Of a DNA stretch of 64,000 bases, positions 1-64,000 are shown one piece after another; position 1 is the stretch's first letter, and every line of letters starts with the position of its first letter. The DNA is from Aromatoleum evansii (lineage in GTDB: Bacteria > Pseudomonadota > Gammaproteobacteria > Burkholderiales > Rhodocyclaceae), in NCBI RefSeq assembly GCF_012910805.1, contig NZ_WTVK01000007.1, forward strand, positions 62,001-126,000. The letters run 5' to 3'. The notes below the pieces were generated by a model, which did no database searches, was not told where the DNA came from, and saw only the letters and a list, made by a program, of their open reading frames with translations. The translations under genes and the position numbers were made by a program.

Positions 1-2
1 CG

Positions 3-275
3 AAGGATCTCCTGCGGACGCTCTCGGAACGCTTCCCGACGCTCGAACCGCTGGCGGACATGCTCAGTCTCGGAAACGCGACAGGCTTTAGCGCGCCGAT
101 CGGCGGACTCGTGACGCTGCTCTGTGCGGCCGAGGCCGCCAGCGCAAACGAGGGCGTCGCCCTGTGCCTGACCTGCCAATCCCCCAACGCCCGCGCGGCG
201 ATCATCGTCGACGCCCGCCCGCCGGCGCCCACGTCCCCCGCGCCAAAGCCAGACCCTGCTCCTGACGCCACCTGA
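3..275 (+). CDS. C-terminal end of an unidentified protein upstream of tssM (5' partial)
   Basis: The frame is open from the left edge and ends three bases before the tssM start, leaving 90 residues of a longer protein. The visible part is Ala/Gly/Leu-rich, with a compact hydrophobic core and two cysteines (LCLTC), followed by a disordered Pro/Ala tail (PAPKPDPAPD). An internal ATG at 60 exists, but the frame is equally coding-like before it, so this is probably a truncated gene rather than a small ORF. Its tight linkage to tssM suggests a type VI secretion accessory protein (inference). The end has a vague resemblance to the last strands of a beta-ketoacyl-synthase fold, which is not enough to name it. 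The family cannot be decided without the missing N-terminus. Confidence 0.55.
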   Translation, partial: KDLLRTLSERFPTLEPLADMLSLGNATGFSAPIGGLVTLLCAAEAASANEGVALCLTCQSPNARAAIIVDARPPAPTSPAPKPDPAPDAT

Positions 276-278
276 CCG

Positions 279-3200
279 ATGTCTTATCTCCGCACCTTTC
301 TCACCGACTCGCGCACCCTGTCCTTCATCGGCGTACTGGCCCTCGCCGGCTTCCTGATGCTGGGTGCCGAAACGCTTGAACTCGCCTTGACCTGGGCGGC
401 GATCGCCTCGTGCGCCCTCCTCGCGCTCTGGATCGCCGTGTGGGCCTGGCGGCGACGCCGGGCCGGCCTCGCCGAGTCCGCACTCGAACGGATGCTCGAC
501 CCGCGCACGGGTGATGGCGAAGGCCGGACGAAGGGGGAAATCGAAACCCTGCGCCGGCGCATGAAGGAAGCCATCCGCACGATCAAGACATCGAAGCTGG
601 GGCTGGTCTCCGGACGCGCCGCGCTGTACGAGCTGCCGTGGTACATCACGATTGGCAACCCCGCGGCGGGCAAGAGCACGGCCGTCGTCAACTCCGGGCT
701 CACCTTCCCTCTCGGCGATGCCGCCGGCAGCGTCGTGCAGGGGCTCGGCGGGACGCGCAACTGCGATTGGTTCTTCACGACCGAGGGGATCCTCCTCGAC
801 ACCGCCGGCCGCTACTCCGTCCACGAAGAGGACCGCGAGGAATGGCTGGGTTTTCTCGACCTGCTGAAGAAGAATCGTCCGCTCGCGCCGATCAACGGCA
901 TCATCGTCACGGTGAGCGTCGGCGAGCTGCTCCGCAATCCGCCCGGCTTCGCGATCACGCTGGCCAAGAATCTGCGCCAACGGGTTCAGGAACTCACCGA
1001 ACGGCTCGAAGTGTTCGCGCCGATCTACGTGATGTTCTCGAAGGCCGACCTCATCGCGGGGTTCAACGAGTTCTTCCAGGACGTGGACTGGAACGAGCGC
1101 GACCGCGTGTGGGGAGCGACCCTGCCCTACGAAACCGCTGGAAGCAACGACGCCATCGGGCTGTTCGACCGCCACTTCGACGAACTGTATGAAGGGCTGC
1201 GCGAAATGAGCGTGGCTCAGATGTCGATTGCCCGCGGCGAACGGATGCCGCCCGGATTGCTCACGTTCCCGCTCGAGTTCGCCGCAATCAAGCCGGCCCT
1301 GCGGTCCTTCATCGCCACTCTGTTCGAGGAGAACCCTTTCCAGTTCAAGCCGATCTTCCGCGGCTTCTACATCACCTCGGCGATCCAGAGCGGGGAGACG
1401 CCCAGCAGCTCCAGCGAGCGGGTGGAAAAGCGCTTCGGACTTGCCGGCGATGGCCCGGCTGCTGCACGGATCGCCTCGAACAACGGCTTTTTCCTGAAGG
1501 ATCTCTTCTCGAAGGTCATCTTCGCCGACCGCAACCTGGTACGGCACTACGCGAGCCGGCGCAAGAAACGCCTGCATCACGCCACCTCGCTGGCAGCGGC
1601 GGCGCTGCTGGGCCTTTCGCTGGCGGGATGGAGCTGGTCCTACGCCAACAACCGCAGCCTCGTCGACAACGTCCGCGCCGACCTCGAACGCGCCGTGCGC
1701 ATTCAGGAAGACCGCGTCGACCTGCAGTCGCGGCTCGAAGCGCTCGAACTGCTCCAGGAGCGCATCGCACAGCTCGAACGCTTCGACACGGAACCGTCGC
1801 GTTCGCTCGGCCTCGGGCTGTTCCAGGGCAATGAAGTGAAATCCAGATTGCTCGAGGAGTACTACCGGGGCGTCAGGGAAATCATGCTCCGCCCGGTGAG
1901 CGAGAGCATCGAAGGTTTCCTTGCAGCCGTCAATCGCAATGCCGGCCGGCTGCGGCCGAGCGACACCCCCGGCCAGGGGGCGGTTGCGGGCGAGGCGCCC
2001 GAGGAGGCGCAGCCGTACAAGGAAACCTCGCCGACCAACGTCGAAGACGCCTACAACGCCCTGAAGACCTATCTGATGCTGGGCGACCGGGCGCATACCG
2101 AGGTCGGCCATCTCTCCGATCAGCTCAGCCGCTACTGGCGGACCTGGCTGGATGCCAATCGCGGCTCCATGCCGCGCGAGCAGATGATGCGCAGCGCGGA
2201 GCGGATCATCAGTTTCCATCTGCGGCATGCGAACGACCCCGGCTGGCCGACCATCGCAGGCAAGCTCTCGGTGATCGACGAGACGCGTGCGACGCTGCGC
2301 CATGTGGTGCGCGGCATGCCCGCAATCGAGCGCGTCTACGGCGACATCAAGGCGCGGGCGGCCACCCGCTTCCCGCCCGTGACGGTCGCGAACCTCGTCG
2401 GGCCGGACGACACCGGCCTGGTCAGTGGCAGCCATGTAATCTCCGGCACATTCACCGCCGAAGCGTGGCGCAGTTATGTCGAGGACGCGATCAAGGATGC
2501 TGCGACGGGAGAATTGCGCAGCACGGACTGGGTCCTCGACACCAGCGCGAAGGACGACCTCTCCCTCGCCGGCAGTCCCGAGCAGATCCAGAAGATGCTC
2601 GTGGCGAAATACAAGAAGGAATACGTCCAGGAATGGCAGAAATTCGTCACAGGCATCGGCGTCAGCGGATTCGACGGCTTCCCCGCCGCCGTGGCGGCCA
2701 TGAATCGCCTCGGCGACGTGGCCGCATCTCCCTTGGGGAAACTGCTGCGGACGGTGGATGAGCAGACCGCCTGGGACAACCCCGGGGTCAGCCATGCGGT
2801 AGCCGCGCGTGCGCAAAAAGGCTTCATCGAATGGTTCAAGCAGTCGATCCTGCGCATGTCGCCCGCGCCGGTCACGCTCGAGGTCCCCACTTCCACGACC
2901 GCTCCAGCCAGCCCGATGGGCGCCATCGGCCAGGAATTCGCCGGGGTCGGTCGTCTGATTGCGCGCCGCGACAACGGGGAATCGATACTGGACCTGTACC
3001 TGCGCCGGCTTTCCGGATTGCGGACGCGCCTCAATCTTCTCGCCAACCAGGGCGACCCGGGTCCCGGCGCCGTGAAGCTGATGAGCGAAACGATCGAAGG
3101 CGGCAACTCGGAACTTGCCGACACGCTGCGGTTCGTGGACGAGCAGATGCTGACGGGCATGCCCGACAATCAGCGTGAAGTGCTCCGCCCGCTACTGGTG

Positions 3201-4052
3201 CGCCCCTTGCTGCAGACCTTCGCAGCCCTGATCGGCCCGGCCGAGCGGGAGCTCGACAAGGGCTGGATCGCGAACGTCCATGAGCCCTTCGGCCGGCAGC
3301 TTGCCGGGAAGTATCCGTTCGACGCCGCGTCGGGAATCGAAGCGACGCCGGCCGAGATCGCGCAGATCTTCGGCCCGGAGGGCGCGATCTCGAAGTACGC
3401 GGCTAGCAGCATCGGGCCGCTGATGGTGCGGCGCGGCGACTATATCGAGGCGCGGACCTGGGGCGATCTCGGTATCCGCCTGCGCCCCGAATTCCTCGCG
3501 GCTTTCCCGGGCTGGGTCGCCCCCCTGGAGGGCGGCAGCGCCACCCCGGCCGCGCCGGTTGCGCAGACGAGCTTCCGGATGCTGCCGCAGCCCTCGCCGG
3601 GCACGACCGAATACACCATCGAGATCGATGGGCAAAGACTGCGCTACCGCAACGGCGCCGCCCAGTGGGCCACCTTCGTGTGGCCCAATCCGGCGGGAAC
3701 TCCCGGCGCGCGAGTCGTCGCGACGACCTTCGACGGACAGGAAATCGAGGTCGCCAACTTCAGCGGCCGCTTCGGGCTCGAAAAGCTGATCAACTCGGCC
3801 ACGCGCACACGCAACGCGGACGGCTCGTTCAACCTCGCCTGGCAGACGGGCGAGGTGTCGGTGCCTGTCACGCTCAAGATCGTGAGCAGCCCGGACGTGC
3901 AGACAGGCAAAGAGACCAGCCCCAGGGGCGGCCGCAACGCCCCGCTCCCCGCCAGCGTAGCCGGAGACGACGCGAAGACACAGGCCGCCATCGCCCCCGG
4001 TGGCGCGGCCACGCTCGCAACCGCGACTCAGCAGCGCGGGGGCGTGCAATGA
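279..4052 (+). CDS. tssM: Type VI secretion system membrane subunit TssM (IcmF/VasK)
   Basis: This is the large inner-membrane subunit of the T6SS trans-envelope complex; with TssL and TssJ it anchors the baseplate and tail to the envelope. The 1257 residues match the usual 1100-1300. Two membrane helices lie near residues 15-57 and a third near 433-455 (LAAAALLGLSLAGW). The cytoplasmic part between them carries a Walker A motif, GNPAAGKST (residues 126-134), and a LLDTAGRY-type Walker B. The long C-terminal region is the periplasmic IcmF-related domain. An ATGA overlap couples the gene to tagF. The Ala/Pro/Thr-rich extreme C-terminus looks disordered. Family assignment is secure. Confidence 0.96.
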   Translation: MSYLRTFLTDSRTLSFIGVLALAGFLMLGAETLELALTWAAIASCALLALWIAVWAWRRRRAGLAESALERMLDPRTGDGEGRTKGEIETLRRRMKEAIRTIKTSKLGLVSGRAALYELPWYITIGNPAAGKSTAVVNSGLTFPLGDAAGSVVQGLGGTRNCDWFFTTEGILLDTAGRYSVHEEDREEWLGFLDLLKKNRPLAPINGIIVTVSVGELLRNPPGFAITLAKNLRQRVQELTERLEVFAPIYVMFSKADLIAGFNEFFQDVDWNERDRVWGATLPYETAGSNDAIGLFDRHFDELYEGLREMSVAQMSIARGERMPPGLLTFPLEFAAIKPALRSFIATLFEENPFQFKPIFRGFYITSAIQSGETPSSSSERVEKRFGLAGDGPAAARIASNNGFFLKDLFSKVIFADRNLVRHYASRRKKRLHHATSLAAAALLGLSLAGWSWSYANNRSLVDNVRADLERAVRIQEDRVDLQSRLEALELLQERIAQLERFDTEPSRSLGLGLFQGNEVKSRLLEEYYRGVREIMLRPVSESIEGFLAAVNRNAGRLRPSDTPGQGAVAGEAPEEAQPYKETSPTNVEDAYNALKTYLMLGDRAHTEVGHLSDQLSRYWRTWLDANRGSMPREQMMRSAERIISFHLRHANDPGWPTIAGKLSVIDETRATLRHVVRGMPAIERVYGDIKARAATRFPPVTVANLVGPDDTGLVSGSHVISGTFTAEAWRSYVEDAIKDAATGELRSTDWVLDTSAKDDLSLAGSPEQIQKMLVAKYKKEYVQEWQKFVTGIGVSGFDGFPAAVAAMNRLGDVAASPLGKLLRTVDEQTAWDNPGVSHAVAARAQKGFIEWFKQSILRMSPAPVTLEVPTSTTAPASPMGAIGQEFAGVGRLIARRDNGESILDLYLRRLSGLRTRLNLLANQGDPGPGAVKLMSETIEGGNSELADTLRFVDEQMLTGMPDNQREVLRPLLVRPLLQTFAALIGPAERELDKGWIANVHEPFGRQLAGKYPFDAASGIEATPAEIAQIFGPEGAISKYAASSIGPLMVRRGDYIEARTWGDLGIRLRPEFLAAFPGWVAPLEGGSATPAAPVAQTSFRMLPQPSPGTTEYTIEIDGQRLRYRNGAAQWATFVWPNPAGTPGARVVATTFDGQEIEVANFSGRFGLEKLINSATRTRNADGSFNLAWQTGEVSVPVTLKIVSSPDVQTGKETSPRGGRNAPLPASVAGDDAKTQAAIAPGGAATLATATQQRGGVQ

Positions 4053-5032
4053 AGGCGGCTGCCATCCACGCCACAGGCTATTTCGGCAAGCTGCCCGCGC
4101 GTGGCGATTTCGTGAAGGGAGGCGGATCGACGCAACTCATCGCGATGCTCGATCGCTGGATCTCGGAGAGCATGAACCAGCTGTCGGCAGATCCGCGCTG
4201 GCGCGTTCCCTACGACAGCATGAGCCCGGTGCACTTCGCCTTCGTCGGTCCGCGCAGCCGCCTCTCCGTCGTCGGCCACCTGCAGCCGAGCCACGACGCA
4301 TCGTCCCGCCGCTTCCCCTTTCTCGTCGCGTCGACGATCGAGTCGGAGGCCGGACACGCCCCGCCCGGGCCACTGGCCCTGTCCTCGCTGTGGGCAAAGT
4401 TCGGGCACCTGGTCGGCCTGGCTCGAACGGCCGAGGAACCCGCGTCGATGCTGCACGCCCTTGCGCGCATAGACTGCAGCGAGGAGCTCGCGCACATCGC
4501 ACAACCGTCGGGAACCAGCGCAATGCCCGACGCAACGACGATGGCTGACCTTGACCGGCTGCTCGGACACGACGGCGGTAATGGACAGGCCCGCCGCATC
4601 ATCCTCGCCCTCGGCGTGCTGCTGCGTCCGCTGCTCGGGAGCAACCGGCCCGCGATCGAACGCGGCCTGCGGCTGCCCCTTCCGGACGATGTCGGACTGC
4701 GGGACGGGCTGGCGCAGGTCTGGGTAAACCTCATCAACGGCTTTCTCCGCAACACCTCCTGCGAACTCCAGCTGCTGCAGGCACCGGTTGCGGGACGCAA
4801 CACGCTGACCGTCGGCTTCAACGGTGCCTCGCCACTGCCCCTCGTCAGCCTGATCTCGCCGGCAAGCGCACCCGACGCCGTCGTGAGCCTGGAAGATCCC
4901 GAGTGGATAGACACGCACCCGGACCTGACCGGCGACTACGGAATCGCCAAGCTGTCGAGCTATCTCGCCCAGCCCGGGACGTCCCTCGCCATGGGGCTCG
5001 CCACCTTCAGGGAAGTATTTTTCGGAGAATGA
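4049..5032 (+). CDS. tagF: Type VI secretion-associated protein TagF (ImpM/SciT family)
   Basis: TagF proteins are post-translational regulators of type VI secretion that repress assembly in several species. The start is the ATG overlapping the tssM stop (ATGA), giving 327 residues. It opens with the family's hallmark N-terminus (YFGKLPARGDFVKGG, residues about 11-25), followed by the compact ImpM-like domain in roughly the first 180 residues. The remaining C-terminal part is less conserved. No PP2C phosphatase domain is fused here, unlike in some TagF proteins. The stop again overlaps the next start by four bases, so tssM-tagF-ompA form one translationally coupled unit. Confidence 0.9.
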   Translation: MKAAAIHATGYFGKLPARGDFVKGGGSTQLIAMLDRWISESMNQLSADPRWRVPYDSMSPVHFAFVGPRSRLSVVGHLQPSHDASSRRFPFLVASTIESEAGHAPPGPLALSSLWAKFGHLVGLARTAEEPASMLHALARIDCSEELAHIAQPSGTSAMPDATTMADLDRLLGHDGGNGQARRIILALGVLLRPLLGSNRPAIERGLRLPLPDDVGLRDGLAQVWVNLINGFLRNTSCELQLLQAPVAGRNTLTVGFNGASPLPLVSLISPASAPDAVVSLEDPEWIDTHPDLTGDYGIAKLSSYLAQPGTSLAMGLATFREVFFGE

Positions 5033-5811
5033 TCTTGAAGCTCAGTTTCGCACTCGCGGCGGGGCTGCTCTATGCCGCGGCCGGCATGAGCGCACCGCCA
5101 CCGCAAAACCTCGCGTCGGACGGTCTGGTACACGTCACGGGCACGGTACCTGACGAGAGCGCCCGCGTGGCCATCATTTCCCGCCTGCGCGAACTCTATG
5201 GCGCAGAGAAGGTTGTCGACCGTCTGGACTCGGGGGGCGTCGTCGCGCCACCGGGCTGGAGCGGCCACGTCGTCAAGACCCTCGGGAACGGCATCCGCGA
5301 CGTCCGCCAGGGCCAGCTGGAGGTCAACGGCACCCAGGTCACGATCAGCGGCAACGTTGCCAACGAAGCCCGACGGCAGCAGCTCGCCAGCGAGATTGCG
5401 ACGGCGCTCAATCCGACCTACACGGTCAATAACGGGCTGCGCGTGCCAGCCGGCGCGCAGGCAATGCTCGATCAGACGCTTGCTGATCGCGTGGTCGAGT
5501 TCGAGAGCGGATCCGCGATCCTGACGCCGACCGGCGTTGCCATCCTCGACGAAATGGCTGCAGTCATTGCCAGACTCGAGCGTCCCCGCGTCGATATCAT
5601 CGGACATACGGACTCCACCGGAAACCGGGCAGCCAACATCGCCTTGAGTCTCGCCCGTGCCGACACGGTGAAGAACTACCTTACGGGCAAGGGCATTCCG
5701 GCGGCTGGATTGAGCGCGCGGGGCGCCGGCCCCGACCGTCCCGTGACACCCAACGACACGCCGGAGGGTCGCGCGCGCAATCGCCGGATCGAATTCCGGC
5801 TTGCCGAGTGA
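5029..5811 (+). CDS. OmpA-family peptidoglycan-binding envelope protein, T6SS-linked
   Basis: A 260-residue exported protein. The start at the ATGA junction gives a signal peptide (FALAAGLLYAAAGMSA). The middle holds two BON-like repeats, each starting with a V-x-G/S-G-x-V strand (near residues 35-70 and 95-140). The C-terminal 110 residues are an OmpA/MotB peptidoglycan-binding domain with GHTDSTGN and the closing NRRIEF signature. In other T6SS loci such a domain is fused to TssL or present as TagL/TagN, where it anchors the complex to the cell wall; here it is a separate gene directly after tagF. The role in anchoring is inferred from family and position. Confidence 0.85.
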   Translation: MILKLSFALAAGLLYAAAGMSAPPPQNLASDGLVHVTGTVPDESARVAIISRLRELYGAEKVVDRLDSGGVVAPPGWSGHVVKTLGNGIRDVRQGQLEVNGTQVTISGNVANEARRQQLASEIATALNPTYTVNNGLRVPAGAQAMLDQTLADRVVEFESGSAILTPTGVAILDEMAAVIARLERPRVDIIGHTDSTGNRAANIALSLARADTVKNYLTGKGIPAAGLSARGAGPDRPVTPNDTPEGRARNRRIEFRLAE

Positions 5812-5838
5812 CCCGGGCCCGGCCGTTCAGCGCCCGGG
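5812..5838. terminator. Possible bidirectional hairpin between convergent T6SS genes
   Basis: CCCGGGC (5812-5818) pairs with GCCCGGG (5832-5838) across a 13-base loop at the convergent ends of the ompA-like gene and tssA. There is no T-tract on either side, so intrinsic termination is uncertain. Confidence 0.3.
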
Positions 5839-6891
5839 CACATCCTGGGACACGAGCCCGAGCAGCTCCTCCACGTGCGAGAGCGCCCCGTCGTCGCGGA
5901 CCACGGTGCGCAGCCACTCGTGCAGCGACATCTCGCCCCAGCGTGCCGCCTTGTCGGCGAGATAGGCCACCGGACTGTGAGGCTCGGTGCGTCGGAAGAA
6001 GTCCGCCACCTCGCGGAGCCGCGCTATCGCATCGGCCCGCGTAGCGATCACCCCCTGAACCGCAGCACCCGGTGCCCGCTCACCGGCGGGGCTGCGCCCG
6101 CCGCCCGCGGGCGCAGCCCCGAGCAAGTGCGGAGTCGGGGCCGGCGCCTCGCCACCGAACCGCCGCGCGGTCTCCAGCACCTCGATGAGCGCTTGGCGTG
6201 CATCGTCGAAACCCGGGCCATCCAGTCCGAGCTTGGCATCCACGACCCGCTCCAGCTCGTCCAGCGCCCCCCGCGCCGCTTCCGCCTCGGCGGCAACGCG
6301 GCTGAAAAAATCACGGGACGTGTCGCGGCGCGCGGCCTCGAATTGATCGAGCGTCACCGGCGCGGCACGCATGAGGAACTCGGCTTCCTGCGGGTTCCGC
6401 TCCAGGCAGGCGGCCAGATTACGCGCGGATTCGAGATCACCCATCGAGAAGGATCCCCGCGGGGAATCGGTAATGGGCGTATCGCGCACGATGCGGCGGG
6501 ACTGGGCCACCAGCCAGTCGAGATTGCCGGCACGCATCTCCTGGTCACCGTCGTCGGGAAGCGGATGGATGTCATCCCAATACGCTTCGCACAAGCCGGC
6601 CACCAGGCGGTAGCCATCGGCGAGACCGGCGAATCCGCGGGTTCGCGCCACCGCCTCGGTCAACCAGACGGCGAGACGGACATCCTTCGCCCTGGATGCC
6701 AGCGCATCCTCGCAAAGACGGGCAACGCGCGGCCAGTCGGCCTCTTTGAGCGGTCTCACCCACTCGCCCTGACTCACCGAGGGGTCGTCGCAGCGGCGCG
6801 CCTCCTGGATCTCGTCGAACAGCGCAGAGAAGGTGAGGTCCTCGCCGCAGCGATTACCGGCCAGCGGGCGAAGCAGTGGAGCAAAATCCAT
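5827..6891 (-). CDS. tssA: Type VI secretion system protein TssA (ImpA N-terminal family)
   Basis: TssA primes and caps T6SS tail/sheath polymerisation at the baseplate. The chosen start gives 354 residues beginning MDFAPLLRPL, followed by the typical GEDL motif of the ImpA N-terminal domain (residues about 1-120, with repeated W and acidic residues such as YWDDIHPLPDDGD). The C-terminal part ends with a short TssA helical domain (FFRRTEPHSPVAYL...WGEMSLHEWL), characteristic of TssA with a VasJ-like C-terminus. An alternative ATG at 6921 adds ten residues (MAVWPEPEPP) that do not match the family N-terminus. Neither start has a convincing ribosome-binding site. It is convergent with the tssM-tagF-ompA unit. 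Confidence 0.9.
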   Translation of the reverse strand: MDFAPLLRPLAGNRCGEDLTFSALFDEIQEARRCDDPSVSQGEWVRPLKEADWPRVARLCEDALASRAKDVRLAVWLTEAVARTRGFAGLADGYRLVAGLCEAYWDDIHPLPDDGDQEMRAGNLDWLVAQSRRIVRDTPITDSPRGSFSMGDLESARNLAACLERNPQEAEFLMRAAPVTLDQFEAARRDTSRDFFSRVAAEAEAARGALDELERVVDAKLGLDGPGFDDARQALIEVLETARRFGGEAPAPTPHLLGAAPAGGGRSPAGERAPGAAVQGVIATRADAIARLREVADFFRRTEPHSPVAYLADKAARWGEMSLHEWLRTVVRDDGALSHVEELLGLVSQDVPGR

Positions 6892-6965
6892 GGGCGGTTC
6901 CGGTTCAGGCCAAACCGCCATTTTACATGACACTGACATTACCCTGACGGCATCAGAGAATACTT

Positions 6966-7349
6966 TCAGGCGTGCTGGATGAGCTCGATCTTGTAGCCGT
7001 CCGGATCCTCGACGAATGCGATCACGGTCGTGCCGTGCTTCATCGGCCCCGCCTCGCGCACCACCTTGCCGCCACGCGCGCGGATCTCGTCGCACGCACG
7101 GTAGGCATCGGGAACCGCCAGCGCGATGTGGCCGAAGGCATTGCCCATCTCGTAGGAATCCACGCCCCAGTTGTGCGTGAGCTCGATGACGGCGCCGGCG
7201 GACTCGTCCTGGTAACCGATGAAAGCCAGCGTGAACTTCCCCTCCGGGTAGTCGTGGCGCCGCAGCAGCCGCATCCCGAGGACCTCGGTGTAGAACTTGA
7301 TCGAACGATCGAGGTCGCCAACGCGCAGCATGGTATGAAGCAGTCTCAT
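6966..7349 (-). CDS. gloA: Lactoylglutathione lyase (glyoxalase I)
   Basis: Converts the hemithioacetal of methylglyoxal and glutathione to S-lactoylglutathione in the cytoplasm. The 127 residues match the bacterial short form. All four metal ligands are present at the positions of the Ni-type enzyme: H5, E56, H74 and E122. The sequence has the paired beta-alpha-beta-beta-beta vicinal-oxygen-chelate repeats, with DPDGYKIEL at the end. Nothing about the context suggests a special role. It sits just downstream of the next leftward gene (15-bp gap). Confidence 0.96.
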
Positions 7350-7363
7350 TTCAACGGTCCTCT

Positions 7364-8152
7364 TCAGTCTTCAGCAAGAAGCGCCGCGTCGGCGCCATCG
7401 ATGACGGGCAGCGCCCGCCCGACGTCGCGCAGTCGCGCGCGCGCCGCCTTCCAGTCCGGATAGAGCGCGCCCACGACAGCCCAGAAACGCGGCGAGTGGT
7501 TCATTTCGGCAAGATGTGCCACCTCATGGGCGACAACGTAGTCGATCAGTGCCGGCGGCAGGTGGATCAGGCGCCAGTGCAGACGGATACCGCTGCGGCT
7601 GCTGCAACTGCCCCAGCGCGTGCGTGCCGAGGACAGGCGTACCGGAGGCACGGCCTGGCCGAGCCGGAAGCAGAACTCCGCGACACGTTCGCCATACCAC
7701 GGCAGGGCACGCGCGCGCAGCGCACGGACGAGTGCCTTGCGGGCGCCCGCGCCGTCGGGCACTACCAGCTCTTCGACACCGTCCACCCCCAGGCGCCAGC
7801 GCGCGGAACGTACACCGCCCGCGAGGCGCAGGCGGCAGGTCTCGCCCAGCAACGGGAACAGGGCACCATCCTCGACTGCCATCGCCGCGAGCGGCACCCG
7901 CGCGGCGAGCTTCCCCACCAGCCAGTCATGGTGGCTACGGATGAAGCGGTCGATTTCGGGCTGCGTCGCGGGCCACGGCACGGCGACACGAACCCCGCGT
8001 TGATCGACCTGCAGCGCGAAGCTGCGTCGCGGAGAGCGGCGCAGCACATAGTCGAGATCCCGTTCGCCGAGACGGATGCTGCGGGACTCCTCGGTCGCCG
8101 GCCGCGACGGGCGCGCCAGACCCGCGGCTCGGCTCACGCCTTCGCCTGCCAT
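7364..8152 (-). CDS. YgjP/DUF45-family zinc metalloprotein (SprT-like)
   Basis: A 262-residue predicted cytosolic metal-dependent hydrolase. The zinc site is HEVAH (H209, E210, H213) followed by MNHSPRFW, the diagnostic spacing of the YgjP-like metallopeptidase family, preceded by the conserved RWGSC patch. E. coli YgjP has been reported as a UTP pyrophosphatase, whereas others are annotated as M48-like peptidases, so the true substrate is open. The first about 25 residues are Arg/Ser-rich and poorly conserved, and a later start is possible. The 5' end overlaps the next leftward gene by 19 bp, indicating co-transcription. Confidence 0.88.
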
Positions 8153-8886
8153 GCGTATCCGCGCGCTCCGACCTCTGCGCAGATGCGCGCCATTGCAGCC
8201 GAGACGCTCGCCGCGGGGCCTTTCACGCCAAGCTCGATGGTCCGCAGTTCGCCCGGCGCCGTCGGCACGCTGGGCAGGCTGAACAGCTCCAGCTCGGGAA
8301 ACGCTGCGGTCACGGCCTCCATCAGATCGACAAGCTTTCCCTCCATGGCATCCAGCACTGTGATCGCCGCTTCGGTGAAATCATCGGCATGGTGAAGGTG
8401 GCGGAACTGCGTATCGAGCACCCATTCGATCATCGGCCACGCCATCACCGGGAAGCCGGGCACAAAGTAATGCCCGCGGATCGAAAAGCCCGGCACCTGG
8501 TTGTACGGATTCGGGATGATCGCGCTGCCCTGCGGATAGGTGCCGAGCTGCAGGCGATGCGACGTAATCTCGGCGCCGAATTTCTCGCGCAGGATCGCCT
8601 CCGCCTCGGGGTGCAGCGCAAGTTCGACACCGAGCGCGGCCGCCGCGCTCTGGCGCGTGCGGTCATCGGGCGTGGCGCCGATGCCCCCGAAGCTGAATAC
8701 CACATCGCCGGTCGCGAAGCTCTCACGCAGCGTCGCGACAAGCCGCTGCGCGTCGTCGCCGACATATCGCGCCCAGGCGAGCCTGAGTCCGCGCGCACCG
8801 AGCATCTCGACGAGTTTCGCCAGATGCTTGTCGCTGCGCCGCCCGGACAGGATCTCGTCACCGATGATGATCGCGCCGAACGCCAT
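8134..8886 (-). CDS. Molybdopterin-binding (MoaB/CinA N-terminal-like) domain protein
   Basis: A 250-residue protein starting with the MoCF_biosynth fold: the FGAIIIGDEILSG strand-turn at residues 3-15 and GDVVFSFGGIGATPDDRT around residues 80-97, the characteristic GGxGxTxDD loop. Homologous stand-alone proteins are common in betaproteobacteria and usually annotated competence/damage-inducible protein A-like. The C-terminal CinA deamidase domain is absent, so nicotinamide-nucleotide amidase activity is not expected. It is flanked tightly by the EI24-like gene (3-bp gap) and the YgjP-like gene (overlap), suggesting one leftward operon. Confidence 0.85.
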   Translation of the reverse strand: MAFGAIIIGDEILSGRRSDKHLAKLVEMLGARGLRLAWARYVGDDAQRLVATLRESFATGDVVFSFGGIGATPDDRTRQSAAAALGVELALHPEAEAILREKFGAEITSHRLQLGTYPQGSAIIPNPYNQVPGFSIRGHYFVPGFPVMAWPMIEWVLDTQFRHLHHADDFTEAAITVLDAMEGKLVDLMEAVTAAFPELELFSLPSVPTAPGELRTIELGVKGPAASVSAAMARICAEVGARGYAWQAKA

Positions 8887-8889
8887 CCG

Positions 8890-9660
8890 CTATTCCCGCA
8901 CCTGCGGAGCCGACAGCGCGTCGAGGACGGTCACGCCCCGCTCGATGCGCTCGCGCCGCAACGCTTCGAGCATGAAATGAACAAAGGCCAGACCGCAGAA
9001 CGCGGGCGCCACGAGATTGACGAACGGCACATAGGCAAGCAGCGCGCATGCGCCGCCAAGCAGCAGCATCGACGTCCGCTGCACCCGAGGCAGCCGCCTG
9101 AGCTCCTCGCGATCGGCATGCAGCATCAGCGCGTCATAACCGAAGGCTCGCTGGTTCAGCCATGCGGTCAACACCACGGACGCGACAAGACCCGCCCCGG
9201 GGATCAACCAAAGCGGCAGCGAGATAACCATGCCTAGCAGAAACAGCAGCCCCGCGACGGTCGCATTCCACGCACTGCCCAAGTTCGAGCCGCCGCGACG
9301 CAACTCCAGTTCGCCATAATCCTTGCGCGCCACCTGCTCGAGCATCATCGGCAGTGCGATCACGGCGACCAGCAGGGCCGCCGTGACGTAGATCAGCGGC
9401 AGGAAGGCAAGCGCCAGCGCGATCTCGACGACGATCAGCGTGGCGGTGGCGCCGATCTCGGACGCGGCGATCCATTCGCCGACGAAGGCCCAGCCCTGAA
9501 TCCAGGCCACGACCGTCTCGACCAGCGGGGACCATGTCAGGACCGCAACCGTCATCCAGGCGACGACGGCCAACAGACTGGGCCACACGAGGTGGACGAA
9601 CACCCCCTTGCGCCCAAGGCTGCGCAGCGCCCGTCCGAACGCAAGCAGGATCTCGCGCAT
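8890..9660 (-). CDS. EI24/CysZ-like integral membrane protein
   Basis: A 256-residue polytopic inner-membrane protein with about six hydrophobic stretches (for example VVAWMTVAVLTW, ALALAFLPLIYV, LLFLLGMVISLPLWLIPG, LLLGGACALLAYV) and the EI24-domain pattern GxxxAxDALMLHAD near residue 175. CysZ members mediate sulfate uptake, but many betaproteobacterial EI24 proteins are uncharacterised. The gene is about 15 kb from the cys genes, so a sulfate role is only possible. It lies 12 bp after ffh on the same strand. Confidence 0.82.
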   Translation of the reverse strand: MREILLAFGRALRSLGRKGVFVHLVWPSLLAVVAWMTVAVLTWSPLVETVVAWIQGWAFVGEWIAASEIGATATLIVVEIALALAFLPLIYVTAALLVAVIALPMMLEQVARKDYGELELRRGGSNLGSAWNATVAGLLFLLGMVISLPLWLIPGAGLVASVVLTAWLNQRAFGYDALMLHADREELRRLPRVQRTSMLLLGGACALLAYVPFVNLVAPAFCGLAFVHFMLEALRRERIERGVTVLDALSAPQVRE

Positions 9661-9672
9661 CGCCAGCCCCTC

Positions 9673-11031
9673 TCAGCGCATCATCCCGGGCAGCATACCC
9701 TTCATGCCGCGCATCATCTTCTGCATGCCGCCCTTGGAGAACTGCTTCATCACCTTCTGCGTCTGCTCGAACTGATTGAGCAGGCGATTGACTTCCTGCA
9801 CCGTCACGCCCGCCCCCGCCGCAATGCGCCGCTTGCGGCTCGCCTTCAGGAGCTCCGGCTTGGCACGCTCCAGCGGCGTCATCGAATTGATGATGCCCTC
9901 GATGCGCCCGATGGCCTTCTCCTCGACGCCGCCCTGCAACTTTCCGGCCATCTGCGAGAACTGCGCGGGCAGCTTGTCCATCATCGAGGCAAGCCCGCCC
10001 ATCTTGCGCATCTGCGCGATCTGCTCCTTGAAGTCGTTGAGGTCGAAGCCCTTGCCGGTCTTGAGCTTCTCGGCGAAAGCGCGCGCCTTCTCCTCATCGA
10101 CCCCGCGCCGCGCCTCCTCGACAAGGCCGAGGATGTCGCCCATGCCGAGGATGCGGCTGGCCATGCGCTCGGGATGGAATTCCTCGAGGCCGGTGAGTTT
10201 CTCGCCGACGCCGGCGAACTTCAGCGGCTTGCCGGTCACATGGCGGACCGACAGCGCCGCGCCGCCGCGCGCATCGCCGTCGAGCTTGGTGAGCACGACA
10301 CCGGTCAGCGGCAACGCCTCGTTGAACGCCCGTGCCGTGTTCACCGCGTCCTGGCCGAGCATCGCATCGACCACGAACAGTGTCTCCACCGGGTTGATCG
10401 CGGCATGGATTGCCTTGATCTCGTCCATCATCGCGGCGTCGATGGCGAGTCGGCCGGCCGTATCGAACAGCACCACGTCGTAGTAGTGGCGCCGCGCATG
10501 ATCGACGACCGCGAGGGCGATATCGACGGGTTTCTGGTCAGGCGTCGTCGGGTAGAAATCGATCCCCGCCTGCGCCGACACTGCTTTCAGCTGCTCGATC
10601 GCGGCGGGCCGGTAGACGTCCGCCGAGACCGCGAGCACCTTCTTCTTCATCCGCTCGTGCAGCAGCTTGCCGAGCTTGCCGGTGGTGGTCGTCTTGCCGG
10701 CGCCCTGCAGGCCGGCCATCAGGATCACGGCCGGTGGCTGCGTAGCCAGATTCAGGCCGGAGTGGGTTCCACCCATCAGCGCCTTGAGCTCGTCGTGCAC
10801 GACACCCACCAGCGCCTGGCCGGGCGTCAGCGAGCCGACGACTTCCTGGCCGACCGCCTTCTCCTTCACCCGCGCGATGAAGTCCTTGACCACGGGCAGG
10901 GCCACGTCCGCCTCAAGGAGCGCAAGGCGCACCTCGCGCATTGCATCCTGGATATTGTCTTCGGTGAGGCGAGCCTGGCCGCGCAGGGTCTTGACGACCT
11001 TGGACAGGCGCTGAGTGAGATTGTCGAGCAT
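9673..11031 (-). CDS. ffh: Signal recognition particle protein Ffh
   Basis: GTPase subunit of the bacterial SRP; with 4.5S RNA it targets nascent membrane proteins to FtsY and SecYEG. The start at MLDNLTQRL gives 452 residues, the usual length; an upstream start would add 16 residues with no family match. The N domain is residues 1-90. The G domain has the P-loop GLQGAGKT (107-114), DTAGR and TKLDGDARGG. The C-terminal M domain ends Met-rich (MMRGMKGMLPGMMR). It is divergent from the ccsA-like gene, as in many betaproteobacteria. Confidence 0.98.
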   Translation of the reverse strand: MLDNLTQRLSKVVKTLRGQARLTEDNIQDAMREVRLALLEADVALPVVKDFIARVKEKAVGQEVVGSLTPGQALVGVVHDELKALMGGTHSGLNLATQPPAVILMAGLQGAGKTTTTGKLGKLLHERMKKKVLAVSADVYRPAAIEQLKAVSAQAGIDFYPTTPDQKPVDIALAVVDHARRHYYDVVLFDTAGRLAIDAAMMDEIKAIHAAINPVETLFVVDAMLGQDAVNTARAFNEALPLTGVVLTKLDGDARGGAALSVRHVTGKPLKFAGVGEKLTGLEEFHPERMASRILGMGDILGLVEEARRGVDEEKARAFAEKLKTGKGFDLNDFKEQIAQMRKMGGLASMMDKLPAQFSQMAGKLQGGVEEKAIGRIEGIINSMTPLERAKPELLKASRKRRIAAGAGVTVQEVNRLLNQFEQTQKVMKQFSKGGMQKMMRGMKGMLPGMMR

Positions 11032-11073
11032 ATTGGCTGGGGCCCTAGGCCTTGGAGTAAACTGCGGGGAACT
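11032..11073. promoter_or_regulatory. Divergent intergenic region between ffh and the ccsA-like gene
   Basis: Only 42 bases separate the two start codons, so the promoters of both genes must overlap each other or the coding regions. No strong sigma-70 hexamers are evident by eye. Confidence 0.35.
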
Positions 11074-11901
11074 ATGCAAACCATTCTACTTCATCTGTTC
11101 GCCGCGACGCTCTACGCGGTCCTGGGTGCCCACTTCTGGCGAGTCACGGCCCGAGCGGCGCCGAACCAGCCGCGGCGCAGCATGTCGGTCGCGGAGCGGC
11201 TAACGATGTTCGGCGCGATCGTCGCCCACGGCTTGGCGCTACAGGGAGAACTATTTCCTGGCGAAGGCATGCGCTTCGGCTTCGGCTTCGCCGTATCGCT
11301 CGTCATCTGGCTGGCGGTTTGCTTCTACTGGATCGAAACCTTCTACGCCCGCCTCGACGGACTGCACGGCTTCGTCGTCGCCGCCGGGGTTGCGGGCAGC
11401 CTGTTGCCCCTCGTTTTTCGCGGACAGCACCTCCTCGTCAATGCCGGCAGCCCCGGGTTCCGCGCCCACTTCATCATGGCCATGCTGGCCTACAGCGTTT
11501 TCACGCTGGCGGCGCTGCACGCGATGCTGATGGCCATCGCCGAGCGGCAGCTGCACAGCGGGCGGCTCACCAAGACCTTCGCAAGCCTGCCCCCGCTGCT
11601 CACGATGGAGACGCTGCTGTTCCGACTCATCGGCATCGCGTTCATCCTCCTGACCCTTACCCTGGGTTCCGGGGTCGTGTTCTCGGAAGCGCTGTTCGGG
11701 CAGCCTTTCCGCCTCGACCACAAGACCGTCTTTGCAATCGTCTCATGGCTGCTTTTCGGGGCCCTGCTGGTCGGACGGCGTGCCTGGGGCTGGCGCGGCC
11801 GCGTCGCGCTGCGCTGGACACTGGCGGGCTTCATTGCGCTGGTTCTCGCATATGTCGGCAGCCGTTTCGTGATCGAGGTGCTGCTCGGGCGCGCCACCTG
11901 A
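11074..11901 (+). CDS. CcsA/HemX-like cytochrome c assembly membrane protein (YpjD type)
   Basis: A 275-residue membrane protein with eight or so helices of the CcsA/CcmC 'cytochrome C assembly' family. Recognisable are the RGQHLLVNAGSP loop and the following AHFIMAMLAYSVFTLAALHA segment, with histidines placed as possible heme ligands, and LGSGVVFSEALFGQPF near the C-terminus. The start ATG directly faces ffh. This ffh-divergent protein is usual in beta/gammaproteobacteria (YpjD/CorE-like), where its function is unclear, so heme handling is an inference from the fold. Confidence 0.82.
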   Translation: MQTILLHLFAATLYAVLGAHFWRVTARAAPNQPRRSMSVAERLTMFGAIVAHGLALQGELFPGEGMRFGFGFAVSLVIWLAVCFYWIETFYARLDGLHGFVVAAGVAGSLLPLVFRGQHLLVNAGSPGFRAHFIMAMLAYSVFTLAALHAMLMAIAERQLHSGRLTKTFASLPPLLTMETLLFRLIGIAFILLTLTLGSGVVFSEALFGQPFRLDHKTVFAIVSWLLFGALLVGRRAWGWRGRVALRWTLAGFIALVLAYVGSRFVIEVLLGRAT

Positions 11902-12004
11902 GCGAGGGCGGGCGGCCCCGACTGCCGCCGGACGTTTCGACCGCGACCTTTACAATTCCTTACGCGGCGGGCAAGATCGAATGTCAGTTAGCTAAGACCG
12001 GGAC

Positions 12005-13720
12005 ATGGCAGCAAACCCCCAGACCGCCCTGAGCGGACTCGCGCGAGCACTGATCCAGCACGGCCGGCTCACCGAAGCCGATGCGGCGGCGTGCACCAAA
12101 AGCGCGGCAAACGTCCCGAACGGCTTCATCCTCGAACTTGCGCAACGCAAACTCCTGACCACCAAGGCCGTCGCCTGGTTCGCCGCCGAGACCTTCGGCT
12201 ACCCGCTGCTCGACATTTCGTCCGTCGATCGCACCAGCATCCCCCGCGATGCGATCGACCGCAAGCTGATGGCCAAGCACCAGGTCGTCGCCCTGGGGAA
12301 ACGCCAGAACCGCCTCACCGTTGCGACGGCCGATCCGTCCAACATGCGCGCGCTCGACGAGATCCGCTTCCAGACCGGGATGCAGGTCGACCTCATCGTC
12401 GTCGAGGCCGATCGCCTGGCACGCCTTGCCGAAACCCTGTCGGAATCGACCGAGGACACGCTCAAGGACCTGACGGGCGAAGAGTTCGACATGGACCTCC
12501 TGCAGGACCAGGAGGCCACGGAGCAGGCCAGCGAGGACGCCTCCGCGGAAGTCGATGACGCCCCGGTCGTCAAGTTCATCCAGAAGGTTCTGATCGACGC
12601 CATCAATGAAGGCGCGTCCGACATCCACTTCGAGCCGTACGAAAAGTACTACCGCATCCGCGTCCGCACCGACGGCATCCTGCGGGAAATCGCCCAGCCG
12701 CCGCTGATCCTGAAGGAGAAGATCGCGGCACGCATCAAGGTCATCTCGCGCCTGGATATTTCGGAAAAGCGCATCCCGCAGGACGGGCGCATGAAGCTCG
12801 TCCTGTCTAAGAACAAGTCGATCGACTTCCGCGTGTCCTCGCTGCCGACCCTGCATGGCGAAAAGATCGTCATGCGTATTCTCGATGCATCCTCCGCGAT
12901 GCTGGGGGTCGACGCGCTCGGTTACGAGCCGGAGCAGAAAAAGGTGCTGCTCGATGCGATCGAACGCCCATACGGCATGATCCTCGTGACGGGACCGACC
13001 GGATCGGGCAAGACCGTCTCGCTCTACACCTGCCTCAACATCCTCAACAAGCCCGGCGTCAACATCTCGACGGCCGAGGACCCGGCGGAAATCAACCTGG
13101 CCGGCATCAACCAGGTCAACGTGAACGACAAGGCCGGCCTGACCTTCGCCGCATCGCTGCGCGCCTTCCTGCGCCAGGATCCGGACGTGATCATGGTCGG
13201 CGAAATCCGCGACCTCGAAACTGCCGAAATCTCCATCAAGGCGGCACAAACCGGCCACCTCGTGCTGTCGACGCTGCACACCAACGACGCCCCGACCACG
13301 CTCGAGCGCCTGCGCAACATGGGCGTCGCCCCGTTCAACATCGCTTCCTCCGTCATCCTGATCACCGCACAACGCCTGGCGCGACGCCTGTGCACGTGCA
13401 AGCAACCAGTCGATATCCCGGTGGAAGCCCTGCTCGAGGCAGGCTTCAGCGGCGAGGACCTCGACGGCAGCTGGCGCCCTTACGGCCCTGTCGGCTGCGA
13501 ACGCTGCAAGGGCAGCGGCTACAAGGGGCGCCTGGGTATCTATCAGGTGATGCCCATTTCCGAGGAAATTGCCCATATCATCATGACCAACGGCAATTCG
13601 ATGGACATTGCGGCACAGGCTCAGCGCGAAGGCGTCCGCGACCTGCGCCAGTCCGGCCTGCTGAAAGTGAAACAGGGTGCAACCTCGCTCGAGGAAGTGC
13701 TCGCCACCACCAACGAATAG
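12005..13720 (+). CDS. pilB: Type IV pilus assembly ATPase PilB
   Basis: Hexameric cytoplasmic ATPase that powers pilus extension. The 571 residues contain the N-terminal MshEN/T2SSE-N domain (about 1-150), the Walker A motif GPTGSGKT (330-337), and the family signature LRQDPDVIMVGEIRD followed by the His box TGHLVLSTLHTNDA. A zinc-binding four-cysteine insert is present (C463, C465, C498, C501). Walker A, Asp box and tetracysteine separate it from PilT, which lacks the last. It heads the pilB-pilC-pilD cluster, with no pilin gene alongside. An A/T-rich TACAAT lies about 50 bp upstream and may be part of a promoter, but no clear -35 is seen. Confidence 0.97.
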   Translation: MAANPQTALSGLARALIQHGRLTEADAAACTKSAANVPNGFILELAQRKLLTTKAVAWFAAETFGYPLLDISSVDRTSIPRDAIDRKLMAKHQVVALGKRQNRLTVATADPSNMRALDEIRFQTGMQVDLIVVEADRLARLAETLSESTEDTLKDLTGEEFDMDLLQDQEATEQASEDASAEVDDAPVVKFIQKVLIDAINEGASDIHFEPYEKYYRIRVRTDGILREIAQPPLILKEKIAARIKVISRLDISEKRIPQDGRMKLVLSKNKSIDFRVSSLPTLHGEKIVMRILDASSAMLGVDALGYEPEQKKVLLDAIERPYGMILVTGPTGSGKTVSLYTCLNILNKPGVNISTAEDPAEINLAGINQVNVNDKAGLTFAASLRAFLRQDPDVIMVGEIRDLETAEISIKAAQTGHLVLSTLHTNDAPTTLERLRNMGVAPFNIASSVILITAQRLARRLCTCKQPVDIPVEALLEAGFSGEDLDGSWRPYGPVGCERCKGSGYKGRLGIYQVMPISEEIAHIIMTNGNSMDIAAQAQREGVRDLRQSGLLKVKQGATSLEEVLATTNE

Positions 13721-13736
13721 GGAACATCGAACGCTC

Positions 13737-14972
13737 ATGGCGACCACCACCACCCGAGCCAGAGGCGCCGCTGCCGGCCCCAAGGAAACCCTCTACACGT
13801 GGGAAGGCAAGGACAAGAACGGCAAGCAGGTGCGCGGCGAAATGCGCGCCAGCGGCGAGTCGGTCGTGCAGGCCACGCTGCGCCGTCAGGGCGTGCAGGT
13901 CCTCAAGGTCAAGAAGGCCAAGATGTCCCGCGGGCACAAGATCACCGACAAGGACATCGCGCTGTTCACGCGTCAGCTGGCGACGATGATGAAGTCCGGC
14001 GTACCACTGCTGCAGGCCTTCGACATCGGCATCAAGGGCTCCGGCAACCCCAGCCTGGCACGCCTGCTCAATGAGGTGCGCAACGACGTCGAGACCGGCT
14101 CCAGCCTCTCCCAGGCCTTCAGCAAGCATCCCGTGTATTTCGACAAACTGTTCTGCAACCTGGTCGGCGCCGGCGAGCAGGCGGGCATCCTCGACGGCCT
14201 CCTCGACCGCATCGCGACCTACAAGGAAAAGATTCTCGCGATCAAGGGCAAGATCAAGTCCGCGATGTTCTATCCGATGGCGGTCATCGTCGTCGCTGCG
14301 ATCGTCGTGACGGTGATCATGCTGTTCGTGGTGCCCGAGTTCAAGAAGGTGTTCGCGAGCTTCGGTGCCGAGCTGCCCGCGCCGACAATGGTCGTGATCG
14401 GCATCTCCGACGCGTTCGTAGAATATTGGTACGTCGTGTTCGGCCTCATCGCGGGCGTCATCACGGGAATCAGCTACACGTACAAGCGCTCGACGGCGAT
14501 GCAGATCGCACTCGACCGGATAATTCTCAAACTGCCCGTCGTCGGCGATATCGTCCTGAAGGCGACGATCGCGCGCTGGACGCGCACGCTATCGACGATG
14601 TTCGCAGCGGGTGTGCCGCTTGTCGAAGCCCTCGATTCAGTCGGCGGAGCCTCGGGCAACTATGTATACCAGACGGCGACGAAGCAGATCCAGAACGAAG
14701 TGAGCACCGGCACCAGCCTGACCGTGGCGATGCAGAACTCCAGCGTCTTCCCCAGCATGGTCGTGCAGATGGTGTCGATCGGCGAGGAGTCCGGCCAGCT
14801 CGACTCCATGCTCGGCAAGGTCGCAGACTTCTTCGAGCAGGAAGTTGACGACGCTGTCGCGGGCCTGTCGACCCTGCTCGAACCGCTCATCATGGTCTTC
14901 CTCGGCGTGGTCATCGGCGGCCTCGTCGTCGCGATGTACCTGCCGATCTTCAAGCTCGGCCAGGTCGTCTGA
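13737..14972 (+). CDS. pilC: Type IV pilus inner-membrane platform protein PilC
   Basis: Polytopic platform protein that couples PilB/PilT to the growing pilus. The chosen ATG, 16 bases after pilB, gives 411 residues. Two T2SSF repeats are visible (about residues 75-200 and 280-400), each with FxxQLxxMxxxGxPL-type signatures (FTRQLATMMKSGVPLLQA and the matching TLSTMFAAGVPLVEAL). Membrane helices lie at about 180-205, 225-245 and 378-405. A shared transcript with pilB is very likely. Confidence 0.96.
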   Translation: MATTTTRARGAAAGPKETLYTWEGKDKNGKQVRGEMRASGESVVQATLRRQGVQVLKVKKAKMSRGHKITDKDIALFTRQLATMMKSGVPLLQAFDIGIKGSGNPSLARLLNEVRNDVETGSSLSQAFSKHPVYFDKLFCNLVGAGEQAGILDGLLDRIATYKEKILAIKGKIKSAMFYPMAVIVVAAIVVTVIMLFVVPEFKKVFASFGAELPAPTMVVIGISDAFVEYWYVVFGLIAGVITGISYTYKRSTAMQIALDRIILKLPVVGDIVLKATIARWTRTLSTMFAAGVPLVEALDSVGGASGNYVYQTATKQIQNEVSTGTSLTVAMQNSSVFPSMVVQMVSIGEESGQLDSMLGKVADFFEQEVDDAVAGLSTLLEPLIMVFLGVVIGGLVVAMYLPIFKLGQVV

Positions 14973-15026
14973 CCCCTCCCTGCCGCCCGGCCCCGACGCG
15001 CCGGGCGGCGCCACACAAGCACGACC

Positions 15027-15878
15027 ATGCCAGACTTCCTTCGCGACCCGATCGTCTTCACTTTCCTTGCCACGCTCCTCGGCCTTTTCGTCGGCAGCTT
15101 CCTGAACGTCGTGATCCATCGCCTGCCACAGATGATGGAGCGCGAATGGCACGCGCAGGCGGCGGAACTGCGCAATGAACCGCTCCCGCAGCAGGAAACC
15201 TTCAACCTCGCCACCCCGCGCTCGCGCTGCCCGCATTGCGGGCACCTGATCACCGCGCTGGAGAACATCCCGGTTGTCAGCTACCTGATGCTGCGCGGGC
15301 GCTGCCGCCATTGCAGCGCCCCCATCAGCCGCCGCTACCCCGTGGTCGAAATGCTGACGGCCGTCCTGTCGGGTTACGCGGCCTGGCACTTCGGCTTCGG
15401 CTTCGCCAGCCTCGGCGCCCTCGTCTTCGTGTGGACGATGATCGCCCTGGCCTTCATCGACCTCGACACCCAGCTTCTGCCCGACAGCCTGACGCTGCCC
15501 CTGCTGTGGCTGGGACTCGCGCTCAACCTCGGCGGGACCTACGCGGACATTTCCACCAGCGTGATCGGTGCGATGGCCGGCTACCTGGCGCTGTGGTCCG
15601 TGTATTGGCTGTTCAGGCTGGCAACCGGCAAGGAAGGCATGGGTTATGGCGATTTCAAGCTGCTCGCCGCCATCGGGGCCTGGCTGGGATGGCAGATGCT
15701 GCCGCTCACGATCCTGTTCTCGTCGCTGGTCGGCGCGGCGGTCGGCATCAGCCTGATCGTCTTTGCGCGACACGGCCGCAACGTCCCCATCCCCTTCGGC
15801 CCCTATCTTGCTGCGGCCGGCGTGCTGGCGATGTTCTGGGGGCAGAGCCTGACGAGCGCCTACCTCGGCAACCTCTAA
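15027..15878 (+). CDS. pilD: Prepilin peptidase / N-methyltransferase PilD
   Basis: Cleaves the leader peptide of type IV prepilins (and T2SS pseudopilins if present) and N-methylates the new terminus. The 283 residues form eight helices. The cytoplasmic zinc module is formed by two CxxC pairs (CPHCGH and CRHCSA). The aspartyl protease pair is in FIDLDTQLLPD and GYGDFKLL, both intact. It lies 54 bp after pilC in the standard betaproteobacterial order. The coaE gene often found next in this order is not present here. Confidence 0.97.
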   Translation: MPDFLRDPIVFTFLATLLGLFVGSFLNVVIHRLPQMMEREWHAQAAELRNEPLPQQETFNLATPRSRCPHCGHLITALENIPVVSYLMLRGRCRHCSAPISRRYPVVEMLTAVLSGYAAWHFGFGFASLGALVFVWTMIALAFIDLDTQLLPDSLTLPLLWLGLALNLGGTYADISTSVIGAMAGYLALWSVYWLFRLATGKEGMGYGDFKLLAAIGAWLGWQMLPLTILFSSLVGAAVGISLIVFARHGRNVPIPFGPYLAAAGVLAMFWGQSLTSAYLGNL

Positions 15879-16002
15879 CGCGAGCTTGAATACTGCGCCC
15901 CAGCCCCCATATCGGAATGGTTGCCATGCGCGCGGCCGGCGCCTCCCTTCTCGCCAATGCTGCGTTGCGCTAGACTTCGAAGCTTGATTTCCGGAGGTTG
16001 CC

Positions 16003-16266
16003 ATGCCCATTTATGAATATCGTTGCGACAGCTGCGGGTTCCAGAAGGAACATCTCCAGAAGATGAGCGACGAACCGCTCACCGTCTGCCCGTCCTGCAA
16101 CGCGAACAGCTATCAGAAGCAGCTCTCCGCAGCGGGCTTCCAGCTGAAGGGCACCGGCTGGTATGCGACGGATTTCAAGGGCAGCGGCTCGTCCGCGCCG
16201 GCGAAAGCAGAACCCGCCGCTGCGCCCGCCGGCTGTGGCGGCGCGTGCGCCTGCCACCCGGGCTGA
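16003..16266 (+). CDS. FmdB-type zinc-ribbon protein
   Basis: An 87-residue protein with the FmdB/CxxC-CxxC regulatory-protein domain in residues 1-42 (MPIYEYRCDSCG, then CPSCN). The remainder is a low-complexity Ala/Pro stretch ending in a Cys/His-rich tail (CGGACACHPG) that could bind a metal. A good Shine-Dalgarno (CGGAGG) precedes the ATG. These genes almost always sit just upstream of a DUF502 membrane gene and aspS in betaproteobacteria, as here. The original link to formamidase regulation does not imply that function. Confidence 0.9.
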   Translation: MPIYEYRCDSCGFQKEHLQKMSDEPLTVCPSCNANSYQKQLSAAGFQLKGTGWYATDFKGSGSSAPAKAEPAAAPAGCGGACACHPG

Positions 16267-16281
16267 GGGCGTCCGCGGCAC

Positions 16282-16908
16282 GTGAAAAAGTATTTCATCA
16301 CCGGACTGCTGATCTGGATCCCGCTGTCGATCACCTTCATGGTCCTGGCGTGGATCGTCGGCACGCTCGACCAGATCATCGAGTGGCTGCCTAACGGCCT
16401 TCAGCCGAGGAGCCTGCTCGGCTTCGACATTCCCGGCGCCGGCCTCGTCGTCGGCCTTGTCATCCTGCTCAGCACCGGTCTCATTGCGGCCAACGTCATC
16501 GGCCAGAAGGTCGTCCGCTACTGGGAAGCCCTCCTCGCCCGCATCCCGGTGGTGAAGTCGCTCTACTACGGCGTGAAGCAGGTTTCCGATACGCTGTTTT
16601 CCAGCTCCGGGCAGGCATTCCGCAAGGCGCTGCTGGTCCAGTACCCGCGCCAGGGGTCATGGACGATCGCCTTCCTCACCGGCAAACCCGGCGGCGACGC
16701 TGCCAATCACCTCAAGGGCGAGCATGTCAGCGTGTACGTGCCGACCACGCCCAACCCCACCTCGGGCTTCTTCCTCATGATGGCCAAGGAAGACGTAATC
16801 GAACTCGACATGAGTGTCGATGAAGCCCTGAAGTACATCATCTCGATGGGCGTGGTGGCACCTTCCCCGCACATCGCTCCAGCGCGCCCGGCGCTCCTGA
16901 ATGAGTAA
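16282..16908 (+). CDS. DUF502 family inner-membrane protein
   Basis: A 208-residue protein starting at a GTG, 15 bp after the FmdB-type gene. Two transmembrane segments (YFITGLLIWIPLSITFMVL and GAGLVVGLVILLSTGLIA) are followed by the conserved RIPVVKSLYYGVKQV motif and a soluble domain. The function of DUF502 proteins is unknown; plant members (COV) affect vascular patterning. It probably shares a transcript with the FmdB-type gene and aspS. Confidence 0.9.
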   Translation: MKKYFITGLLIWIPLSITFMVLAWIVGTLDQIIEWLPNGLQPRSLLGFDIPGAGLVVGLVILLSTGLIAANVIGQKVVRYWEALLARIPVVKSLYYGVKQVSDTLFSSSGQAFRKALLVQYPRQGSWTIAFLTGKPGGDAANHLKGEHVSVYVPTTPNPTSGFFLMMAKEDVIELDMSVDEALKYIISMGVVAPSPHIAPARPALLNE

Positions 16909-16953
16909 CCTCGCGGCCCGTAGCGGCCGCGCCTTCGTTTCGGAACTGAACCC

Positions 16954-18753
16954 ATGCGAACCAAGTACTGCGGACAGGTAACCGCCGCCGATCTCGACCA
17001 GACCGTGACCCTGTGCGGCTGGGTCCACCGCCGCCGTGACCACGGCGGGGTCATCTTCATTGACCTGCGCGACCGCGAGGGGCTCGTGCAGGTCGTGTGC
17101 GACCCGGACCGCGCCGACACCTTCCGTACGGCGGAGTCGATCCGCAACGAATACGTGATCAACCTCACCGGCAAGGTGCGCCGCCGTCCCGCGGGCACCG
17201 AGAACGCCAACCTCGTCTCGGGCGAGATCGAGGTGCTTTGCCACACGATCGAGGTGCTCAACGCCTCTGCGACGCCGCCCTTCCAGCTCGATGACGACAA
17301 CCTGTCCGAAAACGTGCGGCTGGTGAATCGCGTCATCGACCTGCGCCGTCCGCAGATGCAGAAGAACATGATGCTGCGCTACAAGGTGGCGATGGCCTTC
17401 CGCCGCTTCCTGGACGGGCAGGGCTTCATCGACATCGAGACGCCGATGCTCACCAAGAGCACGCCCGAGGGCGCACGCGACTACCTCGTTCCCTCGCGTG
17501 TGCATCCGGGCCAGTTCTTCGCGCTGCCTCAGTCGCCGCAACTCTTCAAACAGCTGCTGATGGTCGCCGGCTTCGACCGCTACTACCAGATCACCAAGTG
17601 CTTCCGCGACGAGGACCTGCGCGCCGACCGCCAGCCCGAATTCACCCAGGTCGATATCGAGACCTCGTTCCTGAACGAGACCGAGATCACCGCGATCATG
17701 GAAGACATGATCCGTTTCGTGTTCAAGGAAGCGCTCGCGGTCGAACTGCCGAATCCGTTCCCGCGCATGACCTATGCCGAGGCGATGCGCCGCTTCGGCT
17801 CGGACAAGCCGGACATGCGCGTGACGCTGGAACTCACGGAAGTCACCGATGCCGTGCAGGACGTGGCGTTCAAGGTGTTCAGCGGACCGGCGACCAGCGG
17901 CGGTCGCGTCGCCGCGCTGCGCGTACCGGGTGGCGCCTCCCTCACCCGCGGCGAGATCGACGAATACACCAAGTTCGTCGGCATCTACGGCGCCAAGGGC
18001 CTCGCCTATATCAAGGTCAATGACGCCACCCAGCCGAACGAGGCGGGCCTGCAGTCGCCCATCGTCAAGAACCTGCACGAGACCGCGCTGCGCACGATCC
18101 TCGAGCGAACCGGTGCGCAATCCGGCGACCTGATCTTCTTCGGCGCCGACAAGACCAAGGTCGTCAACGACGCCCTCGGCGCCCTGCGGATCAAGCTCGG
18201 CCACGAGAAGGGCTATGTCACCGGCGACGCCTGGCGTCCGCTGTGGGTCGTGGACTTCCCGATGTTCGAATACGACGAGGACGATAAGCGCTGGGTCGCC
18301 TGCCACCACCCGTTCACGAGCCCGAAGGACGACCACGTCGAACTGCTCGAGTCGAACCCCGGCGAATGCCTCGCGAAGGCCTACGACCTGGCGCTCAACG
18401 GCTGGGAAATCGGCGGCGGCTCGGTGCGTATCCACCGCGCAGAGGTGCAGTCGCGCGTGTTCGAGGCGCTCAACATCGGTCCGGAGGAACAGCAGGTCAA
18501 GTTCGGCTTCCTGCTCGACGCGCTCAAGTACGGCGCGCCGCCGCACGGTGGTCTTGCGTTCGGCCTCGATCGCATCGTAACCCTGATGACCGGCGCCGAG
18601 TCGATCCGCGACGTGATCGCCTTCCCGAAAACCCAGCGTGCTCAGTGCCTGCTCACCGACGCGCCGAGCGCGGTCGACGAGAAGCAGCTGCGCGAACTTC
18701 ACATCCGTCTGCGCCAGAAGGTCGAGACGCAGGTCGAGGTCGCCAAGGCCTGA
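16954..18753 (+). CDS. aspS: Aspartyl-tRNA synthetase
   Basis: Class IIb aminoacyl-tRNA synthetase; in betaproteobacteria the bacterial-type enzyme is often non-discriminating (Asp and Asn tRNAs). The 599 residues contain the N-terminal OB anticodon-binding fold ([21 protein letters not shown]), motif 2 ([16 protein letters not shown]), the bacterial GAD insertion in the middle, and motif 3 ([10 protein letters not shown]) near residue 535. A strong rho-independent terminator follows 26 bp after the stop. Confidence 0.98.
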
Positions 18754-18779
18754 CCGCTCACGCGCGCAGCATCATCGGA

Positions 18780-18812
18780 GGGCAGATGGGCGACCATCTG
18801 CCCTTTTTCTTT
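18780..18812 (+). terminator. Rho-independent terminator of aspS
   Basis: A ten-base-pair stem, GGGCAGATGG (18780-18789) with CCATCTGCCC (18794-18803), is closed by a GCGA tetraloop (GNRA type) and followed by TTTTTCTTT. Confidence 0.9.
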
Positions 18813-18931
18813 GGGCCGTGCGTGCCATCAGCAGCGGCATACGCGGAAAAGCTACAGAATTTCCCCGACATTGCCGTAAGCTTGGGAAACGCCCCCGACG
18901 TGGCGTCACCTGTTCAGCCCCAATCGATCCC

Positions 18932-20554
18932 ATGGCAGACCTCGAACGCCTGAATCTCCTCATCGTTGAAAGCAACCAGGGCATGCGCAGCCAGTTGCGG
19001 TCGATGCTCAACAGCTTCGGGATTGCCAACGTCAAGTTCGCCCCCTCTGCCGGGGCGGCCATCAGCCGCCTGCGCGACCGACGCTTCGACGTGATCCTGA
19101 GCGAATACAGCCTTGGCGATGGCCAGGACGGACAACACCTGCTCGAGGATCTGCGCAACAAGGAGATCATTCCGCTCGACACGCTGTTCATCATGATCAC
19201 GGGCGAGCGCAATTACGAACGCGTGGTCAGTGCGGCGGAGCTCGCGCCGAACGACTACATCCTGAAGCCGCTCACCCCCGACATGCTGCACATGCGGCTG
19301 TTGCGGGCGCTGGAAAAACGCGAGATTTTCCTGCCCGTCTACCGGCTCATCGAGGCCGGCGAAACGCAGCGGGCGATCGAAGTCTGCACGACCCGGGCGG
19401 AAACTCACCCGCGCTACCGCATCGACTTCCTGCGCCTGGAGGCGGAACTGCACGCCGCACTCGGGCACGTGGAACAGGCCGAGGGCATCTACCGCGAGAT
19501 TCTCGCCGCCAAGGTGGTGCCGTGGGCAAGGCTCGGCCTCGCCAAGATGTTGTTCGCGAGGAAGGACTACGCCGGCGCGGAAGAGATCCTGAGCGCACTG
19601 GTGGCCGAAAGCAGCCGATACGTCGACGCCTACGACTGGCTCGCGCGCACGCGCGAGGAAACGGGGCGCATCGAGGAGGCGCGCGACGTGCTGACCAGCG
19701 CCGTCGCGCTGTCGCCGCACCGCCTGGGACGCCTGCGCCACCTGGGCAGTGTGCAGCTCACCGCCGGTGACGGCGCTGCTGCCGAGCGGACGCTCGCCGA
19801 GGTTGTGCGCAAGGGTAAATACTCGGATTTCCGCGACCCGGAAGACCACGTCCATCTGGTCCGGGCACAACTCAGCCAGGGCCGCACCGACGAAGCGCAG
19901 GCGACAATCCGCGATCTGGAGTCGAGCATGGGCGGGATGGCGGCGACGCCGGTATGCGCCTCGCTCTCGAAGGCCCTGTATCACACCAGCACCGGCGCGG
20001 GGGATCTCGCGCAGGCCGCGCTCCAGAATGCGCTGCAGGCAGGTGCGGCGCTGTCGTCCCTGTCGACCGACATGAAGCAGGAGCTCGTCAAGGCTTGCCT
20101 GGACAACCACATGGAGGCCGAAGGCAGCCAGCTGGTGATCGACATCCTGCGCAACGCAGCGGACGAGCGCACGGTGGAGAAGACCCGCGCGATCCTGCAG
20201 GAGCGGGGGCATGGCGAGCTGTCGAACGAGCTAGAGGAGCGCGTCCATGTCGAGGTGCGCGGGCTGATTTCCGCCGGCGCAGACATGGTCAAGGCCGGGG
20301 ACTTCGACGGCGCAGTGCGGGAGATGATGGCCGCGGTGCAGAAGATGCCGGGAAATCCGCACGTGCTCTTCAATGCCGCACTCGCGCTGTTGCGGCACAT
20401 CGAGAACCGCGGCTGGAACGAGCGCCTGGCGGCCCAGGCTCGCGGCCTGATCGCGCGCACGCGGCGGCTCGACCCCGGCAACCCGCGTCTCGATGCATTG
20501 AGCGGCTTCATGCAGCAGCTGGTCAGGAAATACAATCCGCGCCAGGGCGGTTGA
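18932..20554 (+). CDS. Response-regulator receiver domain fused to TPR-like repeats, Glu at the phospho-site
   Basis: A 540-residue cytoplasmic protein. Residues about 7-125 are a CheY-like receiver. The switch Thr (T90) and Lys (K112, in LKPLTP) are retained, but the phospho-acceptor position is Glu, not Asp (E58 in VILSEYSLG), and the acidic pair after strand 1 is reduced to E13. The rest is helical with TPR-like repeats (AEGIYREILA, AEEILSALVAE) and no DNA-binding or enzymatic output. A Glu there often behaves as constitutively 'on', so a phosphorylation-independent scaffold is possible (inference). Start at ATG 18932; an in-frame extension upstream runs through the aspS terminator and is rejected. 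Confidence 0.85.
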   Translation: MADLERLNLLIVESNQGMRSQLRSMLNSFGIANVKFAPSAGAAISRLRDRRFDVILSEYSLGDGQDGQHLLEDLRNKEIIPLDTLFIMITGERNYERVVSAAELAPNDYILKPLTPDMLHMRLLRALEKREIFLPVYRLIEAGETQRAIEVCTTRAETHPRYRIDFLRLEAELHAALGHVEQAEGIYREILAAKVVPWARLGLAKMLFARKDYAGAEEILSALVAESSRYVDAYDWLARTREETGRIEEARDVLTSAVALSPHRLGRLRHLGSVQLTAGDGAAAERTLAEVVRKGKYSDFRDPEDHVHLVRAQLSQGRTDEAQATIRDLESSMGGMAATPVCASLSKALYHTSTGAGDLAQAALQNALQAGAALSSLSTDMKQELVKACLDNHMEAEGSQLVIDILRNAADERTVEKTRAILQERGHGELSNELEERVHVEVRGLISAGADMVKAGDFDGAVREMMAAVQKMPGNPHVLFNAALALLRHIENRGWNERLAAQARGLIARTRRLDPGNPRLDALSGFMQQLVRKYNPRQGG

Positions 20555-20609
20555 TCCCGGGAGGGCCGAATTCCGGCCCCCCGATCCGACCAGCCATCAG
20601 GAGATTCAC

Positions 20610-20972
20610 TTGCGGGCACTGATACTGAGATTCGCGCTGTTCGCTGCAACGGCGCTCGCAGCCTTGCCGGGATGCGGCCGCGGGCCGGACAACGCGACGA
20701 CCGACGCGCTCCCGCGCGAGGCGCAGGCGACGCTCGCGCTGATCGACCGTGGCGGACCTTTTCCCTATCGCAAGGACGGCACAGTGTTCCAGAACCGGGA
20801 GCGCCTGCTGCCCGAGAAACCGCGCGGTTACTACCGCGAATACACCGTGCCGACGCCGGGCGAGAACGGCCGTGGCGCGCGCCGCATCGTCACGGGGGGG
20901 AATCCTCCCGAGGTGTATTACTACACCGCCGATCACTATCGCAGTTTCCGCCGCATCGATCCGCGGCGCTGA
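20610..20972 (+). CDS. Secreted barnase-type guanyl-specific ribonuclease
   Basis: A 120-residue microbial RNase of the N1/T1-barnase family. Start TTG is supported by CAGGAG seven bases upstream. Residues 1-21 form a signal sequence ending ALPGC, a possible lipobox with C22. The catalytic set is complete by motif: E77 in YREYTV, R91/R92 in ARRIVTG and H109 in the DHYRSF loop. The next gene encodes a barstar-like inhibitor 14 bp downstream. Family roles include extracellular RNA scavenging and interbacterial toxicity. Export plus a cytoplasmic inhibitor fits self-protection, but which role applies here is unknown. Confidence 0.88.
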   Translation: MRALILRFALFAATALAALPGCGRGPDNATTDALPREAQATLALIDRGGPFPYRKDGTVFQNRERLLPEKPRGYYREYTVPTPGENGRGARRIVTGGNPPEVYYYTADHYRSFRRIDPRR

Positions 20973-20986
20973 AGCGGGAGAAAGGG

Positions 20987-21430
20987 ATGGACGACCTTGA
21001 TCGACTCGCCGACAGACTGCACCAGACCTCCGGCGCCGGGGTGTATCACTTGCCGGCGGACGGCGGGGGCGCCATAGCCGCCGCAGCCGCTGCGGTGGGC
21101 TTGGGAGTCGCGCGTGCAGACCTGTCCGGTTGCCGGGACAAGGCCGAGTTCCTGCGCCGGGTCGCTGCGGCACTGCGATTTCCCGATTGGTTCGGCCACA
21201 ACTGGGACGCCCTTGCGGACTGTGCGACGGACATGAGTTGGTGGCCGGCCCAAGGCCACGTGCTGATCCTCGAGCACGCGGATGGATTTCGCATCGCCGC
21301 GGAACGGGACTTTCTCGAGGCGCTCGAGATTCTCGGGGAGGCGGCCGGCGACTGGGCCGCACAAGACGTTCCCTTCTGGATCTTCGTCGGGCTGACCGCC
21401 GACGGTATCGCCCGTCTGCGCGGATTCTGA
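20987..21430 (+). CDS. Barstar-family RNase inhibitor
   Basis: A 147-residue cytoplasmic protein with the barstar fold. The diagnostic stretch is FPDWFGHNWDALADCATD (residues about 65-82), where the acidic residues are those that plug the barnase active site. An ATG preceded by GGGAGAAAGGG gives the start. It directly follows the RNase gene, so the two form an RNase-inhibitor pair that should be co-expressed. The N-terminal 30 residues are less conserved than classical 90-residue barstar. Confidence 0.88.
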   Translation: MDDLDRLADRLHQTSGAGVYHLPADGGGAIAAAAAAVGLGVARADLSGCRDKAEFLRRVAAALRFPDWFGHNWDALADCATDMSWWPAQGHVLILEHADGFRIAAERDFLEALEILGEAAGDWAAQDVPFWIFVGLTADGIARLRGF

Positions 21431-21438
21431 GGCGAGCG

Positions 21439-21894
21439 ATGGCCTACAAGCTGCCCGAGTCGGTGCTCGTCGTGGTACATACGCCGGCGCTCGACGTATT
21501 GTTGCTGCAGCGCGTGTCGCCGCCGGGCTTCTGGCAGTCGGTCACCGGCAGCCTGGAGCCGGGAGAATCGCCTGCGGAAGCGGCGCTGCGGGAGATTTGC
21601 GAGGAAACGGGGATCGCGGCCCGGCTGCAGGACCTCGTCGATTGGCGGCACTGCAACCGCTTCGCGATCCGCGAGGAGTGGCGCCACCGCTATGCGCCGG
21701 AGGTGTCCCACAATCTCGAGCACGTCTTCAGCCTGTGCGTGCCCGAGGGCCAGCCGGTCACGCTCGCGCCCGACGAGCACGACGCGACGCTTTGGCTGCC
21801 GCGCGACGCCGCTGCGGCGAAGGTCTTCTCGTGGACCAATCGCGATGCGATCCTGAACCTGCCCGATCACTTCCCGGCAGGCGGCAGACGCTAG
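21439..21894 (+). CDS. nudB: Dihydroneopterin triphosphate diphosphatase
   Basis: Nudix hydrolase that removes pyrophosphate from dihydroneopterin triphosphate in folate synthesis. The 151 residues contain a complete Nudix box, GSLEPGE...REICEETG (residues about 36-57), with the REUXEEXGU core intact. Flanking YKLPESVLVVV and the FSLCVPEG strand match NudB. It starts 8 bp after the barstar-like stop. The position a few genes after aspS is the typical betaproteobacterial neighbourhood. Confidence 0.93.
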   Translation: MAYKLPESVLVVVHTPALDVLLLQRVSPPGFWQSVTGSLEPGESPAEAALREICEETGIAARLQDLVDWRHCNRFAIREEWRHRYAPEVSHNLEHVFSLCVPEGQPVTLAPDEHDATLWLPRDAAAAKVFSWTNRDAILNLPDHFPAGGRR

Positions 21895-22201
21895 GAACAT
21901 CGCCTTCAGGCACGCCGGGCATTACTAACCCGCACCTTCGTCCGGAACCATGATCGCGGGCGGCAACGCCACACTCCGACGCGCGGGCTCGCCCGCCGGC
22001 ATTCCGCGGGCAAAGAATGCCCCGCCGCGCCGACATGTCGATGTGACGCTCGACGGCTCGGATGAATGCGGATTTATTTCATCGAGGGGCCGCTCAGATG
22101 AATCCGCGATTGCACGCCAGGGGCCCTCTTCTCTCTTGAAATGCCGCATCCCGTATCTATATTTGGGATGAGAAGACCCTGTTGTCAGAGAGGAGAAAGC
22201 C
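21895..22201. other. Intergenic region between nudB and hsp20
   Basis: About 300 bases with no convincing gene; a 73-codon frame on the plus strand (21950-22171) has no recognisable features or ribosome-binding site. GCGGATT near 22066 and AATCCGC near 22100 form an imperfect inverted repeat. The final 70 bases hold a heat-shock-like promoter candidate and a strong Shine-Dalgarno (AGGAG) for hsp20. Confidence 0.5.
22135..22165 (+). promoter_or_regulatory. Candidate heat-shock (sigma-32-like) promoter of hsp20
   Basis: CTTGAAA at 22135-22141 equals the sigma-32 -35 consensus. Downstream is CCCGTATCTATAT at about 22150-22162, which resembles a CCCCAT-type -10, but the best alignment gives a shorter spacer than usual. 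Its placement about 60 bp before hsp20 is sensible. Confidence 0.35.
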
Positions 22202-23636
<1,435 letters not shown>

Positions 23637-23657
23637 GCCCGCGGATTACGCACAAGG

Positions 23658-23693
23658 AAGCCGGAACTGCCCGCAAGGGAGTTCCGGCTTTTT
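23658..23693 (+). terminator. Rho-independent terminator between argB and cysC
   Basis: AAGCCGGAACT (23658-23668) and AGTTCCGGCTT (23680-23690) form a perfect 11-bp stem, and the second arm runs into a five-T tract. It lies between two convergent genes and probably serves argB, and possibly both. Confidence 0.88.
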
Positions 23694-23709
23694 GCTGCCC
23701 TCAGTCGCC

Positions 23710-24444
23710 TCAGTCGCCCAGACCGCCGCGGCGCTGCAACTCCAACACGAGATACGTGGCCGCCTCGTCGGCGCTCATCGTCACGGTGTTGATGCGCACG
23801 TCGGGCGCTTCCGGCGCCTCGTAGGGGGAGTCGATCCCGGTAAAGTTCTTGAGTTCGCCGCGCCGTGCCTTCTTGTACAGACCCTTGGCGTCGCGTCCCT
23901 CGGCGACCTCGAGCGGCGTGTCGATGAACACTTCGAGGAATTCGTCTTCGGCCACCAGGCTGCGCGCCATCTGGCGCTCGGCACGGAAGGGCGAAATGAA
24001 GGCGGTGATGACGATGAGGCCGGCATCGACCATCAGTTTCGCCACTTCGGCCACGCGCCGGATGTTCTCAACGCGGTCGGCCTCCGTGAAGCCGAGGTCC
24101 TTGTTGAGCCCGTGGCGCACGTTGTCGCCGTCGAGCAGGTAGGTGTGATAACCCTGTGCGTGCAGCTTCTTCTCGACGAGATTGGCAACCGTTGACTTGC
24201 CGGCGCCGGACAGGCCGGTGAACCACAGCACGCACGGCTTCTGGTGCTTGAGCGCGGCGCGCGCAGTCTTGTCCACATCGACGTGCTGCATGTGGATGTT
24301 CTGGCTGCGGCGCAGCGCGAAGTGGATCAGCCCCGCGCCGACGGTGTTGTTGCTCAGGCGGTCGATGAGGATGAAGCCGCCGGTGTCGCGGTTGTCGGCA
24401 TAGGGATCGAAGGCGATCGGGCGGTCAAGGCTGAGGTTGCACAC
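23710..24444 (-). CDS. cysC: Adenylylsulfate (APS) kinase CysC, severed C-terminal part of a cysNC fusion
   Basis: Encodes the kinase that turns APS into PAPS. The frame opens with about 50 residues that belong to the end of CysN ([12 protein letters not shown]...[15 protein letters not shown]), then the APS kinase domain with Walker [21 protein letters not shown] and the FISPFRAER loop, all intact. In an undamaged fusion this domain would be the C-terminus of one protein. Here a 98-bp tandem duplication puts it out of frame with cysN. Independent translation would need the GTG at 24444, for which no good ribosome-binding site is seen. The kinase domain itself is complete. Confidence 0.88.
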
Positions 24445-24544
24445 GCGTTGCTCAGGCGGTCGATGAGGATGAAGCCGCCGGTGTCGCGGTTGTCGGCATA
24501 GGGATCGAAGGCGATCGGGCGGTCAAGGCTGAGGTTGCACACGC
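24349..24544. repeat. Exact 98-bp tandem duplication inside cysNC
   Basis: Positions 24349-24446 and 24447-24544 are identical over all 98 bases, with no spacer. Because 98 is not a multiple of three, the second copy shifts the reading frame. The duplicated unit encodes the CysN segment from CNLSLDRP to IDRLSN. Removing one copy leaves 1908 bases (636 codons) from the cysN start to the cysC stop, restoring a single open fusion gene. Confidence 0.97.
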
Positions 24545-25715
24545 CGATCGCGTTGAGGTCCAGCGTGCGCGCGGCCACGTGCTCCAGGGTGTTCACGTTG
24601 ACCTGGTACTTGATGTGGGTGACGGTCGCGGTGACGGTCTTCGCCCCGATCTTGAGCAGATAGGGGCGCCCAGGCAGCAGCGGCTCGTCGTGCATCCATA
24701 CGAGCGTCGTCTCGAACTGGTCGGCCGAGCCGGCGGGCGAGTCGGCCGTCGAGATGACGTCGCCGCGCGAGATGTCGATCTCGTCGGCGAGGGTCAGCGT
24801 GATCGACTGGCCGGCGACGGCCTGCTCCAGGTCGCCGTCGCGCGTGACGATGCGCGCGACCGTGCTTTCCTTGCCCGAGGGCTGGACGCGGATGCGGTCA
24901 CCGGGCTTCACGATGCCGCCGGCGACGGTGCCGGCGAAGCCGCGGAAATCGAGGTTCGGGCGATTGACCCACTGCACGGGCAGGCGGAAGGCTTGCTTCT
25001 GCAAGCGCTCGTCGTCGACCTCGACGGTTTCGAGGTAACCCATCAGCGTCGTGCCGTGATACCAGGGCATGTTGGCGCTGGGCTCGATTATGTTGTCGCC
25101 CTTGTAGGCGGACATCGGGATGAAGGTCACGTCATCGAGGCCGATCTGGGCGGCGAAGCTGCGGTAGTCGTCGCAGATGCGCCGGAACACGGGCTCGGCG
25201 TAGTCGACGAGGTCCATCTTGTTGATCGCGACCACGATGTGGCGGATGCCGAGCAGCGACACGAGGTAGCTGTGGCGCCGAGTCTGCGTGAGCACGCCGC
25301 GGCGGGCATCGACCATCAGCACCGCGGCGTCGGCGGTCGAGGCGCCGGTCACCATGTTGCGCGTGTATTGCTCGTGGCCCGGCGTGTCGGCGACGATGAA
25401 CTTGCGCTTGTCGGTGGAGAAGAAGCGATAGGCGACGTCGATCGTGATGCCCTGCTCGCGCTCGGCGGCGAGGCCGTCGACGAGCAGCGCGAAGTCGAGA
25501 TTCTCGCCCTGGGTGCCGTACTTCTTCGAGTCGGCTTCCATCGCGGCGAGCTGGTCTTCGAAGAGCATCTTCGATTCGTACAGCAGGCGGCCGATCAGCG
25601 TGCTCTTGCCGTCGTCGACGCTGCCGCAGGTGATGAAGCGCAGCAGGCTCTTCTTCTCGTGGGCCTGCAGGTACTGCTCGATGTCGGTGGCGATCAGATC
25701 CGAGATGTGGGCCAT
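24354..25715 (-). CDS. cysN: Sulfate adenylyltransferase large subunit CysN (cysNC frame broken by duplication)
   Basis: GTPase subunit of ATP sulfurylase; with CysD it makes APS from sulfate and ATP. The start MAHISDL follows the cysD stop by one base. EF-Tu-like motifs are intact: [21 protein letters not shown] and NKMDLVDY. Two beta-barrel domains follow. The frame continues normally to IDRLSN, then enters the second repeat copy out of phase and stops at 24354 after about 30 aberrant residues, giving 453 residues. The last strand of the third domain is lost, so the protein may be partly functional or unstable. The undamaged gene would encode a 635-residue CysNC, the typical length. Confidence 0.93.
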
Positions 25716-25716
25716 G

Positions 25717-26616
25717 TCAGAAGTACCCCTCTTGTTTCTTCTTTTCCATCGAGGCGGCCGAGTCGTGGTCGATGACACGGCCCTGGCGCTCGGAGGTCTT
25801 GGTCAGCAGCATCTCCTGGATGATCGCGGGCAGCGTGTCGGCCTCGGACTCGACCGCGCCGGTCAGCGGGTAGCAACCGAGCGTGCGGAAGCGCACCTTC
25901 TTCATCATCGGCACTTCACCCGGATGCAGCGGCATGCGCTCGTCGTCGACCATGATCAGCGCGCCGTCGCGCTCCACGACCGGGCGCACGGCGGCGAAGT
26001 AGAGCGGCACGATGGGCACCTTCTCGAGGTAGATGTATTGCCAGATGTCGAGCTCGGTCCAGTTCGACAGCGGAAACACCCGCATCGACTCGCCCTTGTG
26101 CTTGCGGGCGTTGTAGAGCTTCCACAGCTCGGGGCGCTGGCTCTTCGGGTCCCAGCGGTGCTGCGCGGTGCGGAAGGAGAAGATGCGCTCCTTGGCGCGG
26201 GATTTCTCCTCGTCGCGGCGTGCGCCGCCGAAGGCCGCATCGAATCCGTACTTGTCGAGCGCCTGCTTGAGGCCCTCGGTCTTCATGATGTCGGTGTGGA
26301 TCGCCGAGCCGTGGGTGAAGGGGTTGATGTCCTTCGCGACCCCGTCGGGGTTGATATGCACGATGAGGTCCAGCCCGAGCTTGCCCACCATCTCGTCGCG
26401 GAAGGCGTACATGTCGCGAAATTTCCAGCGCGTGTCGACGTGCAGCAGCGGGAACGGCGGGCGCGCGGGGTGGAAGGCCTTCATCGCAAGGTGCAGCATC
26501 ACGGCGCTGTCCTTGCCGATCGAATACAGCATCACCGGGTTTTCCGCTTCGGCGACCACCTCGCGCATGATGTGGATGCTTTCGGCTTCGAGACGCTGCA
26601 GGTGGGTAAGAGACAT
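25717..26616 (-). CDS. cysD: Sulfate adenylyltransferase subunit CysD
   Basis: Catalytic small subunit of ATP sulfurylase (PAPS-reductase-like fold). The start ATG at 26616 ([14 protein letters not shown]) has a GAGGA Shine-Dalgarno and gives 299 residues, the usual length. The PP-loop motif [15 protein letters not shown] lies near residue 30. The mid-protein [20 protein letters not shown] block and the C-terminal KKKQEGYF are diagnostic. It is the first gene of a leftward cysD-cysNC operon, separated by one base from cysN. Confidence 0.97.
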
Positions 26617-26714
26617 CGATGTCCTCGTGATGACGATGAATTGCACAGCCGGCCCGCGTGATCGGGCCTACAATGCCGCGTCGTCAAGTATACCAACCGG
26701 CTGGAGCCACACCT

Positions 26715-27508
<794 letters not shown>

Positions 27509-27512
<4 letters not shown>

Positions 27513-29236
27513 CGGCCTACGCAGTCCTCCTATCCATTGCCGCATTGCTCGCGCTGCTGATCCGCGGCCGCGTCGCACCGGCGATCCTGTTCACCGTGTG
27601 GGCCGCGGCGTACTACCTCGCCGGGCTCGTCAGCGAGCGCGAGTGGCTCACCGGCTACACCAATTCAGCGCTGATCACCTTGATCGTGCTCTTGCTGGTG
27701 TCGCTGGCGCTGGAGCGCTCGCCACTCCTGGACCGCTTTTCGGATCTCGTACTGCGGGGGGGGGCGGCACGAGCGATCCTGCGCCTGTCGGCCGTGACGA
27801 CGCTGTTTTCGGCGGCCCTCAACAACACCGCAGTCGTCGGCGCCCTGCTGGGGGTCGTCTCCAAGCAACGCCGCGTGGCGCCATCGAAGCTGCTGATCCC
27901 CCTTTCGTACGCCGCGATCCTGGGCGGCGTTACGACCCTTGTCGGCACCTCGACGAACCTCGTCGTCAATTCCTTCGTGATCGACGCGGGGCTCCCGCCG
28001 CTGAAGATGTTCCAGTTCAGCCTCGTCGGCATTCCGCTGGCGCTCGCGTGCATCGCCGTGATGGTGCTGTGCTCGGGCCTACTTCCGGCGCATGAACCGG
28101 CCGCACGGGAGAACCGCCAGAGCTACTTTCTCGAAGCACAGATCACCCCCGATTCGCCCCTGGCCGGTCGCAGCATCGAGCAGAACCGCTTGCGCAACCT
28201 CGATGGTCTGTTCCTGCTGGAGCTCGAGCGCGAGGGGCGGCTGATTTCGCCGGTGGGGCCGGACGAGATTCTCGAGGAGGGCGACGTCCTCATCTTCACC
28301 GGGCAGGTCGAAAAGGTGCAGGCGCTGCAGCAGATTCCCGGCCTGCAGGTGTTCGGCACGCGCGCCGACGCGCTGCTGGGCTCCAACCTCGTCGAGGTGG
28401 TGATCTCGAACGAGTCGATCCTGCCCAATCGCACGCTGCGGGAAGTGGACTTCCGCTCGCAGTTCGACGCCGGGGTCGTCGGCATCCGGCGCGGCGACAA
28501 GCGCCTGACCGGCCAGCTCGGGCGAATCCCGCTGCGCGTGGGCGACGCGCTGCTGCTCGCCGTCGGCCCCGACTTCGCCCAGCACCGCAACATCGACCGC
28601 AACTTCCACCTGCTCGACACCGGCGTGCTGCGCCCGAGGCTGACGCCGCGCCAGAGCACGCTCGCGCTGAGCGGCTTCGCGCTCGCGATCGCGGTGTCCG
28701 CGGTCGGTATTTGGCCGCTGCTGAACTGCCTGCTGGTGCTGCTCGCGATCCTGCTCGCGACGCGCATCCTGTCGGTGAGCGAGATGCGCCGGCGCTTTCC
28801 CTTCGACCTGCTGGTGACGATAGGCTCGGCGCTCACGATCGCGAAGGCGCTGGAATCCTCGGGCGCGGCCGAGCTGGTCGCCGACGCCATGCGCAGCCTG
28901 TTCGACGGGCACGGCGTAGTCGGGGCCTTCGTCGGCGTATACCTGATCACTGTCGTGCTGACCGAAGTCATCACGAACAACGCCGCTGCCGCGCTCGCGT
29001 TCCCGATTGCGCTATCGACCGCCCGCGCGTTCGACGTCGACCCGATGCCCTTCGTGATGGCGATCGCCTACGGGGCGAGCGCAGGCTTCCTGATCCCCTT
29101 CGGCTACCAGACCCACCTGATGGTGATGTCGCCGGGCCGCTACCGCACGATGGATTTCATCCGCGCCGGCCTGCCGGTCAGCCTGACCTATTCGGCCGCC
29201 GTCCTGTTGCTGGTGCCGGTATTCTTCCCGTTCTGA
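27509..29236 (+). CDS. SLC13/DASS-type permease with two RCK_C (TrkA-C) domains
   Basis: A 575-residue inner-membrane transporter. Helical halves flank a central cytosolic region (residues about 190-360) made of two RCK_C domains (SPLAGRSIEQNRLRNLDGLFLLELER and the matching segment with ILPNRTLREVDFRSQFDAGVVGI). Typical SLC13 hairpin motifs are present (NNTAVVGALLGV, TSTNLVVNSF, TNNAAAALAFPI). Members carry sulfate, dicarboxylates or other anions. The overlap with cysQ (ATGA) makes sulfate import the leading guess. A nine-G homopolymer (27756-27764) lies in the coding sequence. Confidence 0.85.
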
Positions 29237-29242
29237 GACGGT

Positions 29243-29494
29243 TCAGCGGGCGCTGAGACGGGTGACGAAATCGACGACGGTTCCGACGGTCGCAAAGGAA
29301 CTGCCGTCGATCTCGTCGTCGGGCACCTCAATGCCGAAGCGTTCCTCGATCGCGTGGATGACCGCGAGCACGGCCATGGAGTCGAGTTCGGGCACGCTGC
29401 CGAGCAGCGCCGTGTCGGCATCGAATTGCAAACCACGGCCATCGAGGCTCAACACTTCGTCGAGCAGAGCCAAAACCTGTTCCTGGATGTTCAA
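29243..29494 (-). CDS. Acyl carrier protein of the exosortase-A-linked cluster
   Basis: An 83-residue phosphopantetheine carrier. The attachment serine is S39 in the ELDSMAVL loop. The start is TTG at 29494, where family homology begins (NIQEQVLALLDEVL); a GAGG sequence lies nine bases upstream. It is divergent from an AMP-forming ligase and, by the neighbourhood known from exosortase-A polysaccharide clusters, likely carries the acyl or aminoacyl group activated by that ligase (inference). It is too far from fatty-acid synthesis genes, and too divergent, to be AcpP. Confidence 0.85.
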   Translation of the reverse strand: MNIQEQVLALLDEVLSLDGRGLQFDADTALLGSVPELDSMAVLAVIHAIEERFGIEVPDDEIDGSSFATVGTVVDFVTRLSAR

Positions 29495-29647
29495 GGCAAA
29501 AACCTCACAGCACCAACCAACACACTTTACGATCACAAGCGTCCGCAGGCTGCGGGCGCAGAGCGGCGCATTATACTTCCGGTCCGTACTCGCCCGCGCC
29601 GCCTGCATGCGAGAAAGAATGCGCAACGCCGAGCCCAGACCACCGCA
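29495..29647. promoter_or_regulatory. Divergent regulatory region between the ACP and acyl-ligase genes
   Basis: A 153-base non-coding region that is less GC-rich than the flanking genes, placed to hold promoters for both directions. No clear sigma-54 (GG-N10-GC) or sigma-70 site was identified by eye. Confidence 0.4.
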
Positions 29648-31249
29648 ATGATGCCGACCGCCCTGCTCCACGACCTGATTCGCGCCGCCGTCGCACGCAA
29701 TCCCGCGCAAGCGGCACTAACCCGCGGTGCACAAACCCTATCCTACGCGGAACTCGAAACGCAATGCGGTGCATTCGCGGCGGGACTGCTCGGACTGGGC
29801 CTCGCGCGTGCCGAACGGGTCGCGATCTACCTCGAAAAACGCTTCGAGTTCGTCGCCGCCGCCTTCGGGACGAGTGCCGCCGGCGGGGTGTTCGTGCCGG
29901 TCAATCCGCTGCTGAAGGGCGAACAGGTCGGGCATATCCTGCGCGACTGCAACGTGCGCGTGCTGGTGACGAGCGCCGAACGCCTGCCGCTGCTGCAGGC
30001 GGTGCTCGCGCAATGCCATGACCTGCGCCAGATCGTGCTGGTCGGCAATCCGGCGGAGCTGCCGACCGTGGAAGGCGCGACCGTGCATCGCTGGAGCGAT
30101 CTTGCCGCCGCCCCCCCGCGCAGCGGCCACCGCGTGATCGACACCGACATGGCGGCGATCCTGTACACTTCGGGCAGCACCGGCCGCCCCAAGGGCGTCG
30201 TGCTCTCCCACCGCAACGTCGTCACCGGCGCCCGCAGCGTCGCGCAGTACCTCGAGAACCACGCAGGCGACACCCTGCTCGCGGCCCTGCCACTGTCCTT
30301 CGACGCCGGCTTTTCCCAGCTCACGACAGCCTTCCACGCGGGCGCGCGCGCCGTGCTAATCGACTACCTTCTGCCGCGCGACGTGCTCAACGCCGTCGTG
30401 CGCGAGCGCGTGACCGGACTCACCGCGGTGCCGCCGCTGTGGATCCAGCTCGCCGGGCTCGACTGGCCCGAGACCGTCGGCGAACACCTGCGCTACATCG
30501 CCAACACCGGCGGCCGCATGCCCTTCGAGACGCTGAAGGCGCTGCGGGCGAAACTGCCGCGCACCCACCCCTTCCTCATGTACGGGCTCACCGAAGCCTT
30601 CCGCGCGACCTATCTCCCACCCGAGGAGATCGACCGTCGCCCGGACTCGATCGGCAAGGCGATCCCGAACGCCGAAGTGCTGGTGCTGCGCGAGGACGGC
30701 AGCGAATGCGCGCCGAACGAACCGGGCGAACTGGTGCAGCGCGGCGCCCTCGTCGGCATGGGCTACTGGAACGATCCGGAAAAGACCGCCGAGCGCTACA
30801 AGCCCCTGCCCGCGGGCATCGGCGGACGCGAGGCGGGGCTGCAGATACCGGAGATCGCGGTGTTCTCGGGCGACACCGTGCGCCGCGACGAGGACGGCTT
30901 CCTGTACTTCATCGGCCGCCGCGACGAGATGATGAAGACGTCGGGCTACCGGGTGAGTCCCACGGAGGTCGAAGAGATCGTCTATGGCACGGGCCGCGTC
31001 GGCGAATGCGTCGCCTTCGGCCTGCCACATCCGGCGCTCGGTCACGCGATCTGCGTCGTCGCCACCCCCGCACCGGGCACCACGCTCGACACGGCCGCGC
31101 TGCTCGCCGACTGCCGCAGCCGCATGCCCGCCTACATGGTGCCGGCGCGCATCGAGGTTCGCAGCGGCCCGCTGCCGCGCAACCCGAACGGCAAGATCGA
31201 CCGCAAGCTGCTTGCCACCGAAACCCAGCAACAGGAATCCGCGCAGTGA
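29648..31249 (+). CDS. AMP-forming acyl-CoA/ACP ligase, exosortase-A-associated type
   Basis: ANL-superfamily enzyme of 533 residues that activates a carboxylic acid as an acyl-adenylate. The P-loop-like motif YTSGSTGRPKG (near residue 170), the middle YGLTEAFRATYL and the C-terminal hinge GRRDEMMKTSGYRVSP are all intact, and the catalytic Lys lies in NPNGKIDRK at the end. The start is the ATG at 29648. It overlaps the downstream decarboxylase by four bases (GTGA). In exosortase-A polysaccharide clusters this ligase recurs beside the decarboxylase and an ACP, as here. The substrate is unknown. Confidence 0.9.
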   Translation: MMPTALLHDLIRAAVARNPAQAALTRGAQTLSYAELETQCGAFAAGLLGLGLARAERVAIYLEKRFEFVAAAFGTSAAGGVFVPVNPLLKGEQVGHILRDCNVRVLVTSAERLPLLQAVLAQCHDLRQIVLVGNPAELPTVEGATVHRWSDLAAAPPRSGHRVIDTDMAAILYTSGSTGRPKGVVLSHRNVVTGARSVAQYLENHAGDTLLAALPLSFDAGFSQLTTAFHAGARAVLIDYLLPRDVLNAVVRERVTGLTAVPPLWIQLAGLDWPETVGEHLRYIANTGGRMPFETLKALRAKLPRTHPFLMYGLTEAFRATYLPPEEIDRRPDSIGKAIPNAEVLVLREDGSECAPNEPGELVQRGALVGMGYWNDPEKTAERYKPLPAGIGGREAGLQIPEIAVFSGDTVRRDEDGFLYFIGRRDEMMKTSGYRVSPTEVEEIVYGTGRVGECVAFGLPHPALGHAICVVATPAPGTTLDTAALLADCRSRMPAYMVPARIEVRSGPLPRNPNGKIDRKLLATETQQQESAQ

Positions 31250-32487
31250 ACACGGCCAAACCCACCCCCGTCCACGCGCCGATGGCGCAGTTCCCGATCC
31301 GCAACGGCGAGCTGATCGTCGGCGGCGTGCCGCTCACGCGCCTTGCCGCGCGGGTCGGACAGACGCCCTTCTACGCCTACGACCGGCAACTGCTGGGCGC
31401 GCGCGTGGGCGAACTGCGCGAGGCGCTGCCCGATGCGATCGACCTGCACTATGCCGTGAAAGCCAATCCGATGCCTGCGCTGGTCGGGGTCATGGCCGAG
31501 CTCGTCGACGGACTCGACGTGGCCTCGGCCGGCGAGTTGCGCATCGCGCTCGACGCAGGCTGCCCGCCGGCCGACATCAGCTTCGCCGGCCCCGGCAAGC
31601 GCGACACCGAGCTCGAACAGGCGGTCGCGGCGGGTGTGCTGCTGAACGTCGAATCCGCCGGCGAACTGCGCCGGCTCGCCGACATTTCCGCCCGCCTCGG
31701 CTGGCCGGCGCGGGTCGCGCTGCGCGTGAACCCGGATTTCGAGCTCAAGAGCTCGGGCATGAAGATGGGCGGCGGCCCCAAGCCCTTCGGCGTCGATGCC
31801 GAGGCGGTGCCGGAACTGCTCGCCGAGGTCGGCCGTCTCGGGCTCTCCTTCGAGGGCTTCCACCTCTTCGCAGGCTCCCAGAACCTGCGCGCGGAAGCGA
31901 TCGTCGAGGCGCAGCAGAAGAGCTTCGAACTCGCGCTCCGCCTCGCCGACGCGGCACCTTCACCGGTGCGGGTGCTGAACCTCGGCGGCGGCTTCGGCAT
32001 CCCCTACTTCCCCGGCGAGACACGGCTCGATCTAGGCCCGATCGGCGCGAATCTCGCAGAAATCGCGCACGCTGCGCAAAGCCGCATGCCCGACGCGAAC
32101 CTCGTCATCGAGCTGGGGCGCTACCTCGTCGGCGAAGCGGGCATCTACGTCAGCCGCGTCGTCGATCGCAAGGTCTCACGCGGCCAAGTCTTCCTCGTGT
32201 GCGACGGCGGCCTGCACCACCACCTCTCCGCCTCGGGCAACTTCGGCCAGGTCATCCGCAAGAATTATCCGACGGCAATCGGCAATCGCGCCGACGCACC
32301 GGCCGCCACGGTAACGACGGCGGTCGGGCCATTGTGCACGCCACTCGACCTGCTGGCGGAGCGCATGGCGTTGCCCGAAGCGCTGGTCGGCGACCTCGTC
32401 GTGATCTTCCAGTCCGGAGCCTATGGCGCGAGCGCGAGCCCGCAGGCTTTCCTGGGGCATCCGGCGGTGGTCGAGGTGCTGGTCTAG
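31246..32487 (+). CDS. PLP-dependent decarboxylase, exosortase-A-associated (DAP/ornithine decarboxylase fold III)
   Basis: A 413-residue fold-type III enzyme related to diaminopimelate decarboxylase. The PLP lysine is K72 in HYAVKANPM, with a GGGFGIPYFPGE phosphate-binding loop and EPGRYLVGEAGIY-type segment (here IELGRYLVGEAG). The canonical ligand HxGG/EPGR differs slightly, as is usual for this subfamily, so the substrate is not DAP by default. The GTG start overlaps the ligase stop. Together with the ligase and ACP it may provide an amine or amino-acyl modification of a surface glycan (inference). Confidence 0.88.
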   Translation: MNTAKPTPVHAPMAQFPIRNGELIVGGVPLTRLAARVGQTPFYAYDRQLLGARVGELREALPDAIDLHYAVKANPMPALVGVMAELVDGLDVASAGELRIALDAGCPPADISFAGPGKRDTELEQAVAAGVLLNVESAGELRRLADISARLGWPARVALRVNPDFELKSSGMKMGGGPKPFGVDAEAVPELLAEVGRLGLSFEGFHLFAGSQNLRAEAIVEAQQKSFELALRLADAAPSPVRVLNLGGGFGIPYFPGETRLDLGPIGANLAEIAHAAQSRMPDANLVIELGRYLVGEAGIYVSRVVDRKVSRGQVFLVCDGGLHHHLSASGNFGQVIRKNYPTAIGNRADAPAATVTTAVGPLCTPLDLLAERMALPEALVGDLVVIFQSGAYGASASPQAFLGHPAVVEVLV

Positions 32488-32897
32488 CAGGGTCCCAGAC
32501 CGACGCGCATCGAAACCACGAGATCCTCGGTCGAGCTGCAAAGGCTGTAGCTGGCGTCCTGGACGATGGTATGCACCTTGTACGTATAGTTCGCGCCCTG
32601 ACCGTAGCTGTAGCGCACCTGCGTGCCAGAACCGTTGCCGGTCACGGTCCAGGTACCAACCTGCTTGGTCGGGTCAACCGGGTCGGTCTGCCCCTTCTTG
32701 TAGTCGATCAGGGCGCCGCCCGCCTGATGAAACTCCTGCCATCGATCCGTGCCGCGCGTGGCGCACAGCGTCTTGCCCGCCAACAGCGTACTTAGCGCAG
32801 CGGCATCCGTTATCTGGGAGGTCGACGTGCACGCGGCCTCTGCCATGGCGGGCATCACCGCAAGCGACAGGATGACGGGTACAAACAGGAATTTCAT
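32484..32897 (-). CDS. Small exported protein of unknown function
   Basis: A 137-residue protein. The ATG at 32897 follows a strong GGAGG and yields a clear signal peptide (FLFVPVILSLAVMPAMAEA). The mature part has four cysteines, compatible with two disulfides (ACTSTS, TLCATRG, LCSST and the terminal GPC), and is rich in Thr/Gly/Tyr. No known domain was recognised. It is convergent with the decarboxylase, overlapping its stop by four bases. Upstream in-frame codons exist but lack a ribosome-binding site. Confidence 0.72.
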   Translation of the reverse strand: MKFLFVPVILSLAVMPAMAEAACTSTSQITDAAALSTLLAGKTLCATRGTDRWQEFHQAGGALIDYKKGQTDPVDPTKQVGTWTVTGNGSGTQVRYSYGQGANYTYKVHTIVQDASYSLCSSTEDLVVSMRVGLGPC

Positions 32898-33116
32898 GAC
32901 GATCCTCCAGGGGCGAACGTTACCGTCAGGCGAGCGCGACAAGGTGGAAACCAAATCAGTGTAGACGTGCCCTGATCGCTTCGCTGGCGTGACGCCTGGC
33001 ACGAGTGCAATCGGTCACGCCGATTGTCCGCACGGGGCGAGCGATCGATAATACGAAGCAGTCCCTTCGCGGCGGCAGTGGCGCCCGCCCCCGTCCGCCC
33101 TCCGCCGGAGCACGCC

Positions 33117-36100
33117 TTGCCAGCTTCCGCCCCCGTTACGCGAAATCGCTATGCGGCCGCGACGCTCGCGTGGGCGCTATTCGTGTTCTACGGCAGTCTG
33201 GTGCCGCTCGATTTCCAGCCCCGGCCCGATGCCTGGCAGGCCTTTCTCGCAACCCCGTATCTCTCGCTGGGGGTGGCGTCCCGCGCGGACTGGGTGGCGA
33301 ACATCCTGCTGTATCTGGTCCTCGCCTACCTCGCAACGGGCGCAATCCAGGACGACAGGCGGGCACCACGAATCCTGGCCCTGGCTGCAGCCTTGAGCGC
33401 CAGCCTCGCGCTCGCGGTGGGCATCGAGTTCCTGCAACTCCATTTCCCGCCGCGCACCGTCTCGCTCAACGATCTGGTGGCGGAATTCCTCGGCACCGGC
33501 CTGGGTTGCGGCCTGTGGTTCGCATCGGGACGTCGCCTCGGCGCGATGTGGGAGCGCTTCGTCAGCGGCCGCACGCACAGCCTGCGCGCCCTGCTCGCGC
33601 TCTACGCGACCGGCTACGTCGCATTCAGCCTCTTCCCGTACGACTTCCTGGTTTCCACGGCAGAACTCGCCGCCAAACTGGCCACCGAGGGCACCCTTGC
33701 GCTCGGGCCAGCGGCCGGTTGCGGTGCCGGGCTGAGCTGCGGCACCAAGCTGCTCGCCGAGGCCGTGCTGGCCATGCCCTTCGGTGCGCTGCTGGTGATC
33801 GGGGCAGGCTCATCGCAACGGCTACGGACTGGCGCAATCGGCGGCCTCGTCGCGGGGGTGTGCCTCGGCCTGGCGATCGAACTCGTGCAGATCCTGCTCG
33901 CTTCGGGCACGACACAGGGGATCTCCGTGCTCACGCGCGGGCTCGGCGCGGCGTGGGGTGCATCCCTCGCGCGGAGCGCTATCGCGGGGCGACTACGTAT
34001 CGAACCGGATGCTGCCCGCCGCGTGGTGTTTCTGGGCGCGCCGCTTTATCTGCTGCTGGCGCTCGCCCTTAACGAAGTGCTGCCCCTGCGACTCCAGCCG
34101 CTGTGGGCCGCGAATGAAAAACTCGCCGCACTGCGCTTCCTGCCTTTCTATTACCACTACTACACCTCCGAAACCGCCGCGGTGCGCAGCGTGCTCGCGA
34201 TTGCCGGAAGCTACGCTCCGATCGGCCTCGCTGCCGCCCTCGCCTATCCCGGTCGACGGCGAGCGGCCCGCGCGGCGATCCTGCTCGCAGTCGCCCTGTG
34301 CCTCGGCATCGAAGTCCTCAAGCTCTTCACCGCCGCCAAGCACCCAGACCCGACCAATCTCCTGATCGCAGGCGCGAGCGTGTGGCTCGTCCATACCCTG
34401 GCGAGCCGGGTGTTGCGCCGCGTGCAGGACGCCAGCTCCACCGCCGCGCCATCGCCCCCCCGCGGACCGACCCCGCTGTGGCGTTTCGCCCTCGGTGTCG
34501 CGCTCCCGGTCGCGGCGCTCGGCGCCGTGGTCGCCGCGACCCGACCGCCTGCGTCCTGGTCGCCCGCCGACAACGGCGCGCACACCACCTTCCCGCCCCC
34601 CGAAGCCCTGCCGGCGTTATCGCTGCCGGGCTTCCGCGACGCCCATCCGCGGCTTCCGCACCCCTCGGCGGCCGATCTGGCGCAACTTGCGGCGCGCAAT
34701 CCGGGCTACCTTGCAGCGCGGCGCAATGCCGCAGGGGGAGGCAAGGGGCCCGTCGATTCCGTCGCCTTCGCAGCCCTGGCCGCCCCCGGCAGCCAGGATC
34801 TCGGCCTGCTGCACCGCCGACTGATGGACATGCGCTTCATCGACCGCGGCGACGACCAGGTCAAGGCGCTCGCGCTCGCCTACGACTGGCTGCACGCACA
34901 GTGGAGCTACGCCGAGCGCATCGCCCTGCAGGACAAGCTCGGCGAGGGCTGCCAGTACGTCATCGACTTCATCCGCCACGAACGCCTCTCCCCGTACAAC
35001 GCCATCCTCTACAACAGCCCGCTGCAGGCGTTGATGGCGTGCTCCATTGCCCTGTACCGCGAACACCCGCGCGGCGACGCCCTCATGGCCTTCACTCACG
35101 ACCTGTGGACGCGGCACGTGCTTCCGGTGTGGCGCCAGGTGTTCGGCACGCACGGCGGCTGGCACGAAGGCGGCGAATACGTCGCGGTCGGCATCGGCCA
35201 GGCGGTCTACACGCTCCCCGCGATGTGGCTCGCCGCGACCGGCGAGGATCTCTTCACGTCCGAGACCGGGCTGCGCGGCTTCCTCGACTTCCTCGTCTAC
35301 CGCACGCGCCCCGACGGCACCCAGATCCGCTCGGGCGACGCAAGCAACCTGCAGCGGCACCCGCCCGACGCCGCGCCGCTCGCCCTGCACTACCGCCACG
35401 CCGCGGCCTATGGTCTTGCCGCAGCGCCGGTCGCCCCGACGCCCACCGGCTGGCCCTGGGGCCCGCTGTCCGACGGCACGCTCACCGACTCTGGCGCCGT
35501 CGCGGCGCTCCCCCTGTCGCGGCACTTCGACGGCATCGGCCTGATCGTCGCCCGCAGCGACTGGACGCCCGACGCCACCTACGTCACTTTCAAGGCCGGC
35601 GACAACTTCTGGTCGCACAGCCATCTCGACCAGGGCGCTTTCACCATCGACAAGGGCGGCCCGCTCGCCATCGACAGCGGCATCTACGGACCGCGCTACG
35701 GCTCGGACCACCACATGAACTACGCCTACCAGACCGTGGCTCACAACGCCCTCACGGTCACCGATCCAGCCGACGATGCCCCCCTCCCGACCCCGGAGGG
35801 CCTGCGGCCCATCGCGAACGACGGCGGCCAGCGGCGCGTCGGCTCCGGCTGGCACGTCGCCCCGGGGCCCATCGACCGCGACGAATGGGAGCAGGCGCGC
35901 GAGCTCTATCACACCGGGCGCATCGCCCGGTTCCTCGACGAGAATGCGCTCACCGTCGCAGTCGCCGACCTCACCCCGGCCTACACGAACGCCCACTCCG
36001 CCCGAGGCGAAGCTTCGCACCGCAGCCGCCGCGTCGAACGCGCGTGGCGGGTGTTCGGCTACGACCGGATCGACGACGTCATCGTGATCTACGACGACGT

Positions 36101-36695
36101 GCGCGCCACCGACCCAGCCTTCCGCAAACGCTGGCTCCTGCACGCCAACTCGGCGCCGGAGGTCGACAACGAGGGCTTCTTCGTCAGTACGCCGCCGCGC
36201 GGAGCGGCCCGGTCGGCTGGCCGACTCGAGGCCCGCGTGCTGCTCCCGCAGGAACGCCGCCTGCTGACCACGGGCGGGCGCGGATTCGAATTCTTCGTCG
36301 ATGGCCGCAACTATGACGAAGAAGGCAAACTCGTCGAGGCGATGCATCGTCCGCCTCCGGCGCCGGAGGCGGGAGGCTGGAGGGTCGAACTCATGCCCGC
36401 GCACGACGCCCTCGAAGACCGCTTCCTCGTTGTCCTGCTGCCGACCAGTGCGGAGACGCGCCCCGCCCATCGCGTGCGTCTGCTGCAACGGGGCGGTGAG
36501 GTGGGCTGCGAGATCGCGGGACCGCGGCGCACGACACGCTGGTGGTTCACACCCGGGCAACTCGGCGCGCGCATCGAGATCGGCGATGCACCATCGGTCA
36601 AGACATACGACCTGCTCGATGACAGCGCGTCGCCTGCGGCCGCGCCCCAAACGTGGTTGGAGACCTTGGTCGACCGCCTCTTCGTCGCGCACTGA
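33117..36695 (+). CDS. VanZ-like membrane domain fused to heparinase II/III-type lyase
   Basis: About 1190 residues. The first third is polytopic with VanZ-like units (LAWALFVFYGSLVPLDF, then a SLFPYDFLVS unit and a third near residue 310). From about residue 560 onward it is a heparinase II/III-like protein: an alpha/alpha-toroid part (DMRFIDRGDDQVKALALAYDW) and a beta-sandwich with the signature SHSHLDQGAFTID (residues about 832-844). Such enzymes cleave uronic-acid-containing polysaccharides by beta-elimination. The preferred TTG start at 33117 has GGAG upstream; an earlier TTG at 33024 is possible. Membrane-anchored processing of the exopolysaccharide is inferred from context. Confidence 0.82.
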   Translation: MPASAPVTRNRYAAATLAWALFVFYGSLVPLDFQPRPDAWQAFLATPYLSLGVASRADWVANILLYLVLAYLATGAIQDDRRAPRILALAAALSASLALAVGIEFLQLHFPPRTVSLNDLVAEFLGTGLGCGLWFASGRRLGAMWERFVSGRTHSLRALLALYATGYVAFSLFPYDFLVSTAELAAKLATEGTLALGPAAGCGAGLSCGTKLLAEAVLAMPFGALLVIGAGSSQRLRTGAIGGLVAGVCLGLAIELVQILLASGTTQGISVLTRGLGAAWGASLARSAIAGRLRIEPDAARRVVFLGAPLYLLLALALNEVLPLRLQPLWAANEKLAALRFLPFYYHYYTSETAAVRSVLAIAGSYAPIGLAAALAYPGRRRAARAAILLAVALCLGIEVLKLFTAAKHPDPTNLLIAGASVWLVHTLASRVLRRVQDASSTAAPSPPRGPTPLWRFALGVALPVAALGAVVAATRPPASWSPADNGAHTTFPPPEALPALSLPGFRDAHPRLPHPSAADLAQLAARNPGYLAARRNAAGGGKGPVDSVAFAALAAPGSQDLGLLHRRLMDMRFIDRGDDQVKALALAYDWLHAQWSYAERIALQDKLGEGCQYVIDFIRHERLSPYNAILYNSPLQALMACSIALYREHPRGDALMAFTHDLWTRHVLPVWRQVFGTHGGWHEGGEYVAVGIGQAVYTLPAMWLAATGEDLFTSETGLRGFLDFLVYRTRPDGTQIRSGDASNLQRHPPDAAPLALHYRHAAAYGLAAAPVAPTPTGWPWGPLSDGTLTDSGAVAALPLSRHFDGIGLIVARSDWTPDATYVTFKAGDNFWSHSHLDQGAFTIDKGGPLAIDSGIYGPRYGSDHHMNYAYQTVAHNALTVTDPADDAPLPTPEGLRPIANDGGQRRVGSGWHVAPGPIDRDEWEQARELYHTGRIARFLDENALTVAVADLTPAYTNAHSARGEASHRSRRVERAWRVFGYDRIDDVIVIYDDVRATDPAFRKRWLLHANSAPEVDNEGFFVSTPPRGAARSAGRLEARVLLPQERRLLTTGGRGFEFFVDGRNYDEEGKLVEAMHRPPPAPEAGGWRVELMPAHDALEDRFLVVLLPTSAETRPAHRVRLLQRGGEVGCEIAGPRRTTRWWFTPGQLGARIEIGDAPSVKTYDLLDDSASPAAAPQTWLETLVDRLFVAH

Positions 36696-36916
36696 CCCGC
36701 TTCCACCCGGCTTTCACGCGCGCAGAAGGACGCCCCGACAGTGTGAAATGTCACTGCCCGATCGATCACGGGCTGGGAGAATGCATTTTGTCGGGTTTCC
36801 GCAGTCCAATTGCGGACGCCCGCGGTGGCGTGCTCATCGCGTCGAAACGAGGCAGTGTCGCCACACCAATTGCGCATCAACTGAACGCGAGGCCCCGCCG
36901 GGAGTTGATCCAACCG

Positions 36917-37732
36917 ATGAATGGCCTGAAGGAACTCTGCACCTACCGCGAGCTGATCGCCGTGCTCGCGTGGAAGAACATCGCCGTGCGCTACAAGCAG
37001 GCCTACCTAGGCATCGCCTGGGCCGTGCTGAAGCCCGTGACGCTGATGCTGATCTTCACCCTGGTGAAGAGCTTCGTCGGCATCGACAGCGGCGACATTC
37101 CCTACCCCATCCTGACCTTCGCTGCGCTCATGCCCTGGACCTTCTTCCAGGAGTCGGCCTCGGAGGGCGTGAACAGCGTCGTCGGCAATACCGCGCTGAT
37201 CAAGAAGATCTACTTCCCGCGCGAGATCTTCCCTCTCACCTCCGTCGTCACCAAGCTCGTCGAACTCGGGATCAACTTCCTGATCCTCGCCGGCCTGATG
37301 GCGTGGTACGGCATGATGCCCAGCGTGCAGTTCCTCTGGGTGCCGGTCATCATCGCCTACACCGTGCTCGCCTCGCTCGCGGTCGCCTTCGCCGGCGCGG
37401 CGATCAACGTCTATTACCGCGACGTCGGCCAAGCCCTGCCGGTGCTTCTGTCACTGCTGATGTACGCGTCCCCGGTCATCTATCCGCTTCAGCTCGTCAA
37501 GGACAAGCTGCTGATCCAGCAGGCTGCGGGCGACTGGTCCGGCCTGCTCTACACGCTCTACACCCTGAACCCGCTCGCCGGGATCATCGATGCGTTCCAG
37601 AGCGTCGTGCTGCGCGGCCAGGCGCCCGACGTCGGCGCCATGGTCCCGGGCGCAATGCTCGTGGCGGTGCTGCTGCCGCTGAGCTATCTCTACTTCAAGC
37701 GCGCCGAAAGCTACTTCGCCGACGTCATTTGA
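36917..37732 (+). CDS. wzm: Polysaccharide ABC transporter permease (Wzm-like)
   Basis: ABC-2-type permease of 271 residues with six helices, paired with the next gene for export of a lipid-linked O-antigen or capsule. Family features are an N-terminal amphipathic stretch ending WKNIAVRYKQAYLGIAWAVLKP and the periplasmic EG-type motif FPLTSVVTKLVELGINFLI. The start ATG (MNGLKELCTYRELI) matches Wzm proteins; in-frame upstream codons are in low-similarity sequence. A 221-base region with no recognisable gene precedes it. It is followed 9 bp later by the ATPase gene. Confidence 0.92.
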   Translation: MNGLKELCTYRELIAVLAWKNIAVRYKQAYLGIAWAVLKPVTLMLIFTLVKSFVGIDSGDIPYPILTFAALMPWTFFQESASEGVNSVVGNTALIKKIYFPREIFPLTSVVTKLVELGINFLILAGLMAWYGMMPSVQFLWVPVIIAYTVLASLAVAFAGAAINVYYRDVGQALPVLLSLLMYASPVIYPLQLVKDKLLIQQAAGDWSGLLYTLYTLNPLAGIIDAFQSVVLRGQAPDVGAMVPGAMLVAVLLPLSYLYFKRAESYFADVI

Positions 37733-37741
37733 GCCACCGAC

Positions 37742-39031
37742 ATGCCGATTATCGAAGTCGAACATCTCACCAAGGAATATCGGCTCGGGGCACTGCAAAG
37801 CCTGAAGCAGACCATGCTCAATGCCGGCGCGCGACTTATCGGCCGCGCGGCGCCCGAACGCCCCCTGTTCAAGGCGCTGGATGACGTCAGCTTCACCATC
37901 GAGCAGGGCGAAGTCGTCGGCATCATCGGCCACAACGGCGCGGGGAAATCGACGCTGCTCAAGATGCTCGCGCGCATCAGCACTCCGACGCGCGGATCCG
38001 TGAAGGTCAATGGCCGGATCGCGCCACTCATCGAAGTCGGCGCCGGTTTCGTGCCCGATTTCACCGGGCGAGAGAACGTCTATCTCAACGGCGCGATCCT
38101 CGGCATGTCGAAACGCGAAATCGACCGTAAATTCGATGAAATCGTCGATTTCGCGGAAATGGCCGAGTTCATTGATACACCGGTGAAGCGGTACAGCTCG
38201 GGGATGCAGGTGAAACTGGCGTTTTCGGTGGCGACGAGTGTTGAGTCCGAGATCTTGATCGTCGATGAGGTTCTAGCTGTCGGCGACCTTGCATTTCAGC
38301 GGAAGTGTTTTGACCGCATGGAGAACTTGATCAAGCGCCAAGGAAGAACCGTCCTAATCGTTAGCCATAACATTAGACAAATAGAAAGAATGTGTAATCG
38401 TGTCCTTCTTCTGGACCATGGAACCATAAAAGTAGACGGAAACGCCAAGTTGGTGTGCAACGTCTTCTTTGAGCAAAGTGACGTTACCATCATCGCACAG
38501 CAGGACAAAGGGAAGGCAAGCAACGCACTAACAACAGGCGAAGCAGATCTGCTTGACCTTAACTTCACCGACCCAACCGGGCAGACAATAGACACTATCG
38601 AATATAACGCACCGGCAAATATCCGCTTCAAGATCCGTGCACATCGAGAGATACGAAATCCAATCTTCTTCATTGGATTCCACACAACAGACTTCATTTA
38701 TCTAACGGCATCGATAACACCAGGCTCACTACGAAAAAAAACACTCTCCGAGGGGACGCATGAATTCTCGATGAGAATCGACAATTTTCCTTTACTTCCA
38801 GGAGCGTATGCAACCCGACTTAGCATAGATGTCGAGGAACCCATAAAGAATATATTTTACGCCGACAACCTCTGCCACTTCAGAGTAACGAGCTCAAACT
38901 TACAGAGATCGTCGCCGGAATGTCAGGGAGGATTCTTCAGTCTAGAAGCACACTGGAGCCATCAGCATCTCCTGCAAGAACCTGTAGATGCACGACACCT
39001 CCAATCACCTCTCCCACTACCCCAAACGTAG
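37742..39031 (+). CDS. wzt: Polysaccharide ABC transporter ATP-binding protein with C-terminal carbohydrate-binding domain (Wzt-like)
   Basis: A 429-residue ATPase. The nucleotide-binding part (1 to about 240) has Walker A GHNGAGKS (63-70), signature YSSGMQVKLAFSV and the H-loop SHN. The last about 150 residues form a Wzt-type beta-sandwich (IRFKIRAHREIRNPIFFIGF). Such domains bind the non-reducing terminus of the glycan, giving substrate specificity. Base composition drops from GC-rich to AT-rich inside the gene at about 38.2-38.3 kb, just before the C-terminal domain, so the domain appears to have been exchanged by recombination. Confidence 0.92.
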   Translation: MPIIEVEHLTKEYRLGALQSLKQTMLNAGARLIGRAAPERPLFKALDDVSFTIEQGEVVGIIGHNGAGKSTLLKMLARISTPTRGSVKVNGRIAPLIEVGAGFVPDFTGRENVYLNGAILGMSKREIDRKFDEIVDFAEMAEFIDTPVKRYSSGMQVKLAFSVATSVESEILIVDEVLAVGDLAFQRKCFDRMENLIKRQGRTVLIVSHNIRQIERMCNRVLLLDHGTIKVDGNAKLVCNVFFEQSDVTIIAQQDKGKASNALTTGEADLLDLNFTDPTGQTIDTIEYNAPANIRFKIRAHREIRNPIFFIGFHTTDFIYLTASITPGSLRKKTLSEGTHEFSMRIDNFPLLPGAYATRLSIDVEEPIKNIFYADNLCHFRVTSSNLQRSSPECQGGFFSLEAHWSHQHLLQEPVDARHLQSPLPLPQT

Positions 39032-41400
39032 CCCAGTATTATCTTTTGATCGCAGTTCGTCGCGAAGCTGAAAACAAGGCACGAAATGCTGAAGAATATC
39101 TTGAAATACGCCGCCCGCAAGATTCCATTCACCAGGAATCTCAGAAACGAACTCCATTCTTTGAATACTCGCACAATTAGCTTGACCAAAGAGCTCAATC
39201 TCTGGAAAAAGGGCTTCGTCCCACCAGGCCATTACTATTCAACAATCCCAGACTTAGACAAAATTAAGCTTCAACACGCCAAGCTATTTGACAAATCATT
39301 CGACCACCTTCCGGGAATTGACCTTAACGTTTCTCAACAAATGTACTTTCTGGAGTTAATTAAATCACACTACTCCGAAATGCCATTCCCGGAAGACCCC
39401 ACAAGAGAATGTCGCTACTACCTAAACAATGACTTCTATGCATACGCTGATGGAATTTGCCTTTACTCCATACTCCGACACCTACAACCACGGAAGTTTA
39501 TTGAAATCGGGTCTGGATTTTCATCGGCTGCCGCACTTGATACGCGCGACCGGTTTCTCACCCCCGAGACACACTTCACCTTTATTGAGCCTTATCCGGA
39601 CAGACTCAATCAGTTACTTACCGAAGAAGACAAGAAAAATGGCAATTTAAGCATCATCACCTCTTTCGCGCAGGACGTCCCTTACAACATTTTCAAATCT
39701 CTCGGGCCATCAGACATTCTTTTCATTGACTCGACGCATGTCAGTCGGATCGGAAGCGATGTGAATTATTTGTTTTTTGAAATTCTTCCGCAACTTAATC
39801 CCGGCGTTTACGTACATATTCACGACATATTTTTTCCATTCGAGTACCCAGACACATGGATCTATGATGGAAGATTCTGGAACGAGTGCTACATTTTAAG
39901 AGCATTTCTACAATTTAATCATGCTTTCGAGATAGTATTCTTCAACAGCTACATCGTGGAGAATTTCAACAATTCAATCCGCGAAAGCATGCCTTTGTTC
40001 ATAAAGAAGCCAACAAACAACCTCACCATTCCAGGAAGCATTTGGTTACGGAAAGTTAACTAGCGACTTTTCGAAAGAACCCGCACACCCTCTCCAATAG
40101 CACCGTTGATACATAGATTGATCGCAGATACAGCATAAATGCATGACCGCATTCTCTTGTCGTCGTGACCTCCGTGAGGCATGCAGAGATGAAGATTCTA
40201 GTTATTTCGCCATACCCCTTATTTGACAGAGCGTCGGGCGACCTGCGTCTACTCAATATTCTTGAGATCTTGTCCGAACAAGGGCACTCCTTGTCTTTTT
40301 GCCCAGTCGGTCAAAATTGGCAGATTCCGCATGTTGGCGCGGAGGAAATTACTCGGTACCGCGACACATTATCTAAAAGATCGATTGAGATCTTTCAGAC
40401 CACAGTACCGCACGTTCTTCGAAGCACAAATTTTGACTTGATTTTTTTTGAGTTCTATTATTACGCCATGCAGTGGCTGGAGATCACCCGATTTCTCCAA
40501 CCGCAGGCGAAAATAGTAATTGACTCGGTAGATTTGCACTATCTTCGCCTGAAAGCAAAAGCAGATTTATCAAGAAGCGAAAGCGACGCTAGTCGCGCGA
40601 GCAATACAAAATCTCAGGAACTTGCAATTTACCGGTTAGCGGACATGGTCATCGCCGTAAGCGGGGAGGACAGCTCAGCCCTCCAGCGCGAGATCCCCAC
40701 CCTTCCTGTATCAGTAATTCCTAACATCCACACCCGCATTTCTCCTCTACCCCCAGATGCGCAAGCAAAGCATCCGAGCACAATGCGCGCGATTTTTGTG
40801 GGAAGTTTTCGGCACGATCCGAATATTGATGCCATGCTGTTCTTTTGCAGAGAAGTGTGGCCCACCGTGAGAGATTCTCTTAAGGATGCGACTCTCGACA
40901 TTGTCGGCGATGCGCCTCCCGAATCAATCATCGCATTGGAAGGAAACGGGATCCGCGTTCACGGCTGGGTTGCCGACACCGCCCCATATCTTCGCGCCGC
41001 GACGGTGTCGGTAGCTCCACTGCGTTTTGGTGCTGGCATGAAGGGCAAGATTGGCGAAGCAATGGTGCATGGGTTGCCTGTCGTCACCACATCAACCGGC
41101 GCACAAGGGATGGGGTTCACTCCAAGCAAGGAAGTCCTTATCGCAGATTCGGCGGATGATTTTGCGGACGCTCTACTGTATCTCGCCGCACACGCCGATG
41201 AACAGGCGCGCTTGGGGGCGGCGGGGCGGGAATTCATAGACATGCATTATGGTCGCGATGCAGTGGCTTCGTCGGTACGATCCGCTATTGATCGCGCAAT
41301 ATCCCTGCCAACGAGATCATTGCGTTGGGATAGATTGATTGCCGTCGCTGCGGATTATGTATACGAACGACACATCGGTTGGCGCCTTAAGGGCAGATCG
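38300..41400. other. AT-richer island spanning the Wzt C-terminus, a methyltransferase and a GT4
   Basis: From about 38.3 to 41.4 kb the sequence is visibly poorer in G+C than both flanks, with A/T third positions and AT-rich codons (ATA, AAA, AAT). The left change falls inside wzt and the right one around the end of the glycosyltransferase gene. No insertion sequence, tRNA or direct repeat was seen at the borders. This is typical of O-antigen/capsule gene exchange. Confidence 0.7.
39086..40063 (+). CDS. Class I SAM-dependent methyltransferase (Methyltransf_24 type)
   Basis: A 325-residue protein. The Rossmann core has the SAM loop FIEIGSGFSSAAAL near residue 140, followed by FTFIEPYP and DILFIDSTH. 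An N-terminal helical domain of about 120 residues precedes it. It lies 54 bp after wzt, in the AT-richer segment. Methyltransferases near wzt often cap the non-reducing end of the glycan (methyl terminator in E. coli O8/O9a systems), giving the signal recognised by the Wzt C-terminal domain; this is inference here. Confidence 0.78.
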   Translation: MLKNILKYAARKIPFTRNLRNELHSLNTRTISLTKELNLWKKGFVPPGHYYSTIPDLDKIKLQHAKLFDKSFDHLPGIDLNVSQQMYFLELIKSHYSEMPFPEDPTRECRYYLNNDFYAYADGICLYSILRHLQPRKFIEIGSGFSSAAALDTRDRFLTPETHFTFIEPYPDRLNQLLTEEDKKNGNLSIITSFAQDVPYNIFKSLGPSDILFIDSTHVSRIGSDVNYLFFEILPQLNPGVYVHIHDIFFPFEYPDTWIYDGRFWNECYILRAFLQFNHAFEIVFFNSYIVENFNNSIRESMPLFIKKPTNNLTIPGSIWLRKVN

Positions 41401-41418
41401 GTTCTTAGCGGCATGTAG
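40189..41418 (+). CDS. Glycosyltransferase family 4 protein (imported-segment GT)
   Basis: A 409-residue GT-B protein. The start at ATG 40189 (MKILVISPYP) is where homology begins; a GTG upstream at 40165 is possible. The donor half has the VGSFRHDPNIDAMLFFCREVWP strand-helix, GIRVHGWVADTAPYLRAATVSVAPLRFGAGMKGKIGEAM and GLPVVTTSTGAQGM, the family's Glu-containing nucleotide-sugar loop. It lies in the AT-richer part, so it was probably acquired with the neighbouring methyltransferase. The acceptor is unknown. Confidence 0.88.
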   Translation: MKILVISPYPLFDRASGDLRLLNILEILSEQGHSLSFCPVGQNWQIPHVGAEEITRYRDTLSKRSIEIFQTTVPHVLRSTNFDLIFFEFYYYAMQWLEITRFLQPQAKIVIDSVDLHYLRLKAKADLSRSESDASRASNTKSQELAIYRLADMVIAVSGEDSSALQREIPTLPVSVIPNIHTRISPLPPDAQAKHPSTMRAIFVGSFRHDPNIDAMLFFCREVWPTVRDSLKDATLDIVGDAPPESIIALEGNGIRVHGWVADTAPYLRAATVSVAPLRFGAGMKGKIGEAMVHGLPVVTTSTGAQGMGFTPSKEVLIADSADDFADALLYLAAHADEQARLGAAGREFIDMHYGRDAVASSVRSAIDRAISLPTRSLRWDRLIAVAADYVYERHIGWRLKGRSVLSGM

Positions 41419-41479
41419 CAGGGAAAGTCGAGCGCCAGAACCTCAATGTCGATGGCAGCGTACGCTACCAGTTCCTCCT

Positions 41480-42367
41480 CTAGTACTGCCTCAGACGCCA
41501 CCAAAGAGGTTTCAACACCTCTTCGCACGCCTCGTCTCCAAGTCGCCTAAGGCGATGACCAAGATCGAGCGGATACTCACGGAACACCGGATGGAATATC
41601 CGGTTCCCCCACGGCAGGGCAAGGTGCGCGACGATGCTGCGTAGTGGCACGTCACGGGTTTCGGAGTTCAGGGCACGTGTAAGCAACGGAGCATCCCTGG
41701 TCGTGGGATCGTCGCCCCACCAAGGGCTGTACGGGTGTGCTGTGCAAAAGGGAACACCGAAGACCTGCGCGTAGATCGGGATCTTGTACTCGAGAAAACC
41801 GAGATCCGGATTGGGGATGGCGGCGTAGCGTTCGAGGAATACCCGTGGCAGGCAGACCACGATGAACTCGCCGCACAGCGGATCGCCGGAAAATCCGTGT
41901 GCCTGGCGGACAAAGTCGAGGAATCGGAAGTACTCCGCCCGTTCCGGCGAGCCCTCTCGGATATACCACCACCACGGATCGACTTCGCGCACCGGGCGCA
42001 GCCCCGAGAACAGCATCTCGCCCTCACGCAGCCCGGCGAACAGCCTTTCCAAGGGACCGAAGACGAGCATGTCCCACTGCGCGACGAAGATACTGTCCCA
42101 ATCCAGATCGACGCCGCGCTCGCGGTACCACTGCACGATCATCTGGTCGCCGTGATACCACTTCCAATGGGCGTCTCGCGGCTGGTCGAAAACGTAGAAG
42201 TCGTCGAGATACTTGCCTAGGCGCTCACGGAAGACCGACGCTTGGGCCGGATCGCCGCCGTACAGCCCGTACACGCGCGCATGCGGATTCCTGCGCCGCA
42301 GGATGACCAGCCGATTCTCGCAGAGCTCGGGTTCCTTGTAGAACCAGAATAGGACCGCTAATTTCAA
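41480..42367 (-). CDS. Hypothetical protein, possibly glycosyltransferase-like
   Basis: A 295-residue protein without a recognised family. The TTG start at 42367 (LKLAVLFWFY) has GGGGG at a suitable distance upstream; upstream in-frame codons are composition-like but lack a signal. Visible features are an N-terminal strand LAVLFWFYKEPELC, a region RNPHARVYGLYGGD, several Trp-rich patches (WWWYI, HPYSPWWGDD), and a WDSIFVAQWDML segment that could act like a metal-binding site of GT-A enzymes. It is the only gene on the minus strand among plus-strand sugar genes, and its composition is normal for the window. The function is not assigned. Confidence 0.7.
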   Translation of the reverse strand: MKLAVLFWFYKEPELCENRLVILRRRNPHARVYGLYGGDPAQASVFRERLGKYLDDFYVFDQPRDAHWKWYHGDQMIVQWYRERGVDLDWDSIFVAQWDMLVFGPLERLFAGLREGEMLFSGLRPVREVDPWWWYIREGSPERAEYFRFLDFVRQAHGFSGDPLCGEFIVVCLPRVFLERYAAIPNPDLGFLEYKIPIYAQVFGVPFCTAHPYSPWWGDDPTTRDAPLLTRALNSETRDVPLRSIVAHLALPWGNRIFHPVFREYPLDLGHRLRRLGDEACEEVLKPLWWRLRQY

Positions 42368-42516
42368 GCATCCCCCAGTCGAAAGGAACGGGTCCCCGGC
42401 AGAATCTCCCATGCCGCACCGAGACGACTGGAATTTGCCGGCCAGTGGGTAAAGTAGCACGTTCGCCGGGTGCGCTTCGTGAGAAAGTACAGTTCTCCGG
42501 GTGTTCGACACTTGCG

Positions 42517-43308
42517 ATGAAAGTTGATCCGATCTCTTCTGCACTTCATCGCCGCGCCGGCTCGCACGGGCCTGTGGTGCTGATGTATCACTCCGTGGAG
42601 ACGACCGTCGGAGCCCCGGCATGGCCGTGGGCTGTGTCGAAGCGTCGGTTCGGCGCGCAGCTCGATTTCCTCAAGGACGAGGGCTATGCAACGCCCACGA
42701 TGGCGGAGTTGGCTGCATACGCCCACCCACCGTCCGGACGAACCGCCGTTATCACCTTCGATGACGGCTATCTGAACAACCTTGCGGCGTGCGAGGCATT
42801 GCACGCACGCGGGATGCGCGCGACGTGGTTCGTCGTCACCGGGTCGCTCGGGCGCGAACCGACGTGGCCGGACGATGGTCGACCGGCAGGGCGCCTGTTG
42901 AACGCGCGGGAGTTGCGCGAAATGCAGGCCGCAGGCATGGAGGTCGGCTCTCACACGGTGAACCACGCGCGCCTGCCGACGCTCGACGACGAGGCGATGG
43001 AGCGCGAACTGTGCGATTCGCGCAGCGCCCTGGAGGATGTGCTGGGCGCCGCGGTATCGAGCTTCGCCTATCCTTATGGCGCATGGGACGCACGCTGCGC
43101 CAGTGCCGTGCGTAATGCGGGCTATGCCGTGGCATGCACGACGCGCACCGGTTGGGCCCTGCGGGACGGCAATCCGTATTCAGTGCGCAGGTTGACGGTG
43201 TTCAATCACGACTCCACCTCCAGTCTGGCGCGCAAGCTCTACTTCGGTAGCCACGATGTGGCTTGGCCGGAGGTGGCACGCTATGCGCTGCGTCGCCTGC
43301 GGGCTTGA
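42517..43308 (+). CDS. Polysaccharide deacetylase (NodB/CE4 family)
   Basis: A 263-residue NodB-homology protein that probably removes N-acetyl groups from a surface glycan. The motifs are TFDDGY (D82 catalytic, D83 metal ligand), SHTVNH (H146, H150) and the FAYPYG loop, all intact. An early VVLMYHSVE segment (near residues 20-28) is also typical. No signal peptide is evident, so it may act in the cytosol or on lipid-linked intermediates. ATG 42517 was chosen because the homology starts shortly after; codons upstream reach into the divergent gene's promoter. Confidence 0.88.
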   Translation: MKVDPISSALHRRAGSHGPVVLMYHSVETTVGAPAWPWAVSKRRFGAQLDFLKDEGYATPTMAELAAYAHPPSGRTAVITFDDGYLNNLAACEALHARGMRATWFVVTGSLGREPTWPDDGRPAGRLLNARELREMQAAGMEVGSHTVNHARLPTLDDEAMERELCDSRSALEDVLGAAVSSFAYPYGAWDARCASAVRNAGYAVACTTRTGWALRDGNPYSVRRLTVFNHDSTSSLARKLYFGSHDVAWPEVARYALRRLRA

Positions 43309-43310
43309 GC

Positions 43311-44288
43311 ATGTCCGCCATCCGCCCCGTTCCTGCCGTTTCCGTGGTGATGCCGTGCTTCAATGCGGAGCGGCACTTGCCCGCGAGTGTCGGCAGCGTT
43401 CTCGCGCAGTCCCTTCCCGACTGGGAGTTCATCGCCGTCGATGACGGCTCGCACGACGGTACGCTTGAGTGGCTGCGCGGCGTGTCGGATCCACGCATCC
43501 GTGTTCACTCGCAGTCGAATCAGGGCGTGAGCGCAGCGAGAAATGCGGGGCTCGCCCTTGCGCGTAGCGATCTCGTCGCCTTCCTCGACGCCGACGACAC
43601 CTGGGCACCAGATTTTCTCGCGCGAATGACGGCTGCGCTGGAGGCCAACCCGCACGCCGTGCTCGCATATTGCGGATGGCAGAACCTGGGGCTACCCGGC
43701 GGTCGCGGCCAGCCGTTCGTTCCGCCGGACTACGAGCGACCGGACAAGCAGGAGCAACTCTTCGCCGGCTGCCGCTGGCCCGTGCATGCGGCGCTGACGC
43801 GCCGCGACGCGGTGCTCGCGGCCGGCGGGTTCGACCGTAGCCTGACGAATGCGGAAGACTATGCGCTATGGCTGGAGCTCGCCGCTGCGCGCCCCATCGT
43901 CAGAGTGCCCGACGTTCTGGCGTTCTATCACTTTCACGACGGCGTGCAGGCGTCGTCGGATCGCGCCCGCGCCGCACTGCAATTGCTGCGGGCGCAGGAA
44001 CGCTATCTGGAGGCGCACCCGGCTTTTCTCGCCACTCTGGGGCGCGATCGAAGCCGCGAGTTGCTCTTCGGCAACCTGCTGCGTACAGGTTATGAGGCGT
44101 ACTGGAAACGCGACCTTGAGGCGGCGCGCGCGATCTTCAGGCGCGCGATGCGGGCGGGTTTCGTAACGCGGCGCGACTGGATCTACCTTCTGCCGGCCCT
44201 GCTGCCCATCGGCGTGCACAGAGCGCTGCTGAATGCCTTGTCGCGAGATGTGCGAAGCAGTCGCGCGAACGGAAGCTGCTCGAAATGA
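43311..44288 (+). CDS. Family 2 glycosyltransferase
   Basis: A 325-residue GT-A enzyme. The N-terminus contains PAVSVVMPCFNAERHL and the DDGSHDGTL loop; the metal-binding FLDADDTW motif comes near residue 100; NAEDYALWLELA follows as the acceptor-side ED motif. It starts 2 bp after the deacetylase stop and overlaps the next GT by four bases, so the three are co-transcribed. Donor and acceptor sugars cannot be read from sequence. Confidence 0.9.
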   Translation: MSAIRPVPAVSVVMPCFNAERHLPASVGSVLAQSLPDWEFIAVDDGSHDGTLEWLRGVSDPRIRVHSQSNQGVSAARNAGLALARSDLVAFLDADDTWAPDFLARMTAALEANPHAVLAYCGWQNLGLPGGRGQPFVPPDYERPDKQEQLFAGCRWPVHAALTRRDAVLAAGGFDRSLTNAEDYALWLELAAARPIVRVPDVLAFYHFHDGVQASSDRARAALQLLRAQERYLEAHPAFLATLGRDRSRELLFGNLLRTGYEAYWKRDLEAARAIFRRAMRAGFVTRRDWIYLLPALLPIGVHRALLNALSRDVRSSRANGSCSK

Positions 44289-45208
44289 AGCTCACCTTCG
44301 CCTTCTGCACATTCAACCGTGCGCGACGGCTGGACGGCCTGGTCAGGGCGATGCGCGCTCAGGACTCCCCGATCGCGTTCGAGATCCTGGCGGTGAACAA
44401 CAACAGCAGCGACGACACGCCTGCCGTGTTAGACCGACTGGCCGGCGAGCCCGGCGCTCCCCTGAGAGTCGTCACGGAGACACAGCAGGGCATCGTCCCT
44501 GCGCGCAATCGTGCAATTGAGGAAGCCTTGGGGAGCGACATCCTCGTGTTCATCGACGACGACGAACTGCCGCTCCCGGGACTATTGCGGGCGGCTCATT
44601 CCGCGATCGCTATCGAAGGAGCGCAATGCGCAGGCGGACGAATCACGGTCGACCTGGGCGCGAACGAACGGCCCGCATGGCTGGATGACGAGATAGCCGG
44701 TTTCCTCGGCGAGCTGAACCATGGCAACGAGCCGTTCTGGATCGAGGATGATTCGAAGGCCGTGTGGTGCGGAAACATCGCCTACGACATGCAACTCTTC
44801 CGGAAGGATCCCCTGCTGCGCTTCGACGTCCGGTACAACCGGGCGGGCGAAGGCGTGGGCGGGGGCGAAGACGCGATGATGTTCCGCGCGTTGCTCGCGC
44901 GAGGCGCGCGAATCCGGTATCGGCCGGACATGGAGATCAGACATGCCGTCGATGACTGGAAACTGACGCGGCGGTACTTTCTCAAGCTGCACTATCTGGC
45001 TGGCGTCCGGCAGGGGCGATACCGCTTGCCGAACTATGCCCGGACATTGTTCAACCTGCCACCATTCCTCGTTTCGCAATTCATCCGCCAAACAGCGAGA
45101 GCGGTCGGCATGCAACTCGCGCTAAAGCCGGGCTCGCTGAGACAGAGCATGAATGCGATCAATACGCTCGGCTGCATCGTCGGATACTGGCATCGCCCTC
45201 GCCTATAG
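44285..45208 (+). CDS. Family 2 glycosyltransferase
   Basis: A 307-residue GT-A protein of a different GT2 subgroup (FAFCTFNRARRL; VNNNSSDDT; DILVFIDDDELP). The later GEDAMMFRALLARGARIRY motif is the ED-type acceptor site, and a C-terminal amphipathic region suggests membrane association. ATGA coupling to the upstream GT2 implies co-translation. Confidence 0.9.
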   Translation: MKLTFAFCTFNRARRLDGLVRAMRAQDSPIAFEILAVNNNSSDDTPAVLDRLAGEPGAPLRVVTETQQGIVPARNRAIEEALGSDILVFIDDDELPLPGLLRAAHSAIAIEGAQCAGGRITVDLGANERPAWLDDEIAGFLGELNHGNEPFWIEDDSKAVWCGNIAYDMQLFRKDPLLRFDVRYNRAGEGVGGGEDAMMFRALLARGARIRYRPDMEIRHAVDDWKLTRRYFLKLHYLAGVRQGRYRLPNYARTLFNLPPFLVSQFIRQTARAVGMQLALKPGSLRQSMNAINTLGCIVGYWHRPRL

Positions 45209-45294
45209 GCGAGCGGATGGCTTGTGGTGAAAGGACACGACGGACCACACGCGCATCGCGCGACCACGGCGTAAGAGAGAAGCGCGACAGGTTT

Positions 45295-46845
45295 TCATCT
45301 TGGGCGCGGATCAAGGAGCATGATCACGCCACGAGACTCGTTCAACACGAATGCGACGCCCGTCCTCTCCAGTAGTTCACGCTGCGATGCCGGGAGCGGG
45401 AATCCCTCCGGTCCAAAACCGGTTCGCCCCGGAAAGATCGCGATCATCCATTCCTCGTGGGGTCGCTCTCGCTGCATTGACACGATCATCTCCTGCAGTC
45501 GTGCCCCTTCGCCAAGAGGCGCCGTCGGGACTCCGCACCCTATCCTGAACACATGCGGCCAATTGCTGATGACCTTGCGACGAGTATTGCAGACGATCGC
45601 TTGACCCGCCTCCCAGGCCGTATTCGCGGCGGCGGCACGCAAAGCGTTGAACCGCGCCGGCCCATCGAAATTCACGAGATAAACCAGATGAAGCGCCAGC
45701 ACGACGAGCGTAAGCCCCCAGGCCATGCGGCGCGCAGAGAAACCGCCAGATGGAAGGAGCGGCGCACACCCACGCAACAGAAGCAGTCCTGCCGCGAACC
45801 AGAACGGCGAGTACTGGAGTGTGTGTCGGACGTTGATCGGCTCGCCCCATTCGAACCTGGAACGCGCAACAACCACCATTGCCGAACCGATCGTCGCATA
45901 GAGCACGCAGAGGAGCAGCGCCCTCTGGCTCCGCGCGTCCAACCGCATCAGCAAGCCTCTGCAGCGCCAGCCGAGAGTCCCGGCAAGAATTGCGAGAAAG
46001 GCAAGACCGGGCACAGACCATGCCAAATAGATTGCCAGAGGTCGCACGCCACTCAAGTCAAAGACGTACTCCTGAAGCATCGTGCGCGCATTGGTGATGA
46101 CATCAATGGTAGACGGCCCCATCACATAGGGGTTGATCGCGCCGAAGGTCGCCAAGTTTCTCATGAGCAGGGGCAGCACAATAGCCCCCACTCCCGCGAA
46201 GAAGACCAATGCGCGAAGACACTCGGTGCGGCGCGGTTCGCAGTTCCGATACAGCGCAATGGCGAAGTAGCCCAGAAACGCTAGCAAGAGCGCGGCATGC
46301 GCGTTTCGCACGGCGTATGCACAGCCGGCCAAGACTCCAGCCAACGCAAGACTAGAATATCGCTGGCCTTGAAACACCAACCCGATTGATCCTAATCCGA
46401 GAGCGAGGGCGAACAGGTCGCTCAGTCCCAGTAACGATTGGGTCAGGAAGCTCGGGGTCGTCACGACTGCCGCTGCGAGCACTACCCGCGCCGTGGGGTC
46501 GAGCACACGGCGGAATGCCATCACAAGCAGGACCGGCACGGCCAACGCACTGGCCGTGCCGATGAGCATGGCCGCCAGATGCAGATCGAACCCCAGCAGC
46601 CCCAGTGCAGCAATCGACAACGCGAAGCCTGGCGGGAATAGCGGGTTCGGTGCAGGCACTCCGTGTGACGGAGGCTCGCCGAGGCCCGAATCGGCAAGAA
46701 TCCGCACTGCATCGTCGAGGTACGATGCACTATCGGGCGTATAAGGGAACGGCAGCGCGCGGACGACGAGATGGCATTCCACCAGGACGACCAGCCCAAT
46801 GACACATGCCCAATACGGCAATGCCGAAAAACGCCCATTGCTCAT
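45295..46845 (-). CDS. GT-C-type membrane glycosyltransferase (ArnT/PMT-like)
   Basis: A 516-residue protein with about ten helices. The first periplasmic loop has FPYTPDSASYLDDA, whose Asp (D38) matches the catalytic Asp of GT-C enzymes that use polyprenyl-phosphate sugars; the next loop has an FPPGF motif. The last 100 residues form a soluble domain. It is 89 bp downstream of the SMR-like gene on the same strand and probably belongs to the same transcript as the UbiA fusion, suggesting a donor-maker, flippase and transferase set. Confidence 0.78.
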   Translation of the reverse strand: MSNGRFSALPYWACVIGLVVLVECHLVVRALPFPYTPDSASYLDDAVRILADSGLGEPPSHGVPAPNPLFPPGFALSIAALGLLGFDLHLAAMLIGTASALAVPVLLVMAFRRVLDPTARVVLAAAVVTTPSFLTQSLLGLSDLFALALGLGSIGLVFQGQRYSSLALAGVLAGCAYAVRNAHAALLLAFLGYFAIALYRNCEPRRTECLRALVFFAGVGAIVLPLLMRNLATFGAINPYVMGPSTIDVITNARTMLQEYVFDLSGVRPLAIYLAWSVPGLAFLAILAGTLGWRCRGLLMRLDARSQRALLLCVLYATIGSAMVVVARSRFEWGEPINVRHTLQYSPFWFAAGLLLLRGCAPLLPSGGFSARRMAWGLTLVVLALHLVYLVNFDGPARFNALRAAAANTAWEAGQAIVCNTRRKVISNWPHVFRIGCGVPTAPLGEGARLQEMIVSMQRERPHEEWMIAIFPGRTGFGPEGFPLPASQRELLERTGVAFVLNESRGVIMLLDPRPR

Positions 46846-46934
46846 CGCATACCCCTCAACCTACCCCGCGACGAACCGCATCACCACTTGCCTGGAGCAG
46901 TGGCAGGAGACAACTCCCACGACCGGAGGGCCGA

Positions 46935-47300
46935 TCAGCTGCGGCCCACGAGGACGACACCGCTACAGATCAGCAAAGTCCCGACCGTTCGCATCGTGCT
47001 GACCTGCTCGCCGTGGAGCCAACCGACAAGCACTGCAACGATGAAGCCGAGCCCGACGAGCGGATAGGCCTTGCTCACATCCCAGCGGGCAAGAACGCCG
47101 AGCCAGAGCAGCGCCCCAAGCCCATAGAGGACGAACCCAAGCACGACCCCCGGATGTGCGAGTATCGTGAGCACCGCGCGCGGACCGATGTCGCTCGCCA
47201 GTGCGCGCTGGATGACACTGCTGCTCATGCCCACCTTCAGCGAGAACTGCGCCGCCACAGAGATCAGGATGCTCGCCACGGCTAACAGAAATAGTTTCAT
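46935..47300 (-). CDS. Small SMR/EamA-like membrane protein, possible lipid-sugar flippase
   Basis: A 121-residue four-helix protein (ATG at 47300, MKLFLLAVASILISVAAQ). The second half has ALLWLGVLARWDVSKAYPLVGLGFIVAVLVGWL, typical of the SMR family (ArnE/ArnF/EmrE-like), but no membrane Glu comparable to EmrE E14 is seen. The start overlaps the stop of the HAD-UbiA gene by four bases. ArnE/F-like proteins move undecaprenyl-phosphate-aminoarabinose across the membrane; the placement here suggests a comparable role (inference). Confidence 0.8.
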   Translation of the reverse strand: MKLFLLAVASILISVAAQFSLKVGMSSSVIQRALASDIGPRAVLTILAHPGVVLGFVLYGLGALLWLGVLARWDVSKAYPLVGLGFIVAVLVGWLHGEQVSTMRTVGTLLICSGVVLVGRS

Positions 47301-48772
47301 GTGAGTGGCACCGAATGGGCGATCACGGCGATGACCGCGATCGCCAAGACCGTACTGTGGCATCCGAAATCCCTTACGGCGAATACCAGCGGATCATCAT
47401 GCATCTCACCTCGCGAGGTCTTGATCCAGAGCCTGGTGATCCAGTAAGTAAGACCGATTGCGGCGAACCAAAGCAGACCCGGATTGGCGTAGCGTGCCTG
47501 CGTATCCGCCGCCGTGATGTATAGACCAAACACCACGACAGAATTGAGTCCCGCGCAAACGCCCACCGGGAAGAGAATCTTTAGATCATCAGGGCGGTAG
47601 TCGCGTCCGGCCGGCGCCGGTTTTCCTTCTCGGTCGAGCAGCAGCAGCTCGGCACAGCGCTTGATCAGCGCGAGGCTCAAGAATATGAATCCCGAGAATG
47701 CAAGGAGCCAATGACTGATCGTCACCCCGATGGCAAGCCCCCCTGCAACGATCCTGAGCGTGTAGAGCAAGGACAACACAATCACGTCGATTAGAATGTA
47801 TCGCTTCAGATGCAGGCTGTATGCGTTGGTGCAGAAAAGGTAGCCGAGCATTGCCAGCGCAAACCCGCTGCCGACCAAAAACGCCATCGACATAGAGACC
47901 CACGCGCAGCCGGCCGCCACCGCCGCTCCTCGAATGGGATCGAGGCGCCCGTTCGCAAAGGGCCTGTGCCGCTTGCTCGGGTGCATCCTGTCGCTCTGGA
48001 TATCTAGAAGGTCGTTGAAGACGTAGTTTGCAGAGGCCAGCAAAGAAAACGAGAAGAAGGCAGCCAGTGTCAGGCCGACGGCATTCGGATCGAACAGACT
48101 GAACGAAGTGAGCAGAGGCACGAATATCAGCAGATTCTTGGCCCATTGATACACGCGGAGGGCCTTGAGCCAACTCTTTACGTCCATTCGTGGCCCGGGA
48201 AATTCGATCTCGACAGGGCACTTTTCCCGCGCGCTTGTGGCGACATCGCGCGATACGCCGACGAGGACCGCTGCCTGGGCCTCGGCCCAGATAGGCAGAT
48301 CCGCTTCGTCGTTGCCCGCATAGGCGAATTGCGCCCCGACCGCCCCCTGAATCGCCCGCAACTTCTCGCCCCCCTTCAAATTGGTGTCGGTGGACGCGAT
48401 CACCAGGTCGAAGATCCGCAGGTGACCGGCCACACGCTCAGCGATCGAGCGATGCGCAGCCGTTGCCAGGACGAGCTTCCGTCCCAGGCGCTTCTGGTCA
48501 ATGAGGTATTCGAGCAGATCTTCCCTAAACGGCAGCAAGTGCACCGGCAGATTGACGCGACCTGCAACAGCCTCCTTGAACGCCGCCCGTCCTCGACGGA
48601 GCCGCAAGGCGCAACGCACGAGTTGCACGGGATCGCGTCTCAACAAGATAAGCAACGATTCAAGCAGGGTGTCACAGGGGGTCAGCGTCCCGTCAAGATC
48701 GACAACGAGGGGCAGCGCAGCTTCCTCCTTCAAGCAGGCTACATGCTCGACTCCGCCGGTAGTCAGATTCAT
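47297..48772 (-). CDS. HAD-phosphatase domain fused to UbiA-type prenyltransferase (DPPR-synthase-like)
   Basis: A 491-residue fusion. Residues about 20-195 are a HAD hydrolase with intact motifs (DLDGTLT with D25/D27, LATAAH, KGGEKL, YAGNDEADL). The rest is an eight-to-nine-helix UbiA prenyltransferase with RVYQWAKNLLIFVP, the first Asp-rich motif NDLLDIQSDRMHPSKRHRP and TSRGEMHDDP near the end. These match decaprenyl-phosphate 5-phosphoribosyltransferases (as in mycobacterial arabinan synthesis). A fused phosphatase could then dephosphorylate the product (inference). ATG 48772 with a GGGGGG tract upstream. Confidence 0.85.
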   Translation of the reverse strand: MNLTTGGVEHVACLKEEAALPLVVDLDGTLTPCDTLLESLLILLRRDPVQLVRCALRLRRGRAAFKEAVAGRVNLPVHLLPFREDLLEYLIDQKRLGRKLVLATAAHRSIAERVAGHLRIFDLVIASTDTNLKGGEKLRAIQGAVGAQFAYAGNDEADLPIWAEAQAAVLVGVSRDVATSAREKCPVEIEFPGPRMDVKSWLKALRVYQWAKNLLIFVPLLTSFSLFDPNAVGLTLAAFFSFSLLASANYVFNDLLDIQSDRMHPSKRHRPFANGRLDPIRGAAVAAGCAWVSMSMAFLVGSGFALAMLGYLFCTNAYSLHLKRYILIDVIVLSLLYTLRIVAGGLAIGVTISHWLLAFSGFIFLSLALIKRCAELLLLDREGKPAPAGRDYRPDDLKILFPVGVCAGLNSVVVFGLYITAADTQARYANPGLLWFAAIGLTYWITRLWIKTSRGEMHDDPLVFAVRDFGCHSTVLAIAVIAVIAHSVPLT

Positions 48773-49429
48773 CGGACGCCCCCCAACAGACCTGCAGCCA
48801 CACCATCGGCTAGCCAGGAATTCCGTACAGATCAACCCGCCACGCCATTACATCACGAACTTCGAGCCGACCTACGTGCAGGTTTCACGATCTCAGCCGT
48901 TGTCGCAGGCTCTGTACGTGTGTTCATCAAGTTGTGCAATTTGGTTGAGCACGGCGTGGTTGATGTCATTTCGCTTTCAATGCCGCGCAGGACGTCGCCC
49001 GAAGCGGCGCTGAAAGCGGGTGGCCGGTTCATGTGCCCCCCCCCCCGCAACGCCTCCTTCTTCTGCTCGGCGGGCAGGGGCCAGTTCCTTGAGCCACCCG
49101 TTCTCGGGCGTGACCCACGCCCTCGACTCAATCGAGATCGCCCGCTTAGAGTTGTCTGATGCGATCCAGAATCCGCACAAGACTCGCATTGGGCGCAAAA
49201 GGCAACCAGACACAGGGAGTGGGCACTCCCCCGCATTGAGGACAGGAGGGTCAACCGATGCGTACCGAACTACATCGGCTCAAAGACAAAATGCTACTTG
49301 TCAGCCCGCACAAACTGGTATCGCTTCGGACCCGAAGTGCCTTTTCCTCCCGGATCAAAATCGGCTTCGGCCCAATAAAAACCGGCGAGAACGACTTGAA
49401 TGTCCGCGCATGGAGAATTGACCCTATCT
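48773..49429. other. Non-coding stretch without a recognisable gene
   Basis: About 650 bases with short frames in all six directions and no convincing start or ribosome-binding site. An 11-C run lies at 49036-49046. On the minus strand a short frame (48977-49213) has a protein-like composition but no family could be named. The stretch looks like decayed sequence between the leftward UbiA operon and the GT4 remnant. No inverted repeats of an insertion sequence were recognised. Confidence 0.45.
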
Positions 49430-49672
49430 GCCGCCGATGAGTTGGTGATCGAAAATGGCAAGACGGGGTTTCTCGCACGCGACGACGATGAGCGGGTCGA
49501 ACTGTTGAGCACATTGGCGCAGGATGCTGAACTTCGCGAAAGCGTTGGCAGGGCCGCCTACAATGCGGCCAGTAGCAGTTTCTCTGTTTCCACGATAACG
49601 AAGAAGTATCTTTCCTTTATCGAATCGGTTCATCAAAGATCATCTACAGGCGTCCCCCAAGAGGTCTTCTAA
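49430..49672 (+). pseudogene. C-terminal remnant of a GT4 glycosyltransferase
   Basis: The frame reads ELVIENGKTGFLARDD, then RVELLSTLAQDAELRESVGRAAY, then a C-terminal helix ending IESVHQ. These are the last part of the donor-binding domain and final helices of GT-B family 4 enzymes. Everything upstream of about 49,430, including the catalytic Glu loop, is missing, and the preceding sequence does not continue the homology in any frame. A broken copy left after recombination is the simplest reading. Confidence 0.7.
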
Positions 49673-49729
49673 CGGGAAACGTCGGATGTGTAGCCAAGTA
49701 ATGCTCGGCATTTGAATTGGTAATCACGG

Positions 49730-50881
49730 ATGGCAACGATGGCAGCACGAGTTTGCTACTACCTCGGGACATACGAGGACTGGGGCGGCGCGAGTCGCGC
49801 CCTGCTGAATTTCGTCGTGCGTGTCAATCGCGACAAATTCGATCCGCTGGTGGTCGTCACTGAGCGGGGGGCATTGATCGACACCCTGAGCCAGAAAGGG
49901 ATTGCAGCAGCCATTTGTCCGAAGCACGACTGGAACGGCAACCCATTCAGGTTTGCGCTGGACGTCATGCGCAGCATGTTATTTCTGCGACGCCACAAAG
50001 TTCACCTGATCCACATGAATATTGGGTCGCTGGGCTGGAAACCACCCGAAGTGGTAGCCGCCCGATTGCTGCGAATTCCTTTGATCATGCACTTTCACAT
50101 GGTCGATCCCGACCCGACACCGTTCATAAAGCATGCGCGGCACATCATCGCAGTATCAGAGTATGTGGCCACCCACTCGCAATTCGGCACCTGCCGCGTG
50201 AAGGCAATACACAACCTCTCGGATCTGGAGCGATTTACCCGTGGGCATTCGGTTCGCGACGAGCTCGGGCTCGCCGATAGCGATCTAGTCGTGGGCTTTC
50301 TGGGCCACGTCAAACGCCTCAAGGGAATTGACCTGTTTCTTCGCCTTGCTGCGGAGATCGAACGGCCGGACGTGAAGTTTCTGATTGCAGGCGAGATGAT
50401 GGAAACGGATCCAGCGTTCGCGGCGCACTTCAATGGAATTATTACGAACGACCCTAGAATCCGCTACTTGGGCTACCGGACCGATCCCGAGAATATTTAT
50501 ACGACAGCGGACGTGTTGATCATGCCGACTCAATGCGAGGAAGCCTGCGCGATGGTGCTGTTCGAGACGGCAGCCGCCAGGAAGCCGATCATTGCGTCGC
50601 GCACGGGAGGCACGCCGGAGATCATTCAGGATGGCATTAATGGGCTGCTGTTCGACCGAGAGGATTTCGACACGCTGAAGCGCCATACCTGCTGGCTCCT
50701 GGATCACCCCGAGGAACGACTCAGACTCGGGAACATGGCTTTTGAGGTCGTGCAAAGCCGGTTCACGGATCAGCCAGTGCGTGAACTTGAGCGCATCTAC
50801 ACGGAAGCGCTGAACGGTAACGGCAGTCCCCCCGAAGGCGGTAAAGAGCTCACATCGCTCTCGGGCGCCGACTACAAGTAG
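49730..50881 (+). CDS. Family 4 glycosyltransferase
   Basis: A 383-residue GT-B protein with an acceptor half starting ARVCYYLGTYEDWGGASRALLNF and a donor half with LVVGFLGHVKRLKGIDLFLRLA, TADVLIMPTQCEEACAMVLFE and RTGGTPEIIQDGINGLLF. The GTEAF-like 'E..AMVLFE' catalytic motif is in place. ATG at 49730 (or at 49739, nine bases later). It is separated by 8 bp from the sulfotransferase, so the two are likely co-transcribed. The upstream remnant suggests that an older GT4 was replaced. Confidence 0.9.
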   Translation: MATMAARVCYYLGTYEDWGGASRALLNFVVRVNRDKFDPLVVVTERGALIDTLSQKGIAAAICPKHDWNGNPFRFALDVMRSMLFLRRHKVHLIHMNIGSLGWKPPEVVAARLLRIPLIMHFHMVDPDPTPFIKHARHIIAVSEYVATHSQFGTCRVKAIHNLSDLERFTRGHSVRDELGLADSDLVVGFLGHVKRLKGIDLFLRLAAEIERPDVKFLIAGEMMETDPAFAAHFNGIITNDPRIRYLGYRTDPENIYTTADVLIMPTQCEEACAMVLFETAAARKPIIASRTGGTPEIIQDGINGLLFDREDFDTLKRHTCWLLDHPEERLRLGNMAFEVVQSRFTDQPVRELERIYTEALNGNGSPPEGGKELTSLSGADYK

Positions 50882-50889
50882 AGGGAACG

Positions 50890-51852
50890 ATGTCGCTAGC
50901 GGTCCTCGCAAAGCTGCCGAAACTGCTCGATCGCGAGATTCGCGACAAGAACCTGCGAGCCTTGGGGTGGCGGGCGAAAGAGGCGATCTGGTCGATCACG
51001 CGGCCGGCAATGCCCGATCCGGTATTCGTGATCGGCTGCTCGCGCTCGGGAACGACGGTGACCTTCGAGACGATCGCGGCATCGGGGCATTTCCTGCACT
51101 TCGATTTCGAGATTCCGCAACTCTGGAACGGGCTGCGTGGCCCGCTGAACAACGGCTGGGACTCGGAGGCCGCGACGGCGGACGATGCACGGCCGGAGCA
51201 CCGCGACCGCGTGCTGGCGTACTTCTACGCACGGCTCGGCGCGGGGCCGGTGCTCGACAAGACCTGCATCAACACGCTGCGCGTGCCTTACCTGCATGCC
51301 CTGTTCCCGAAGGCACGCTTCGTGTTCATCCAGCGCGACGGCCGCGACAATGTCAGCTCGATGATGGACGGCTGGCGCCTGGGGCGCACCGACGGGGGCT
51401 TCGGCCTGACGCAATTCTTCGGCCCGTCGCCCGAGCCGGTTGCGATAAACGACGGGGAGTTCCGCGAGTGGCACTTCTTCCTGCCGCCGGGATGGCGCGA
51501 ATTCAACCGCGCAAGCCTCGAGGAGGTGTGCGCCTTCCAGTGGGTCACTGCGAACCGCCTCGCGCTCGACGCGGCGCGTGCGATTCCGCCGGAGCAGTGG
51601 ATCGGCCTGCGTTACGAGGACATCTTCGAACGCCCCGTCGACATGTTCCGCGAGGCGTTCGAGCGGCTGGAGGTGCCGTTCGATGCGCAGACCGCGCAGC
51701 GGTGCGCGAACCTGGTGTCGCGGCCGACGAGCATCGTGAAGGGGGCACCGCAGAAGCAGAAGTGGAAGGAACACAATCCGGCAGCAGTCGAGCGGATCCT
51801 GCCGATGATTGCGCCGCTGATGCGCGAAATGGGGTACGACCCGGATGACTGA
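50890..51852 (+). CDS. Sulfotransferase-family protein
   Basis: A 320-residue cytosolic protein of the PAPS-dependent sulfotransferase fold. The 5'-phosphosulfate loop is GCSRSGTT (residues 49-56), followed further on by DKTCINTLRVPYLHALFPKARFVFIQRDGRDN, which holds the 3'-phosphate-binding motif (FIQRDGRDN). A third motif is the C-terminal GAPQKQKWKEHNP. Strong Shine-Dalgarno AGAGGGA. Placement between glycosyltransferases suggests it sulfates the polysaccharide; the acceptor is unknown. PAPS could come from the cys genes at the left of this locus (inference). Confidence 0.88.
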   Translation: MSLAVLAKLPKLLDREIRDKNLRALGWRAKEAIWSITRPAMPDPVFVIGCSRSGTTVTFETIAASGHFLHFDFEIPQLWNGLRGPLNNGWDSEAATADDARPEHRDRVLAYFYARLGAGPVLDKTCINTLRVPYLHALFPKARFVFIQRDGRDNVSSMMDGWRLGRTDGGFGLTQFFGPSPEPVAINDGEFREWHFFLPPGWREFNRASLEEVCAFQWVTANRLALDAARAIPPEQWIGLRYEDIFERPVDMFREAFERLEVPFDAQTAQRCANLVSRPTSIVKGAPQKQKWKEHNPAAVERILPMIAPLMREMGYDPDD

Positions 51853-52741
51853 AGCGCCGACGGTCAGCGTCGTCATTCCCGCCTACAACGCAGCCTGGTG
51901 CATCGAGCGGGCCGTACGCAGCGTGCTCGCACAGACGCACAGCGCGGTCGAACTGATCGTGGTCGATGACGGCAGCACGGACGGGACGGCCGAGGTGCTG
52001 GCGCGCTTGGCGACGGGCCTGCGGCTGCTCGCGAAGCCCAATGGCGGCCTCAGCAGTGCGCGCAATGCGGGGATCGCTGCGGCGCGGGGGTGCTATGTTG
52101 CATTCCTCGACGCGGACGACTGGTGGGAAGCCGACAAGCTTGCACGCCAGGTGGCGCTGATGGAGGCGCGGCCGGAGCTGGCGTTTTGCTCGACGGCGGC
52201 GCGGATCGCCGATCCGGAGGGGCGTCACGTGGGCGACTGGCCCTGCGGCTGCAGCGAACCACACGTGCTCGACGCCATCTTCGCAGAAAACGGCTCGATC
52301 GCCGGCAGCGGCTCGGCGGTGATGGCCCGGGCGGACGCGCTGGCGCAGGCGGGCCCGTTCGACGAGAGTCTGCGCAGCCTCGAGGACGTGGACATGTGGA
52401 TGCGCCTGGCGGCCATCGGGGGGTATGCGTGCGTCGCGGAACCGCTCGTCGTCATCACCAGACACCCGGACAGCATGAGCCGCAACCTGGACGTGATGCG
52501 CGACGCGGCGCGGCGCGTGATGCGCAAGAACCGCCACCTGCTACCGCCCGAGAAGCGCGGGGCGTTCTGGCGCCACGCCTATGCGGGCATGCTTTCGGAC
52601 TACGCCAAGTGGGCGTGGCGCACGCAGCGGCGCGGGCAGGCGCTGCGCGACCTGCTGACCGGTCTGTGCATCGCGCCCATCAGCCGCGGCCGGCTGATGG
52701 CAGGCCTGCTGCTGGCGATGCTGAGCAACCGGACGGTGTAG
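51845..52741 (+). CDS. Family 2 glycosyltransferase
   Basis: A 298-residue GT-A enzyme: PTVSVVIPAYNAAWCIERAV, VDDGSTDGTAEVL, FLDADDWW and an acceptor-side SLEDVDMWMRLA. It overlaps the sulfotransferase by eight bases and ends 2 bp before the GT2-sulfatase fusion, so it belongs to the same transcript. The C-terminal part contains basic patches that may contact the membrane. Confidence 0.92.
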   Translation: MTEAPTVSVVIPAYNAAWCIERAVRSVLAQTHSAVELIVVDDGSTDGTAEVLARLATGLRLLAKPNGGLSSARNAGIAAARGCYVAFLDADDWWEADKLARQVALMEARPELAFCSTAARIADPEGRHVGDWPCGCSEPHVLDAIFAENGSIAGSGSAVMARADALAQAGPFDESLRSLEDVDMWMRLAAIGGYACVAEPLVVITRHPDSMSRNLDVMRDAARRVMRKNRHLLPPEKRGAFWRHAYAGMLSDYAKWAWRTQRRGQALRDLLTGLCIAPISRGRLMAGLLLAMLSNRTV

Positions 52742-52743
52742 CC

Positions 52744-55700
52744 ATGCCGGGCGAACCGCTGCGCATCACGGTCCTGATCTGCACCTACAATCGTGCCGAA
52801 TTGCTCGGACGTGTCATCGAGTCGCTGAACGCCGCGCTGAGGCCGGACGATGCTCAGGTCCGCCTCTTTGTCGTCGCCAATGCCTGCACGGACGGCACCC
52901 ATGCACTTCTGGACGCATACGGTGCGACGCCGGGACGCCTCCCGCTGGAGTGGATCAACGAGCCGACCCCGGGAAAGTCGCACGCGCTCAACCGCGCACT
53001 GCCGATGCTCGAAGATCCGGTCGTGGCCTTCGTGGACGACGATCACCGGGTGGACTCCGGCTATCTGCGCGGCATCGCGCACGCGGCGCGGACGTGGCCG
53101 CAGGCGGGCCTGATCTGCGGGCGCATCCTGCCCGACTGGGACGGCACCGAACCGGACTGGGTGCACGACGACGGCCCCTACCGCATCTATCCGCTGCCCG
53201 TGCCCCGCTACGACCAGGGCGACACTCCGATGCGCGTCGATCTGGACGGCAACATCCCAGGCGGCGGCAATCTTGTTGCGCGGCTCGAGGTGTTACGCAC
53301 CACCGGCCCCTTCCTCACCGAGCTCGGCCCGACCGGGCATGACCTGGGGGGCGCGGAGGATCTGGAGTGGGTTCGCCGCGCGATGCGCACGGGCGCCGTG
53401 CTGCAATACGCGCCGGAGATCGTCCAATATCACTACGTCGATGGCGAGCGCCTCACGCTGTGGTACCTGATGCGCAAGGGCTTCCAGCGCTCGAAGTCGG
53501 TCATGCGCTTCCGGCGCACGGAGAGCGGTGTGCCGCTGTACATGTGGCGCAAGGTCACCGCCTATGCGGGCGGCTGCGCGCTGGCGTTGCGCTCGCAGGT
53601 GCGGCGCTTCTATCTCGTGCGGCTTGCGTCGGCCTTCGGCGAGATGAGCGGCATGCGCGAGGCTGCGCAACACCGGCGCAGGCGTGCTCGCCTGCCTTGG
53701 CTGCCGGTCCAGAGCAGCCTTGCTTTGGCCGGCACACTCGGGCTTGGCGGCTTCGGACTAGCCGCGCAACTCGCATGGTCGAGGATTGCCGACGTGCTGT
53801 TGCCGGCATTGGTGGTCGCCACGCTGGTGACGCTCGCACTGATCATGAAGTCGGTGATCGACTTCTCGCAAACCGGACCGCAACTGCGCGAGGAAATCGT
53901 GCGCCGTTACCGCGCGTACTTTCCGTTCGCGATGGCTCGACTGGGCGTGTGGTCGCTGATCATCGGTCTCTTCTGCACGCTGCCGGGCGCCGTGGTCGCG
54001 GCAGCCGGGGCCGATGTGCTCGGGGTGCCGCACGAACCATGGCGCGCCGCGGCCGGAGGCCTGCTTTCCATGGCTCTCATCGGCACCTACGTCACCTGCC
54101 GAACCCTGGTGCATAACCCGGGGCTCATCGTCGCATCTTGGCAATATCGCACCGACCGCCTTCACCGCCTGTGGAACCGCCTGTCGGCACAAGGCCTGCG
54201 ACGCGCAGCGCTCGCCGGCACCGCTGCGATCGCGACGCTGTTCGCGGGGCTCGTAAGCGCCCTGGTCCTGTCGGGCCACGGTGACTCTGCCGCCGCCCTC
54301 ACCAGCCTGGGCGTCGGTTACTGGGGCCTGATGGTGTTTGCGCTGTGGGAACCCGAAGGTGACATTGCGGCGCCGCGCCCCGGAGGACGACCGAACCTGA
54401 TCCTTATCGGCTCGGACACGCTGCGCGCGGACCGCGTCGGCACCCAGCGAAAGGGGCAGCCGTTGACGCCACATATCGACGCACTGGCGCGACGCGGCAC
54501 GCACTTCCAGAACTGCTACGTGCCCTGCGCGAGAACTGCGCCCAGCCTGATCTCGCTGCTCACCGGGACCTGGCCGCACACGCACGGGATCCGCGATAAC
54601 TTCGTCGCGACCGACGAGACGCAACTGGAGGTCCAGGCCCTGCCCACGATCCTGCGCGCGCTGGGCTATCGCACGGCCGCCGTCTCCGACTGGTGCGGCG
54701 CAGACCTGGGCAAGTTCTCGCTGGGGTTCGACGTGCTGGATCTGCCCGAGGACCAGTGGAACCTGAAGTTCCTCATCCGCCAGGGCCCGAAGGACATCCG
54801 CCTGTTCCTGTCGCTGTTCCTGCACAACCGCGTCGGCCGTCTGTTGCTGCCCGAAGTCCATTACCTGAGCGGCGCACCGCAGACGACCCAGCTCGGACAG
54901 CGCACCCGCCGGCTGATTTCCCGGCTCGCGAGCACGTCCGAACCGTTCCTGCTCAACGTCTTCTATTCCACGACCCACCCTCCGTTCGCGTCGGAGTACC
55001 CGTACTACCTGCGCCATGCGGACCCCGACTATTCGGGGGCATCGAAGTTCGCCATGGCGCGCCTGACCGACCCCTTCGAGATCATCCGGCGGCAGGGCGA
55101 ACCGCGCGAGGAATTCGACCTCGACCAGATCCTCGCGCTGTACGACGGTTGCGTGTCGCAATTCGACGACGAAGTCGGGAAGCTCATGAACCATCTGGCC
55201 GCAACGGGGCTTGCGGAGAACACCATCGTCGTGCTGTACAGCGACCACGGCATGGAGTTCTTCGAGCACGACACCTGGGGGCAGGGCAATTCGGCCGTGG
55301 GCGACTTCAGCGCGCGCGTGCCGCTGGTGGTCGCGGATCCGCGGATGAACCACCCCGTAAGGGTCGATCAGGTGGTCCGCTCGATCGACGTGCTGCCCAC
55401 CCTCCTCGACCTGCTCGCCGCGCCGTCGGTGCGCTGTGACGGCGTGTCGCTCACGGCAACGATGCAGGATCCGCACCGCGAGTTGCATCTGAAAGGATTC
55501 AACGAGACCGGCATCTGGATCGCCCGCGTACCCGGCCTGCCCCACGACCACCTGAACTACCCGGAACTGCTGGAGCTTCTGGACATCCCTAACGAGGCCA
55601 GCGGGTCGCTGTCGATCAAGGACGAATTCAAGGAACTCGTGGTGATCGCCAAGGACCGCATGATGCGCGACGGGCGATGGAAGCTAGTCTATCAGCCACT

Positions 55701-55911
55701 GGAGAGCGGGATGCGACTCACCTTGTTCGATCTGGATACCGATGCCGACTGCACGCGCGATTTGTCGGCGGAACACCCCGAATTGGTCGCACGGCTGTGG
55801 CAGGAGTTGCAGAGCTGGATCGAGCGCGATCCGGTTGCGCGGCGCCATCTGCGGACGACGGCAGCCCCCACCGCGATCTCTATTCCGGCTTTTTCTCCTG
55901 ACCTGCCTTGA
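52744..55911 (+). CDS. GT2 glycosyltransferase - membrane helices - sulfatase-superfamily fusion
   Basis: A 1055-residue multidomain protein. Residues about 1-310 are a GT2 domain (ITVLICTYNRAELL, VAFVDDDHRV, GGAEDLEWVRRA). Residues about 320-540 hold about five helices. From about 550 it is an alkaline-phosphatase/sulfatase-superfamily domain: LIGSDTLRADR (metal Asp), LISLLTGTWPHTHG, YSDHGMEFFEH (D834/H835). At the nucleophile the sequence is TAPSL, not the C/S-x-P-S-R needed for formylglycine; T598 occupies the position. A phospho-transferase or phosphodiester-type reaction is therefore more likely than sulfate-ester hydrolysis (inference). Start ATG is 2 bp after the previous gene. Confidence 0.85.
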   Translation: MPGEPLRITVLICTYNRAELLGRVIESLNAALRPDDAQVRLFVVANACTDGTHALLDAYGATPGRLPLEWINEPTPGKSHALNRALPMLEDPVVAFVDDDHRVDSGYLRGIAHAARTWPQAGLICGRILPDWDGTEPDWVHDDGPYRIYPLPVPRYDQGDTPMRVDLDGNIPGGGNLVARLEVLRTTGPFLTELGPTGHDLGGAEDLEWVRRAMRTGAVLQYAPEIVQYHYVDGERLTLWYLMRKGFQRSKSVMRFRRTESGVPLYMWRKVTAYAGGCALALRSQVRRFYLVRLASAFGEMSGMREAAQHRRRRARLPWLPVQSSLALAGTLGLGGFGLAAQLAWSRIADVLLPALVVATLVTLALIMKSVIDFSQTGPQLREEIVRRYRAYFPFAMARLGVWSLIIGLFCTLPGAVVAAAGADVLGVPHEPWRAAAGGLLSMALIGTYVTCRTLVHNPGLIVASWQYRTDRLHRLWNRLSAQGLRRAALAGTAAIATLFAGLVSALVLSGHGDSAAALTSLGVGYWGLMVFALWEPEGDIAAPRPGGRPNLILIGSDTLRADRVGTQRKGQPLTPHIDALARRGTHFQNCYVPCARTAPSLISLLTGTWPHTHGIRDNFVATDETQLEVQALPTILRALGYRTAAVSDWCGADLGKFSLGFDVLDLPEDQWNLKFLIRQGPKDIRLFLSLFLHNRVGRLLLPEVHYLSGAPQTTQLGQRTRRLISRLASTSEPFLLNVFYSTTHPPFASEYPYYLRHADPDYSGASKFAMARLTDPFEIIRRQGEPREEFDLDQILALYDGCVSQFDDEVGKLMNHLAATGLAENTIVVLYSDHGMEFFEHDTWGQGNSAVGDFSARVPLVVADPRMNHPVRVDQVVRSIDVLPTLLDLLAAPSVRCDGVSLTATMQDPHRELHLKGFNETGIWIARVPGLPHDHLNYPELLELLDIPNEASGSLSIKDEFKELVVIAKDRMMRDGRWKLVYQPLESGMRLTLFDLDTDADCTRDLSAEHPELVARLWQELQSWIERDPVARRHLRTTAAPTAISIPAFSPDLP

Positions 55912-56749
55912 AGGACTCGATCCAGCGGCGCTGGATTTCTTCGGGCGGGCAGAAACGGCAGGAGCGAGCGTTTGCATCGGTCACGGCCTTCCCATTCTCC
56001 GCCGATTGAGACCCGGCCTCGGCCGACTCCGACTGGGCATCCACGGCAATGACCGGTTCCTGCAGGTCGAGATCGAGCGGCTCAGGCAACGCGGGTTCGC
56101 CTGAGCTGTCAGGTGGAGCCGTCGGCGGAACCGGGACCTGCACATCGCGGGCAGGCGGCTCGGGGAAGGGCTCCTTGCCCCCCAATTCGAGATAGCGCTT
56201 CCGCAGCAGCTTGGATTCTGGGTTGTGCTGCAGGCCGAGCGCTACCGTATCACGGGCCGCAGTCCGCTGCCCGCTTTCCTCCTGGAGCAACGATAGTTCG
56301 CTGTACGCTTTGGCCTCACTCGGATCAAGGGAGAGCGCACGCTGAAATTCTTGTGCCGCAACTCGCGTCTCACCCCGCAGCTTCAGAACGAGTCCCTTGT
56401 CGACATGCACCTTCGGCAAGATCCGGGATCCCGACGGTACTGCACGAATGACGTAGTCGCAGCCTTGAAGCGCTTGTCCCGTGTTGTAGTTAAATGAACT
56501 CTTGTCACCAATGCTTCGGACGGCGCGGTAGCGGAAACGCACACAATCACACCAATGATGAGTATGTCCCCAACCGGCATCTGGCTCGAGACTTTCCATG
56601 TATGCCCTGTCCCGCCCTCCGAAAATAAGGGCAGAACACAAAGACACTTCTTGCGGTGTTGCACCGAAAGCTTCGACTGCCTGACTCTTCCCGCACATCA
56701 GACCAAACAGCAACATCGCCACGGACGTATTGAGGAAACGATACTTCAT
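55880..56749 (-). CDS. Exported TPR-containing protein
   Basis: A 289-residue protein with a signal peptide (SVAMLLFGLMCGKSQA). One or two TPR units (VHVDKGLVLKLRGETRVAAQEF, AKAYSELSLLQEESGQRTAARD) occupy the centre, then a Pro/Glu-rich linker. The C-terminus carries a Cys-pair CRFCPPEE. The final 32 bases overlap the end of the convergent GT2-sulfatase gene. TPR proteins are often present in exosortase-A clusters, but the function is unknown. Confidence 0.72.
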   Translation of the reverse strand: MKYRFLNTSVAMLLFGLMCGKSQAVEAFGATPQEVSLCSALIFGGRDRAYMESLEPDAGWGHTHHWCDCVRFRYRAVRSIGDKSSFNYNTGQALQGCDYVIRAVPSGSRILPKVHVDKGLVLKLRGETRVAAQEFQRALSLDPSEAKAYSELSLLQEESGQRTAARDTVALGLQHNPESKLLRKRYLELGGKEPFPEPPARDVQVPVPPTAPPDSSGEPALPEPLDLDLQEPVIAVDAQSESAEAGSQSAENGKAVTDANARSCRFCPPEEIQRRWIESFKAGQEKKPE

Positions 56750-56872
56750 AGCGGTTAACCCTGAAAGTTAATGACGCTTGATTCGCGCCTGAAGCAGCAG
56801 GACAGTCCCGCATGGTTCTAGATGTTGAGTACGGCACTTGCGGTACGCGGGGTTCTCCATGTCACTACACCA

Positions 56873-58030
56873 TTACACATCCGCTGCGACCGGCAAGAGC
56901 CCGCGGGTTCGATCGGCCACGGCATCCCAGTTCAGTTCCTGCCGCACGCGTACGAGCGCATGCGAAGCCAGGTACTCGACCAACTGCGCGTCGCAGAACA
57001 AGCGGCCGATCACCGCAACGATGGCGCGTTCGTCGCAGCCATCGACGCGCAACCCGGTGACGCCATCGAGCACCGCCGCGCCGGTACCCCCCGCGGTCCC
57101 TGCGACGGACACCTTGCCGCAAGCGGCCGCCTCTAGAAACACGAGGCCGAATCCTTCCGTGTCGCCGTCGATGTCGCGATTGACGAGCACGAAGAGGTCG
57201 CAGGCGTTGTACCAGCGCGGCAAGTCATCCATCGGGACATGCCCGAGGAGATGCACACGCTCGGCCACACCCGTCTCGTGCGCGAGCGCTTCGAGGTAGG
57301 AGCGATCCTCGCCGATGCCGACGATGGCGTAATGCACGTCATGCCCGCCAGCGATCAGTTCGGGCAGGCAGCGGATCACCGTATCGAACCCCTTGCGCCG
57401 GTTCAGCCGTCCGACCGACAGCAGCAGCCGGGCGCCGGGTCCCAGTTGCAGGCTGTCGCGCAAGTCCTGACACGGGAGTCCCGGCCGGAAACGTGCGACA
57501 TCGACGCCGGGGTTGATGATGACGATGCGGTCGCGCGGGACGCCCATGCCGACCAGCACTTCGAAGGTGAAATCGCTGTTGGCGATGACATGATCGGCAT
57601 GGCGCAGCACGAAGCGCATGACCCGGAATTTGTTCCCGCGCCCCCAGCCGGTGAGTTCTTCGCCGTGCGCATACACGGTGACGGCGCGCCTGGAGAGCCG
57701 GCCGACGATCCAGGCGACGAGCCCTTCGGGCAGCGCGCGCCCGGCATGGACCGCACAGAACCGCTGCTCGAGCGACAGCGCCAGGGACTTCGCAAGCAGG
57801 CGCACGTACATGCCGAGGGATTCGGGCCGCAGCCACGGCACACGGCGCAGGCTGACTCGATGGACGGAGTTCGGATGGCCGGTATCGTGCGCATCACCGC
57901 CCGGCACCGCGGCCGTGACGATCGCGATTTCCTTGCCGCCCAGGCGCCGGTATACCTCGTCGAACCACACGGCGGTCCCGCCCTTGGTCGGCAGGAAGAG
58001 TTCGGTGATGACGAGGTAGCCCTGCTTCAT
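56873..58030 (-). CDS. Family 4 glycosyltransferase
   Basis: A 385-residue GT-B enzyme: N-terminal GYLVITELFLPTKGGTAVWFDEVYRRL, central LLLSVGRLNRRKGFDTVIRCL, then HLLGHVPMDDLPRWYNACDLFVLVNR and the EGFGLVFLEAAACGKVSVAG catalytic motif with its glutamates intact. The gene is upstream of the TPR gene and 33 bp after the DDWGP protein gene, all leftward. It appears to be part of the same operon. Confidence 0.93.
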   Translation of the reverse strand: MKQGYLVITELFLPTKGGTAVWFDEVYRRLGGKEIAIVTAAVPGGDAHDTGHPNSVHRVSLRRVPWLRPESLGMYVRLLAKSLALSLEQRFCAVHAGRALPEGLVAWIVGRLSRRAVTVYAHGEELTGWGRGNKFRVMRFVLRHADHVIANSDFTFEVLVGMGVPRDRIVIINPGVDVARFRPGLPCQDLRDSLQLGPGARLLLSVGRLNRRKGFDTVIRCLPELIAGGHDVHYAIVGIGEDRSYLEALAHETGVAERVHLLGHVPMDDLPRWYNACDLFVLVNRDIDGDTEGFGLVFLEAAACGKVSVAGTAGGTGAAVLDGVTGLRVDGCDERAIVAVIGRLFCDAQLVEYLASHALVRVRQELNWDAVADRTRGLLPVAADV

Positions 58031-58063
58031 CGGTCTTCACATCCAGGCGGAATCCCGAAAAGT

Positions 58064-59353
58064 CTAGCAACGGCCTGCGCGGGCCGAGCGTCGGTATGTC
58101 ACGTCGCCGAGAAAATAAGCTGCCGCGCCCAACAGCGCAGCCAAGCCGCTGTACTTGAGGAGCCTCGTCAGGTCCGGCTCGTTGCGAAGGCGCACGAACC
58201 ACGCGGCGAGCCGCGTTTTCCATCGCTGCGCCCGGAGCGGCGATGCCGGGTCGCGCAGGATCGTCGCCAGCTCCGCGGTGGTCGTGAAGCACAGATCCGG
58301 TCTCATCGACAGTGCCATGCCCAGCGCGCGGCGGAGCTCGGCAACTGCCGCGGCGCGCGCGGGCTGCGGACCGATGAAGTTCTCGCGGTGCGTTTCGAGC
58401 AGCAAGGGACGGCCCTCGGCACATTTGCGCGCCAGCGCCGCGGCCACGTCTTCGGCGCGATGACCGCGCAGCGGTTCGAAGTAGGCGTCGCGCACCACGT
58501 AGATGATGCCGCCCTGCCCGCTTTCCCCATTGCGGATGCGGCGCGCGGGCGGCAGGAGCCGACCGGCCGCGTCGCGCCCTTCGTAGCGCCAGCCGGGCGT
58601 GACCACCGTGCGCACGCCGTGCGCCGCCCACGCCCGCTCGGTGCTGTCGTTCCACACGAAGGTGTTCGGCACTGCAACCTCGGGCGCACAGCCGAAGAGT
58701 TGTTGCAACAGGTCGGACTCCTCGCGCACCGCGTGGTCGACGGCAACAGGGTCGAGGGGAACACTCGGCAGGCTGGCGCAATCGACCCATCGGCTTTGCA
58801 GCGGCGGCGGGAGCGCTTCGCTGCGCAGCCCGCCGTCTTCGAGCCAGCGCCGCAGCGCTTCCGAATTCGACCCGTTTTCCGTATGCAAACGCGCCAGCAG
58901 GGCCGCGGGCCAGTAGTGTTCCAGTCCGTGCCGCTGGACTGCGAAGACGCCCGCGCGACACCCGTCGCCCATTGCAGCAAGGACCGGCGCAAAATCGGGC
59001 GCGAGGAGCGAGCAACGCACATGCTTGGCGAAACCCGCGGCACGCATGGCGTCGACATCGGGTATGCCGCCGACGACGCCAAGGGTCATCACTGCGGGCC
59101 GCCCATCGCGGTCGCGCACCGCGCTCAGCGTTTCTGCGATCTCGCGCAGGACTGCGGCATCGCCCCGCGGCCCTGGCCCCCAGTCGTCGCTCTCGACGAT
59201 TAGGACGGGGCGGACGAACACGGGCTCGCGCCACATGGCCGCGAGCGCGCGCCCGTGCAGGATCGCCAGCGCAAGGGCGGCGAAACCGAACCAGGCGAGG
59301 ATGACGGTCAGCGCGAAGCCCATGACCGGCAGTCCGTGCACGGCATCAGGCAT
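58064..59353 (-). CDS. Membrane-anchored polysaccharide-deacetylase-like protein (DDWGP motif)
   Basis: About 430 residues. A hydrophobic N-terminal anchor (ALTVILAWFGFAALALAI) leads into VLIVESDDWGP, which resembles the metal Asp pair of carbohydrate-esterase barrels. HGLEHYWP and LLETHRENF may supply further ligands. A hydrophobic C-terminal segment (YSGLAALLGAAAYFLGD) could be a second anchor. The assignment to the glycoside hydrolase/deacetylase superfamily rests on motif resemblance only. Alternative starts are ATG 59422 and ATG 59323; none has a strong Shine-Dalgarno. Confidence 0.68.
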   Translation of the reverse strand: MPDAVHGLPVMGFALTVILAWFGFAALALAILHGRALAAMWREPVFVRPVLIVESDDWGPGPRGDAAVLREIAETLSAVRDRDGRPAVMTLGVVGGIPDVDAMRAAGFAKHVRCSLLAPDFAPVLAAMGDGCRAGVFAVQRHGLEHYWPAALLARLHTENGSNSEALRRWLEDGGLRSEALPPPLQSRWVDCASLPSVPLDPVAVDHAVREESDLLQQLFGCAPEVAVPNTFVWNDSTERAWAAHGVRTVVTPGWRYEGRDAAGRLLPPARRIRNGESGQGGIIYVVRDAYFEPLRGHRAEDVAAALARKCAEGRPLLLETHRENFIGPQPARAAAVAELRRALGMALSMRPDLCFTTTAELATILRDPASPLRAQRWKTRLAAWFVRLRNEPDLTRLLKYSGLAALLGAAAYFLGDVTYRRSARAGRC

Positions 59354-59484
59354 GCGCCGAAACCGGGAGCGCAACACGAGGCGTCGCGTCGAACCTGCGC
59401 GCGAGCGTGACCTCTGCGGCATTCGTCCGGCTCGGCTTTCGCTAACATGGCCGCTGCCCCGATCAAGCGGACGACGGCAAGCTC

Positions 59485-61344
59485 ATGAACATGCGACGAA
59501 TCCTGTGCGGGTGGGTGAATCTCTCGGGCGGGAGCGACACGACTCCCGACGCGCTCGATGCGATGTTTGCCGCGGACGAGGCCCTCCCGCCGGTACATCG
59601 TCTCGAATTGAACAATGCGGGCCGCGTCGGAACCGGACCGACGGCGAGCTTTGTGGCACAGGACGCCGACGCTGGACGCGCCGCGGTTCTGATCGGGCGA
59701 CCGCGCTGGAGCCACGCGGAGACCGCCGCGGACGCGCGGGAGCACGGACATGCTGCGGCCGCGTTGCGCCGCCATGCATTGGTCGGCGAACGCGTTTTCG
59801 AGGACCTGCAGGGCAGCTTCGCGCTCGTGCTGATCGACCTGCGCGCGGGGGCCGCCCTGCTCGCAGTGGACCGCACCGGCATCGAGCGGCTGTGTTTCGC
59901 CCGCGTCGGCCCGCTGCTCGTCTTTTCCACGAGTGCCCGCGCGGTCGCCGCACATCCGGCGGTTCGTGCCGGGCTGAGCCGTCAGGCGCTGTTCGAGTAC
60001 CTGTACTGCCACATGGTGCCGAGCCCGGACACGGCGTTCGAGGGCGTCGAGAAGCTGTTGCCGGCCCAGCGGCTGGCCGTCACCGCCGGCGGTGCACGGC
60101 GCGACTTCTACTGGTCGCTGAAATTCGGGGCAACGCGGGGGGCAGACGAGCAAGGCCAGGAGCGGACTTTCCGCGAGCTGCTGCACCAGTCCGTGGCTCG
60201 GCAACTCGACGACGCCCCGGCCGGCGCCTTCCTCTCCGGCGGCACCGACAGCTCGACCGTCACCGGCCTGCTGGGGGAGATCAGCGGCAAGGCGCCACGC
60301 ACCTTTTCGATCGGCTTCGATGCCGAGGGCTTCGACGAACTGGATTACGCGCGCATCACCGCACGCCACTTCGGAGCGGATGCGACCGAGTTCTACGTTA
60401 CGCCGGAACACGTCGCCGAGGCGTTGCCGCTCATCGCCAGTGCCTACGACGAGCCCTTCGGCAATGCCTCGGCCGTGCCGACCTACTTCTGCGCACGCAT
60501 TGCCCGCGAGCAGGGCATCGGCGCGATGCTCGCCGGCGACGGCGGCGATGAATTCTTCGGCGGCAATGCACGCTACGCCAAGCAGGGCGTGTTCGAGCAC
60601 TACCAGTCCATTCCGTCCCCCCTGCGCCGCGTGCTCGAGCCGCTGGTGTTCGGCTTCCCGCTCGGTTCGGCGCTGCTGCCGGTGCGCAAGGCGCAAAGCT
60701 ATATCCGCCAGGCGACGGTCCCCCTGCCCGACCGGCTCGAAACGTACAACTTCCTGCACCGCGATGCGCTCGCTGATATCTTTGAACCGGAGTTCATTGC
60801 CGGAATCGACCCGGAGCGCCCGCTCATGCTGATGCGCGAGGCGTATTTCCGCTCGGGCTCGCCCGAAGCGGTCGACCGCATGATGCACCTCGATCACAAG
60901 ATCACGCTGGCCGACAACGATTTGCGCAAAGTGTCGCGCATGTGCGAGGCCGCGGGGGTCGAAGTCCGATTCCCCTTCCTCGACGAGGATCTGATCGCTT
61001 TTTCGGGCACGCTCTCCGCCCGCCAGAAGGTGAGCGGGCCGCATCTGCGCGTGTTCTTCAAGCACGCCCTGCGCGACTTTCTGCCGCGCGAGACGATCGC
61101 CAAGTCGAAGCACGGCTTCGGTCTGCCCTTCGGACTGTGGCTCGCCACGGACGGCCCCCTGCGCACCGAGGCGAAGGCCGCGCTGGACAGCCTCGCACGG
61201 CGTGGCGTCGTGCGGCCGTCCTATCTGCAGAAACTGTGGCAGGAACATTCTGCGGGGCACGCGAGTTATTTCGGCGTCATGATCTGGGTACTGACCCAGC
61301 TGGAGCTCTGGCTGGCACGGAATGGCGCTCGGGCTGGCGCCTGA
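59485..61344 (+). CDS. Asparagine-synthase-like amidotransferase, exosortase-A-associated
   Basis: A 619-residue protein of the AsnB family. The C-terminal synthetase domain has the pyrophosphate loop SGGTDSS (S251-S257), GDGGDEFFGGN and the conserved KSKHGFGLPFG near 540. The N-terminal glutaminase domain is degenerate: the catalytic Cys is not at position 2 but at residue 8 (ILCGWVN), unless the CTG codon at 59503 initiates, and the RGPD motif is missing. In exosortase-A clusters such proteins recur beside glycosyltransferases; an amide donor role toward a glycan is possible (inference). The end overlaps the convergent ligase gene by 68 bp. Confidence 0.88.
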   Translation: MNMRRILCGWVNLSGGSDTTPDALDAMFAADEALPPVHRLELNNAGRVGTGPTASFVAQDADAGRAAVLIGRPRWSHAETAADAREHGHAAAALRRHALVGERVFEDLQGSFALVLIDLRAGAALLAVDRTGIERLCFARVGPLLVFSTSARAVAAHPAVRAGLSRQALFEYLYCHMVPSPDTAFEGVEKLLPAQRLAVTAGGARRDFYWSLKFGATRGADEQGQERTFRELLHQSVARQLDDAPAGAFLSGGTDSSTVTGLLGEISGKAPRTFSIGFDAEGFDELDYARITARHFGADATEFYVTPEHVAEALPLIASAYDEPFGNASAVPTYFCARIAREQGIGAMLAGDGGDEFFGGNARYAKQGVFEHYQSIPSPLRRVLEPLVFGFPLGSALLPVRKAQSYIRQATVPLPDRLETYNFLHRDALADIFEPEFIAGIDPERPLMLMREAYFRSGSPEAVDRMMHLDHKITLADNDLRKVSRMCEAAGVEVRFPFLDEDLIAFSGTLSARQKVSGPHLRVFFKHALRDFLPRETIAKSKHGFGLPFGLWLATDGPLRTEAKAALDSLARRGVVRPSYLQKLWQEHSAGHASYFGVMIWVLTQLELWLARNGARAGA

Positions 61345-62641
61345 ACCTCTCGCTCATCCCTGATGCATCGACGGGCGCAGGCGCGACCGCGGCACGTTGC
61401 CGCACGCCCGCTTCCGCCTCACGCATGATCACCCGCGCGACCACCACGATCAGGATCAGATTGTAGTAGTAGTCGAAGTACGCCATGCCGAGGAAAGCGC
61501 CAGCGGCAAGATATGCGACAAGGCTGACCTGCACCATAGCCATGAGCTCGCTCATCCACTCTAGCGTGCCATGATCCTTGAACGCTCGCCGCACTATGGA
61601 GGCAGATCGCCAAGTGAATACTGCTAGCAAGAGGAAAAGGAAGAGGCCGACGAAGCCGTGCTCCCCCAAAACCTCAAAATAGATGCTATGGACGTCTCGA
61701 GCGTCCGTCGGATCGGGCGCGTAAAGATGGAACATCTCGTAGCGAAACGTCTCAAACCCCCCGCCAAAAAGCCGGTCGCATGCGAGGTTGAAGGCCATCC
61801 ACCAAGCGTTGATCCGCCCCATTGCAGAGGCGTCCTCTTGATACGTGTTGATCGTGGCCATGCGCTGGTACCAAGCCTCTGGCATGATCGCCCACACCAT
61901 CAGGATCGCAAACACGCCGAGCAACAACACCAGGAACTTGTGACGCGCCTTGAGCCAAAACACGGTCCCCATGACGGCCATGCCGACCAGGGCGCCACGC
62001 GATTGCGTGCCGATCGCCGCCAGCGCCGTGAGTACGGTCGCTGCGTACACAGCAGGCCGTATCCAGCGATGCGTCGAGCCGCGGGCGAGGAAATACAACA
62101 GCGGCACCGTCATCGCCAGTGCCAAGCCGAGTTCGTTGTTGCCTTCGATGAAGGTACCCGGAGGCCCCTGCACACGATGCACGCCCCCCTTCATGATCGT
62201 GAAGATACCCCCCTTCACGCCATAGAACGCGAGCGACAGCGCGATCGTCCACACGAGGGCCTTGAGCCGTTCAGGCGTGTTGATGAGGACCATCGCGACG
62301 ATGATCATCAGCTGGATCTTGATGACCTTTTCGAACTGCTCCCAAGCGAGACTGGGATAGACGGCGAAGATCGTCGTCACCGTCATCCAGGCGACAAACG
62401 CGAGCAACACCTTGGTCTCGCGCTCCCACGGGATGCGCTTGGGCTCGCTGGAGAGCATCATGCCGACGAACGTGGTGATCGCCACGATCTGTGCAAAGGG
62501 CATCGACATGCTGAATCCCCAAGCCATGCGGTGAGGATTCATGAAGCCGAGCCAGGTCCACACGAGGATGCCGATCCACGGCCGCCTCAGGATGAAGGGC
62601 AGCGTGCCGAAGACGGCCAGCGTGACGGCTATGTCGCGCAC
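61277..62641 (-). CDS. O-antigen ligase/polymerase-like protein, exosortase-A-associated (Wzy_C)
   Basis: A 454-residue polytopic protein with roughly ten to twelve helices. Hallmarks are NPHRMAWGFSMSMPFAQI, GTFIEGNNELGLALAMTVPLLYF, GTQSRGALVGM, and the periplasmic Wzy_C loop with DARDVHSIYFEVLGEHGFVGLFLFLLL. The GTG start at 62641 has a strong GGGAGGG Shine-Dalgarno. This matches the putative polymerase/ligase recurring in exosortase-A clusters, where it probably polymerises the repeat unit or ligates it to an acceptor. It overlaps the CapK-like gene by 13 bp. Confidence 0.9.
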   Translation of the reverse strand: MRDIAVTLAVFGTLPFILRRPWIGILVWTWLGFMNPHRMAWGFSMSMPFAQIVAITTFVGMMLSSEPKRIPWERETKVLLAFVAWMTVTTIFAVYPSLAWEQFEKVIKIQLMIIVAMVLINTPERLKALVWTIALSLAFYGVKGGIFTIMKGGVHRVQGPPGTFIEGNNELGLALAMTVPLLYFLARGSTHRWIRPAVYAATVLTALAAIGTQSRGALVGMAVMGTVFWLKARHKFLVLLLGVFAILMVWAIMPEAWYQRMATINTYQEDASAMGRINAWWMAFNLACDRLFGGGFETFRYEMFHLYAPDPTDARDVHSIYFEVLGEHGFVGLFLFLLLAVFTWRSASIVRRAFKDHGTLEWMSELMAMVQVSLVAYLAAGAFLGMAYFDYYYNLILIVVVARVIMREAEAGVRQRAAVAPAPVDASGMSERFRRQPERHSVPARAPAGSVPRS

Positions 62642-64000
62642 AGCGCTCCCTCCCGAACATCCACCCGACTCATCACGTAGCGATACTTGCCCGACTTCTC
62701 GGGCAGGATCTCGTCGCGCAGCTCGATCTGAATCCTCACCCCGGCGCCCAGACGCGCCATCAGACCGCGCTCGATGGCCGATGCGATCGACGGACCATAT
62801 CCGGGGCCGGGCACGAGTTCGACCCTCGTGAGCTCGAGGCTCTCCTGCACGATGCGGAATGCGGCGACCTCGGGCAGATCGCGCAGGATGTAGATGAGGG
62901 CGAGACCATGCATCACCGTGCCGTCCTGCGCGACGACGAAGTCGGTCGCACGTCCCTGGATATCCTTGAGCAGCGGCAGACCACGGCCGCATCTGCATGG
63001 CGACGGATCGAGTGCGGCAACGTCGCCGGTACGGTAGCGGATGAAGGGGAATTCGCCGGTCGCAAGGTGCGTCACGACGATCTCCCCGCTATCGCCAGGG
63101 GGCACCGGCTGCCCGCGGCCATCGACGATCTCGACAATGACGTCCTCGGCGGTGATGTGCATGCCGCCGGACGGGCACTGGTGCGCAATGAAGCCGGCGT
63201 CACGCGCGCCGTAACCGTTGGCGACCGGACACCCGAACACGCGTTCGATGGTATTGCGCTGATGTTCGTAGAGGCGTTCGGAAGTGCAGAACGCGACCCG
63301 AATGCCGAGGTCGTCCATGCGCACGCCGGTCTTCTCGGCGCGCGAACCGATGAGGGAGAGCGCCGACGGATAGCCGAAGAGCATCCGCGGTCGACGCCGG
63401 CGGATGCGCGCGAGGAACTCGTCGAGCCGCGCCTCCGACATCTCGAATGCCGGCAGCAATTCGGTGCGCATCACTGCGTCGCGCCAGTGGCGCAGACGGT
63501 CCTGCGCGCTCAGTTCGATCGGCGAGCCCCACACGACGATCTCCGGATCTCCGATATCCACCCCCCACCAACGGGTCGCGCGCCATTTGGCCGCGACGTC
63601 GTGGCCGACGCGCTCGCGGCCGATGAAGAACACGAGCGGCTCGCCGCTCGATCCGCCCGTGTTGAAGCGCGCGAGGCCTTCCGCCCGTTCGGCCTTGAGC
63701 GCCTCGATGTTGTTCCGGATCAGGGCCTTGGTGAGGAAGGGAAGGCGGCGCAGCGCGTCCAGGCAGGTGACTTGGGCAGCATCGAAACCGATGCTTTGAA
63801 AGAGTTCGCGGTAGTAGGGAACGTCCCGCGCGGCACGCAGCAACAACGCGCGCAGACGTTGCAGTTGCAGCGCCTCGAGATCGGTGCGCGACCACCACTG
63901 GCTGGCTTCCAGCGCACGCCGCACGCGCGCGGTGTCGTGATGCTTGAGTCGCTCCTGCAGCGGGAAGAGGACGTTGGCGACACAGCGCGTGTAGAGCCCG
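62629..64000 (-). CDS. CapK/phenylacetate-CoA-ligase-like protein (5' partial)
   Basis: ANL-type protein of the CapK/PaaK branch, at least 455 residues, open to the right edge (the codons before GTG 63924 read LYTRCVANVLFPLQERLK, family-like). The adenylation loop FNTGGSSGEPLVFF, the GYGARDAGFIAHQC motif and EFPFIRYRTGDV are conserved. These proteins recur in capsule and exosortase-A loci, where the substrate is unknown. The stop is inside the start region of the Wzy-like gene, so translation is coupled. The true start lies outside the window. Confidence 0.9.
   Translation of the reverse strand, partial: GLYTRCVANVLFPLQERLKHHDTARVRRALEASQWWSRTDLEALQLQRLRALLLRAARDVPYYRELFQSIGFDAAQVTCLDALRRLPFLTKALIRNNIEALKAERAEGLARFNTGGSSGEPLVFFIGRERVGHDVAAKWRATRWWGVDIGDPEIVVWGSPIELSAQDRLRHWRDAVMRTELLPAFEMSEARLDEFLARIRRRRPRMLFGYPSALSLIGSRAEKTGVRMDDLGIRVAFCTSERLYEHQRNTIERVFGCPVANGYGARDAGFIAHQCPSGGMHITAEDVIVEIVDGRGQPVPPGDSGEIVVTHLATGEFPFIRYRTGDVAALDPSPCRCGRGLPLLKDIQGRATDFVVAQDGTVMHGLALIYILRDLPEVAAFRIVQESLELTRVELVPGPGYGPSIASAIERGLMARLGAGVRIQIELRDEILPEKSGKYRYVMSRVDVREGALCAT

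Follow-up and report, generated by a model that had tools for sequence, protein, structure and literature searches.

The draft genome of Aromatoleum evansii carries, in the 64,000-nucleotide stretch of DNA that we analyzed (the window), a cysNC gene interrupted by an exact tandem duplication of 98 bp. The locus raises two questions: whether the duplication is a mutation, an error of the assembly or a reversible switch, and which function the cell would lose by it.

The duplication and the split cysNC frame

A preliminary description of this DNA had reported two identical, abutting 98-bp units inside cysNC. Tandem Repeats Finder bore this out, giving 2.0 copies with 0% indels and a score of 392, and the two units are 100% identical (0 differences). 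The gene runs on the minus strand from 25715 to 23710, a strand that the preliminary description had left unstated, and is composed of the following parts.

24354-25715, minus strand: cysN part of cysNC (NF004035, 743.8 bits; TIGR02034 positions 1-402 of 406)
24447-24544, minus strand: 98-bp unit read first, in which the cysN frame is kept
24349-24446, minus strand: 98-bp unit read second, in which the cysN frame is shifted, with a stop at 24354
23710-24444, minus strand: cysC (APS kinase) part, in the other frame only (PF01583, 242.2 bits)

Since 98 is not divisible by 3, CysN and CysC lie in different frames. As had been described, CysN reads normally through the first unit, shifts in the second and stops there (stop codon at 24356-24354). 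With the start taken as the ATG at 25715 (the mechanical list of open reading frames starts at a GTG at 25778), the product has 453 aa: the first 423, up to where the first unit ends, are normal, and the last 30 form a shifted tail. CysC had been said to be open in the other frame only, and this was confirmed, as the open stretch of that frame extends from immediately below a TGA (24525-24523) down to its stop codon (23712-23710). The GTG at 24444 is the first start it could use, and further starts are the ATG at 24291 and the GTG at 24276; a GTG at 24540 was rejected as a start, since it sits above the TGA at 24525. The cysN and cysC frames overlap by 169 bases. The arithmetic of the preliminary description was also right: from 25715 to 23710 there are 2006 bases, and removing 98 leaves 1908, or 636 codons including the stop, next to the 632 positions of the NCBIfam CysNC model NF004035. 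By itself, the CysN piece exceeds the cut-off of this model (743.8 versus 715 bits), and the CysC piece matches its positions 392-629 (374.9 bits). The GTPase part of CysN and the APS kinase part of a bifunctional CysNC are thus both recognized, with no single open frame for the two, as the duplication splits them.

An exact tandem copy of 98 bases cannot be ascribed to chance. At lag 98 the run of identity is exactly 98 bases, so that microhomology at the junction is zero. This absence decides nothing, because 54% of random breakpoint pairs at cysNC have no microhomology either, and it fits an unmerged overlap of contigs and a real event equally well. An alternative in which 105 bp were duplicated (4 bases recur 105 bp further on) and 7 bp were then lost was dropped, since a 4-base match near a breakpoint occurs in 14% of random cases. 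Short-sequence-repeat contingency loci consist of many copies of a unit of 1-10 bp, and with 2.0 copies of 98 bp cysNC is not one of these. It does have one feature used to recognize phase variation, namely an exact tandem duplication within an ORF that causes a frameshift.

Same-genus orthologues and the age of the duplication

The relatives were drawn from a same-genus set of 17 genomes, one per species, including that of A. evansii. Eleven gave informative orthologues (G001, G003, G005-G008 and G011-G015); G002, G004, G009, G010 and G016 gave weak, uninformative matches to the unit query and were left out. The preliminary description had proposed a comparison with close relatives, among which a shared two-copy allele would have spoken against its reading, and no such allele was found in the 11 orthologues. 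In every one of them the unit aligned once, over 98/98 bases, and a one-copy query of 298 bases aligned without gaps over 272-298 bases, with 97% identity over 298 bases in the closest relative (G006). In all 11, a single open frame spans cysNC, with 647-804 codons from stop to stop, some of these frames being cut by the end of the locus. A simple CysC motif failed to match G003 and one of the G001 copies, but the APS kinase profile placed both in open frames, of 647 and 697 codons. Searched against the 17 genomes, this profile gave 18 strong matches (E < 1e-69), after three weak ones (E ~6e-4 to 8e-4) were dropped; the open frames that contain the 17 strong matches of the other genomes have 635-1097 codons, compared with 270 here.

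Exact tandem repeats with a period of 20-399 were absent from the genus loci L011-L038, and among the loci L039-L118 they occurred only in L045, at positions 2486 and 4947, neither of which falls in the cysN match of that locus (3001-4269). Among the best 80 of 590 loci from a wider collection, 71 were flagged as fused by motif and none came from a relative closer than 80%, in a collection from which near records may be left out.

Compared with the six closest relatives, Ka/Ks was 0.035-0.059 for cysN and 0.037-0.080 for cysC, and the relatives compared among themselves gave 0.045-0.071; five more distant orthologues of the genus, which stand outside the quoted range, gave 0.048-0.225. In the comparison with the closest relatives there is thus no sign of relaxed selection on the cysN or cysC part. 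Because neither half has decayed and the two units have no differences, the duplication is recent. The earlier claim that the fusion was intact until a recent event is therefore supported, both by the Ka/Ks values and by the single copy and open fusion of the relatives.

Sulfur genes around cysNC and a second assimilation set

The genes that bear on the function of cysNC lie in its neighborhood, farther to the right in the window, and at a second locus of the genome.

25717-26646, minus strand: cysD, sulfate adenylyltransferase small subunit (TIGR02039, 523.6 bits)
26658-27512, plus strand: cysQ, 3'(2'),5'-bisphosphate nucleotidase, divergent (TIGR01331, 284.4 bits; cut-off 228.8)
27509-29236, plus strand: anion/sulfate-type symporter with TrkA-C domains, beside cysQ (CitMHS, TrkA_C, Na_sulph_symp)
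50890-51852, plus strand: sulfotransferase-like gene (PF13469, Sulfotransfer_3, 71.3 bits; cut-off 27)
L124, 9856-15641 (contig C276): second set, with a CysI-like reductase, cysH, cysD and cysN (profile matches)

The gene cysD is directly upstream of cysN, its stop being separated from the cysN ATG by 1 base. To the right, the window contains a polysaccharide region that includes glycosyltransferase genes and a ligase-like gene of the exosortase-A-associated type (PEP_O_lig_1, 529.6 bits). The sulfotransferase-like gene, which is likely a user of PAPS, sits among the glycosyltransferase genes; when the genome was searched with Sulfotransfer_1, it was one of two matches and stayed below the cut-off, while the other, on contig C187, was over it. 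Also near the sulfotransferase is an open frame of 1273 codons (window positions 52090-55911) with glycosyltransferase-like and arylsulfatase-like parts, which might represent two genes sharing that frame. PAPS-synthesis and sulfotransferase genes within a polysaccharide cluster have been described as a hallmark of sulfated polysaccharide synthesis (PMC11641403).

Across the genus, a Sulfotransfer_3 match lies at most 30 kb from 12 of the 18 strong APS-kinase loci (split matches in one frame being merged by hand), including cysNC of A. evansii with the match at 50890-51852, where 0.40 would be expected under uniform placement; this figure is not a clean test, because the 30-kb limit was set post hoc and the genomes are related. 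Both an APS kinase and a sulfotransferase are present in 10 of the 17 genomes, a sulfotransferase alone in G002, and neither in G004 and G009. Four of the 14 genomes with a strong APS kinase match have no Sulfotransfer_3 match (G010, G012, G016 and also G013, which is among the closest relatives), and these count against a universal link between the two functions. In G001, the contigs C2 and C13 (loci L018 and L033) hold three strong APS-kinase matches, each less than 20 kb from a sulfotransferase match. Overall, the cysNC of this genus looks like a supply of PAPS for sulfotransferases, apart from cysteine synthesis.

The second set could serve cysteine synthesis. Its cysN, of 426 aa, scores 600.2 bits against the CysN equivalog cut-off of 590 and has no APS kinase part; a stop flagged within the match is its own terminal TGA. 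The nitrite/sulfite reductase-like gene at this locus is below the CysI-model cut-offs. CysH exceeds the cut-off for APS reductases (262.2 versus 235.3 bits) and is below that of the PAPS-reductase model TIGR02057 (144.3 versus 254.2). It has CC at residues 273-274, CAPC at 356-359 and ECGLH at 383, which we take to be the cysteine pattern of APS reductases. Since CysH is also above the cut-offs of TIGR00434 (169.6; cut-off 165.1) and of NF002537 (288.2; cut-off 154), a model named phosphoadenylyl-sulfate reductase, we infer rather than assert that its substrate is APS, and the cysteine pattern offsets the pass of the PAPS-named model. An APS-reductase match over the cut-off was found in 16 of the 17 genomes of the genus.

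If CysH does use APS, CysC would be unneeded for cysteine, and, given this APS-reductase-type CysH and the second, intact cysD-cysN pair, cysteine synthesis is probably independent of cysNC. A knock-out of sulfate assimilation was judged unlikely on the same grounds. For this reason the earlier suggestion of an on/off switch for sulfate activation finds no support, and growth on sulfate, which had been proposed as a test, is unsuitable, since sulfate assimilation should continue. The only APS kinase match in the A. evansii genome is the one in the broken cysNC, and the duplication is predicted to cost the cell the sole APS kinase found, hence the PAPS for sulfotransferases. Loss of APS kinase is tolerated in nature, as G002 and G004 had no match and G009 a weak one.

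Readings of the allele and known systems

We favor, with reasonable though far from complete confidence, a recent spontaneous duplication of 98 bp, arisen inside cysNC in the strain or in culture, which would split the gene, spare the APS-making enzymes and the cysteine route, abolish APS kinase, PAPS and sulfation, and be reversible. Ribosomes would complete nearly the whole of CysN and then stop, and because positions 1-402 of the 406 in TIGR02034 are kept, the CysN piece may still be active and make APS. Little or no CysC would probably be made from its frame, since there is neither a slippery heptamer nor an obvious ribosome-binding site. APS production would continue from the CysD and CysN of the cysNC locus and from the second, intact cysDN, and the cysteine route would be kept through APS reductase. 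With the only recognized APS kinase gone, PAPS would be lost, and with it the sulfation carried out by the linked sulfotransferase, whose target is probably an exopolysaccharide. Replication slippage could collapse the exact repeat to one copy, making the mutation reversible in principle; in E. coli, the deletion of 101-bp tandem repeats is frequent and does not require RecA (PMC8378479), and a return to one copy would be expected here because such repeats are lost so readily.

This reading presumes that the duplication is present in the DNA and is not an error of the assembly. The assembly consists of 330 contigs, and we sampled 129 unmasked stretches of it, including the window, amounting to 2,123,036 bases or 36% of 5.94 Mb; 12 further short contigs were masked and left out of the sample. 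Among 121 contig ends compared, 12 pairs had identical termini, of 127 bases in seven pairs, 128 in two, 129 in two and 174 in one, and the lengths of 127-129 bases in 11 of the 12 pairs point to de Bruijn assembly at k = 127. The order of the contigs appears largely to follow SPAdes-style names sorted as text, under which 16 of 20 picked contigs were long as predicted and four were short. No N occurs in the sampled bases, which thus give no sign of a scaffolding step. The 98-bp repeat is the longest exact repeat of two full, abutting copies in these 2.12 Mb (periods 10-999); the next with a period of at least 25, multi-copy arrays of shorter units aside, is of 27 bp. This 27-bp repeat (L246 12808-12861; contig C264, ~112808) has a length that is a multiple of 3. 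A 172-bp tandem repeat of near-exact copies, with identical runs of 111 and 138 bases, was also seen (L183 13089-13510; contig C291). The start of L228 and the end of L197 (contigs C66 and C328) share an unmerged overlap of 111 bases, likely a coverage gap in the assembly.

An artefact would have arisen if two contig ends with an overlap of 98 bases had been abutted unmerged, cysNC being intact in the cell. Two copies of full identity without microhomology are the expected product of such an overlap, the undecayed state of cysNC agrees with it, and the pair overlapping by 111 bases shows that breaks of this kind exist here. Moreover, 98 is 99 - 1, and assembler series that end at 127 commonly include 99 as an intermediate k; by our own count, k or k - 1 of such a series accounts for about 7% of the lengths between 20 and 200. 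Against this, the 98-bp repeat is shorter than the final graph k of 127, so that a two-copy path should require 127-mers across the junction, although earlier rounds at smaller k could have been the source of these. The pair with the 111-base overlap stayed as separate contigs, the sampled 2.12 Mb contain no N, and no second exact two-copy repeat of such size was found in the sampled 36%. We therefore regard an artefact as a substantial but minority possibility, and a real spontaneous duplication as most likely.

If the duplication is real, it might instead be a selected phase-variation switch, in which a recurrent duplication reverting at high frequency toggles the sulfation of surface polysaccharide. 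The repeat is built like the reversible tandem duplications described for capsule genes of pneumococci (PMC4243769, PMC4022640). It is exact and in tandem, and the gene that contains it is linked to a polysaccharide region. However, no duplication of the unit was seen in the 11 same-genus orthologues, there is no short repeat or microhomology that could prime the event, and recurrence is more than a single genome can show. We consider such a switch improbable, and because of the zero recurrence in the 11 orthologues we do not file cysNC under phase variation. Slightly harder still to credit is a genus-wide switching of sulfation by recurrent duplication and collapse in cysNC as the sole source of PAPS, with cysteine shielded by the second cysDN and the APS reductase. 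It is very improbable, in turn, that the split is a working one, with a downstream start or -1 frameshifting still yielding CysC, as one of two proteins or within a longer fusion. In its frame the CysC domain is whole, this frame and that of cysN overlap by 169 bases, and by our own arithmetic from the coordinates the direction that joins the frames is -1. That overlap, however, holds no XXXYYYZ heptamer, as programmed -1 frameshifting would use, and no run of five equal bases, no AGGAG-like motif was seen by eye upstream of the three candidate starts, and none of the 11 orthologues is split. We regard the cysNC allele as a single loss-of-function allele, probably real and probably ordinary.

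By itself, the finding amounts to a single loss-of-function allele of a single draft genome. It is of mild importance in that its surroundings hint at the purpose of cysNC, a PAPS supply separate from cysteine synthesis. If that is its role, the mutant should have an unsulfated exopolysaccharide and normal growth on sulfate, and as an exact tandem repeat is self-healing, the culture may hold both alleles.

Reversible tandem duplications have been described in the pneumococcal capsule genes of the type 3 locus, cap8E and tts (Waite et al. 2001, 2003). As in those genes, a tandem duplication within the ORF of cysNC would halt the product and could revert, and there is a link to surface polysaccharide; recurrence and reversion are reported for the pneumococcal genes, whereas the cysNC duplication is known from a single genome, and cysNC would supply PAPS where the pneumococcal system affects a capsule-building enzyme. 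The 101-bp repeats in E. coli tetA (PMC8378479) are close to those of cysNC in length, tandem layout and expected ready collapse, but they belong to an assay plasmid, while cysNC would be a natural mutation. In Mycobacterium tuberculosis, APS from CysD-CysNC goes to APS reductase or, through CysC, to PAPS for sulfotransferases (PMC4373884). The A. evansii locus resembles that system and the NF004035 family in joining CysD to a CysN-CysC fusion, and differs from M. tuberculosis in that the fusion is broken and a second cysDN pair sits with the reductase. In Vibrio sp. KMM 8419, second copies of cysC, cysN and cysD lie inside a sulfated capsule cluster (PMC11641403), and in both organisms a second copy of PAPS-making genes is near sulfotransferases in a polysaccharide cluster; in the Vibrio report cysC is named as a gene of its own and the structure of the polysaccharide is known.
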